NCBI GenBank assembly: GCA_947496215.1
Contig: CANMCF010000030.1
Coordinates: 1-32,620, forward strand
DNA length: 32,620 nucleotides
Source of the DNA: an uncultured Bizionia sp.
Lineage (GTDB): Bacteria; Bacteroidota; Bacteroidia; Flavobacteriales; Flavobacteriaceae
Direction: 5' to 3'
Under the pieces are notes generated by a model. The model saw only the letters and a program-made list of their open reading frames with translations, did not search any database and was not told where the DNA came from. The position numbers and the translations under genes were made by a program. This document shows, piece after piece, positions 1 through 32,620 of this stretch. Every line of letters starts with the position of its first letter. Positions within the stretch are counted from its first letter, which is position 1.

Positions 1-932
1 CTGGAAACCATGTGGAGACGGGAGGAGTTGGATCGGGAGACCATACTGCTATTACCTGTACTAGGAATTGTATTGATCAAGCCACAAATCCTGATTGTTT
101 AATTCAAGACTTTAGTTGTCGCTCTGGAGAATTTCTAGATGAGAATTGTGATTGCAAAATAAACCTTTTTGACCCATGTGCTAATAAAGACCTTCGTAAT
201 TATCAAATAGCTCCAGAGGTTATATCAATGATGGAATCCAGACAACAACCCAATGATATGGTTCAATCATCTGAAATGGTTGATTCTTTTATTTTGGAAA
301 CTGTAGACGAAGGATGGGGAGATATCAATCAAGATAAATTTTCTGTAAATATTGATCAGTTGCCAAGTGGACAAAGTCCTTCACAACTTTTCAATGAAAT
401 TAGGATGAATTTTACTAATTTAGTAGTTGGTGGAGATATTCCCATCCTAACAGATGTGGCTGTAATGCCTTATTCAGAAGAAGATGAAGCTATATGGAAT
501 TCTGCCAATCCCGTGGGAGCAGCTATTGATTTTGATACTGCCATGGATACTTCTACAGTATATTGTGTTGAATACAATGCAGAAGAAATGTATTGGATTT
601 TTGCTACAGTTACCAGTTACGATCATCAGGGGCATTTTGTTGCAGGTCTCAGACAATTTGGGCTTGAACCCAATGCTAATGGAGGTTATTCTTTCTATAC
701 CAGAGCAGCGGATAGATTAGGAGGTGCTTTAGATCTTTTTGCAAATGGTGTTTTTGGTTTCTTTATGGGGGATGATCCAATGTTTGTTCATGCGGGAAAT
801 GCAACATGGGGTCTTTTTATGGAGAATACATCAACTTTCATACAAAACAATGGAGGAGAAACTAATGAATTTGACAATAATGAAACATATGGGGCAAGGC
901 ATCCTTATAATGAAGATGAATGCCTAGATTAA
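1..932 (+). CDS. C-terminal part of a large secreted cysteine-containing protein (5' end outside window)
   Basis: The reading frame is open to the left edge, so this is the 3' part of a longer gene; the GTG at 12 is only an internal codon. The visible N-terminal portion has many cysteines (spaced through roughly residues 16-57), suggesting disulfides in an exported protein. The last ~130 residues contain the pattern GLRQFGLEPN..GGYSFYTRAADR followed by a Phe/Gly-rich stretch and FIQNNGGE. From memory this resembles a domain at the C-terminal end of Rhs-like or other polymorphic-toxin-type proteins in Bacteroidota, but I cannot confirm the family. Two small genes for an exported protein and a membrane protein follow within 33 and 17 bp, before a terminator, so the three probably share a transcript. 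A role as toxin plus accessory or immunity genes is inference only. That it is a real coding region is secure from length and codon pattern. Confidence 0.8.
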   Translation, partial: GNHVETGGVGSGDHTAITCTRNCIDQATNPDCLIQDFSCRSGEFLDENCDCKINLFDPCANKDLRNYQIAPEVISMMESRQQPNDMVQSSEMVDSFILETVDEGWGDINQDKFSVNIDQLPSGQSPSQLFNEIRMNFTNLVVGGDIPILTDVAVMPYSEEDEAIWNSANPVGAAIDFDTAMDTSTVYCVEYNAEEMYWIFATVTSYDHQGHFVAGLRQFGLEPNANGGYSFYTRAADRLGGALDLFANGVFGFFMGDDPMFVHAGNATWGLFMENTSTFIQNNGGETNEFDNNETYGARHPYNEDECLD

Positions 933-964
933 AGTTAAAACGTAAAAACTAAAACAATAAAAAA

Positions 965-1426
965 ATGAAATATTTATTCTTAATAACTGCATTTATAAAC
1001 TTCAATCTATCATTAAATACCAGTGGAATTATTTATGAAGGTAAAAACATTGACCTTCCTCAATCTTTAGCTGAACAATATTATGATAAATTGGAGCTTA
1101 ACGTCAATTTACCTAAGATGTTAAATCGCCACTTGGATAGAAAAGCTTTGATTAGAACAGAAGTCCCTTCAGAACTCTGGCAAGAAATTAAAGAAAGTAT
1201 TGATTATGTCTATTTCAAGGCACAAATTGTACCTATAATTCCGAATTATTATACAGATTCAGAGTTACAGACAATACTTGACACGCATGTAAATAGGCCT
1301 CATATCCCTATAACAAAAATAGATTTCAGAAGGGGATTATGGCAAAAAATGGATAGTTTTATTAATATAAATGCCATGAATACAATAAATACCATGCTTT
1401 CTGAAAACGGTTATAGCCCTATATAA
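965..1426 (+). CDS. Small exported protein, DUF2059-like
   Basis: 153 residues. The N-terminus (MKYLFLITAFINFNLS) is a plausible signal peptide, so the product is probably periplasmic or surface exposed. The middle contains IVPIIPNYYTDSELQTIL, which recalls the DUF2059 signature (a hydrophobic 'vPiy.khfTeeEl' segment followed by a short helix), but the similarity is judged by eye and is weak. It starts 33 bp after the preceding stop and the next gene starts 17 bp after its own stop, so it sits in the middle of a probable three-gene transcript ending at the hairpin at 1798-1830. The spacer before it is A-rich with no Shine-Dalgarno, usual for Bacteroidota. Function is unknown. If the upstream protein is a toxin, this could be its immunity or chaperone protein, but nothing in the sequence proves that. 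Confidence 0.7.
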   Translation: MKYLFLITAFINFNLSLNTSGIIYEGKNIDLPQSLAEQYYDKLELNVNLPKMLNRHLDRKALIRTEVPSELWQEIKESIDYVYFKAQIVPIIPNYYTDSELQTILDTHVNRPHIPITKIDFRRGLWQKMDSFININAMNTINTMLSENGYSPI

Positions 1427-1443
1427 AAACAACATATATCCAT

Positions 1444-1743
1444 ATGTCTAATAGACCCCCTGATTATCCTATACTGTTTCATATTGCAAGATACATTAAT
1501 CTATTTTGCATCATTGTTTATATTTTTTGTATAGTTATTAACTGGACGTATGTAGCTGTTTTGTTACTTATTTATCTTCACTTTTGGGTATTCATCATTC
1601 TTTCCATTATTGAGATTAGATTTGTTATTAATGGGGATAAGGAATTATTCAATAGGTATAGAAAGGAGAACATCTTTTTTTTGGGGGTTTATTTCATTAC
1701 GGCTATTAGTATTCTCATACCTATTATTGGGCTTGTTTTTTAG
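1444..1743 (+). CDS. Small integral membrane protein of unknown function
   Basis: 99 residues, mostly hydrophobic. Three membrane segments can be read at roughly residues 17-35, 37-58 and 77-98, with a charged loop NGDKELFNRYRKEN between the second and third. The N-terminus has no cleavable signal, so the first segment is probably a membrane anchor. It is the last gene before a strong hairpin terminator and lies 17 bp downstream of the previous stop, which suggests co-transcription with the two genes before it. No family recognised. A small polytopic protein behind a possible toxin gene could be an immunity protein, but that is inference from position only. Confidence 0.65.
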   Translation: MSNRPPDYPILFHIARYINLFCIIVYIFCIVINWTYVAVLLLIYLHFWVFIILSIIEIRFVINGDKELFNRYRKENIFFLGVYFITAISILIPIIGLVF

Positions 1744-1797
1744 TTTATTATCAATCTATTAACATAAATAATAGGTGAATACCTATATGTTTAGTTG

Positions 1798-1830
1798 AAA
1801 AAAGGTTAAGCGAAAGCTTAGCCTTTTTTG
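1798..1830. terminator. Rho-independent terminator, probably bidirectional
   Basis: The arms GGTTAAGC (1804-1811) and GCTTAGCC (1816-1823) pair around a GAAA loop, with one G-T pair. Six T follow on the plus strand and a run of A precedes the stem, so it could also work on the other strand. It closes the three-gene group at the left edge. The terminator at 4104-4135 has the same design (8-bp arms, GAAA loop). Confidence 0.9.
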
Positions 1831-1843
1831 TTTGCTGGCTTCC

Positions 1844-1906
1844 CTCATTCAAAACAACGTTTCACTCAATGTCTGTTTTTTAACAAGGATCATGGACATA
1901 GTTTTA
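1844..1906 (+). promoter_or_regulatory. Phased direct-repeat promoter, copy 1
   Basis: Two CTCA-type boxes start at 1844 (CTCATT) and 1865 (CTCAAT), exactly 21 bp apart. After the second box come exactly 27 bp and then ATAGTTTTA (1898-1906), which contains a near match (TAGTTTTA) to the Bacteroidota -7 box TAnnTTTG. A T-run about 17 bp before the -7 box may act as the -33 element. The start codon of the downstream gene is 22 bp further on. The same geometry recurs at 4152-4214 and 7389-7451. Direct repeats two helical turns apart just upstream of the promoter are typical of LytTR-type response-regulator sites (the E. coli BtsR and YpdB sites have a similar period); assigning that class here is inference. 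Confidence 0.75.
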
Positions 1907-1928
1907 TATCGAATTAAAACAAAAACGT

Positions 1929-4079
1929 ATGAAACCATCAACCATTGCAAAACAGATGACAAGATTGTTGTTCATGTTATGCTTCACTCTTCAACTACAA
2001 GCACAAGAAAAAACGATATCGGGTATAATATCTGATGAAAAGGGAATTCCCTTGCCAGGCGTCAACATAACCATTGTTGGAAGCGGCATGGGGACACAAA
2101 CGGATTTTGACGGCAAATACTCGCTAATGGCAAACAAAGGAGATGTACTCAGATTTTCTTTCCTAGGATATGTTACGGTCGACAAAGTAGTGAAAAGATC
2201 CAAGACGATAAGCTTCAAGATGGAAGTGGATGCTTCCTCTTTGAGTGAGGTAGTAGTAACAGCAATAGGTATCAAGAGAAAAGAAAAACAAATGAGTTAT
2301 GCCGTCCAAAGTGTCAAAGCAGAAGAAATTGCACAGCCAGCCAATCCCAAGGTGGTACAAAGTCTATCAGGCAAGGTTTCTGGAGTGCAGATCACCATTA
2401 GCAATAGCAATGTGAATGCTGGATCCAAAGTGACATTGAGAGGGAATACTTCTATTTCAAACAATGGGGAACCTTTGGTTGTCATAGATGGAAAAGCATC
2501 TACCATGGCGGCATTAAATGGAATGAAGTCTAAAAAAATTAAAGACATCAACGTTTTGAAAGGGGTAGAAGGTGCAGCATTGTATGGATCGCAAGGAGCC
2601 AACGGCATTATTGTCGTAAATACGAAAAATGGAAATTACAAAGTGCCAAAAGCAAGTCAAATTGCAAGAAGCGAACCTACAAGAATGGATAACGAATCTT
2701 ACACTAGAATTCATGAAAACCAATTCAAGAACACATCAGCGGATCCTTTGTCGACATTTTCTATAGATGTGGACAAGGCGTCGTATAGCAACGTGAGACG
2801 GCTGATAAACAATGGTCAATTCATACCGGCAGATGCTGTGAAGATTGAAGAAATGGTCAACTATTTCGATTATGATTACCCAGAACCATCAGGAGAACAC
2901 CCATTTTCCATCAATACGGAAGTAGCAAGAACGCCTTGGAACGAATCCACCAAATTGGTCAAGATAGGCTTGCAAGGCAAAACCTATGAAAATGAAGAAT
3001 TGCCAGCAGCAAATCTAACTTTCCTAATAGATGTTTCTGGTTCCATGGGAAATTCCAACAAGCTCCCCTTGTTGAAGTCGGCTTTCAAACTGTTGGTAAA
3101 TCAGTTGAGAGAAAAAGACAAAGTAGCCATAGTCGTCTATGCAGGTGCAGCAGGTGTTGTTTTGAAGCCAACTTCCGGGAAAAACAAAGAAGTCATCTTA
3201 AAAGCCTTGGAAAACTTGAATGCTGGTGGATCCACAGCTGGGGGAGAAGGGATAGAATTGGCATATAAGATGGCTCAAGAGCATTTTGACAAAAAAGGAA
3301 ACAATAGGGTGATATTGGCTACAGATGGCGATTTCAATGTTGGTGCATCAAGCAATGATGCAATGGAGAAGTTAATTGTCGAGAAAAGAAAGACAGGAGT
3401 ATTCCTATCTGTTTTGGGGTTTGGATACGGAAACTACAAAGATTCAAAATTGGAAATTCTGGCTGACAAAGGAAACGGTAATCACGCATACATAGATACC
3501 ATGCAAGAGGCTAGATTGATCTTTGGAAAAGAATTTGGCGGAACACTTTTCACTATAGCCAAAGATGTGAAGATTCAAGTGGAATTCAATCCAGCCAAAG
3601 TACAGGCCTACAGGTTGATCGGGTATGAAAACAGATTGTTGGCAAATGAGGATTTCATTGATGATACCAAAGATGCAGGCGAATTGGGAAGCGGTCACTC
3701 GGTTACGGCTCTATATGAAGTGATTCCTGTTGGTGTGAAAAGTGATTACATTAAAAAAACGCCAGATTTAAAATACATTAAAACCAAGACCAAAGAAGCC
3801 TATACAGATGAATTGTTGACGGTGAAATTTAGATACAAGAAGCCAGATGGAAGCAAAAGCATAGAAATGGTCCATACAACGAAGGATGAAATGGCCGAGG
3901 CTTCGGAAGATATGAAATTCGCCTCATCCGTAGCACTCTTCGGGATGCAATTGAGACAATCGCAGTTTCATAACAATTCTAAGATCTCAGATGTCATAAG
4001 CTTGGCAGAACAAGGGAGAGGAAAGGATAAACAAGGATATAGAGCGGAATTCATCAGATTGATATCCGCAATACGATAA
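1929..4079 (+). CDS. Exported CarboxypepD_reg-plug-vWA protein (YfbK/DUF3520-type)
   Basis: 716 residues. A signal peptide ends near LQLQAQ (residue 26). Residues ~28-105 form a carboxypeptidase-regulatory-like beta domain (GTQTDFDGKYS). Residues ~106-235 form a SusC/RagA-type plug (EVVVTAIGIKR, then ALYGSQGANGIIVVNTKNG). No beta-barrel follows. Instead residues ~265-716 match the YfbK-type vWA protein: FSIDVDKASYSNVRR, EEMVNYFDYDYPEP.GEHPF, then a vWA with a complete MIDAS (D368-x-S370-x-S372, T436, D466 in ATDGDFNVG), and a C-terminal DUF3520-like part. The plug may dock to outer-membrane or TonB partners while the vWA binds a protein through a metal ion; this is inferred. It has its own promoter (1844-1906) and terminator (4104-4135). 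It shares MKP-type N-terminus, signal peptide and regulatory domain with the next gene, so the two are partial paralogues. Confidence 0.9.
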   Translation: MKPSTIAKQMTRLLFMLCFTLQLQAQEKTISGIISDEKGIPLPGVNITIVGSGMGTQTDFDGKYSLMANKGDVLRFSFLGYVTVDKVVKRSKTISFKMEVDASSLSEVVVTAIGIKRKEKQMSYAVQSVKAEEIAQPANPKVVQSLSGKVSGVQITISNSNVNAGSKVTLRGNTSISNNGEPLVVIDGKASTMAALNGMKSKKIKDINVLKGVEGAALYGSQGANGIIVVNTKNGNYKVPKASQIARSEPTRMDNESYTRIHENQFKNTSADPLSTFSIDVDKASYSNVRRLINNGQFIPADAVKIEEMVNYFDYDYPEPSGEHPFSINTEVARTPWNESTKLVKIGLQGKTYENEELPAANLTFLIDVSGSMGNSNKLPLLKSAFKLLVNQLREKDKVAIVVYAGAAGVVLKPTSGKNKEVILKALENLNAGGSTAGGEGIELAYKMAQEHFDKKGNNRVILATDGDFNVGASSNDAMEKLIVEKRKTGVFLSVLGFGYGNYKDSKLEILADKGNGNHAYIDTMQEARLIFGKEFGGTLFTIAKDVKIQVEFNPAKVQAYRLIGYENRLLANEDFIDDTKDAGELGSGHSVTALYEVIPVGVKSDYIKKTPDLKYIKTKTKEAYTDELLTVKFRYKKPDGSKSIEMVHTTKDEMAEASEDMKFASSVALFGMQLRQSQFHNNSKISDVISLAEQGRGKDKQGYRAEFIRLISAIR

Positions 4080-4103
4080 AGCTATTGTCCCATTTGTCGA
4101 ATT

Positions 4104-4135
4104 TAAAAAGGTTGAACGAAAGTTCAACCTTTTTT
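4104..4135. terminator. Rho-independent terminator after the vWA gene
   Basis: Perfect arms GGTTGAAC (4110-4117) and GTTCAACC (4122-4129) enclose a GAAA loop and are followed by six T (4130-4135). A short A-run precedes the stem. Its layout copies the terminator at 1798-1830, and both are followed directly by TTGCTGG and the phased-repeat promoter, so a terminator-promoter block may have been duplicated as a unit. Confidence 0.92.
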
Positions 4136-4151
4136 AGTTCTTGCTGGTTCC

Positions 4152-4214
4152 CTCACCCAAAAGCCTCTTTTGCTCAATGGAGGTTTTGCAATAGCAGCTT
4201 TAGTCATAGTTTTA
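4152..4214 (+). promoter_or_regulatory. Phased direct-repeat promoter, copy 2
   Basis: Boxes start at 4152 (CTCACC) and 4173 (CTCAAT), 21 bp apart. Then follow 27 bp and ATAGTTTTA at 4206-4214. A TTTTG lies about 18 bp before the -7 box, close to the known Bacteroidota -33 element. The start codon is 23 bp downstream. The stretch from TTGCTGG through the boxes is also similar to copy 1 outside the motifs, which points to common descent as well as selection. Confidence 0.75.
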
Positions 4215-4237
4215 TTTCAAATTAAAATATAAGTGTC

Positions 4238-7200
4238 ATGAAACCATTCACAAATAGAGAGACAACATTAAGTTTAATGTTCATATTGTTTTCGTTTTTG
4301 CAATTGCAAGCACAAGACATACCCTCCATCAAGGTGGGAGAGGATAGGTTGGGAGTAACATCTTTGGACATAAAAGTAGAAGTCGTTGGCAATATCGCAA
4401 CAACGACTTATGATATGTTGTTTTACAATCCAACCTCCTCTATTTTGGAAGGGGAATTGGCTTTCCCCCTGGGAGAAGGGCAGGATGTCTCTCGATTGGC
4501 ATTGGAAGTGAATGGCAAGTTGCGAGAGGCTGTGGTAGTCGAAAAGGAGCAAGGTAGAGTCGCTTTTGAGGCAGTCGTAAGGCAAGGTGTGGACCCTGTG
4601 TTGTTGGAGAAAGGAACAGGTAACAATTATAAGGCAAGGATATATCCTATTCCTGCAACAGGATACAAACGAGTGGTTCTAGCTCACGAGCAAGAACTCA
4701 TATTAAGTGAAGATGCCCATTATTTTCATTTGCCTTTGGGATTCAAAAAGAATTTGGATCATTTTGCCTTGGAAATGAATGTCTTCAATCAAAAGTCGGC
4801 ACCTTTCATGAGTGAAGGTAATTTAGCCAACTTCAAGTTCAACGCATTGCATGAGAATTATTATGCAAAGATCGTAAAGAAAAATTTTACGCCAACCACT
4901 TCATTGACTGTAAGAATCCCTCAAGCATATGAGAATAACAAGACTATCGTGTCCGAAGATTATTTCTATGTCTATAAACGATTGACCCCAGAATTGAAAC
5001 AGAGAAGCAAGGCTCGAAAAATAGCTCTGTATTGGGATGTTTCATTATCGACAAAAGATAGAGATTTGGAAAAAGAATTGCAATTTCTGGATGTTTATCT
5101 CCAGTATTTGGAGAATGTGAAAATTGAACTCATAAAATTCAGCAATGCCATTCATCTACAAAAGACATATAAAATTGAAAATGGAGAATGGGGGGACTTG
5201 AGACAGGAATTGAAGCATTCCATTTATGATGGGGGAACTTCATATGACGATATGTTTTCAAATGAGAATTCAGATGAAATAATCCTATTTTCCGATGGAA
5301 TGAAAAACCTCAGTGAATTCCCTGTGGAAATAAAAAAAACGGTCTTTGTGGGAAACAGCATCATAAAAGCAAATCATGAAGAATTGAAAAGCATCAGTGA
5401 GACAACAGGAGGGAAATACATAAACCTAAAAAAAGGTAGTGTTGTAGAATCTGTTGAAAAAATCAAATATCAAGCCTATAGATTCTTAGGAGTCAAATCT
5501 TCAAACAATGCCATGGAAATTTATCCAAATACACCGCATTCGGTTGGGAAATATTTTTCCATATCAGGAAAAGGTTTTGATGAAAATGATGAAATCACAT
5601 TGCTTTTTGGATACGGAAACAAAATAACCCAAAGCGAAACGATAACCATAGATGGAGAAGTCTGCAATGCATTGGTGAAACGTATTTGGTCACAAAAGAA
5701 ACTGGATGTGCTTCAGCTTGATGAGAAGGGGAATAAAGATGAAATAATAGAACACAGCAAGCTTCATAATCTAGTAAGCAGTCATACTTCCTTGATCGTC
5801 CTTGAAACGGTTTGGGATTATGTAAGGTATGAAATTACGCCGCCCGATGAATTGTTGGAGGAGTACAATAGAATCATAGGAGCGAACAAACGGAAGAAGG
5901 TAAGAACAGTTCAAAAAGAAGGTGAAGAAACGAAAGTTGATGATGTTGAAGAGTTGGTGGTAAAGAGTGATGTGAGCAATACAAGTTTTTCAGGAACTAT
6001 TTCCGGAACCATTTCGGATGAAAATGGATTGCCCATGCCAGGTGTCGGTATCGTGATAAAGGGAACCAGCAATGGTACGCAGACCGATTTTGATGGTAAT
6101 TATTCCATAGATGCCTCTACTGGGGACATATTGTCTTTCTCTTCAGTCGGATACAAATCTGTAGAAGCAGATGTGGGAGTATCCAGTAAAATTAGTTTTT
6201 CCATGGAAGTAGATGCAGGATCCATAGATGAGGTTGTTGTAACTGCTTTGGGAATTGAAAGAATAAAATCATCTACGACATATTCTTCACAAATTATCAG
6301 TGGAGAGGAATTAAATGGTGAGCCATATCGTGGCTATAGAAGTACGGAAGCCTCGTCTGATCAATCCTATGGAAATTACGGTGCATCGCATAATAGTTAT
6401 AAGTATAGAGGGAAATTGGAAGTAGGAACATATGATAACAAGGCAAGCTACATAGGAGAACTATCAAAGGCCAAAACCTTGGAAGAAGCCTACGACATAT
6501 ATTTGAAGCAAAGAGAAGAATATGCAGAAGTGCCAGCATATTATGTAGATGTGTATGATTATTTCAAGATGTGGAACAATGAAGAATATAGTTTGAGAAT
6601 ATTGACAAACATAGCCGAAATAGATTTTGACAACTATGAGTTGCTAAGGGTGTTGGGATATAAATTGGAGGAGGAGAATAGTTACAGTTTGGCAACTTAC
6701 ATCTATGAGCGGGTATTGGAGTTACGACCTGAAGATTCGCAATCTTATAGAGATTTGGCATTGTCGTATGAAGAAATGGGAAAGAATCATGAAGCCTTTA
6801 ATTTGCTAAATGACATCGTTACTGGTGCTATCTATGAATCTAATGGGAGAAGACGATTTTCTGGAATGCACACCATAGCAAGAAACGAGATAAACAAGTT
6901 GGTTCAAAAAGAGTTTAAAGGTAGAAAGGGCAAACTGGAAAAAGACAATGTGGCAGATGCAAGTTACGATATACGAATAGTCATAGATTGGAACCATAAT
7001 GATACAGATATCGATTTGCATGTCATAGATCCCAATTTGGAAGAGTGCTCCTATAAGCATACCAAAACTAAAATTGGTGGAAAAATATCAGAAGATATGA
7101 CACAGGGATTCGGGCCAGAGGAATTTACCATTGAAAAAGCCAAGTCAGGAGCATACTATGTTAAAGTGAATTATTATGGGGATGGATATCAAAAGATAGA

Positions 7201-7327
7201 AAATCCAACCTTCATGAAGGTTACGATGTTTAAGAATTACGGAAAGTACAATGAAACCAAAGAAATCAAAATAATAAGACTGTCAAAGTCACAAGACAAC
7301 AATATCGTTGCCAGAATAGATATTTAG
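4238..7327 (+). CDS. Exported VIT-vWA-CarboxypepD_reg-TPR-DUF2135 mosaic protein
   Basis: 1029 residues. Signal peptide to about residue 26 (FLQLQAQ). Residues ~32-155 are a VIT domain (EGELAFPLGEGQ, YKARIYPIPATGYKRV). Residues ~260-390 are a vWA-like domain with a DxSxS motif (D267-S271), a possible T334 (DGGTSYDD) and FSDG at 351-354, so a metal site is plausible although the fold looks divergent. VSSHTSLIVLE (~513-523) is the usual tail of VIT/vWA proteins. Residues ~585-675 are a carboxypeptidase-regulatory-like domain ending in EVVVTALGIER, the SusC-type signature, but no plug follows. Residues ~745-865 look TPR-like (ELRPEDSQSYRDLALSYEEMGK). Residues ~909-1029 are a DUF2135 domain (DWNHNDTDIDLHVIDP). 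The C-terminal ~300 residues are clearly homologous to the next gene. Own phased-repeat promoter at 4152-4214. Role inferred: cell-surface or periplasmic protein-protein interaction. Confidence 0.9.
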   Translation: MKPFTNRETTLSLMFILFSFLQLQAQDIPSIKVGEDRLGVTSLDIKVEVVGNIATTTYDMLFYNPTSSILEGELAFPLGEGQDVSRLALEVNGKLREAVVVEKEQGRVAFEAVVRQGVDPVLLEKGTGNNYKARIYPIPATGYKRVVLAHEQELILSEDAHYFHLPLGFKKNLDHFALEMNVFNQKSAPFMSEGNLANFKFNALHENYYAKIVKKNFTPTTSLTVRIPQAYENNKTIVSEDYFYVYKRLTPELKQRSKARKIALYWDVSLSTKDRDLEKELQFLDVYLQYLENVKIELIKFSNAIHLQKTYKIENGEWGDLRQELKHSIYDGGTSYDDMFSNENSDEIILFSDGMKNLSEFPVEIKKTVFVGNSIIKANHEELKSISETTGGKYINLKKGSVVESVEKIKYQAYRFLGVKSSNNAMEIYPNTPHSVGKYFSISGKGFDENDEITLLFGYGNKITQSETITIDGEVCNALVKRIWSQKKLDVLQLDEKGNKDEIIEHSKLHNLVSSHTSLIVLETVWDYVRYEITPPDELLEEYNRIIGANKRKKVRTVQKEGEETKVDDVEELVVKSDVSNTSFSGTISGTISDENGLPMPGVGIVIKGTSNGTQTDFDGNYSIDASTGDILSFSSVGYKSVEADVGVSSKISFSMEVDAGSIDEVVVTALGIERIKSSTTYSSQIISGEELNGEPYRGYRSTEASSDQSYGNYGASHNSYKYRGKLEVGTYDNKASYIGELSKAKTLEEAYDIYLKQREEYAEVPAYYVDVYDYFKMWNNEEYSLRILTNIAEIDFDNYELLRVLGYKLEEENSYSLATYIYERVLELRPEDSQSYRDLALSYEEMGKNHEAFNLLNDIVTGAIYESNGRRRFSGMHTIARNEINKLVQKEFKGRKGKLEKDNVADASYDIRIVIDWNHNDTDIDLHVIDPNLEECSYKHTKTKIGGKISEDMTQGFGPEEFTIEKAKSGAYYVKVNYYGDGYQKIENPTFMKVTMFKNYGKYNETKEIKIIRLSKSQDNNIVARIDI

Positions 7328-7388
7328 GATCAATACAATAAATTAAAGTTTTGTTTAATCCAGTTAACTAGAAAAAAAATATGGTTTA

Positions 7389-7451
7389 CTCAATGAAAAG
7401 GTAGTTTTACTCAATTGCTTTTTATTTTCATTACCTTTATTTATAGTTTTA
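7389..7451 (+). promoter_or_regulatory. Phased direct-repeat promoter, copy 3
   Basis: This copy has the cleanest repeats: TTTACTCAAT occurs twice, with CTCAAT starting at 7389 and 7410 (21 bp). Then come 27 bp and ATAGTTTTA at 7443-7451. The start codon is 28 bp downstream. Unlike copies 1 and 2 there is no hairpin terminator between it and the preceding gene, and the flanking sequence is no longer similar. Conservation of boxes and spacing alone therefore argues for function. Confidence 0.8.
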
Positions 7452-7479
7452 CCTTATACTAAACGTCAAATTAACTATT

Positions 7480-9135
7480 ATGAAGATTCTATTAAAATTA
7501 TTGTTCGTATTTATGGCTACCTGTCAACTATATGGACAAGAAGCACCAATTGTTGATCAGATTAGCGTATCCGGTAATATTACGGATGAAGAAGGGAAAC
7601 CATTTTCCAGTGTAAGTGTATTGGTTAAAGGTACTGCCAATGGGACGCAAACAAATAGCAATGGGAATTATTCGATAACGGCAAATACAGGGGACATTCT
7701 AACGTTTTCCTATAAAGGTTATTCTACCTCCGAGGCCTATATAAATACAACGGAACCAATAAATATCTCGATGAGCCCTGATGATAGTGAGAGAGAGGAT
7801 GTTGTGGTTACTGCCATGGGGATAGAGAGAAAGAAGGACAACATCACATCATCAATGAGAACCCTTGATGACAAGGAATTGATGGATACGAACAATAGAA
7901 ACATTCTAAACACCATAGAGAACAGAGTTAGCGGAACGAAAGTCGCTAGCAATGGAATTATTCTTAGAGGAGCAAGCAATGTAAGAGGAGGGACTTATGC
8001 CTTGATTGTTGTCGATGGAGCGATCACACCTTTTCAAATATTAAAATCCTTGGATGCAAATCTGGTCAAATCCATAAGTGTCATAAAAGGATTAAAGGGA
8101 GCTGCATTGTATGGAGCGCAAGGTGCCAATGGAGTCATTATGATTTCAACGAAGAAAAACACACGTTACATAGCCTCCAGTGCAAAGAAAACCAAAAAGA
8201 AACCCATACGTCACTCGGGAAGGTTAAAAGTGAAGAATATTGATAATAAAGCAGAATATGTCAAGTTGTTTTCCAAAGCTAAGACAGTAGATGAGGCATA
8301 TGAAGTATATAATAAGGAAAAAGAAAATCATTCAAAAGAATTGGGGTATTATGTGGACGCCTACGACTATTTTGCACAAAAGGACAATAGTGAATACAAG
8401 AAAGGAATTCTAAATGACATAATTAAGTCTGAATTTGAAAACTATGAGCTGTTAAGAGCATTGGGATATAAAATGGAAGCGGCAAAAGATTACTTATTGG
8501 CAAGTTCCTTGTTCAAGAGAGTATTGCTGATTAGGCCAAAAGAAGCACAATCCTATAGAGATCTAGCATTGGTTTATCAAGAAATGGGAAAGACACAAAA
8601 AGCTTTTGAGTTGTTGAATACAATAGTTAGCAATGCCTTATACGAGGTGAAAGGAACAAAAAAGTCCTTTGTGATGTATAATGTTGCCAAGAATGAAATC
8701 AACAATTTAATTCAAAAAGATCCGAAAGTCGATAAAAGTAACCTTGAAAGCTTCAATGAAATAAACACTAATTATGATGTTAGAGTCGTAATAGATTGGA
8801 ATAGGGCAGATACAGACATGGACTTGCATGTAATCGACCCATCATTGGAAGATTGTTTCTTCAAAAACCCAAAAACACAAATAGGGGGAGAAATTTCATC
8901 AGATTTAAATATAGCATATGGGCCAGAAGAGTTTACTTTGAGAAATGGAAGAAAAGGAGATTATTATGTAAAGGTAAATTATGCCAATGACGTTTTGCAA
9001 GATGATGAGAATCCGACATTTGTGAAAGTAACGTTATACAAAAACTACGGTACACCCAAAGAAACCAAAGATGTAAAAGTTGTAAGGTTGTCCAAAAGAA
9101 AAGGAGAACAAATAATAGCAAAACTTACTATTTAA
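7480..9135 (+). CDS. Exported CarboxypepD_reg-plug-TPR-DUF2135 protein
   Basis: 551 residues. Signal peptide to ~residue 20 (CQLYGQ). Residues ~28-105 are a carboxypeptidase-regulatory-like domain (KGTANGTQTNSNGNYS). Residues ~106-226 are a SusC-type plug (DVVVTAMGIERKK, ALYGAQGANGVIMISTKK). Residues ~255-385 are TPR-like and align with the second gene (RPKEAQSYRDLALVYQEMGKTQKAFELLN). Residues ~435-551 are DUF2135 (DWNRADTDMDLHVIDPSLED). It therefore joins the front of the first gene to the back of the second, without any vWA or VIT. No TonB-dependent barrel is present. It is followed by a terminator at 9160-9187 and preceded by the third phased-repeat promoter. The likely job is as a partner in the same exported complex; this is inferred from shared domains and promoters. 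Confidence 0.9.
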   Translation: MKILLKLLFVFMATCQLYGQEAPIVDQISVSGNITDEEGKPFSSVSVLVKGTANGTQTNSNGNYSITANTGDILTFSYKGYSTSEAYINTTEPINISMSPDDSEREDVVVTAMGIERKKDNITSSMRTLDDKELMDTNNRNILNTIENRVSGTKVASNGIILRGASNVRGGTYALIVVDGAITPFQILKSLDANLVKSISVIKGLKGAALYGAQGANGVIMISTKKNTRYIASSAKKTKKKPIRHSGRLKVKNIDNKAEYVKLFSKAKTVDEAYEVYNKEKENHSKELGYYVDAYDYFAQKDNSEYKKGILNDIIKSEFENYELLRALGYKMEAAKDYLLASSLFKRVLLIRPKEAQSYRDLALVYQEMGKTQKAFELLNTIVSNALYEVKGTKKSFVMYNVAKNEINNLIQKDPKVDKSNLESFNEINTNYDVRVVIDWNRADTDMDLHVIDPSLEDCFFKNPKTQIGGEISSDLNIAYGPEEFTLRNGRKGDYYVKVNYANDVLQDDENPTFVKVTLYKNYGTPKETKDVKVVRLSKRKGEQIIAKLTI

Positions 9136-9159
9136 GTTATAAGCTTATGAAGAAGATTT

Positions 9160-9187
9160 AAAAAAAGACGCTTTAGCGTCTTTTTTT
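9160..9187. terminator. Rho-independent terminator
   Basis: GACGCT (9167-9172) and AGCGTC (9175-9180) pair around a two-base loop. The stem is preceded by an A-run and followed by seven T, so it can serve the plus-strand gene and, by symmetry, the minus-strand DoxX gene that converges on it. Confidence 0.9.
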
Positions 9188-9266
9188 AGCTCAAAGAATT
9201 TTATATCTATCTTTTAGGGTCAATAAATGTACTGGATTTTGCCGTATTCAAGTATCTTCAAATGCA

Positions 9267-9689
9267 CTATTGCTGCATTTTCAAGTAATAATCTGTAGAA
9301 TGTTTACCAGATCCATAAATTAGGAAAAATACACAAACCAACAAAGTGATAAAAGCTACTATTAAGTTGGTAGAGCTCAATTCACTCGTAAACCCAATAT
9401 ATATGGCTCCAATCAAAAGGGGGATTTGTGCAATAACTGCCCATCTTGTCAATAGTCCGAACACAATTAAAATACCTCCAATCAAATGGGCAGGGATAAC
9501 ATAATGAAGAGCAATCATCGCTCCTGCCATATCCTGGATAGGTTCGAACAGATTATTTAAATATTGGATGTTTTGCATAAATTGAAGCCCTTTTATAAAT
9601 AAGAAAACACCCAATCCAATCCGTAATAGATCTATTGGTAAATAAGTGTGCCTGTTAGCCCACTTATTAAGTGATTTTAGTGCGTTCAT
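9267..9689 (-). CDS. DoxX-family membrane protein
   Basis: 140 residues with about four hydrophobic segments. The pattern LLRIGLGVFLFIKGLQFM near the N-terminus, then IPAHLIGGILIVFGLLTR and a final helix ending FFLIYGSGKHS, fits the DoxX family, whose members are small inner-membrane proteins of about 130-150 residues linked in some species to redox or thiol stress. Its exact activity is unknown. It points towards the plus-strand DUF2135 gene and shares the bidirectional terminator at 9160-9187. No clear operon partner: the ~195 bp upstream of it hold a DUF2135 gene remnant on the other strand. Confidence 0.85.
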   Translation of the reverse strand: MNALKSLNKWANRHTYLPIDLLRIGLGVFLFIKGLQFMQNIQYLNNLFEPIQDMAGAMIALHYVIPAHLIGGILIVFGLLTRWAVIAQIPLLIGAIYIGFTSELSSTNLIVAFITLLVCVFFLIYGSGKHSTDYYLKMQQ

Positions 9690-9765
9690 AGTATAAGGTC
9701 TTGATTAATAAGCACTTAAATTACGAAAAAATATTGAGAATTACTACGTTTGAACGACTTCCATT

Positions 9766-9849
9766 GTGGAAGAGTATTCTAATAAATAAGTAAAAACCAA
9801 AATCACTGGGAAAATTTCAGAAGTTATGGCACAAGGATTAAAATCGTAG
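9766..9849 (+). pseudogene. Remnant of a fourth DUF2135-domain gene
   Basis: Read on the plus strand, this 84-bp piece gives VEEYSNK*VKTKITGKISE and then VMAQGLKS*, in one frame. It aligns without gaps to the DUF2135 domain of the gene at 4238-7327 (LEECSYKHTKTKIGGKISE, then DMTQGFGP; about positions 7042-7119). At DNA level roughly 70% of positions agree by my count. An internal TAA, a terminal TAG and the absence of the rest of the domain show it is a decayed fragment. It lies about 630 bp beyond the third intact gene, so the tandem family was once longer, or a duplicated 3' end was left behind. Confidence 0.75.
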
Positions 9850-9884
9850 TAATTGAAGAATAAAACATTTATGTGCTTAGAAAG

Positions 9885-10751
9885 TTACTCGTAAGGATGA
9901 AAAAAATTAACTTTAATATTGTGCTTTTTTAAAGTTTCTTTTGATCTTTTATGTAGCCCTTCAAAAGTCTCTAAATCTGTACCTTTGCAAATCCCATAAG
10001 AATAATGATATTTTAATAGTTCGATATCTAACACAGTTATTTTCTTGCTTTTAGAATAGCAGTTTGAGAAATAGCTTTCGCAACTAAAATCATCAATTTT
10101 TTTAAAGTAACCTAAAGAGGTTATGAAATACTTCTTCATTTCATAGAGCCTAAGTTTTTCATTGAAATATCTATCAGGATCCAATTTTTTTGAAGCTTTG
10201 TAAATTTGATTTTTCTTATTCCAATAGAGATAATCTGATGTTTTACGGTTTGCTAGTCTAGATTCATATTCATAATCGCCAGAAAAATAAATTATATAAT
10301 TGGAATTTTCAACTTTCCTGACTTCAGAGACGCTTAAAGAATCGATATGACTGGCAACGGATTTAGCAAAAGACATTAAGTCTTTTTTAGTCTGCTTGGA
10401 AACACTGGAAGAAAAGAAAATTTTTATGCCATCTTTCCAATATTTCATTTTCGTGTTTTTATTTACACTATCACTTTTGTGGTTAAAGGCTACTTTTTTA
10501 TAATAATGCAAAAAGGTTGAATCTTTATATTCATATGAAACATTAATACCTTTTGGACGAATATGATTTTCTATTAAAACCATAGTATCATTTTTATGAT
10601 ACCTGAAATTAAGGGTGTCTTTTCGAATCAGAGGGGTTTTGTGAATCTTTTTATATTCACCTATCTTCATATAGGTTTTTTTCGTTGTGTGTTTTTGCGA
10701 ATGACTATTTATGCTAAATAAGAAGACAAGTAGAATTGGTAATAATTTCAT
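9885..10751 (-). CDS. Exported protein of unknown function, paired with its neighbour
   Basis: 288 residues. Signal peptide MKLLPILLVFLFSINSHSQ. The rest is lysine-rich and soluble-looking, with LDIELLKYHYSYGICKG near the C-terminus that matches LDIDLLRIHYGIIYD in the preceding gene product; both also share a middle section about a 'KQWNDDI/KYWKDGI' strand. The two are therefore divergent paralogues. The C-terminal 'D..LL..HY' pattern faintly recalls the DUF2927 protease-like group, but I do not see a zinc-binding HExxH motif, so I make no enzymatic call. Its ATG overlaps the stop of the upstream gene by 4 bp, which indicates translational coupling. Confidence 0.75.
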   Translation of the reverse strand: MKLLPILLVFLFSINSHSQKHTTKKTYMKIGEYKKIHKTPLIRKDTLNFRYHKNDTMVLIENHIRPKGINVSYEYKDSTFLHYYKKVAFNHKSDSVNKNTKMKYWKDGIKIFFSSSVSKQTKKDLMSFAKSVASHIDSLSVSEVRKVENSNYIIYFSGDYEYESRLANRKTSDYLYWNKKNQIYKASKKLDPDRYFNEKLRLYEMKKYFITSLGYFKKIDDFSCESYFSNCYSKSKKITVLDIELLKYHYSYGICKGTDLETFEGLHKRSKETLKKHNIKVNFFHPYE

Positions 10752-11593
10752 TTCTTGGATTGTTTAATTAATTTTTTAAAAATGCCCCTACTTATTTTTT
10801 GATCATAAATAATACCATAGTGTATTCTTAGTAAGTCGATGTCTAGTTGAGAGATGGTTTTTAAATTTGTACAGTTTTTATATAACAAACTACTCTCATC
10901 TATATAGCTGTTAATACAAAAATTGCCCAAGCTACTATAGAACAGTTGTTTCAATTGTCTTAACAATCTGGATTCAGAGTTGGATTGAGAAGGATTCACT
11001 AATAATATTCCATTGTAAAATTTATTGTTCTTATCTGTCGTTAAATCATAAGTTGCACCATATAGTAACGATTTGTCTTTCACTTCTTCAGAATCAAACT
11101 TGTAGTCTTCCTCATTAATGATTTTGGAAGTGGTTTTAATATAGAAATTTGCTTTCTCTATATTGTTGGTAAAGCTAATGTTTAGATTGTCGATGTTATA
11201 TTTGTTGATGTCTGAAAAAAAAGTTTTGAAATCTTTTATGACTTGTTTGGGTAATTTTTTGTCTATGCATATGGTAATGTCATCGTTCCATTGTTTAAGG
11301 TATACAGCATTTTTAGTTTTTTCATTGGAATTATGAAAAACCAAAGACCTATATAAAGTTAAAATCTTTTCTCTTGAATAAGAGCCAGAATTCAAGTGGC
11401 TTAGGTTATAATGTAGAGATTGATTTACGTAAAGAGTATCGTTGTCTATTAATATTTTTTCTTCATTTTTATCTAACTCATTTTTTTTAATACTGAATGA
11501 TCGCTTATATGGTATGATGTCATCAGTATTATTTTGAGAGAATGATGAATTTATAAAAGATGTTATTATTAGGGCAATGAATGTTTTAGTCAT
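10748..11593 (-). CDS. Exported protein of unknown function, paralogue of the next gene
   Basis: 281 residues. Signal peptide MTKTFIALIITSFINSSFSQ. The body is Asn/Lys/Ser-rich, with SQLDIDLLRIHYGII near the end aligning to the downstream paralogue. It begins only 2 bp after the stop of the acyl-CoA carboxylase gene, and its stop overlaps the start of the downstream gene by 4 bp. The three genes thus look co-translated, which is odd because a cytoplasmic carboxylase and two exported proteins have no obvious shared job. Function unknown. Confidence 0.75.
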   Translation of the reverse strand: MTKTFIALIITSFINSSFSQNNTDDIIPYKRSFSIKKNELDKNEEKILIDNDTLYVNQSLHYNLSHLNSGSYSREKILTLYRSLVFHNSNEKTKNAVYLKQWNDDITICIDKKLPKQVIKDFKTFFSDINKYNIDNLNISFTNNIEKANFYIKTTSKIINEEDYKFDSEEVKDKSLLYGATYDLTTDKNNKFYNGILLVNPSQSNSESRLLRQLKQLFYSSLGNFCINSYIDESSLLYKNCTNLKTISQLDIDLLRIHYGIIYDQKISRGIFKKLIKQSKK

Positions 11594-11595
11594 AT

Positions 11596-13224
11596 TTATA
11601 CTTGTAAAATACCTAAGTTGAAAGGCTTCTCAATTGGAGCATGGTTTGCCGCTTCAATACCCATGCTTATCCATGTTCTGGTATCCAAAGGGTCTATAAT
11701 GGCATCAGTCCATATCCTAGCTGCAGCATAGTATGGAGAGACTTGATTGTCGTAGCGAGATTTTATCTTATTGAATAACTCATCTTCTTTTTCTTTGGTA
11801 AATTTTTCACCTTGCTTTTCCAAAGAGGCCTTTTCTATTTGGAGAAGAACTTTAGCAGCACTATTTCCACTCATCACAGCCAATTCAGCGCTAGGCCATG
11901 CTACAATCAACCTAGGATCGTATGCTTTACCACACATGGCATAATTACCAGCTCCATAGCTATTTCCTATGACGATGGTGAATTTAGGTACAACGCTGTT
12001 GCTAACTGCATTTACCATTTTTGCTCCATCTTTTATAATGCCACCATGTTCACTTTTACTTCCAACCATGAAACCAGTAACATCCTGCAAGAATACCAAA
12101 GGGATCTTTTTCTGGTTGCAGTTGGCAATGAATCGAGTAGCCTTGTCAGCACTGTCATTGTAGATAACACCTCCAAATTGCATTTCTCCTTTCTTCGTTT
12201 TTACCAATTTGCGTTGGTTTGCTATTATGCCTACTGCCCAGCCATCTATTCTGGCATATGCGGTAATGATGGTTTGTCCATAACCTGCTTTGTATTCATC
12301 GTATTCACCTTTGTCGACCAATCGTTCGATGATTTCCATCATATCATATTGGTCGGCTCTGGATTTGGGTAATATGCCATAAATGTCTTCAGGGTTCCCT
12401 TTCGGTTTTTTTGCATCAATTCTATTGAAGCCAGCTTTGTCGAAATCTCCGATTTTACCGACAATGCGTTTTATGGTATCCAAAGCATCGTGGTCATCCT
12501 TTGCCTTATAATCCGTAACTCCAGATATTTCACAATGCGTAGTAGCTCCCCCTAATGTTTCATTGTCTATGCTTTCTCCTATTGCGGCCTTTACCAAGTA
12601 ACTGCCAGCAAGAAATATGCTACCAGTTTTGTCTACAATCAATGCTTCGTCACTCATAATTGGTAGATAAGCACCACCAGCAACGCAGCTTCCCATTACA
12701 GCAGCAATTTGGGTAATGCCCATGCTGCTCATTACGGCATTGTTTCTAAATATGCGTCCAAAGTGCTCTTTATCTGGGAAAATTTCATCCTGCATTGGCA
12801 AATATACACCAGCACTGTCCACAAGGTAGATAATGGGTAATTTGTTTTCTATTGCTATTTCTTGAGCACGCAAGTTCTTTTTTCCGGTAATGGGAAACCA
12901 AGCACCAGCTTTTACGGTCGCATCGTTAGCAACGACAATACATTGTTTTCCTTCAATATATCCAATCTTCACAACAACGCCGCCAGAAGGACACCCTCCA
13001 TGTTCCTTATACATTCCCTCTCCTGCAAAAGCCCCAATTTCTATGCTCTTGGACTTTTTGTCCAATAAATAGTCAACACGTTCTCTAGCAGTTAATTTGC
13101 CTTTGGAGTGATGTTTGTCTATGCGTTTTTGTCCTCCACCTAGCTTAACCTTTGCCAAGCGTCTTTTCAAGTCGGATAGAAGTAATTTATTATGGTCTTC
13201 GTTTTTATTGAAGTCAATGTTCAT
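11596..13224 (-). CDS. Acyl-CoA carboxylase carboxyltransferase (beta) subunit, methylcrotonyl-CoA-carboxylase type
   Basis: 542 residues, the usual size for the beta subunit of biotin-dependent acyl-CoA carboxylases. It transfers the carboxyl group from carboxybiotin to an acyl-CoA. The sequence follows methylcrotonyl-CoA carboxylase beta closely: LVDSAGVYLPMQDEIFPD, EHFGRIFRN, VMGSCVAGGAYLPIMSDE, IFLAGSYLVKAA, then in the second crotonase-like half FLQDVTGFMVG, the glycine-rich GNSYGAGNYAMCG, and APIEKPFNLGI at the end. That pattern suggests leucine degradation (3-methylcrotonyl-CoA), although in Bacteroidota the same family can act on propionyl-CoA. The biotin-carrying alpha subunit is not nearby. 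The two exported genes follow with 2-bp and overlapping junctions. Confidence 0.92.
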   Translation of the reverse strand: MNIDFNKNEDHNKLLLSDLKRRLAKVKLGGGQKRIDKHHSKGKLTARERVDYLLDKKSKSIEIGAFAGEGMYKEHGGCPSGGVVVKIGYIEGKQCIVVANDATVKAGAWFPITGKKNLRAQEIAIENKLPIIYLVDSAGVYLPMQDEIFPDKEHFGRIFRNNAVMSSMGITQIAAVMGSCVAGGAYLPIMSDEALIVDKTGSIFLAGSYLVKAAIGESIDNETLGGATTHCEISGVTDYKAKDDHDALDTIKRIVGKIGDFDKAGFNRIDAKKPKGNPEDIYGILPKSRADQYDMMEIIERLVDKGEYDEYKAGYGQTIITAYARIDGWAVGIIANQRKLVKTKKGEMQFGGVIYNDSADKATRFIANCNQKKIPLVFLQDVTGFMVGSKSEHGGIIKDGAKMVNAVSNSVVPKFTIVIGNSYGAGNYAMCGKAYDPRLIVAWPSAELAVMSGNSAAKVLLQIEKASLEKQGEKFTKEKEDELFNKIKSRYDNQVSPYYAAARIWTDAIIDPLDTRTWISMGIEAANHAPIEKPFNLGILQV

Positions 13225-13371
13225 AGTGTTTTTTTTATGAAGCTAAAATACAAAAGTTTTAAAATTATATAGGATATTTATACCAAGCCTTTTAAGTAAT
13301 TATTAAGAAGTGTTTAATGTGAAAATAATCTTGTTTTGGTTACTTTTACATACAAAATATATTATATCTAT

Positions 13372-13902
13372 ATGAAAAACATAATAGCCTTTGCTGGAAG
13401 CAACAGTAAAACATCGATAAATAAAAAATTAGTAACTTATGTAGCCAATCAAGTTGAAAATGTGGACATTGAAATTTTGGATTTAAATGACTATGAAATG
13501 CCTATTTATGGTATTGATTATGAGACTGAAAAAGGAATCCCAGAAGAGGCAAAAGTGTTTTTGGAAAAGGTAAAGGCATCCAACGGCATCGTATTGTCAT
13601 TGGCTGAACATAATGGAGCCTATTCCACGGCATTTAAAAACATATTCGATTGGATGTCGAGATTGGATGGGAAACTTTGGAGCAACATACCAATGCTGTT
13701 GATGGCTACTTCTCCAGGCGCTAGGGGAGGTGCTACAGTTTTAGAATTGGCAAACAGTCGTTTTAAGTATATGGGAGGAAATGTCGTTTCCCTTTTCTCA
13801 TTGCCATCTTTTCAAGAAAACTTTTCAACTGAAGGAATTAAAGATTCAGAGTTGAATGTTAAATTGATGAAAGCGATAAGCGTGTTTGAAAATTCTTTGT
13901 AA
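13372..13902 (+). CDS. NADPH-dependent FMN reductase family protein
   Basis: 176 residues from the ATG at 13372; a longer frame from 13336 is possible. I prefer 13372 because MKNIIAFAGSNSKTSINKKL gives the normal flavodoxin-like first beta strand and phosphate loop (GSNSKTS) and because TACTTTTA, a likely -7 box, lies at 13341-13348 inside the longer version. Other family marks are SLAEHNGAYSTAFKNIFDW (the P.YN.s.P..LKN..DW region, with H-N-G instead of the commoner Y-N-G/H) and LLMATSPGARGG. The product is a cytoplasmic flavoprotein reducing quinones, FMN or similar acceptors with NAD(P)H. The pirin gene follows after 44 bp on the same strand, and the pair may be co-transcribed as redox-stress genes. 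Confidence 0.88.
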   Translation: MKNIIAFAGSNSKTSINKKLVTYVANQVENVDIEILDLNDYEMPIYGIDYETEKGIPEEAKVFLEKVKASNGIVLSLAEHNGAYSTAFKNIFDWMSRLDGKLWSNIPMLLMATSPGARGGATVLELANSRFKYMGGNVVSLFSLPSFQENFSTEGIKDSELNVKLMKAISVFENSL

Positions 13903-13946
13903 GTAATGGAAGTATTGCTGAAAAGATTTTATAATCTTCAAAAGGA

Positions 13947-14822
13947 ATGAGAATGAAAAGAAATACAGTGAAGTCAATAGGGCGGAGTGATTTTGTAAAT
14001 ATGGGAGAGGTTAGGTTGAGGCAACCAATTCCTTCCAGTGGAATAGAAATGATTGACCCTTTTATATTGTTGCATCATTACGGACCTTATGACATTACGG
14101 AAAGAAACAACCCTTTCGATTTGGGACCACACCCACATAGGGGGTTTGAGCCAATAACCTTTTTATTGAAAGGAGAACAATTGCATAGGGATTCTTTGGG
14201 AAATGAAAGTGTGGTCGAGGCTGGAGATGTACAATGGTCCACAGCTGGTAGAGGTATCATACATGCTGAAGGACCAACAAAGTCATTTGTCGAAAAAGGG
14301 GGAGTTTTGGAAGGGATACAATTATGGTTGAATTTACCTGCAAAGAAAAAAATGATTCCTGCTGCATATCAACATGTTAAAAATAAAGATTTCAATGTCG
14401 TAACCTCCAAAGATGGAAAACTGTCGATTCAAATAATAGCAGGTAGTTTAGAGGGAATGTACGGAAAGGTAAAAACACAAACAGAGGTGAATGCCTATAT
14501 GGTCTCTGCTGAAAAATATGGAAGGCATACGATTGAAATAGAATCAAACCACAATGCATTGTTATACCTAATTGAAGGGAGAGTAAACATAAACGGAGAA
14601 ACGGTACTTAGCAAAGACGACAATCAACTTTTGGAATTCAATACAGATGGCAATTGCTTTGACATTGAAGTATTGGGGAATAGCAAATTATTGTTTTTGT
14701 CTGGTGAGCCATTGAATGAGAAAGTGACTTCTTGGGGACCATATGTCATGAATACGCAAACGGAGATTATGGAAGCTCTTAGGGATTATCAAAATGGCAA
14801 AATGGGATTTCTACCTAGATAA
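13947..14822 (+). CDS. Pirin-family bicupin protein
   Basis: 291 residues, the usual pirin length. The N-terminal cupin carries the complete metal site: H62 and H64 in PHPHRGFEP, then H106 and E108 in GRGIIHAEGP, matching His56/His58/His101/Glu103 of human pirin. LEGIQLWLNLPAKKKM is another family mark. Bacterial pirins with this site are iron proteins, and some act as quercetin 2,3-dioxygenases or redox sensors; which applies here cannot be told. Either ATG (13947 or 13953) may be used. An AAAGGA sequence sits better for the second, giving MKRNTVKS. It follows the FMN reductase gene by 44 bp. Confidence 0.92.
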   Translation: MRMKRNTVKSIGRSDFVNMGEVRLRQPIPSSGIEMIDPFILLHHYGPYDITERNNPFDLGPHPHRGFEPITFLLKGEQLHRDSLGNESVVEAGDVQWSTAGRGIIHAEGPTKSFVEKGGVLEGIQLWLNLPAKKKMIPAAYQHVKNKDFNVVTSKDGKLSIQIIAGSLEGMYGKVKTQTEVNAYMVSAEKYGRHTIEIESNHNALLYLIEGRVNINGETVLSKDDNQLLEFNTDGNCFDIEVLGNSKLLFLSGEPLNEKVTSWGPYVMNTQTEIMEALRDYQNGKMGFLPR

Positions 14823-14916
14823 ACAATAAAGTATGGGATAAAGGATACATTTTTGTCTAAAAATACGATATTTGCGTTTTACCTTAAAAATAATAATAGC
14901 ATAAAAATAATTACAA

Positions 14917-15099
14917 ATGGCGATGAATAAGAATACGGTGTTGGCATGGGCTACCACAATAATGATAATTGTAGGTTTAGCATTGATAGCACTGGGTGCA
15001 TTTAGATATGATGATGTGGCAGGATGGGGATTTGCAGCAGTGGGAATTGGCTTTTTTTCAATTGCATGGGTGTTTAATGCTTTAAAAGGCCGTGTTTAA
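14917..15099 (+). CDS. CAL67264-family small membrane protein
   Basis: 60 residues with two membrane helices (about 9-28 and 35-55) and a short GAFRYDDVAGWGF turn between. I recognise the sequence type as the small Flavobacteriia-restricted family called CAL67264, which is typically found just upstream of ettA, as here (start of ettA 50 bp downstream). It has no known function. Its conservation with ettA suggests co-transcription, but no mechanistic link is established. No obvious Shine-Dalgarno; AATTACAA precedes the ATG. Confidence 0.85.
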   Translation: MAMNKNTVLAWATTIMIIVGLALIALGAFRYDDVAGWGFAAVGIGFFSIAWVFNALKGRV

Positions 15100-15148
15100 A
15101 GAGCATTCCTTTTCAAAAATGAATTTTACCATTATAAAATAAAAAAAT

Positions 15149-16840
15149 ATGTCTGACGATAAAAAAGTCATCTTTTCAATGTCTGGTCTCACCAAGACAT
15201 TTCCAGGAGCGAATACACCGGTCTTGAAAAATATTTACCTGAGTTTTTTCTATGGAGCCAAAATTGGGATTTTAGGACTTAATGGTTCTGGGAAATCCAC
15301 ATTGTTGAAAATCATAGCAGGTGTAGATAAAAACTTTCAAGGAGACGTTACATTTCTTCAAGATTACTCGGTGGGTTACTTGGAGCAAGAACCGAAACTG
15401 GATGAAAATAAAACGGTTTTGGAAGTCGTAAAAGAAGGAGCTGCAGAGATAGTGGCCATATTGGACGAGTACAACAAAATCAACGATATGTTTGGCTTGG
15501 AAGAAGTCTATAGCGATGCAGATAAAATGCAAAAGCTTATGGATAGGCAAGCAGTTCTTCAAGATGAGATAGATGCAGCCAATGCATGGGAATTGGACAC
15601 GAAGTTGGAAATAGCAATGGATGCATTGCGTACTCCTGACGGTGACAAGAAAATTGGAGTGCTGTCTGGAGGGGAGCGCCGAAGAGTGGCATTATGTCGT
15701 TTGTTGCTGAAAGAACCAGATGTTTTATTGTTGGATGAGCCTACCAACCACTTGGATGCAGAATCCGTACATTGGTTGGAGCATCATTTGGCACAATATA
15801 AAGGAACGGTAATTGCCGTAACGCATGATAGATACTTTTTGGATAATGTAGCTGGGTGGATTTTGGAATTGGATAGAGGAGAAGGCATACCTTGGAAAGG
15901 GAACTATTCATCTTGGTTAGATCAAAAGTCCAAACGCCTGGCGCAAGAAAGCAAAACAGCATCCAAGCGTCAAAAGACCTTGGAAAGAGAGCTGGAATGG
16001 GTACGTCAAGGAGCAAAAGGACGTCAAACAAAGCAGAAAGCACGTTTGAAGAATTATGATAAATTGATGAGTCAAGACCAAAAGCAATTGGACGAGAAGC
16101 TTGAGATTTACATACCAAATGGGCCTCGTCTAGGAACAAATGTAATTGAAGCTTCTGGAATAAGTAAGGCGTATGACGACAAGTTATTGTATGAAGATTT
16201 GAATTTCAATTTGCCTCAGGCTGGAATTGTTGGAATCATAGGACCAAATGGAGCTGGTAAAACAACGATATTTAGGATGATAATGGGAGAGGAAACTGCA
16301 GATAAAGGTACATTCACCGTTGGTGAAACTGCTAAGATTGCATATGTGGATCAATCACATTCGAACATAGACCCTGAGAAATCAATTTGGCAAAATTTCA
16401 GTGATGAGCAAGATTTGGTCATGATGGGAGGTAAGCAAGTGAATTCCAGAGCTTATTTAAGTAGATTCAATTTTAGTGGAAGTGAACAAAACAAGAAAGT
16501 TAAACTTTTGTCTGGGGGAGAGCGCAATCGTTTGCATTTGGCTATGACATTAAAAGAAGAAGGTAATGTCTTACTTTTGGATGAGCCAACAAATGATTTG
16601 GATGTAAATACCTTAAGAGCATTGGAGGAAGGTTTGGAGAGCTTTGCTGGTTGTGCAGTGGTTATTAGTCACGATCGTTGGTTTCTAGATAGAATATGTA
16701 CTCATATCTTGGCTTTTGAAGGAGATTCTCAAGTATATTTCTTCGAAGGAGGATTTAGTGATTATGAAGAAAACAAAAAACAACGATTAGGAGGTGATTT
16801 AATGCCGAAGCGTATAAAATACAAGAAACTCGTTAGATAA
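15149..16840 (+). CDS. ettA: Energy-dependent translational throttle protein EttA (ABC-F ATPase)
   Basis: 563 residues, close to E. coli EttA (555). There are two ABC cassettes: Walker A GLNGSGKST, signature LSGGERRRVAL, Walker B LLLDEPTNHLD in the first; GPNGAGKTT, LSGGERNRLHL and LLLDEPTNDLD in the second. Between them is the basic linker with RELEWVRQGAKGRQTKQKAR, the P-site-tRNA interaction motif typical of EttA, and the arm insertion sits in domain 1. No membrane part. EttA binds the ribosomal E site and gates the first elongation step according to the ATP/ADP ratio. It forms a unit with the small membrane protein gene before it and ends at the terminator at 16873-16900. Confidence 0.96.
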   Translation: MSDDKKVIFSMSGLTKTFPGANTPVLKNIYLSFFYGAKIGILGLNGSGKSTLLKIIAGVDKNFQGDVTFLQDYSVGYLEQEPKLDENKTVLEVVKEGAAEIVAILDEYNKINDMFGLEEVYSDADKMQKLMDRQAVLQDEIDAANAWELDTKLEIAMDALRTPDGDKKIGVLSGGERRRVALCRLLLKEPDVLLLDEPTNHLDAESVHWLEHHLAQYKGTVIAVTHDRYFLDNVAGWILELDRGEGIPWKGNYSSWLDQKSKRLAQESKTASKRQKTLERELEWVRQGAKGRQTKQKARLKNYDKLMSQDQKQLDEKLEIYIPNGPRLGTNVIEASGISKAYDDKLLYEDLNFNLPQAGIVGIIGPNGAGKTTIFRMIMGEETADKGTFTVGETAKIAYVDQSHSNIDPEKSIWQNFSDEQDLVMMGGKQVNSRAYLSRFNFSGSEQNKKVKLLSGGERNRLHLAMTLKEEGNVLLLDEPTNDLDVNTLRALEEGLESFAGCAVVISHDRWFLDRICTHILAFEGDSQVYFFEGGFSDYEENKKQRLGGDLMPKRIKYKKLVR

Positions 16841-16872
16841 TAATCTCGATCTCGAAGATTATAAGATAAATT

Positions 16873-16900
16873 AAGGCCTGTTATTACAGGCTTTTTTTTA
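16873..16900. terminator. Rho-independent terminator after ettA
   Basis: GCCTGT (16876-16881) and ACAGGC (16886-16891) enclose TATT and are followed by a T-run of eight or more. It lies between ettA and the converging small membrane-protein gene. On the minus strand the downstream bases are less T-rich (AATTTATC), so it serves mainly ettA. Confidence 0.88.
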
Positions 16901-16904
16901 TAAG

Positions 16905-17081
16905 TTATTCTTCTAGCTTTTTTCTTTCCTTGTCCAACTTATAGACATTCATTAAGCTAATTACAAGTAAAATGAAAACAGCAATTAAGGCTATTGAAAG
17001 TATGGCGACCAGTTTTTTTGAAATCAATTCTTCTATGATAGAATTATTGTTGATTAAATAGGATAGTTTGGTAGGTATCAT
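16905..17081 (-). CDS. 58-residue single-pass membrane protein
   Basis: Reading the minus strand from the ATG at 17081 gives 58 codons to a TAA at 16905. The product starts MIPTKLSYLINNNSIIEEL, has one strong membrane helix of about 21 residues (LVAILSIALIAVFILLVISL), and ends in a charged tail (YKLDKERKKLEE). Support comes from a textbook -7 box TATATTTG on the minus strand (17107-17114), about 25 bp upstream of the ATG, and from the coherent helix-plus-charged-tail layout. It converges on ettA. No family recognised; a small regulatory or stress-related membrane peptide is possible. Confidence 0.65.
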   Translation of the reverse strand: MIPTKLSYLINNNSIIEELISKKLVAILSIALIAVFILLVISLMNVYKLDKERKKLEE

Positions 17082-17106
17082 TGATTAAAAGCTAATTCGG
17101 TTGTAA

Positions 17107-17114
17107 CAAATATA
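17107..17114 (-). promoter_or_regulatory. -7 promoter box for the 58-residue membrane protein
   Basis: CAAATATA on the plus strand reads TATATTTG on the minus strand, a perfect match to the Bacteroidota sigma-A -7 consensus TAnnTTTG. A TTTTTTG lies upstream but closer than the usual ~19 bp, so only the -7 element is convincing. Transcription would begin about 15-20 bp before the ATG at 17081. Confidence 0.6.
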
Positions 17115-17372
17115 TAAAAAATACGCAAAAAACCGAATGATTTAAAACTTATTTAATTCATTGTATTTAAAAGCTTTTTAGGGTAATGTTAATTCTTTAA
17201 AAAAGATTAAGTGTTTTTAAAACAGGTTTAAGTGTGTTTTTTGTATCTCTTATTCATGTCAAGGAAGACATCATAGGAGAAATAAAAAGAGGACGATTGT
17301 TATTCGATATTTATTGTAAATAATTAAAATCTTCTTTTAACTTAGCTTCCATAAATCCTTAACTATAAAAAA
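17115..17372 (+). promoter_or_regulatory. Leader region of the envelope-modification operon, with a 21-bp-spaced repeat
   Basis: I see no gene here. TTAAGTGT occurs at 17207-17214 and again at 17228-17235, exactly 21 bp apart, with similar flanks (GATTAAGTGTTTTT and GTTTAAGTGTGTTT). The spacing matches the phased repeats before the three vWA/plug genes, but the sequence differs, and no convincing -7 box lies at the same distance downstream. A possible start region is TTG at about 17298 with TAAATAAT some 17 bp further. No terminator or riboswitch structure is evident. Confidence 0.35.
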
Positions 17373-19007
17373 TTGATTAAAAACATTAAGCTGAATATTA
17401 AAGCCTTGACTAGTTTAATTTTGATAATGAGTTATCCATTTATCATAGTTGTTGCGATAGGATGGTTTTTAATCCCTTATTTAATAGACTATTTGAGAGA
17501 AGTTGTAGCTTTTGTCCTTTTTACTTCTATTTTCATTGGATTGGTTTTGGCAGTAAAAAGCATAGTTTTAAAGAAGTGGGTAGTGATCCTTTCTTTGTGG
17601 ATGTTGTCTATGTTTGCTTTTGTAAAACTATCATTTTATTATCTTTTTGGAGCTAAATTGAGTAGTTCTTCTGTTTTCGTGTTTTTTGAAACAAACTATA
17701 ATGAAGCATCCGAGTTCATAAGTAGCTATTTTAATGCTCAAATGATAATGTTGGCCTTTTTTTGTTTTATTTACCCGATTTTTTATTCTTTTATCATTGG
17801 TTGTAATCTTAAAAAAAAATATTTATCGAGTTTTCATTTGCATGCAAATGAAATAAGATTGTTGTCGGTGTTGTTGATACTTCTATCCAGCATTGTATTA
17901 CAAAGAAGGTTTAAGGCAGAAAGCATAGTTTTTACATTGTCAAAATCAATAGAGGAGTACAAGGAAACCAAGGCAAACATTAGAAAGGATTTGGCTCAAG
18001 AAACCAATCCCAACCTATCTGTGGTTGCTAGTACAAGTAATTCGCAAGTTGGAGTCGTCATAATAGGAGAAGCTACATCAAGATGGCATATGCAATTGTA
18101 TGGTTACAATAGGGAAACCAATCCCTTGTTGACAGAAATTAAAAGTGAATTGCTCATTTTCAATGATGTCATAGCTCCAAACGTTATGACAATAAGGTCT
18201 TTGGAAAAAGCATTGACGTTGAAGTGTTATGAGGATTTCAATGTCGAAAACAATTTTTCGGTAGTGCAATTGGCAAACCAAGCTGATTTTGAAACTTTTT
18301 GGATTTCAAATCAAGAACCAGTTGGGTACACCGAAAGTATTCCAACAATTATTGGAAGTGCAGCAAAAGTCAAGGAGTTTATAGCCACAGATGATTACAA
18401 CTACACCATTTATGATGAAAATTTGTTGCCACATATTAGTTCTGCTCTAAAGAGCAAGGGGGAACGAAAAATTATTTTTGTTCATTTAATAGGAACGCAT
18501 AGAGTCTATAATAGACGCTACCCTGTTGAATATGAGTATTTCACTGGTGTAAATGAGAAGACTAAGTATAAAACTGAATACTCAAAAAGCAAAGTGAACG
18601 AGTATGACAATGCAATACGGTATAATGATTATGTGGTTAGGGAAATTATAGAACAAGTTAAATCCATAAATGAAAATAGCTTTGTTGTCTACTTTTCAGA
18701 TCATGGAGATGATGTTTTCGATACCCAAGATTTTGTGGGGCATCATAGTAGCAAAGCTTCAAAGCCTATGTATGACATTCCTTTTTTGGCTTGGTTTTCG
18801 GAGAAATACAAATTGGAAAACCCTAGATTAGATTCTGTTGCCAACAATCTCGATAAGTCCTATGCTCTTGAAGATTTCATATATGGCTTTTCAGATTTGA
18901 TAGATGTGGATTTTAAAGCCAATGATAGTAGCAGAAGCATCTTTAACAAAGACTATGAGATTAAAAAAAGATGGATAAGAAATGAGATAGATTATGATAA
19001 ATGGTAA
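17373..19007 (+). CDS. CptA/EptC-like phosphoethanolamine transferase, copy 1
   Basis: 544 residues. I use the TTG start at 17373 because the N-terminus from there aligns with the downstream paralogue (IKNIKLNIKALTSL / KKYIKPLIDLTF) before the shared YPF.I...GWFL segment; the next ATG (17430) would cut it off. Residues ~12-180 hold about five membrane helices. The rest is a sulfatase-fold periplasmic domain: IGEATSRWHMQLYGYNRETNP, with T235 the likely nucleophile (CptA-type GESTxxxxMxLYGYxRxTxP), FVHLIGTHRVYNRRYP and FSDHGDDVF for metal binding. Such enzymes move phosphoethanolamine from phosphatidylethanolamine to lipid A core sugars or proteins at the outer face of the inner membrane. A234 replaces the usual Ser next to the nucleophile. 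First gene of a tight four-gene unit (15 bp to the next). Confidence 0.88.
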   Translation: MIKNIKLNIKALTSLILIMSYPFIIVVAIGWFLIPYLIDYLREVVAFVLFTSIFIGLVLAVKSIVLKKWVVILSLWMLSMFAFVKLSFYYLFGAKLSSSSVFVFFETNYNEASEFISSYFNAQMIMLAFFCFIYPIFYSFIIGCNLKKKYLSSFHLHANEIRLLSVLLILLSSIVLQRRFKAESIVFTLSKSIEEYKETKANIRKDLAQETNPNLSVVASTSNSQVGVVIIGEATSRWHMQLYGYNRETNPLLTEIKSELLIFNDVIAPNVMTIRSLEKALTLKCYEDFNVENNFSVVQLANQADFETFWISNQEPVGYTESIPTIIGSAAKVKEFIATDDYNYTIYDENLLPHISSALKSKGERKIIFVHLIGTHRVYNRRYPVEYEYFTGVNEKTKYKTEYSKSKVNEYDNAIRYNDYVVREIIEQVKSINENSFVVYFSDHGDDVFDTQDFVGHHSSKASKPMYDIPFLAWFSEKYKLENPRLDSVANNLDKSYALEDFIYGFSDLIDVDFKANDSSRSIFNKDYEIKKRWIRNEIDYDKW

Positions 19008-19022
19008 GTAGTGTCTAAGTAG

Positions 19023-20621
19023 ATGAAAAAATATATAAAGCCTTTGATTGATTTGACATTTGTCGTTGGCTATCCCTTTTTGATCATTATGATTGTGGGA
19101 TGGTTTTTAATGCCACATTTGAAAGGGTATCTAAAGGAAGTCTTGGCCTTTGCTTTTTTAACACTTATTTTTTTGAGTACAATATTGCTGATCTCAAATT
19201 TGAAAATCAGAAAATTGCTCATTATGTTTTCTACTTCTGCTCTTGCAATGTTAGCGGTCATAAAACTCAGTTTTTATGCTAATTATGGAGTTAAGATAAG
19301 TCCGTCTGCGTTGTTTGTTATTTTTGAGACCAATGCTCCGGAAGCTTCAGATTTTTTGTTTCAATATGTCACATTTAAAGTTTTGTTGATAATCCTTATT
19401 TTGATGCTGCCTCTTCTTGTGATTGCCAAGAAAATGTATTTTCATAAAATGTCAACTATAAACAACTTGAGGTTTTGGAGTTTTTATTTTAAAGAGCATA
19501 TACTTAGAATATTGTGTATTATGACCATGTTTGGAGCTTTCTTTTGCATTCAATGGAAGCTTAAAGAAGAAAACCTTTTCATCAATAGTTCCAGTTCTTT
19601 TTCAGAATACAAAAAAACCAAAGCGAGTTTGAAAAAGGATTTGGCACAGCCTTTTAGCAATTACGTTAAAAAGGTGTCATCTAAGGATGAGGCACAAACA
19701 TATGTCGTTATAATTGGAGAGTCTACTTCAAATTGGCATATGCAATTGTATGGATATGATAGAGAAACAAACCCATTGTTGACTGAAATTAAAGATGAAC
19801 TATTGGTTTTTGACAGTGTGATTACTCCAGATGTACATACCATTTCGGCATTGGACAAGATTTTGACGCAATCTGATGGCGAAACACCATATAAAAAGAA
19901 GAACACATCAATGGTTCAATTGGCCAATGCGGCAGGTTTTTCCACATATTGGATTTCTAACCAAAGACCTGTTGGCATTTATGAAAGTATCCCAACCTTA
20001 ATAGGTTCTGCTGCGAATCATCGATATTTTTTAAATTCGGATAATTCGGATTATGATATTTACGATGAGGTTCTCTTGCCTGCTTTAAAAGAAGTCCTGA
20101 GTTCCAATGTAAATGATAAAAAAATGATATTCATGCATTTGATAGGTACGCATGGTGATTATAAAAGACGCTATCCAAAGAAGTTCAATTACTTTGAAGA
20201 TCAGGTAAATGGTAAAAAACTTGATTCAAAGGAACTGGCAATAGCCAATCATTATGACAATGCAGTAAGATACAATGATTTTATCGTAAGGTCCATAATT
20301 GAAAGCGTGAGAGAGACGAATGGAAATAGTTATGTCGTTTATTTTTCTGATCATGGAGATGAAGTATACGATACAATGCAATGGGTTGGCCATGACAAGT
20401 ATCGAAAGACACCTCCTATGTATGAAATACCATTTTTAGTTTGGGTTTCGGAAAAATACAAGGATGAGAATAACTTTTCTAAAGAGTTTGTTCATTTTAC
20501 TGGAAGAAAATACAATTTGGAGGATTTTATTCATAGCTTTTCTAATCTAAGTCAAATAGACTACGAAGGTTATGATGATGAGAGAAGTATCTTTAGCACA
20601 AATTTTAAATTAAAGCCTTAA
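19023..20621 (+). CDS. CptA/EptC-like phosphoethanolamine transferase, copy 2
   Basis: 532 residues, clearly paralogous to the preceding gene over its full length. Membrane helices occupy ~8-180. The catalytic strand is IGESTSNWHMQLYGYDRETNP, with T235 as likely nucleophile and the standard GEST form. FMHLIGTHGDYKRRYP and FSDHGDEVYD supply the other metal-binding residues, and VGHDKYRKTPPMYEIPFLVW follows as in the family. Two such enzymes in tandem suggests two acceptors or two positions on one surface glycan, or donor differences; which is unknown. It begins 15 bp after copy 1 and the next gene begins 3 bp after its stop, so they are almost certainly co-transcribed. Confidence 0.9.
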   Translation: MKKYIKPLIDLTFVVGYPFLIIMIVGWFLMPHLKGYLKEVLAFAFLTLIFLSTILLISNLKIRKLLIMFSTSALAMLAVIKLSFYANYGVKISPSALFVIFETNAPEASDFLFQYVTFKVLLIILILMLPLLVIAKKMYFHKMSTINNLRFWSFYFKEHILRILCIMTMFGAFFCIQWKLKEENLFINSSSSFSEYKKTKASLKKDLAQPFSNYVKKVSSKDEAQTYVVIIGESTSNWHMQLYGYDRETNPLLTEIKDELLVFDSVITPDVHTISALDKILTQSDGETPYKKKNTSMVQLANAAGFSTYWISNQRPVGIYESIPTLIGSAANHRYFLNSDNSDYDIYDEVLLPALKEVLSSNVNDKKMIFMHLIGTHGDYKRRYPKKFNYFEDQVNGKKLDSKELAIANHYDNAVRYNDFIVRSIIESVRETNGNSYVVYFSDHGDEVYDTMQWVGHDKYRKTPPMYEIPFLVWVSEKYKDENNFSKEFVHFTGRKYNLEDFIHSFSNLSQIDYEGYDDERSIFSTNFKLKP

Positions 20622-20624
20622 TTA

Positions 20625-21392
20625 ATGTCCAACAAGAATAGAGTGATGACAAAGCGAAACAAAATAAGGGCAGGTCTATTTTTGCTTTTATTCGTGTTGA
20701 TATATTCATACCGTTTCAGTCCATACAAAATTGAAGGCTTGGGATTTAATGATAAAGTTTTTCCTCATAAAGTCAACAGTGTTGATAGGTTGAATTCTGC
20801 ATTGCGTTATTACGAAGGTGTCGAGTTGGATCTTGTATATGTCCCTGAAAAGAATGTGTTGGATGTGAATCACCCACCAGACAATTCCATAAGCTTAAAT
20901 TTCGAAACCTATTTAAATGCCATAGGTGATGATGAATACCCCTTTTTATGGTTGGATATCAAAGATTTGAATTTAGACAATCAGATTCAAGTTTTCGATA
21001 GATTGAATGCTTTGTTCAATCAGAGAAGCTATCCAAAGCACAAAGTGTTGATAGAAACACAGCATCCTGAATCCTTGCCGATGTTCACAAAAGAAGGTTA
21101 TGTGACTAGTTATTATTTAAAGGGAGGAATGAGGAGTTTGGATGAAAATGAATTAAAGCAAGAAGTGGATGAGATTTCTCTTATCTTGAAAGGACAACCA
21201 GAAATAGGTATTTCCTTTACGTATGAGGACTATTACATTTTAAAGGAGCATTTTCCTGAGAGAACAAAATACACATGGGCCATAATGTCCCCATATGATT
21301 TTTTGAAGTTCGGTAAGGTAAAGGCGATCGTTGAAGATGAGACGGTGGCCATAATGCTTTCTAGCTATAAAACACTTAAAGGAAATCGTTAA
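20625..21392 (+). CDS. Membrane-anchored GDPD/menorin (FAM151)-like protein
   Basis: 255 residues. An uncleaved anchor or signal (~residues 15-29, AGLFLLLFVLIYSY) precedes a domain that begins FPHKVNSVDRL (H48, N51), then YEGVELDLVYV (E67, D69) and VNHPPDNSISL (H83). The order H..NS - E.D - HPP is that of the GDPD-like TIM-barrel group that includes animal FAM151/menorin (DUF2181). The family belongs with glycerophosphodiester phosphodiesterases, so an acidic-metal phosphodiesterase site is plausible, but enzymatic activity is not shown for all members. LWLDIKDLN follows the third strand as expected. It starts 3 bp after the second transferase, so it may process phosphoethanolamine-containing substrates or lipid by-products on the periplasmic side; that is inference from context. 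Confidence 0.72.
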   Translation: MSNKNRVMTKRNKIRAGLFLLLFVLIYSYRFSPYKIEGLGFNDKVFPHKVNSVDRLNSALRYYEGVELDLVYVPEKNVLDVNHPPDNSISLNFETYLNAIGDDEYPFLWLDIKDLNLDNQIQVFDRLNALFNQRSYPKHKVLIETQHPESLPMFTKEGYVTSYYLKGGMRSLDENELKQEVDEISLILKGQPEIGISFTYEDYYILKEHFPERTKYTWAIMSPYDFLKFGKVKAIVEDETVAIMLSSYKTLKGNR

Positions 21393-21415
21393 TTTAAGCG
21401 CAAACCAATTAATAG

Positions 21416-22498
21416 ATGATTAAATCAATATCTAAGCAGGACACCCTGTTTTTAAAGGGGATTAGTATTTTTTGTGTTATTACCCATAATTTCTTTCATT
21501 GGATAAACCCTATGATTGGAGAGAACGAGTTTAACTTCAAGGCAGAATACTTTACAAATTTCATAACCAACATGAGTTTGGATCCATCCAGTTCATTTCA
21601 ATTCATTTCATCCTATTTGGTGCATTATGGAGTTCAGTTGTTTATTTTTTGCAGTGGATATGGGCTTTCTGTTGCTTATGGAAGGCAAAATATAGATTAT
21701 TGGAAATTTATAAAGAAGAGGTTGATTAAACTATATCCGGTTTTTACGATTGCTTTATGTGCATTGATAATTTACAAGTATGTTATCTTTAAAACAGAAT
21801 TTACGACGGAAACAGTAAAGGATATAGTTTTAAGGTATACTTTGATTGCGAATTTTGTCCCAGGAAAAGTTTTTGTATTGTCAGGACCTTATTGGTTTTA
21901 TTCAATGATAGTGCAATTGTATTTGTGCTTTCCTCTTTTAATGTGGTTGCACAAAAAGAGGAAATATGGTTTGTGGGTCGTATTGGTAGCTAGTTGTATA
22001 TTCATCCTACTGACCAATGATTATTTTTCTTCAATGAAATTAAGTTTATATTATGGTTTTGTTGGAAATCTTCCTGTTTTTGTGATAGGTATGTTGTTTG
22101 CATTAAAAGGACAGGCGCTTACCAATAAACCCAAGTTGGTTGTTATTTTGTCTTTTATTGTATTTGGTCTAGGGCAGTTTACCCCATTCTTTTGGCATTT
22201 TACTCAATTGGCCTTCATTTTATTCTCTGTGCCTTTGTTGATGAAATTGTACAAATATCTTTCAAGTCAAGGTATGACTCGTTTTTTGATATTCACAGGA
22301 GGAATATCCATGTATATTTTTGCTGTTAATGGATTTATGAGGACACCTTGGGTGTATTGGGCTAATGCAGCACCTTCCAAAGCTTATGTCTATATATATG
22401 CTTTGGCGTATTTTGTTAGTGTCTTTGTAGCAGCACTGGTTATAAAAAAGATAGAGAAGCACGTTTTGAAAATATTGAAACTCGACTCCAACAAATAG
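21416..22498 (+). CDS. Acyltransferase family 3 (OafA-type) membrane protein
   Basis: 360 residues with about ten membrane helices. The N-terminus FLKGISIFCVITHNFFHW holds the basic-residue/His motif of acyltransferase-3 proteins (usually R..a...V...H), FCSGYGLSVAYG is the helix with the common F..SG..L pattern, and FIKKRLIKLYPVF matches the family's f...R..Ri.P. These enzymes O-acylate sugars of lipopolysaccharide, exopolysaccharide or peptidoglycan at the membrane. It is the last gene of the four-gene group, 23 bp after the menorin-like gene, and ends inside a perfect palindrome. The group's theme is therefore modification of a surface glycan or lipid with phosphoethanolamine and acyl groups. 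Confidence 0.88.
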   Translation: MIKSISKQDTLFLKGISIFCVITHNFFHWINPMIGENEFNFKAEYFTNFITNMSLDPSSSFQFISSYLVHYGVQLFIFCSGYGLSVAYGRQNIDYWKFIKKRLIKLYPVFTIALCALIIYKYVIFKTEFTTETVKDIVLRYTLIANFVPGKVFVLSGPYWFYSMIVQLYLCFPLLMWLHKKRKYGLWVVLVASCIFILLTNDYFSSMKLSLYYGFVGNLPVFVIGMLFALKGQALTNKPKLVVILSFIVFGLGQFTPFFWHFTQLAFILFSVPLLMKLYKYLSSQGMTRFLIFTGGISMYIFAVNGFMRTPWVYWANAAPSKAYVYIYALAYFVSVFVAALVIKKIEKHVLKILKLDSNK

Positions 22499-22523
22499 TA
22501 TTTAAATACTATTTGTTCTTTTT
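22490..22523. terminator. Perfect 28-bp palindrome shared by two converging genes, acting as terminator
   Basis: AACAAATAGTATTT (22490-22503) is followed directly by its exact reverse complement (22504-22517). The TAG stop of the acyltransferase (22496-22498) and the TAG stop of the opposite gene (22509-22511, minus strand) sit at mirror positions, and both proteins therefore end in Asn-Lys. Five T follow at 22519-22523, so it can terminate the plus-strand operon; the minus-strand exit has no T-run. Confidence 0.7.
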
Positions 22524-23237
22524 GAAAATGGGAATCAAATATGAAATGGTATAACCATAGCCAACTCCGATTCCGCTACTATCGAAGGTTTTGTTGAAAC
22601 CAGGTATATACAGGTTTTCGAAATTTTCTGGTGTGTCTTGAGATACAAGTCCTTTAAGTTGTGCATTGATGCCTATGAAGAGATTATTGAGTATTTCGGC
22701 TTTGATACCTATTATCAACTCTACCCATATAGCAGACAAACCATCGAATTTCACAACTTCGCTGGAAGTAAATTGAGGTGTCCAAAATTGATCTTGAGCA
22801 TACACCGTATAACTATTTCGTTGTTGGGAAAAGGTACTGAAACCTCCTCTAAAACCAGCATAGATCATATTTTCCATATCTAGCCAGTTCGTGTACATAT
22901 TGTAGTCAAAACCAGCTTTAAAATAGCTTCCTGAAGCTGTAGCACTAAGAAAATCTGTACTTGTGGTTTTTTCTTCTGTTCCAATTTCTCCAGCCAAGTA
23001 CCAGGTTTTTGTTAGCCTGTAATCTCCATTCAACTCGAAGCCTTTATAATCATCATCAAGAAATGAGCGGACCAACTTGCTTACATCGGCTCCAATGCGC
23101 AAACCGTATTTTTGCTCAATTTTAATAGAGTCATTTTTAGTTTCAGAAATAGATTCATCTTGTGCATTTACCTTAACACAAAGCAAAAGCATTATAAAAC
23201 TACTAATGGCGTATGTTAATGTGTGTTTCAGTTTCAT
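22509..23237 (-). CDS. DUF6048-family outer-membrane-type protein
   Basis: 242 residues. Signal peptide MKLKHTLTYAISSFIMLLLC...NAQ. The body alternates aromatic and polar residues in strands (GLRIGADVSKL, YLAGEIGTEEK, GSYFKAGFDYNMY, IYAGFRGGFSTF, VELIIGIKAEIL, IGVGYGYTISYLIPIF), the pattern of a small outer-membrane beta-barrel. I recognise the type as DUF6048, which in flavobacteria sits directly after a DUF6452 gene, as here. Its start overlaps the end of that gene by 35 bp, so the two are co-translated. Function unknown; an envelope-maintenance role is likely given how widely the pair is kept. Confidence 0.85.
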   Translation of the reverse strand: MKLKHTLTYAISSFIMLLLCVKVNAQDESISETKNDSIKIEQKYGLRIGADVSKLVRSFLDDDYKGFELNGDYRLTKTWYLAGEIGTEEKTTSTDFLSATASGSYFKAGFDYNMYTNWLDMENMIYAGFRGGFSTFSQQRNSYTVYAQDQFWTPQFTSSEVVKFDGLSAIWVELIIGIKAEILNNLFIGINAQLKGLVSQDTPENFENLYIPGFNKTFDSSGIGVGYGYTISYLIPIFKKNK

Positions 23238-23742
23238 CTTCTACTGTTGTGTTATCGTTTATTGGATCTATGACTTGTAACCAATTGTTACTATCGTTTT
23301 CTATGGTGATGATTACATTTTTAAAAATGGTCTTATAACCACAAGCTCGTGAGACATATACATTTTCTCTAGCATAGTTTATGGTGATGACGTCCCCATT
23401 TGTAAGGACTATGTCATCGGTATCATCATCGGGAGTACCATTGTCATCAATCTGATCATAATCCTCGTATAGGGTAAATCGTGTACTGTCTTCTGTCGTT
23501 TTCAAAGGCAATAATACTTGACTCGCAGTTACATTGTTGTAATTGCTTAGAAAATTCTCGGAACCATCAGCATCTTCAACTCTGAAACTAAAGACGTTCT
23601 CGGAACTTTCTGGGTTTAAGACACTTTTGAAATCTATGATGAGTCTAGGTGTTGTTGGCTTGTCTTCTGGACAAATGTCATCTCGCTCACAGCCCAAAGT
23701 GAAGGTGAGTCCGATTAAAAGAAGAATTATTATTTTTTTCAT
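23203..23742 (-). CDS. DUF6452-family lipoprotein
   Basis: 179 residues. The N-terminus MKKIIILLLIGLTFTLGC is a lipoprotein signal with Cys18 as lipidation site, followed by ERDDICPEDKPTTPRLIIDF, the conserved start of DUF6452 (CERDDIC...TP.L.I.F). The rest is predicted beta-rich, including an acidic insert NGTPDDDTDDIV and RACGYKTIFKN near the end. Downstream and overlapping by 35 bp is the DUF6048 barrel-like gene. The pair is typical of Flavobacteriaceae; the lipoprotein may be a periplasmic partner of the barrel, which is inferred. In many relatives an RNA methyltransferase gene (rlmD) lies just before; here it does not. Confidence 0.87.
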   Translation of the reverse strand: MKKIIILLLIGLTFTLGCERDDICPEDKPTTPRLIIDFKSVLNPESSENVFSFRVEDADGSENFLSNYNNVTASQVLLPLKTTEDSTRFTLYEDYDQIDDNGTPDDDTDDIVLTNGDVITINYARENVYVSRACGYKTIFKNVIITIENDSNNWLQVIDPINDNTTVEDETETHINIRH

Positions 23743-24115
23743 GGCGTATTTTTTTGATTCATTGCATTTTTAGTACGAGAATTTGTTCATCGTTTTCCTA
23801 AAAGCACACTATTTTCAACATAATGAATTTGAGCTATGGCATACAATAAAAACACATTGTTTTTTAATAGTCTTTCAAGGTTTGAAAATAGATTTGATAT
23901 CAATGTCTTCAATGATTTTTTTCGTTGTTTAGAATTGGGATAAATATAACGCTTTACCAACGAAAAAATATCCAGAATATTGTGTTTTCTCAATTTTAAG
24001 ACAATAAAGCGGAAAGTATAAAAGAGAGGATTGCCTTACTACGAAAGTTGCGTGTCGAGATTAATTTGAAAGTACCTGATTTTTAGCTCAATTCATTGTT
24101 GGCTACTTTTATTGT
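23743..24115. other. Gene-poor spacer, possible decayed ORF
   Basis: A minus-strand frame of 68 codons (23787-23993) is Lys/Leu/Asn-rich with no signal peptide, motif or plausible start context; I regard it as chance or a remnant. Near 24085-24110 the sequence TTCATTGTTGGCTAC resembles the left ends of the cassette-type spacer repeats further right, so this spacer may be the leftmost, degenerate member of that series. No RNA gene or terminator with a T-run was seen. Confidence 0.3.
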
Positions 24116-24949
24116 TTACCACTCAACATCAGGGAAATGTGCGATATCCTTTTGTGCATTGAAATCGTGAGCTGGAATAATCTTTAATTCCGGTTTCTTC
24201 TTTTTAAGATGATGAACCATTACAATATGTTCTTTTACTTTCTCTCTATCTCCATCAACTTTCTTTCTTGGAATGGCATGTTTTTCCGATGGACCTATAA
24301 ACGCTTCTGCAGCCCAAGTCAAATCACCTGTAAAGAAGTACCGTTTGCCAGAATTTAAGTTAACGAACATCCCTAAAGAGCCTTTTGTATGACCGGGTAG
24401 CTTTACCAAAACCACTGTGCCATCGTTGAAGACATCATAACTTTCTTGGAACAGTTCATAAGCAGTGTTGTCAAACTCTATAAAGTTCCATTTTATGAAA
24501 TCTGCATCATATTGTTCCTTTATGAAGGCAGGAGGATTTGCTTCTTCACTTATTGCATGGTTGTATTCTTCCTTTGTTGTCCAAACTGTAGCATTCGGAA
24601 AATCCTCTATTCCGCTAGTATGGTCAAAATGAAGATGTGTAGGTATGATAAACTGAATGGAATCCAGATTGAATTCATTTTTTACTAACGTTTCTTTTAG
24701 TGATTCTAACTTCGTGAATTTGAACATTTGACGATCCACAAAAGAAAAGATGTCATGAAACTGTCCTTCTATTTCACTCCCTAATCCAGTATCGAACACA
24801 AATGTTCCTTTTGGATGCTGAATTAATATTGAAACGTGGGACAGCTTCCTCGTTTTAAATAAACTTCCTCCTCTAAATACAAACGCTTCAGGGGTTTTTG
24901 CAAAACCAGTTTCAATGATTGAAAGTGAAAATTTAACCTTTTGGTCCAA
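24116..24949 (-). CDS. Metallo-beta-lactamase-fold hydrolase (lactonase-like); 5' part in another frame
   Basis: 277 residues from a TTG at 24949. The zinc motif is complete: THLHFDH (H105, H107, D109, H110), LPGHTKGS, FFTGDLTW and PAHDF. Layout and length fit AHL-lactonase-like members of the superfamily, but the substrate is unknown. The TTG start is weak. In the frame upstream of it lies PKKSYPLDQKVKFS, and the lipoprotein signal in the other frame (24933-25079) ends at the same place, separated by an A8 tract (24958-24965). Removing one A would give a single ~320-residue lipoprotein hydrolase. It lies downstream of a Crp/Fnr regulator on the same strand, which may control it. Confidence 0.85.
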   Translation of the reverse strand: MDQKVKFSLSIIETGFAKTPEAFVFRGGSLFKTRKLSHVSILIQHPKGTFVFDTGLGSEIEGQFHDIFSFVDRQMFKFTKLESLKETLVKNEFNLDSIQFIIPTHLHFDHTSGIEDFPNATVWTTKEEYNHAISEEANPPAFIKEQYDADFIKWNFIEFDNTAYELFQESYDVFNDGTVVLVKLPGHTKGSLGMFVNLNSGKRYFFTGDLTWAAEAFIGPSEKHAIPRKKVDGDREKVKEHIVMVHHLKKKKPELKIIPAHDFNAQKDIAHFPDVEW

Positions 24950-25079
24950 TGGATAACTTTTTTTTGGAAAATTTTGGTGTTGGATATTTAGAAATATCGA
25001 TTGTTGTCTTACAAGATTGAATGAAGAATAGGATACTAATCATTAAAACGGCTGATAAGATGATTTTAAATTTCCCCAT
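24933..25079 (-). CDS. Lipoprotein signal segment of the split metallo-hydrolase
   Basis: 48 codons from the ATG at 25079 (an ATG further upstream at 25115 is less likely). MGKFKIILSAVLMISILFFIQSC is a typical lipoprotein signal with Cys23 as lipidation site, followed by the linker KTTIDISKYPTPKF. The frame then runs through AAAAAAAA (24958-24965, minus strand) and stops 16 bp past the hydrolase's TTG. With seven A's the frames would join as ...PKFSKKSYPLDQKVKFS. The segment is too short to be a useful protein alone, so it is best read as the first exon-like part of a frameshifted gene, a sequencing error, or a slippage-controlled gene. Confidence 0.7.
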   Translation of the reverse strand: MGKFKIILSAVLMISILFFIQSCKTTIDISKYPTPKFSKKKLSIGPKG

Positions 25080-25141
25080 AGTGCTGTGTTTAATTGAAAC
25101 ACAAATAAACACCATTAAAAAAAGGCATGCATTGACATTTG

Positions 25142-25717
25142 TTAAGAAATGGATATTTCTTTTCTAACGCGACTCAACGATTCGGGAGCGATTCCCAAAA
25201 AGGTAGCAATCATATGCTGAGGAACTCTTTGAACAATATCATCATCATAATTTTTAATGAAATCCAAATATTTTTCCTTTGCCGTTCTTGTTTGCATTGT
25301 CAATGTTCTATCCATAACACACAAATAATTTTTTTCGGCTAAAATTCGCCCAAGCTTTTCAAATTTTGAGGAGTCTTTGTATAATTCGGTCAATGCTTGA
25401 TAGGATAATTCGTAAACAGAGCTATCCTCAATGGCTTCTAGAGTTTCAAATGAAGCAGTTTGAGTAATAAAACTAGAAAAACTAGATATGAATTGTTTAT
25501 CACATGCGAAATATGTGCTAATTTCTTTTCCGTCACGCAAATGATAGGTTCTTAGTGTTCCAGACTCAATGAAATACAAATTATGTGCAATACTTCCTTC
25601 TTTAATTATTAACGTCCTAGCCTTGAATTCTTTCTTGTTTAGTTTGACATTGAAGCTTTCCCATTCACTTTTTGTTAACCCAATTAGTTCTTTTAGTATT
25701 TTATGTAATTCGGCCAT
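25142..25717 (-). CDS. Crp/Fnr-family transcriptional regulator
   Basis: 191 residues. An N-terminal cyclic-nucleotide-binding-type beta-roll (IIKEGSIAHNLYFIESGTLRTYH, then KEISTYFACDKQFISSFSSF) is followed by the dimerisation helix and a C-terminal helix-turn-helix (RVPQHMIATFLGIAPESLSRVRKEI). The phosphate-binding signature R-S of true cAMP sensors is not visible, as usual for the many Bacteroidota members of this family, so the ligand is unknown. It lies 62 bp upstream of the metallo-hydrolase lipoprotein on the same strand, and such regulators often control an adjacent enzyme gene. Its start codon abuts one of the cassette-type repeats (CTAGC...AATTAAAAAATG). Confidence 0.9.
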   Translation of the reverse strand: MAELHKILKELIGLTKSEWESFNVKLNKKEFKARTLIIKEGSIAHNLYFIESGTLRTYHLRDGKEISTYFACDKQFISSFSSFITQTASFETLEAIEDSSVYELSYQALTELYKDSSKFEKLGRILAEKNYLCVMDRTLTMQTRTAKEKYLDFIKNYDDDIVQRVPQHMIATFLGIAPESLSRVRKEISIS

Positions 25718-25729
25718 TTTTTAATTGTG

Positions 25730-25910
25730 GCTAGCGTCTCGGCTATGGTGAGTACGGAAATTAAAAGTAGTGAACTTTCGATTATGCACTTTGCCAAAAC
25801 ATTTTATTTTGTTTTATCTTTTTATTTTAAAGCCAAGTCAAAAGATTTGGCGAACTTAGTTTAAAGCTCTAAACTCCAGATTAATTATAGTTCATTGTTG
25901 TACAACGTTT
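25730..25910 (-). repeat. Cassette-type spacer repeat, subfamily 1, copy A
   Basis: In plus orientation the spacer begins GCTAGCGTCTCGGCTATGG (25730-25748) and ends TTAATTATAGTTCATTG (from 25881) TTGTACAACG. The ends are imperfect inverted repeats (GGCTAT / ATAGTT, CGT / ACG). The same end sequences recur at 26996-27090, 29197-29400 and, as one end, at 30330-30346. The interior is not conserved. Confidence 0.6.
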
Positions 25911-26453
25911 TTAATGTTCGGTAACTTCTTTTATAGAGCCATCCTTATTATACTTTTTCCACTGACCAACCATTTCGCCATTTATAGTTTTACCTTCTTC
26001 AAGTAAAAACCACTTTCCTGAAATAAGAGATATACGATATTTTTTAAAAGACATTGTAATTGATAAGTGTTCTTCCGATTCAAAAAAATCTGATAAGTTT
26101 TTTGCTTTGGTGTCAATTTCTATGGTTCTATTACTACAATAAGGAAAACTTTCATTGTCATATTGTTGCGAGCTTATTAAGTTTCCAAAAGAATCAAATT
26201 CTTCAACAGATTTTAATTCTCTGCTTCTATAATAGTTTGTACGTTTTCCAGAATAGACATCATAGTAATAATCTCCATATTCATATGTTTTAATTAAACC
26301 AATTTCTTTCGTTTTACCGTTACTGAATTTTTTATCGATAACTACAGAGTCAATTGGTTTTATAGACGCAGTAAATTGCTTAAACCTATCAGTATGTTGA
26401 GAATAAGTAATCGTGCTTATTAGTAAAAAGAAGAATATTAGTTTTCTATGCAT
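25911..26453 (-). CDS. Exported MORN/YwqK-like repeat protein
   Basis: 180 residues from the ATG at 26453 (MHRKLIFFFLLISTITYSQ is a clear signal peptide; the in-frame ATG at 26480 would add nine residues and spoil it). The body has short beta-hairpin repeats of the type 'tYEyGdyYYDvYSGkRtnYYRSreLKSVEEFDSfGNLiSSQQYD' and ends GEMVGQWKKYNKDGSIKEV, the pattern of the MORN/YwqK-antitoxin-like group common in Bacteroidota. It is probably periplasmic. Function is unknown. It sits alone between two repeat spacers and has the TATACATATG promoter element about 26 bp upstream. Confidence 0.75.
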   Translation of the reverse strand: MHRKLIFFFLLISTITYSQHTDRFKQFTASIKPIDSVVIDKKFSNGKTKEIGLIKTYEYGDYYYDVYSGKRTNYYRSRELKSVEEFDSFGNLISSQQYDNESFPYCSNRTIEIDTKAKNLSDFFESEEHLSITMSFKKYRISLISGKWFLLEEGKTINGEMVGQWKKYNKDGSIKEVTEH

Positions 26454-26475
26454 ATAGGTAATGTTGTAGAACATA

Positions 26476-26535
26476 AACATATGTATACCAGTACTTATGT
26501 GTTGATTATATTTTTAATTAGCATTTAAGTTGTTT
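26476..26535 (-). promoter_or_regulatory. Shared upstream element with CTGGTATACATATG core, copy 1
   Basis: On the minus strand the segment reads AAACAACTTAAATGC...ATATAATCAACACATAA...CTGGTATACATATG and lies just before the gene at 25911-26453. It is similar over about 60 bp to the segment before the gene at 30546-30836. TACATATG matches the -7 consensus TAnnTTTG at all but one fixed position, so it is probably the promoter. Confidence 0.55.
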
Positions 26536-26554
26536 AATCTATAGTACTTGTAAT

Positions 26555-26670
26555 GGGTTTGTGTATGGTTTCTTGAGAACTAAGATAGCTAAAAGGAAGA
26601 AATCAATTGTTTAAATGGAAGGAGTTTTCGAGAGGGAAATCAGAAATAATGAACGATATGGGCTATTGTG
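26555..26670 (-). repeat. Cassette-type spacer repeat, subfamily 2, copy A
   Basis: Ends, in plus orientation, are GGGTTTGTGTATGGTTTC (from 26555) and CAGAAATAATGAACGATATG (from 26641). They match the ends of the spacer at 28340-28470 (GTTGTGTATGGTTT; GAAGCAATGAACAATACACG). Confidence 0.5.
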
Positions 26671-26679
26671 CTTTCTCCA

Positions 26680-26970
26680 TTATTTTTTTTGGTTCATATA
26701 ATTCTCAAAATTGTTAATGTAATCGTTAAGGTTTTCGTCAAGCATTTTTCTGTATTCAGAAACAAAATATTCCAGAGTTTCTTCTTTGGCGTTTTTCATT
26801 TCTTCTCCATTATTCCATCCGGAGGCACTTAACCAAGCATTAAATCGAGATGTACCATACAGCATTGAGGCACTAACCTTTCCTTTGCTTTCTAATTTTA
26901 GTTGATTATTGGATAAGTTAATATGCTCGTCTGCTCTTTCATAAAATTTGTCATCTGTTTCTTTTTCCAT
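26680..26970 (-). CDS. DUF3144-family protein
   Basis: 96 residues, soluble and mostly helical. The features FYERADEHINLSNNQL, KVSASMLYGTSRFNAWLSASG and LEYFVSEYRKMLDENLNDYINNFE are those of DUF3144 (family length ~80-100), which I recognise from its 'VSAS.LYa..RFNA' core. Function unknown; members occur in many proteobacteria and Bacteroidota as single genes. No signal peptide. The gene is alone between two repeat spacers, on the same strand as its neighbours, consistent with a gene cassette. Confidence 0.82.
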   Translation of the reverse strand: MEKETDDKFYERADEHINLSNNQLKLESKGKVSASMLYGTSRFNAWLSASGWNNGEEMKNAKEETLEYFVSEYRKMLDENLNDYINNFENYMNQKK

Positions 26971-26995
26971 TTCTTTGGTTTAATAATGAAGTACA

Positions 26996-27090
26996 AGATC
27001 TAGGCTATGATTAGTGTGGGATAAAAGGGATTATCCTTTGGGTCAAGCATCAAAATCCGAATTAATTGTAGTCATTGTTGTGTGTGATCT
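26996..27090 (-). repeat. Cassette-type spacer repeat, subfamily 1, copy B
   Basis: Right-hand part TAGGCTATGA (27001-27010) and left-hand part TTAATTGTAGTCATTGTTGTG (27062 on) match copy A (GGCTATGG and TTAATTATAGTTCATTG). At about 95 bp it is the shortest of the set. The left-end match is the clearest, about 19 of 22 positions. Confidence 0.55.
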
Positions 27091-27091
27091 C

Positions 27092-27754
27092 TTATATTGC
27101 AGGTTCTCTATCCAAATCACTATATGGATAAATTCCTTTTTCTTTTAATAGTTTAAATAATTCGTCACTTCCATTTTGTCTTGCGTAATCCATTTCACTC
27201 CTAAAAATTTGCATGCAAAGTAATAAGTGGTGTTCTCGTTCTCCAATTTTAAATTTCTTCCCGTCAGGTTCATATAGGTCAAAAACCAAACAAGTGTTTT
27301 CTTCATTCTCTCCATTGGGTACTTCAATGGTTTCTTTTGGATTAAGTATAGCTTGAGGAGAGTACATTCCAATTGAAGTTAAAAATCCGCACGCTTCTCT
27401 CTCAATTAGGTTAAAAGGTGTTTGAACTTCTTCACCGTCATTGTAATCATATTTGGTGAAAGCTACCAACTCATAAGTTCCTAGACGATTTTTTTTTGGC
27501 CCATTTCCATCTGGGTCTAATAATTCCATTGTTGCAAATCCAGTTCCTTTTATGTGATTGGGAAAGTAATACATATCGACAGCTCCACCAATGGCAAAAG
27601 GTATGATTGCGTGTCCCACGAGATTGTGCATTTTATCAAGAACATCTTCAAGTCCTTTTGATTTTAATTCATAATCTTTTTCTTGTTCTTCTTCTGTGAA
27701 TTCTTTTTCAATTGGTGTTTCTTTTTTACCAAATAGTTTTTTAAAAAAGCTCAT
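27092..27754 (-). CDS. Suppressor-of-fused (SUFU) domain protein
   Basis: 220 residues, no signal peptide. Key parts: AVDMYYFPNHIKGTGFATMELLDP (the 'hvDiy.f.p.....t.vT.Gms' strand), RLGTYELVAFTKYDYND ('RaELv...'), CLVFDLYEPDGKKFKIGEREHHLLLCMQIFRSEMDYARQNG and SDELFKLLKEKGIYPYSDLDREPA ('E..ya...G.deLl..l...g...v.dp.Rp'). This fits the bacterial SUFU-domain family, which is often found near toxins as immunity-like proteins. No toxin gene is visible here. The downstream lipoprotein gene on the transcript begins after this gene's own upstream neighbour: the lipoprotein stop is 3 bp before this ATG, so the two form a two-gene cassette. Confidence 0.8.
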   Translation of the reverse strand: MSFFKKLFGKKETPIEKEFTEEEQEKDYELKSKGLEDVLDKMHNLVGHAIIPFAIGGAVDMYYFPNHIKGTGFATMELLDPDGNGPKKNRLGTYELVAFTKYDYNDGEEVQTPFNLIEREACGFLTSIGMYSPQAILNPKETIEVPNGENEENTCLVFDLYEPDGKKFKIGEREHHLLLCMQIFRSEMDYARQNGSDELFKLLKEKGIYPYSDLDREPAI

Positions 27755-27757
27755 ATT

Positions 27758-28324
27758 TTAGTCTAATTCGTTTATATTTATTGTAGAGAACAATCTACCC
27801 TTGTTTGGAATAAAATAAAAACCATTTTTTTCTTTTTCCATAAATTTTTCTTCTGACTGTTCTTTCGAAAGCAACTTCAATAAATTGTTTTCGTAAAAAT
27901 AAATTCCTTCTTGAGTTGGTGATTTTTCATTCCAGGTTTCCGGTATTGAATCTACACTGTATTTTATGACTTTTTTATTGAAAGGGAAGTTGCCTTCAGT
28001 GTAAAATTGAGCATATACCCAAATTCCATTTTTGCGAAATTCACCGTAACTATCAATTATAAAAGCAGGATAATAAGAAAGAATAGTAGAATCGTTTTTT
28101 AATTCACAATCTGTTCCGAAAAGATACAAATGATCTGTTTTCACTAGAATTTTTGAGTAAGCATCAGAAACAGATTTGCCAACAGTCATTACTAATAGGT
28201 TAGTCTTATTCACCAATGTATCTTGTATGACGAGTTTTTTAAAATCCTTGTCACTAATTACTTCATAATCTCTTTCACATGAAAATAGAGAAAGTATGGC
28301 TATGAATATAGATTTTTTTTTCAT
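27758..28324 (-). CDS. Lipoprotein of unknown function
   Basis: 188 residues. MKKKSIFIAILSLFSCERDYE is a lipoprotein signal with Cys16 as the lipidation site. The mature part has no recognisable domain; it contains SYYPAFIIDSYGEFRKNGIWVYAQFY and ends in FYFIPNKGRLFSTININ. It is transcribed before the SUFU gene with 3 bp between stop and start, so they are almost surely co-expressed. The upstream side is a repeat spacer of subfamily 2. A functional link with the SUFU protein is possible but cannot be derived from sequence. Confidence 0.7.
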   Translation of the reverse strand: MKKKSIFIAILSLFSCERDYEVISDKDFKKLVIQDTLVNKTNLLVMTVGKSVSDAYSKILVKTDHLYLFGTDCELKNDSTILSYYPAFIIDSYGEFRKNGIWVYAQFYTEGNFPFNKKVIKYSVDSIPETWNEKSPTQEGIYFYENNLLKLLSKEQSEEKFMEKEKNGFYFIPNKGRLFSTININELD

Positions 28325-28339
28325 TCAGATTTTTTAATT

Positions 28340-28470
28340 GCTGTTGGCGTGTTGTGTATGGTTTGTTGCGTTGGCAACAAGATAAGAGATTGGAACAGAC
28401 CAAAGTTCAGCAGCATGTATTTTTCGAAAAGAAAATCGGAAGCAATGAACAATACACGTTATTAGCACTT
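28340..28470 (-). repeat. Cassette-type spacer repeat, subfamily 2, copy B
   Basis: Plus-strand ends are GCTGTTGGCGTGTTGTGTATG (minus its last base, from 28340) and AGCAATGAACAATACACG (from 28441), then TTATTAGCAC. CGTGTTGTGTAT can pair with ATACACG across the spacer, so the ends form an imperfect inverted repeat, as in copy A. The interior has a local hairpin GTTGC...GCAAC. Confidence 0.55.
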
Positions 28471-28474
28471 GTTT

Positions 28475-29169
28475 TCAATTTAATTCTTTCTCCAATAAAT
28501 TAATCAAACCGTTTAAGTCATTTTCAGCCTGTTTGTACAATCCCCCTTTTTCTATTCCAATTTTTATCATAAATTCAATATCATTGTGAAATTTGTAATC
28601 ATATAATTGAGCTGGCTTCATTATTTGAAACGGTTTTATTCTTAAATAATCAGAGAGTTTAGGTATAATTGTATACATGAATTGTTCTTGGTTTTTCTCC
28701 AATCTATTAATATAATTATAAAGCAATCCAAGATTTTGCAAGCGAATCAGAATTTCCTTATTAGTTCTAATTTACCACTTGTGGCCAATTGGTTATAAGA
28801 AGATTCTTCATTTTTGAAATCTGAAAAATTGGTAAGCTCTGTTGCTATAATTGCCAAAGTATCTATGGATTGCCTCAGAGTATCGTTTATGATTATTTCA
28901 CTTGCATGACCATATCTTAATAAATACTTATCGTTATAATCACGATTACCCTTAATTTCTGATAAGTCAGTTCGTAATTCTTGTAAAATATCGCCATATA
29001 AGTTTTTTTCTGTTTTTTTTAGGTCTATCGACTGTTTCCAATTATTTATGGATACAGCAATCAAAATTCCAATTACTACAAGTACTATTTCTCCGATGGC
29101 GTAAATTAGATACTTGCTGAACTTTTTTTCAGTCAAGAGTTTTTGTCTAATTTTTCTGAATATTTTCAT
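28475..29169 (-). pseudogene. DUF6090-family membrane protein, frameshifted
   Basis: The N-terminal part (from the ATG at 29169, or 29190) reads MKIFRKIRQKLLTEKKFSKYL, then YAIGEIVLVVIGILIAVSINNW, the signature start of DUF6090, with one membrane helix and a coiled extracytoplasmic part. The frame stops at 28747 after SGKLELIRKF. The continuation KEILIRLQNLGLLYNYINRLEKNQEQF and 80 further residues is found in another frame, down to 28475. Joining the frames near 28755-28763 restores SGKLELI-NKEILIRLQNL, as in family members of ~240 residues. A single-base deletion is the simplest cause. Either a true pseudogene or a sequencing error; the C-terminal half has otherwise stayed open. Confidence 0.8.
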
Positions 29170-29196
29170 CAAAGGGCGATTCTGTTTCAAACAAAT

Positions 29197-29400
29197 GCTA
29201 GCGTTGGACTATGGTTTCGTTGTGGTTTGGCGATTGTTACGTCAATAGTTTTCATTTCTTAGACAATACCTGCTTATGTTATCTAAACGAGTAGCAACAA
29301 TTGCTTAACACTAAGATCATAGTTTTTCAATTGTTTAAATGTAATGAATTTTTAATTTCGGAAGGAATATAACAATGAATTATAGCCATTGGTAGCAGCT
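29197..29400 (-). repeat. Cassette-type spacer repeat, subfamily 1, copy C
   Basis: Ends are GCTAGCGTTGGACTATGG (29197-29214) and GAATTATAGCCATTGGTAGC (from 29378), almost the same as copy A. ATAGCC at the left end can pair with the right-end ACTAT/GGCTAT stretch. At about 200 bp this is the longest copy, with an unrelated AT-rich interior. Confidence 0.6.
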
Positions 29401-29406
29401 GGTGTT

Positions 29407-29739
29407 TCAATTGTTGTCATTCTTCGATTCTTTTCCTATAAACACTTCAGTCTCTGCAATTTTGTTGCCATCTACTCTTATGAACTCACTTACTGATGCC
29501 TTGCCATTAGAATACTTTACCATAAATCGATTGCCATTTTCAAAAATTTCCAAGTCCACCATTTTATTAGTATTGATCACTATTTGAGGCCAGATATCAT
29601 TTAACATTTCGTCTCTACTCGTATAATTTGCATAACTGCTGGTGAATTTGAAATCTTCTTTCAGGATTTTTTCTAAGGTAGCTCTGTCTTTTTTCGCAAA
29701 GCAATTATAATACGATTGAACAATTTCTCTTTTACTCAT
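29407..29739 (-). CDS. SnoaL/NTF2-like small protein
   Basis: 110 residues, no signal peptide. MSKREIVQSYYNCFAKKDRATLEKILKEDFKFTSS is the typical first helices and strand of the SnoaL-like/NTF2-like fold ('..v..y..a...gD...l...ld.df.f'), followed by the sheet DLEIFENGNRFMVKYSNGKASVSEFIRVDGNKIAETEVFIG. Such proteins are cone-shaped ligand-binding dimers or small isomerase/hydrolase-like enzymes; nothing identifies a ligand here. It is a single gene between spacers. A GGTATACATAT element lies 74 bp upstream. Confidence 0.8.
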   Translation of the reverse strand: MSKREIVQSYYNCFAKKDRATLEKILKEDFKFTSSYANYTSRDEMLNDIWPQIVINTNKMVDLEIFENGNRFMVKYSNGKASVSEFIRVDGNKIAETEVFIGKESKNDNN

Positions 29740-29812
29740 TTTATTGATTTTTCATATAAGCCTGCTAATATTTCTAATTTCGATATCATGCATATTTATT
29801 AACTTGCTGCTA

Positions 29813-29826
29813 ATATGTATACCACT
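29813..29826 (-). repeat. GGTATACATAT element, copy 2
   Basis: Minus strand AGTGGTATACATAT, matching the core of the elements at 26479-26492 and 30856-30869. The longer 60-bp similarity seen between those two is not present here, so this match is weaker. Confidence 0.35.
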
Positions 29827-29839
29827 ACACATGCATCTG

Positions 29840-30316
29840 TTATTTTTCAAATATTTGAATCCTATTGCCATCAGGATCTAAAATTATCTGCATTTTTTTT
29901 CCTGAGACATTATCCGTTACGACACTTCCATAAAACTCAGCCTTTGCCTGTTTTAAAAAATCTATCCATTTATCAAATTCGGATACTAAAAAACCAAACT
30001 TGAAGAATCCATCTATTTTTGTCTTTTTGGGATGATTTTCCAATAGGCTCTTAGGTGACAATGATGATTTCAATTCTATTAATTCAATTAAGATATTTCC
30101 ACATTTCAGATTTGCCTGCTTAAATCCTTTTTCTGCGGATTCTATTTTATTCAAAACTTTAAAACCAAAATTGTTTGAATACCAAGTAATGGAAGATTCA
30201 ATGTCATTTACGATCATAGCAGAGAAGTAGGCTTCTGGGCTAGGTAAAGTTTCATTCTGTCCATGGCCAATAAATGAAATTAAAATAAGATTGAGTAAAA
30301 TTAATGTTTGTTTCAT
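29840..30316 (-). CDS. Exported VOC (glyoxalase/bleomycin-resistance-fold) protein
   Basis: 158 residues from the ATG at 30316; the longer frame to 30391 is rejected because MKQTLILLNLILISFIGHGQ is a complete signal peptide and the AATTAAAAAAATG context matches the cassette repeat end before the Crp gene. The mature protein is a VOC domain: AYFSAMIVNDIESSITWYSNNFGFKVL (first beta-alpha-beta unit) and SGKKMQIILDPDGNRIQIFE at the end. The second unit runs from FFKFGFLVSEFDKWIDFLK. VOC proteins are usually cytoplasmic, so an exported one is mildly unusual. Metal ligands cannot be assigned with certainty. Confidence 0.85.
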   Translation of the reverse strand: MKQTLILLNLILISFIGHGQNETLPSPEAYFSAMIVNDIESSITWYSNNFGFKVLNKIESAEKGFKQANLKCGNILIELIELKSSLSPKSLLENHPKKTKIDGFFKFGFLVSEFDKWIDFLKQAKAEFYGSVVTDNVSGKKMQIILDPDGNRIQIFEK

Positions 30317-30329
30317 TTTTTTAATTGTT

Positions 30330-30346
30330 GCTAACGTTTGGCTATG
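30330..30346 (-). repeat. Cassette-type spacer repeat end, subfamily 1, copy D
   Basis: GCTAACGTTTGGCTATG (plus orientation) corresponds to GCTAGCGTCTCGGCTATGG before the Crp gene and GCTAGCGTTGGACTATGG at 29197. The AATTAAAAA(A)ATG start context on its left is also shared with the Crp gene. The matching other end of this spacer is not obvious near 30545. Confidence 0.5.
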
Positions 30347-30545
30347 AATAATAGTACAGTAAAAATCTTGCGGGTTTTTATACCTACACATATCATAAGC
30401 TTTTGTGTTTAGTAAAGATACAATTCTTTTGTGTTTAAGTATCTACCCTGTATTTATGTGTTTGACCATAAAAAAGCTCGAAATGTTTTCTTTTTGCATT
30501 ACCACCATAAATTTCACAATTAGTGATTCTGCTGGATTTACTTTA

Positions 30546-30836
30546 TCATTTCAAGAATTTTAAAAATTCAATTCCTCCAACTTTGTTTCCTTTTAAAACG
30601 TCAAGAATAATTGTCCCATTTGTTTTATCCTCAAGCATTATATTTTCTTTGAATTGCCATTCAGAATTGGGTTTATTAGGGAGTTCTTGATTTGTGAAAT
30701 AGATGTATGCTCTACTTTCTTTTTTCATTTTGGTACACTGCGTTAATGCCAAAGCTATTTCTGGTCTATCAGGTATTTGTTCTTTAGCAATTTTAACAAT
30801 CCATTCTGGATTATATGCCTCCCACTTTTCTTTCAT
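30546..30836 (-). CDS. Small cytoplasmic protein of unknown function
   Basis: 96 residues, without signal peptide or membrane segment. It starts MKEKWEAYNPEWIVKIAKEQ, has an even mix of charged and hydrophobic residues, and ends in GNKVGGIEFLKFLK. No family recognised. Support for it being real: a coherent soluble composition, the same strand as all neighbours, and an upstream element with GGTATACATAT 20 bp before the ATG that is shared with the gene at 25911-26453. It is the first gene of the minus-strand series. Confidence 0.6.
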   Translation of the reverse strand: MKEKWEAYNPEWIVKIAKEQIPDRPEIALALTQCTKMKKESRAYIYFTNQELPNKPNSEWQFKENIMLEDKTNGTIILDVLKGNKVGGIEFLKFLK

Positions 30837-30849
30837 GAAATTGAAGATA

Positions 30850-30912
30850 ATCGATATATGTATACCAGTGTATATGTATCGGTTATATTTTAGATAAATA
30901 TTTAAGTTGTTT
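30850..30912 (-). promoter_or_regulatory. Shared upstream element with CTGGTATACATAT core, copy 3
   Basis: Minus strand AAACAACTTAAATATT...AAAATATAACCGATACATA...CTGGTATACATAT, similar to the segment at 26476-26535 over ~60 bp. Likely promoter of the gene at 30546-30836, with TACATATA as a degenerate -7 box. Confidence 0.5.
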
Positions 30913-31240
30913 GAGGTATGACATCAATTGTTTGCTTTAAGTGACCGAGCGGATAATCTAGTTGAAGAAAAGCAAGTCTGAATCGTATAGCGTAAAATTA
31001 TCAAGAATTAATATTGAATCCAGGACAGCTTGATAGTCTAATTTAAAAAAAACGATGTCTGGCTATATTAAAAGTTATAGATTGTTGACTGGATAAGAGA
31101 ATTTAGATGGTCACTTTTGTTCAAAACTGTTAACAAAAACGCTTACAATTAATACATAGTTTTACATATAATTAAAGACTTAAGCGCCTTTTTTCTTGTA
31201 ATTTAATTAAAACTCTTGTAAAAGGGGAATATAAAAGAGC
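30913..31240. other. Gene-free intergenic region
   Basis: No open frame worth calling. It separates the divergent minus-strand cassette series from the plus-strand leucine-rich-repeat gene. ATAGTTTTA occurs at 31156-31164, the same -7-like string as in the three phased promoters, but no pair of CTCAAT boxes lies upstream of it. No hairpin terminator or tRNA was seen. Confidence 0.4.
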
Positions 31241-31251
31241 TTGTCTTTTAA

Positions 31252-31259
31252 TATATTTG
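31252..31259 (+). promoter_or_regulatory. -7 promoter box of the leucine-rich-repeat gene
   Basis: TATATTTG is a perfect match to the Bacteroidota -7 consensus TAnnTTTG and lies 28 bp before the ATG at 31288. A matching -33 TTTG at the usual ~19 bp is not evident, so the upstream element is weak. Confidence 0.6.
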
Positions 31260-31287
31260 TTACTTGTGCTTTTAAAAACTACCAACA

Positions 31288-32469
31288 ATGAAATATTATT
31301 TATTGCATGTGTTTTGTTTCCTATTCCTTTCTTATGGATTTTCTCAAAATACATATGTTCCTGACGATAACTTTGAACAAAGATTAATAGATCTTGGATA
31401 CGATTCAGGCCCTTTGGATGATTATGTTCTGACAGCGAATATTAATACAGTTACGGCTTTTGTTGTACCTGACGGAAACGTGTCAGATTTTACTGGAATA
31501 GAGGATTTTATAGCTTTGGAACTATTCAATTGCTACAATAACGATATAACAAGTTTAGATCTTAGTCAAAATATAAATTTAGAACATTTACACGCTAGTT
31601 ACTGTTCTTCTTTATCATCTATCGATTTAGGTCAAAACATGGCTTTAAAGAGAATAGACATCTGGAATAGTGGATTAACAAGTTTGGATATATCACAAAA
31701 CATAGCATTAACTGATTTAAATGTTCCAAACAATAACCTGACAAGCTTAGATATAACACAAAATACAGCTCTAACAAGATTACATGTTAAAGGAAACCTG
31801 TTGAATACTATAAATGTAACACAAAACCCAAATTTAGATTATTTTAATTGTGAGAGTACAGGAATAACAAGTATAGATGTAACAGATGTAACCAGTTTGC
31901 GATATTTCGTTTTTTCAAATAATAATATCACAACAATAGATTTAAGCCAAAATGCAAATTTAGAGATTGTTTATTGTAAAAATACAGACTTAATAACCAT
32001 TGACTTAAGTAATAATACGCTTTTAAAAAGATTAACAGCTGGTAGTACAGGTTTCGTTTGTTTAAATCTTGACAATGGTGCAACATGGAGATTGCAAACA
32101 CTTCAACTTAATGCAGACGACATTGTTTGTATTCGAGTTAGCAATATTGACCAAGTAAGCTCATATTGGTCACCTAGCGAATTATCTTATTACAGTGAAA
32201 GTTGTGATTGTGTTGAAGTAGTGCTATCAGTTGACGAGTTCTTTGACGAATCCATTTCAGTATACCCGAATCCTACATTTGGAGAAATAGCCATAGACTT
32301 GGAACAAAACATACAACTTAAAAATATTGAAATATATAATATGCATGGTGAACTTGTAAAAGCATTTATTACTGAAAAAATTAAAATTGAAGACCTGTCT
32401 ACAGGAATATATCTAATGAAGATAAGCACTGATAAAGGGGCGTTTATGAAAAAAATTATTAAAAAGTAA
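31288..32469 (+). CDS. T9SS-exported leucine-rich-repeat surface protein
   Basis: 393 residues. Signal peptide MKYYLLHVFCFLFLSYGFSQ. An N-terminal cap begins TYVPDDNFEQRLIDLGYDSG, common to flavobacterial LRR proteins. From ~residue 85 to 255 run eight near-perfect repeats of the form TSLDLSQNxxLxxLxxxxNxL, seven of 21 residues and the first of 22, preceded by one degenerate repeat (TGIEDFIALELFNCYNN). A capped region with cysteines (VCLNL, IVCI, ESCDC) follows. The last ~70 residues are a type A T9SS sorting domain (VYPNPTFGEIAIDL, KNIEIYNMHGELV, LSTGIYLMKIST, KKIIKK). The protein is therefore secreted across the outer membrane and attached to or released from the surface, and probably mediates adhesion or binding. 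Single gene with its own promoter. Confidence 0.93.
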   Translation: MKYYLLHVFCFLFLSYGFSQNTYVPDDNFEQRLIDLGYDSGPLDDYVLTANINTVTAFVVPDGNVSDFTGIEDFIALELFNCYNNDITSLDLSQNINLEHLHASYCSSLSSIDLGQNMALKRIDIWNSGLTSLDISQNIALTDLNVPNNNLTSLDITQNTALTRLHVKGNLLNTINVTQNPNLDYFNCESTGITSIDVTDVTSLRYFVFSNNNITTIDLSQNANLEIVYCKNTDLITIDLSNNTLLKRLTAGSTGFVCLNLDNGATWRLQTLQLNADDIVCIRVSNIDQVSSYWSPSELSYYSESCDCVEVVLSVDEFFDESISVYPNPTFGEIAIDLEQNIQLKNIEIYNMHGELVKAFITEKIKIEDLSTGIYLMKISTDKGAFMKKIIKK

Positions 32470-32574
32470 CCTATGTATTAAGTTGTATACGTAAGTTTTA
32501 AATTCATAAAACATAAATAAATGACTCTTTATGCATTTGAGTCGGGTCTGTAAATTAAACTCTGTCTGATGGTT

Positions 32575-32606
32575 CAATTCTATTGGGACTAGTCCCAATA
32601 GAATTG
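32575..32606. repeat. Perfect 32-bp palindrome
   Basis: CAATTCTATTGGGACT (32575-32590) is followed directly by its exact reverse complement (32591-32606). It lies ~105 bp beyond the leucine-rich-repeat gene. No T-run follows on either side within the window, so it is not a standard intrinsic terminator, although a stem with GGGA/TCCC near the tip could still pause or protect RNA. Other possibilities are a dimer-binding site or an insertion/recombination site. Confidence 0.75.
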
Positions 32607-32620
32607 GTTGCTAAATCCAG

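Follow-up and report, generated by a model that had tools for sequence, protein, structure and literature searches.

A conserved 21-bp direct repeat upstream of exported-protein genes in Flavobacteriaceae and its candidate LytTR regulator

The window, that is the whole stretch of 32,620 nucleotides analysed here, carries on its plus strand three tandem genes for exported proteins. According to their Pfam domains, gene 1 (1929..4079) encodes a CarboxypepD_reg, Plug, VWA and YfbK_C protein of 716 aa, gene 2 (4238..7327) a VIT, CarboxypepD_reg and DUF2135 protein of 1029 aa, and gene 3 (7480..9135) a CarboxypepD_reg, Plug, TPR-like and DUF2135 protein of 551 aa. Each is preceded, on the same strand, by a putative regulator site and a predicted promoter. 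Site 1 (1840..1870), TTCCCTCATT-N11-TTCACTCAAT with boxes at 1840-1849 and 1861-1870, has 0 mismatches to the family motif described below. Promoter 1 (1876..1906) was predicted by pattern match to the flavobacterial -7 consensus, with a -33-like TTTT (1876-1879), 19 bp, and the -7-like TAGTTTTA (1899-1906). Site 2 (4148..4178), TTCCCTCACC-N11-TTTGCTCAAT, is degenerate (3 mismatches to the motif), and its pattern-matched promoter (4184..4214) again has TTTT (4184-4187), 19 bp and TAGTTTTA (4207-4214). Site 3 (7385..7415), TTTACTCAAT-N11-TTTACTCAAT, matches a 67-bp pattern covering both boxes and promoter, the sole mismatch falling in the -33 element; promoter 3 (7419..7451, also a pattern match) has a -33-like TTTTT (7419-7423), then TAGTTTTA (7444-7451). 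The -7 consensus of flavobacterial sigma-A is TAnnTTTG (PMC9723704, accessible part).

The geometry of the three copies is the same. On re-reading the window, the box starts of the preliminary description (1844/1865, 4152/4173 and 7389/7410, each pair 21 bp apart) and its 27-bp gap from the end of the second box to ATAGTTTTA (1898, 4206 and 7443) proved exact. The CTCAaT box pair that it described as shared does occur in all three copies, as CTCATT (1844) and CTCAAT (1865) in copy 1 and as CTCAAT at both 7389 and 7410 in copy 3, but the first box of copy 2 is degenerate (CTCACC at 4152, followed by CTCAAT at 4173). Within the window, lone CTCAAT boxes are not enriched (26 seen versus 27.9 expected), and ATAGTTTTA by itself occurs 8 times on the plus strand. 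When its first box is written as CTCANT, a pattern that misses copy 2, the composite is matched 2 times in the window versus 0 in 100 shuffles.

A scan of the whole genome with the 67-bp composite, allowing at most 3 mismatches, gave 7 matches versus 0 for the reversed pattern: the three window sites, an almost identical fourth at the end of contig C12, and one each on contigs C29, C16 and C14. The tighter patterns were adopted after the looser CTCA-N17-CTCAAT had failed to beat its control (14 matches in this genome versus 13, hence uninformative). The description of the locus as three tandem genes was thus an under-count, as the motif stands before more genes, both here and across the family.

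The family motif is TTYMCTCAWT-N11-TTYMCTCAWT; 28 bp downstream of it a flavobacterial -7 box begins. Of 249 Flavobacteriaceae genomes, 103 contain the motif; beyond the family, 135 sampled genomes of the same order yield no more than background (10 motif versus 10 control matches). Among 77 usable upstream regions of gene 1 orthologues, 64 carry it (score of at least 15/20 at period 21) and 13 score lower, versus 0/77 at that score in single mononucleotide shuffles of the same regions; a -7-like box lies at offset 28 in 61 of the 64. Period 17 also scores in 33/77 of these regions, and period 25 comes next with 19/77. Our reasoning is that the box partly overlaps itself at a shift of 4 bp and would thereby produce these scores, since strict box pairs keep to 21: in 80 gene 1 orthologue loci (1.37 Mb), all 19 same-strand pairs within 80 bp have exactly this spacing. 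At 30 kinase loci (29 fetched by similarity to the kinase discussed below, plus L239, initially fetched by motif), 7 box pairs lie at 21 and 4 at 42, with no further same-strand distance and one opposite-strand pair. In 88 distinct sites selected by motif, the commonest position of the -7 pattern is offset 28, though in 44/88 only, followed by offset 49 (8/88), that is 28+21, and TTTT, TTTG or ATTG lies at +5 in 54/88. The preliminary description had named orthologous loci with missing boxes or random spacing as the observation that would count against it; many genera keep the 21-bp spacing. Shuffles, reversed-pattern controls and conservation together rule out a chance origin.

In the fetched sample the motif mostly precedes genes for exported proteins (CarboxypepD_reg, VWA, Plug, SIMPL). 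This bears on whether the window promoters resemble each other merely by tandem duplication together with their upstream DNA, the spacing being inherited and non-functional. Copies 1 and 2 do have common upstream sequence, including a terminator-like hairpin, and the products of genes 2 and 3 share 51-52% identity over some 310 aa. Unrelated genes (SIMPL, VWA lipoprotein, alpha-2-macroglobulin, DUF6146) nevertheless have this spacing upstream too, and it is constant over many genera while the sequence flanking the boxes varies. The unrelated targets contradict duplication as the only cause, and we hold a non-functional origin to be extremely unlikely. Judging from sequence, the motif most likely marks a regulon made up mainly of exported surface or periplasmic proteins, the three of the window included, whose role would probably be the maintenance or remodelling of the cell envelope.

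A dedicated regulon, controlled by a dimeric activator encoded outside the window, had been proposed from the window alone, and the recurrence of the motif before further genes and its linkage to one histidine kinase/LytTR pair support this. The pair, physically linked to the motif, lies on contig C29. Its response regulator (L204:10757-11494) carries receiver and LytTR domains (PF00072, E 2e-20; PF04397, E 1.9e-19). The histidine kinase, the candidate sensor (L204:7573-9747; PF06580 core, E 2.9e-24), has TPRs and a weak CarboxypepD_reg match in Pfam, while from hydropathy it is predicted to have a signal sequence and a single transmembrane helix; no Pfam match to a multi-transmembrane LYT sensor domain was found in it. 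Its CarboxypepD_reg-type domain, placed on the extracytoplasmic side, is of the same type as that in many predicted targets. The motif (at most 3 mismatches) lies upstream of C29-type kinases in 27 of 29 loci, these being the best-scoring 29 of 135 and not randomly drawn, always within 450 bp and pointing away from the kinase. At most 2 mismatches are seen in 23 of them; four match at 3 mismatches only, one of these 332 bp off, and the motif is absent at 2/29. As a control, the coding sequences of the kinases (63,036 bp) gave 0 motif matches. Since the motif recurs beside this pair across flavobacteria, the pair most likely controls the motif genes.

Co-occurrence points the same way. Scored at 1 mismatch in 249 genomes, the motif is present in 93/135 kinase-positive versus 10/114 kinase-negative genomes (Fisher p 2e-23, uncorrected for phylogeny), which leaves 42/135 kinase-positive genomes with no match and 10 kinase-negative genomes with one. 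Motif versus reversed-pattern matches number 197 versus 18 with the kinase and 12 versus 4 without it. This association, the published format of LytTR sites and the linkage to one pair support the earlier reading of the boxes as LytTR-type. With 29 LytTR genes in the genome, a different paralogue might bind the boxes, or several might share them, for instance the C6 histidine kinase/LytTR pair, which has an adjoining three-box site in the present genome (L208). The LytTR-linked kinase of C6 does show a raw association (motif in 96/192 genomes with it versus 7/57 without, p 1e-7, uncorrected for phylogeny). With the C29 kinase held fixed, however, the C6 association vanishes (p 1.0 and 0.34), whereas the C29 association persists inside C6-kinase genomes (p 3e-14, uncorrected for phylogeny); the C6-lacking kinase-positive stratum, with n=5, is of low power. 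It also counts against the C6 pair that in genome G254 the motif of a Vgb-lyase-like target (C7:206676) lies about 26 kb away from the C6-type kinase of that genome (C7:179632-180942). The C6 pair, the paralogue compared, is thus not supported as regulator, and we consider binding by a different or shared paralogue improbable.

AraC-type half-sites can likewise sit 21 bp apart beside the -35. As LytTR binding is itself a prediction, a regulator of another class, AraC-type or OmpR-type, that recognises direct repeats two helical turns apart could in principle bind the boxes, the LytTR link being coincidental. There is little probability in this: the co-occurrence outlasts conditioning on the second LytTR-linked kinase, the motif keeps its place upstream of the C29-type kinases, and 13 of the 14 LytTR proteins in 61 stretches (the window and L202-L261, mostly motif-chosen, L259-L261 extending earlier ones) form one close group, 66-83% identical to the copy of this genome.

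We therefore think it very likely that the boxes are the binding site, predicted from sequence, of the C29 LytTR response regulator, paired with the C29 histidine kinase. The box pair directly adjoins promoter-like elements, -33-like at +5 and -7 at +28, and is in this sense directly upstream of the -35, as in LytTR systems. Two regulator molecules would sit on one face of the helix, one on each of the boxes 21 bp apart, the second box usually ending 5 bp ahead of the -33-like element; the bound regulator would then recruit sigma-A RNA polymerase at TAnnTTT[GA], starting 28 bp downstream. Some promoters have a third phased box. While motif, spacing, promoter geometry, linkage and co-occurrence are computed observations, we infer the binding, activation instead of repression, the signal and the physiological role. 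One might speculate that this is an envelope homeostasis system of Flavobacteriaceae, in which a CarboxypepD_reg-bearing sensor would monitor the surface and drive surface proteins and a small RNA, a possibility that we regard as doubtful. A structured small-RNA candidate, found in at least 2 species (G000 C1:170959-171174), has a promoter with three phased boxes and the -7 at +28. It matches no Rfam family at cut-off; in a permissive scan the lowest E was for Brucella sRNA 120 (29.1 bits versus a cut-off of 114), a match spanning the 3' end of the candidate and a hairpin beyond. Sigma-E systems also join proteins and small RNAs, a layout comparable to the one supposed here.

To our knowledge, the mapping of transcription-factor sites is poor in Flavobacteriaceae, where LytTR regulators can be as numerous as in this genome. 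The present analysis links, from sequence alone, a single motif to one candidate regulator and a coherent set of targets, and the putative regulon offers an entry point to the functions of uncharacterised CarboxypepD_reg, VWA and SIMPL surface proteins. In the literature searched, most subscription papers being outside its reach, we found neither the motif nor the regulon described, nor the site of any flavobacterial LytTR regulator; LytTR genes are named in passing in PMC10197871 and PMC10057207, and the accessible parts of PMC5552118 and PMC5431176 give no site sequence.

LytTR sites consist of two repeats of 9-11 nt with a spacer of 11-13 nt (PMC4847170, accessible part), a format that the motif fits as 10-N11-10. 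The same part of that paper describes, for YpdA/YpdB of E. coli, a direct repeat of a 10-mer with an 11-bp spacer, hence the period of 21 seen here, and its printed yhjX oligonucleotide contains GGCATTTCAT twice. Like the C29 regulator, YpdB has a receiver and a LytTR domain, but its 10-mer is another sequence, its single direct target is yhjX (PMC4847170, same part) rather than a family-wide regulon of many genes, and YpdA differs in its sensor part from the C29 kinase with its one transmembrane helix and CarboxypepD_reg/TPR region. In BtsS/BtsR (YehU/YehT) of E. coli, the yjiY half-sites ACCGCTTA and ACCACTCA are 21 bp apart by our own count (PMC4847170, same part), and the ACTCA core is also in the flavobacterial motif (TTCACTCATT); flanking bases, phylum, targets and sensor differ, BtsS being a 7-transmembrane receptor (title of PMC10653868). 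The direct repeats of the Streptococcus LytTR Regulatory Systems HdrRM and BrsRM are usually separated by 12 bp, in some cases by 11 or 13 bp, and lie 4-11 bp upstream of the -35 (PMC6193735, accessible part), as the flavobacterial motif lies 5 bp from its -33-like element. In those autoregulated systems the partner of the regulator is an inhibitory membrane protein, whereas here a histidine kinase and a response regulator are involved and the site faces the divergent gene, not the kinase.

The dedicated regulon proposed in the preliminary description from three promoters in the window proved to be real and conserved, with a strong candidate regulator, as judged from the conservation of the motif and from its linkage to, and co-occurrence with, a sensor kinase gene. 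The motif is the box pair TTYMCTCAWT-N11-TTYMCTCAWT, of period 21 bp, followed by a flavobacterial -7 box at +28. Re-reading of the sequence upheld the coordinates given for the box pairs and promoters. With the flanking bases included, on the plus strand, site 1 (TTCCCTCATT-N11-TTCACTCAAT) lies at 1840-1870, site 2 (TTCCCTCACC-N11-TTTGCTCAAT) at 4148-4178 and site 3 (TTTACTCAAT-N11-TTTACTCAAT) at 7385-7415, and TAGTTTTA follows each of them, starting at 1899, 4207 and 7444. The spacing is identical in the three copies, as described, and the first box of copy 2 is CTCACC. Single boxes occur in the window at chance level; the composite is above chance.

The three genes (1929..4079, 4238..7327 and 7480..9135) encode exported proteins with CarboxypepD_reg, Plug, VWA/YfbK_C, VIT and DUF2135 domains. 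The window is contig C30 of its genome and has its relatives in Flavobacteriaceae: the closest relative of gene 1 (94% identity) lies on a contig that bears the title Bizionia sp. MAG-66, and the next (73%) belongs to an uncultured Flavobacteriaceae bacterium. In a genome of the same genus (G001, L211) the three-gene array is found again, with one site ahead of each gene. A terminator-like hairpin stands ahead of site 1 (1801-1830) and a similar one ahead of site 2 (4106-4135), within an upstream segment common to both; no hairpin of that kind was seen by eye upstream of site 3. The window's own genome (4.95 Mb, 132 contigs) has a fourth near-identical gene 1 promoter, with the start of gene 1, at the extreme end of contig C12 (93-159; L006, L165). 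The gene is truncated there by the end of the contig, perhaps because the assembly broke within a gene that is duplicated.

The 21-bp period is kept at most of the orthologous loci, the comparison that the preliminary description had named as a possible refutation. Among 80 loci with gene 1 orthologues (the best 80 of 461 confirmed relatives), 3 with less than 300 bp upstream were left out, and 64 of the remaining 77 upstream regions have a pair scoring at least 15/20 at period 21, against 0/77 in a mononucleotide shuffle control (one per upstream). A -7-like box stands at offset 28 in 61 of these 64 (exceptions L129, L162 and L163). Strict boxes form 19 same-strand pairs at distances of up to 80 bp in these 80 loci; the distance is 21 bp in every one, and pairs on opposite strands were not seen. 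Across genera the consensus reads TTCACTCATT-N11-TTCACTCATT.

At one mismatch or less, the motif is present in 103 of 249 family genomes (own genome included), with 209 matches versus 22 for the reversed pattern. The sites fetched are a hand-picked subset of the matches listed (nine own-genome stretches outside the window, plus exact and one-mismatch sites in other genomes), so that the proportions describe this sample rather than the whole regulon. Of the 37 loci L222-L258, all but L224, L227 and L250 (34 loci) have a start codon no more than 100 bp after a site. Among 55 downstream genes (sites with up to two mismatches in the window and L202-L217, up to one elsewhere), the domains, which overlap as several families occur within one protein, are CarbopepD_reg_2 (26), VWA (18), Plug (12), SIMPL (5), DUF2135 (5), VIT (3), DUF6146 (3) and alpha-2-macroglobulin (2). 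A hydrophobic N-terminal core is found in 48 of the 55, versus 207 of 404 other, uncurated ORFs of at least 130 aa in the same loci, by a crude rule rather than a signal-peptide predictor.

The candidate regulator pair is a histidine kinase and a LytTR response regulator encoded on contig C29 (L204). Thirteen of the 14 LytTR proteins in the fetched stretches form one closely similar group, and for 11 of these 13 the gene lies beside the kinase gene with a gap below 100 bp. The other two cases are G021, where about 0.9 kb lies between the genes, and the own genome, where they are separated by a DUF4349 gene (L204:9788-10663). The layout runs from a divergent VWA or SIMPL gene (in the own genome SIMPL, then a rhodanese gene) through the motif, which in many loci has a third box in phase, to the kinase and LytTR genes. 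Three 21-bp-phased boxes stand between kinase and divergent gene in L204, L236, L244, L245, L266, L267, L269, L274, L276 and L288. When loci were chosen by the kinase (the 29 best-scoring matches, not a random draw), the motif was present in 27 of 29 at up to three mismatches, in 23 at up to two and in 15 at up to one, always oriented away from the kinase. L275 and L289 have no motif at up to three mismatches, and L280 has only a weak match, 332 bp off. A weak CarboxypepD_reg match in the kinase (E 3e-4, under the Pfam cut-off) is no more than a hint that the input is extracytoplasmic and related to the targets.

At E <= 1e-60 the C29 kinase occurs, in one copy each, in 135 of the 249 genomes; 93 of these have the motif, versus 10 of the 114 without the kinase. 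Genome size alone does not explain this association, since only 7 of 53 kinase-negative genomes of at least 3.0 Mb have the motif. A comparator kinase with its own LytTR partner (contig C6; 192 of 249 genomes) was also associated with the motif in the raw data (p 1e-7), but the association was gone once the C29 kinase was held fixed (p 1.0 with it, a stratum with just 5 genomes without the comparator; p 0.34 without it). On C6 of the own genome, a three-box site (L208:5713-5764) precedes a Vgb-lyase-like gene that carries a Por secretion tail; it adjoins a pair of histidine kinase (2TM) and LytTR genes other than that of C29, which may mean cross-talk or be a coincidence.

In an order-wide sample of 158 genomes (23 of the family, counted from the table, and 135 outside), the C29 kinase was found at E <= 1e-60 in 19, of which the 10 outside the family are partial matches of 35-37% identity. 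Outside the family the motif matched 10 times and the control 10 times, so that in these samples the regulon is a trait of Flavobacteriaceae, part of which lacks it.

One target may be an RNA. On contig C1 of the own genome, a three-box promoter is followed by a candidate small RNA (L205:4988-5164, minus strand), about 180 nt in length. Its predicted fold is closed by a long stem (z -2.7; 1 of 200 shuffles reached this stability), and it has a T run at its end. A counterpart with a three-box promoter lies on C21 of G001 (L212); the stretches after the sites are 84% identical, both have a -7-like box 28 bp after the third box, and neither has an ORF of at least 60 aa in the site's direction for more than 2 kb. 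Rfam, at its cut-off, gave no family. The core recurs in G118 and G031, where boxes are absent at up to four mismatches; either the RNA is older than its control by the motif, or the control was lost there. A fifth match (G218) is weak and 30 bases long.

Among 88 motif-selected sites, the -7 pattern most often starts 28 bp after box 2 (44 sites), with the next peak at 49 (8 sites); in 54 of the 88, TTTT, TTTG or ATTG starts 5 bp past box 2. The pattern agrees with the flavobacterial -7 consensus TAnnTTTG (PMC9723704), and the layout is the one described for LytTR sites (PMC4847170, PMC6193735). The 21-bp period would place two regulators on one helix face and, because they lie upstream of -33, the boxes would act in activation. 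In the features checked here, the regulon works like LytTR two-component regulation, but its sensor kinase is of another type than LytS/BtsS.
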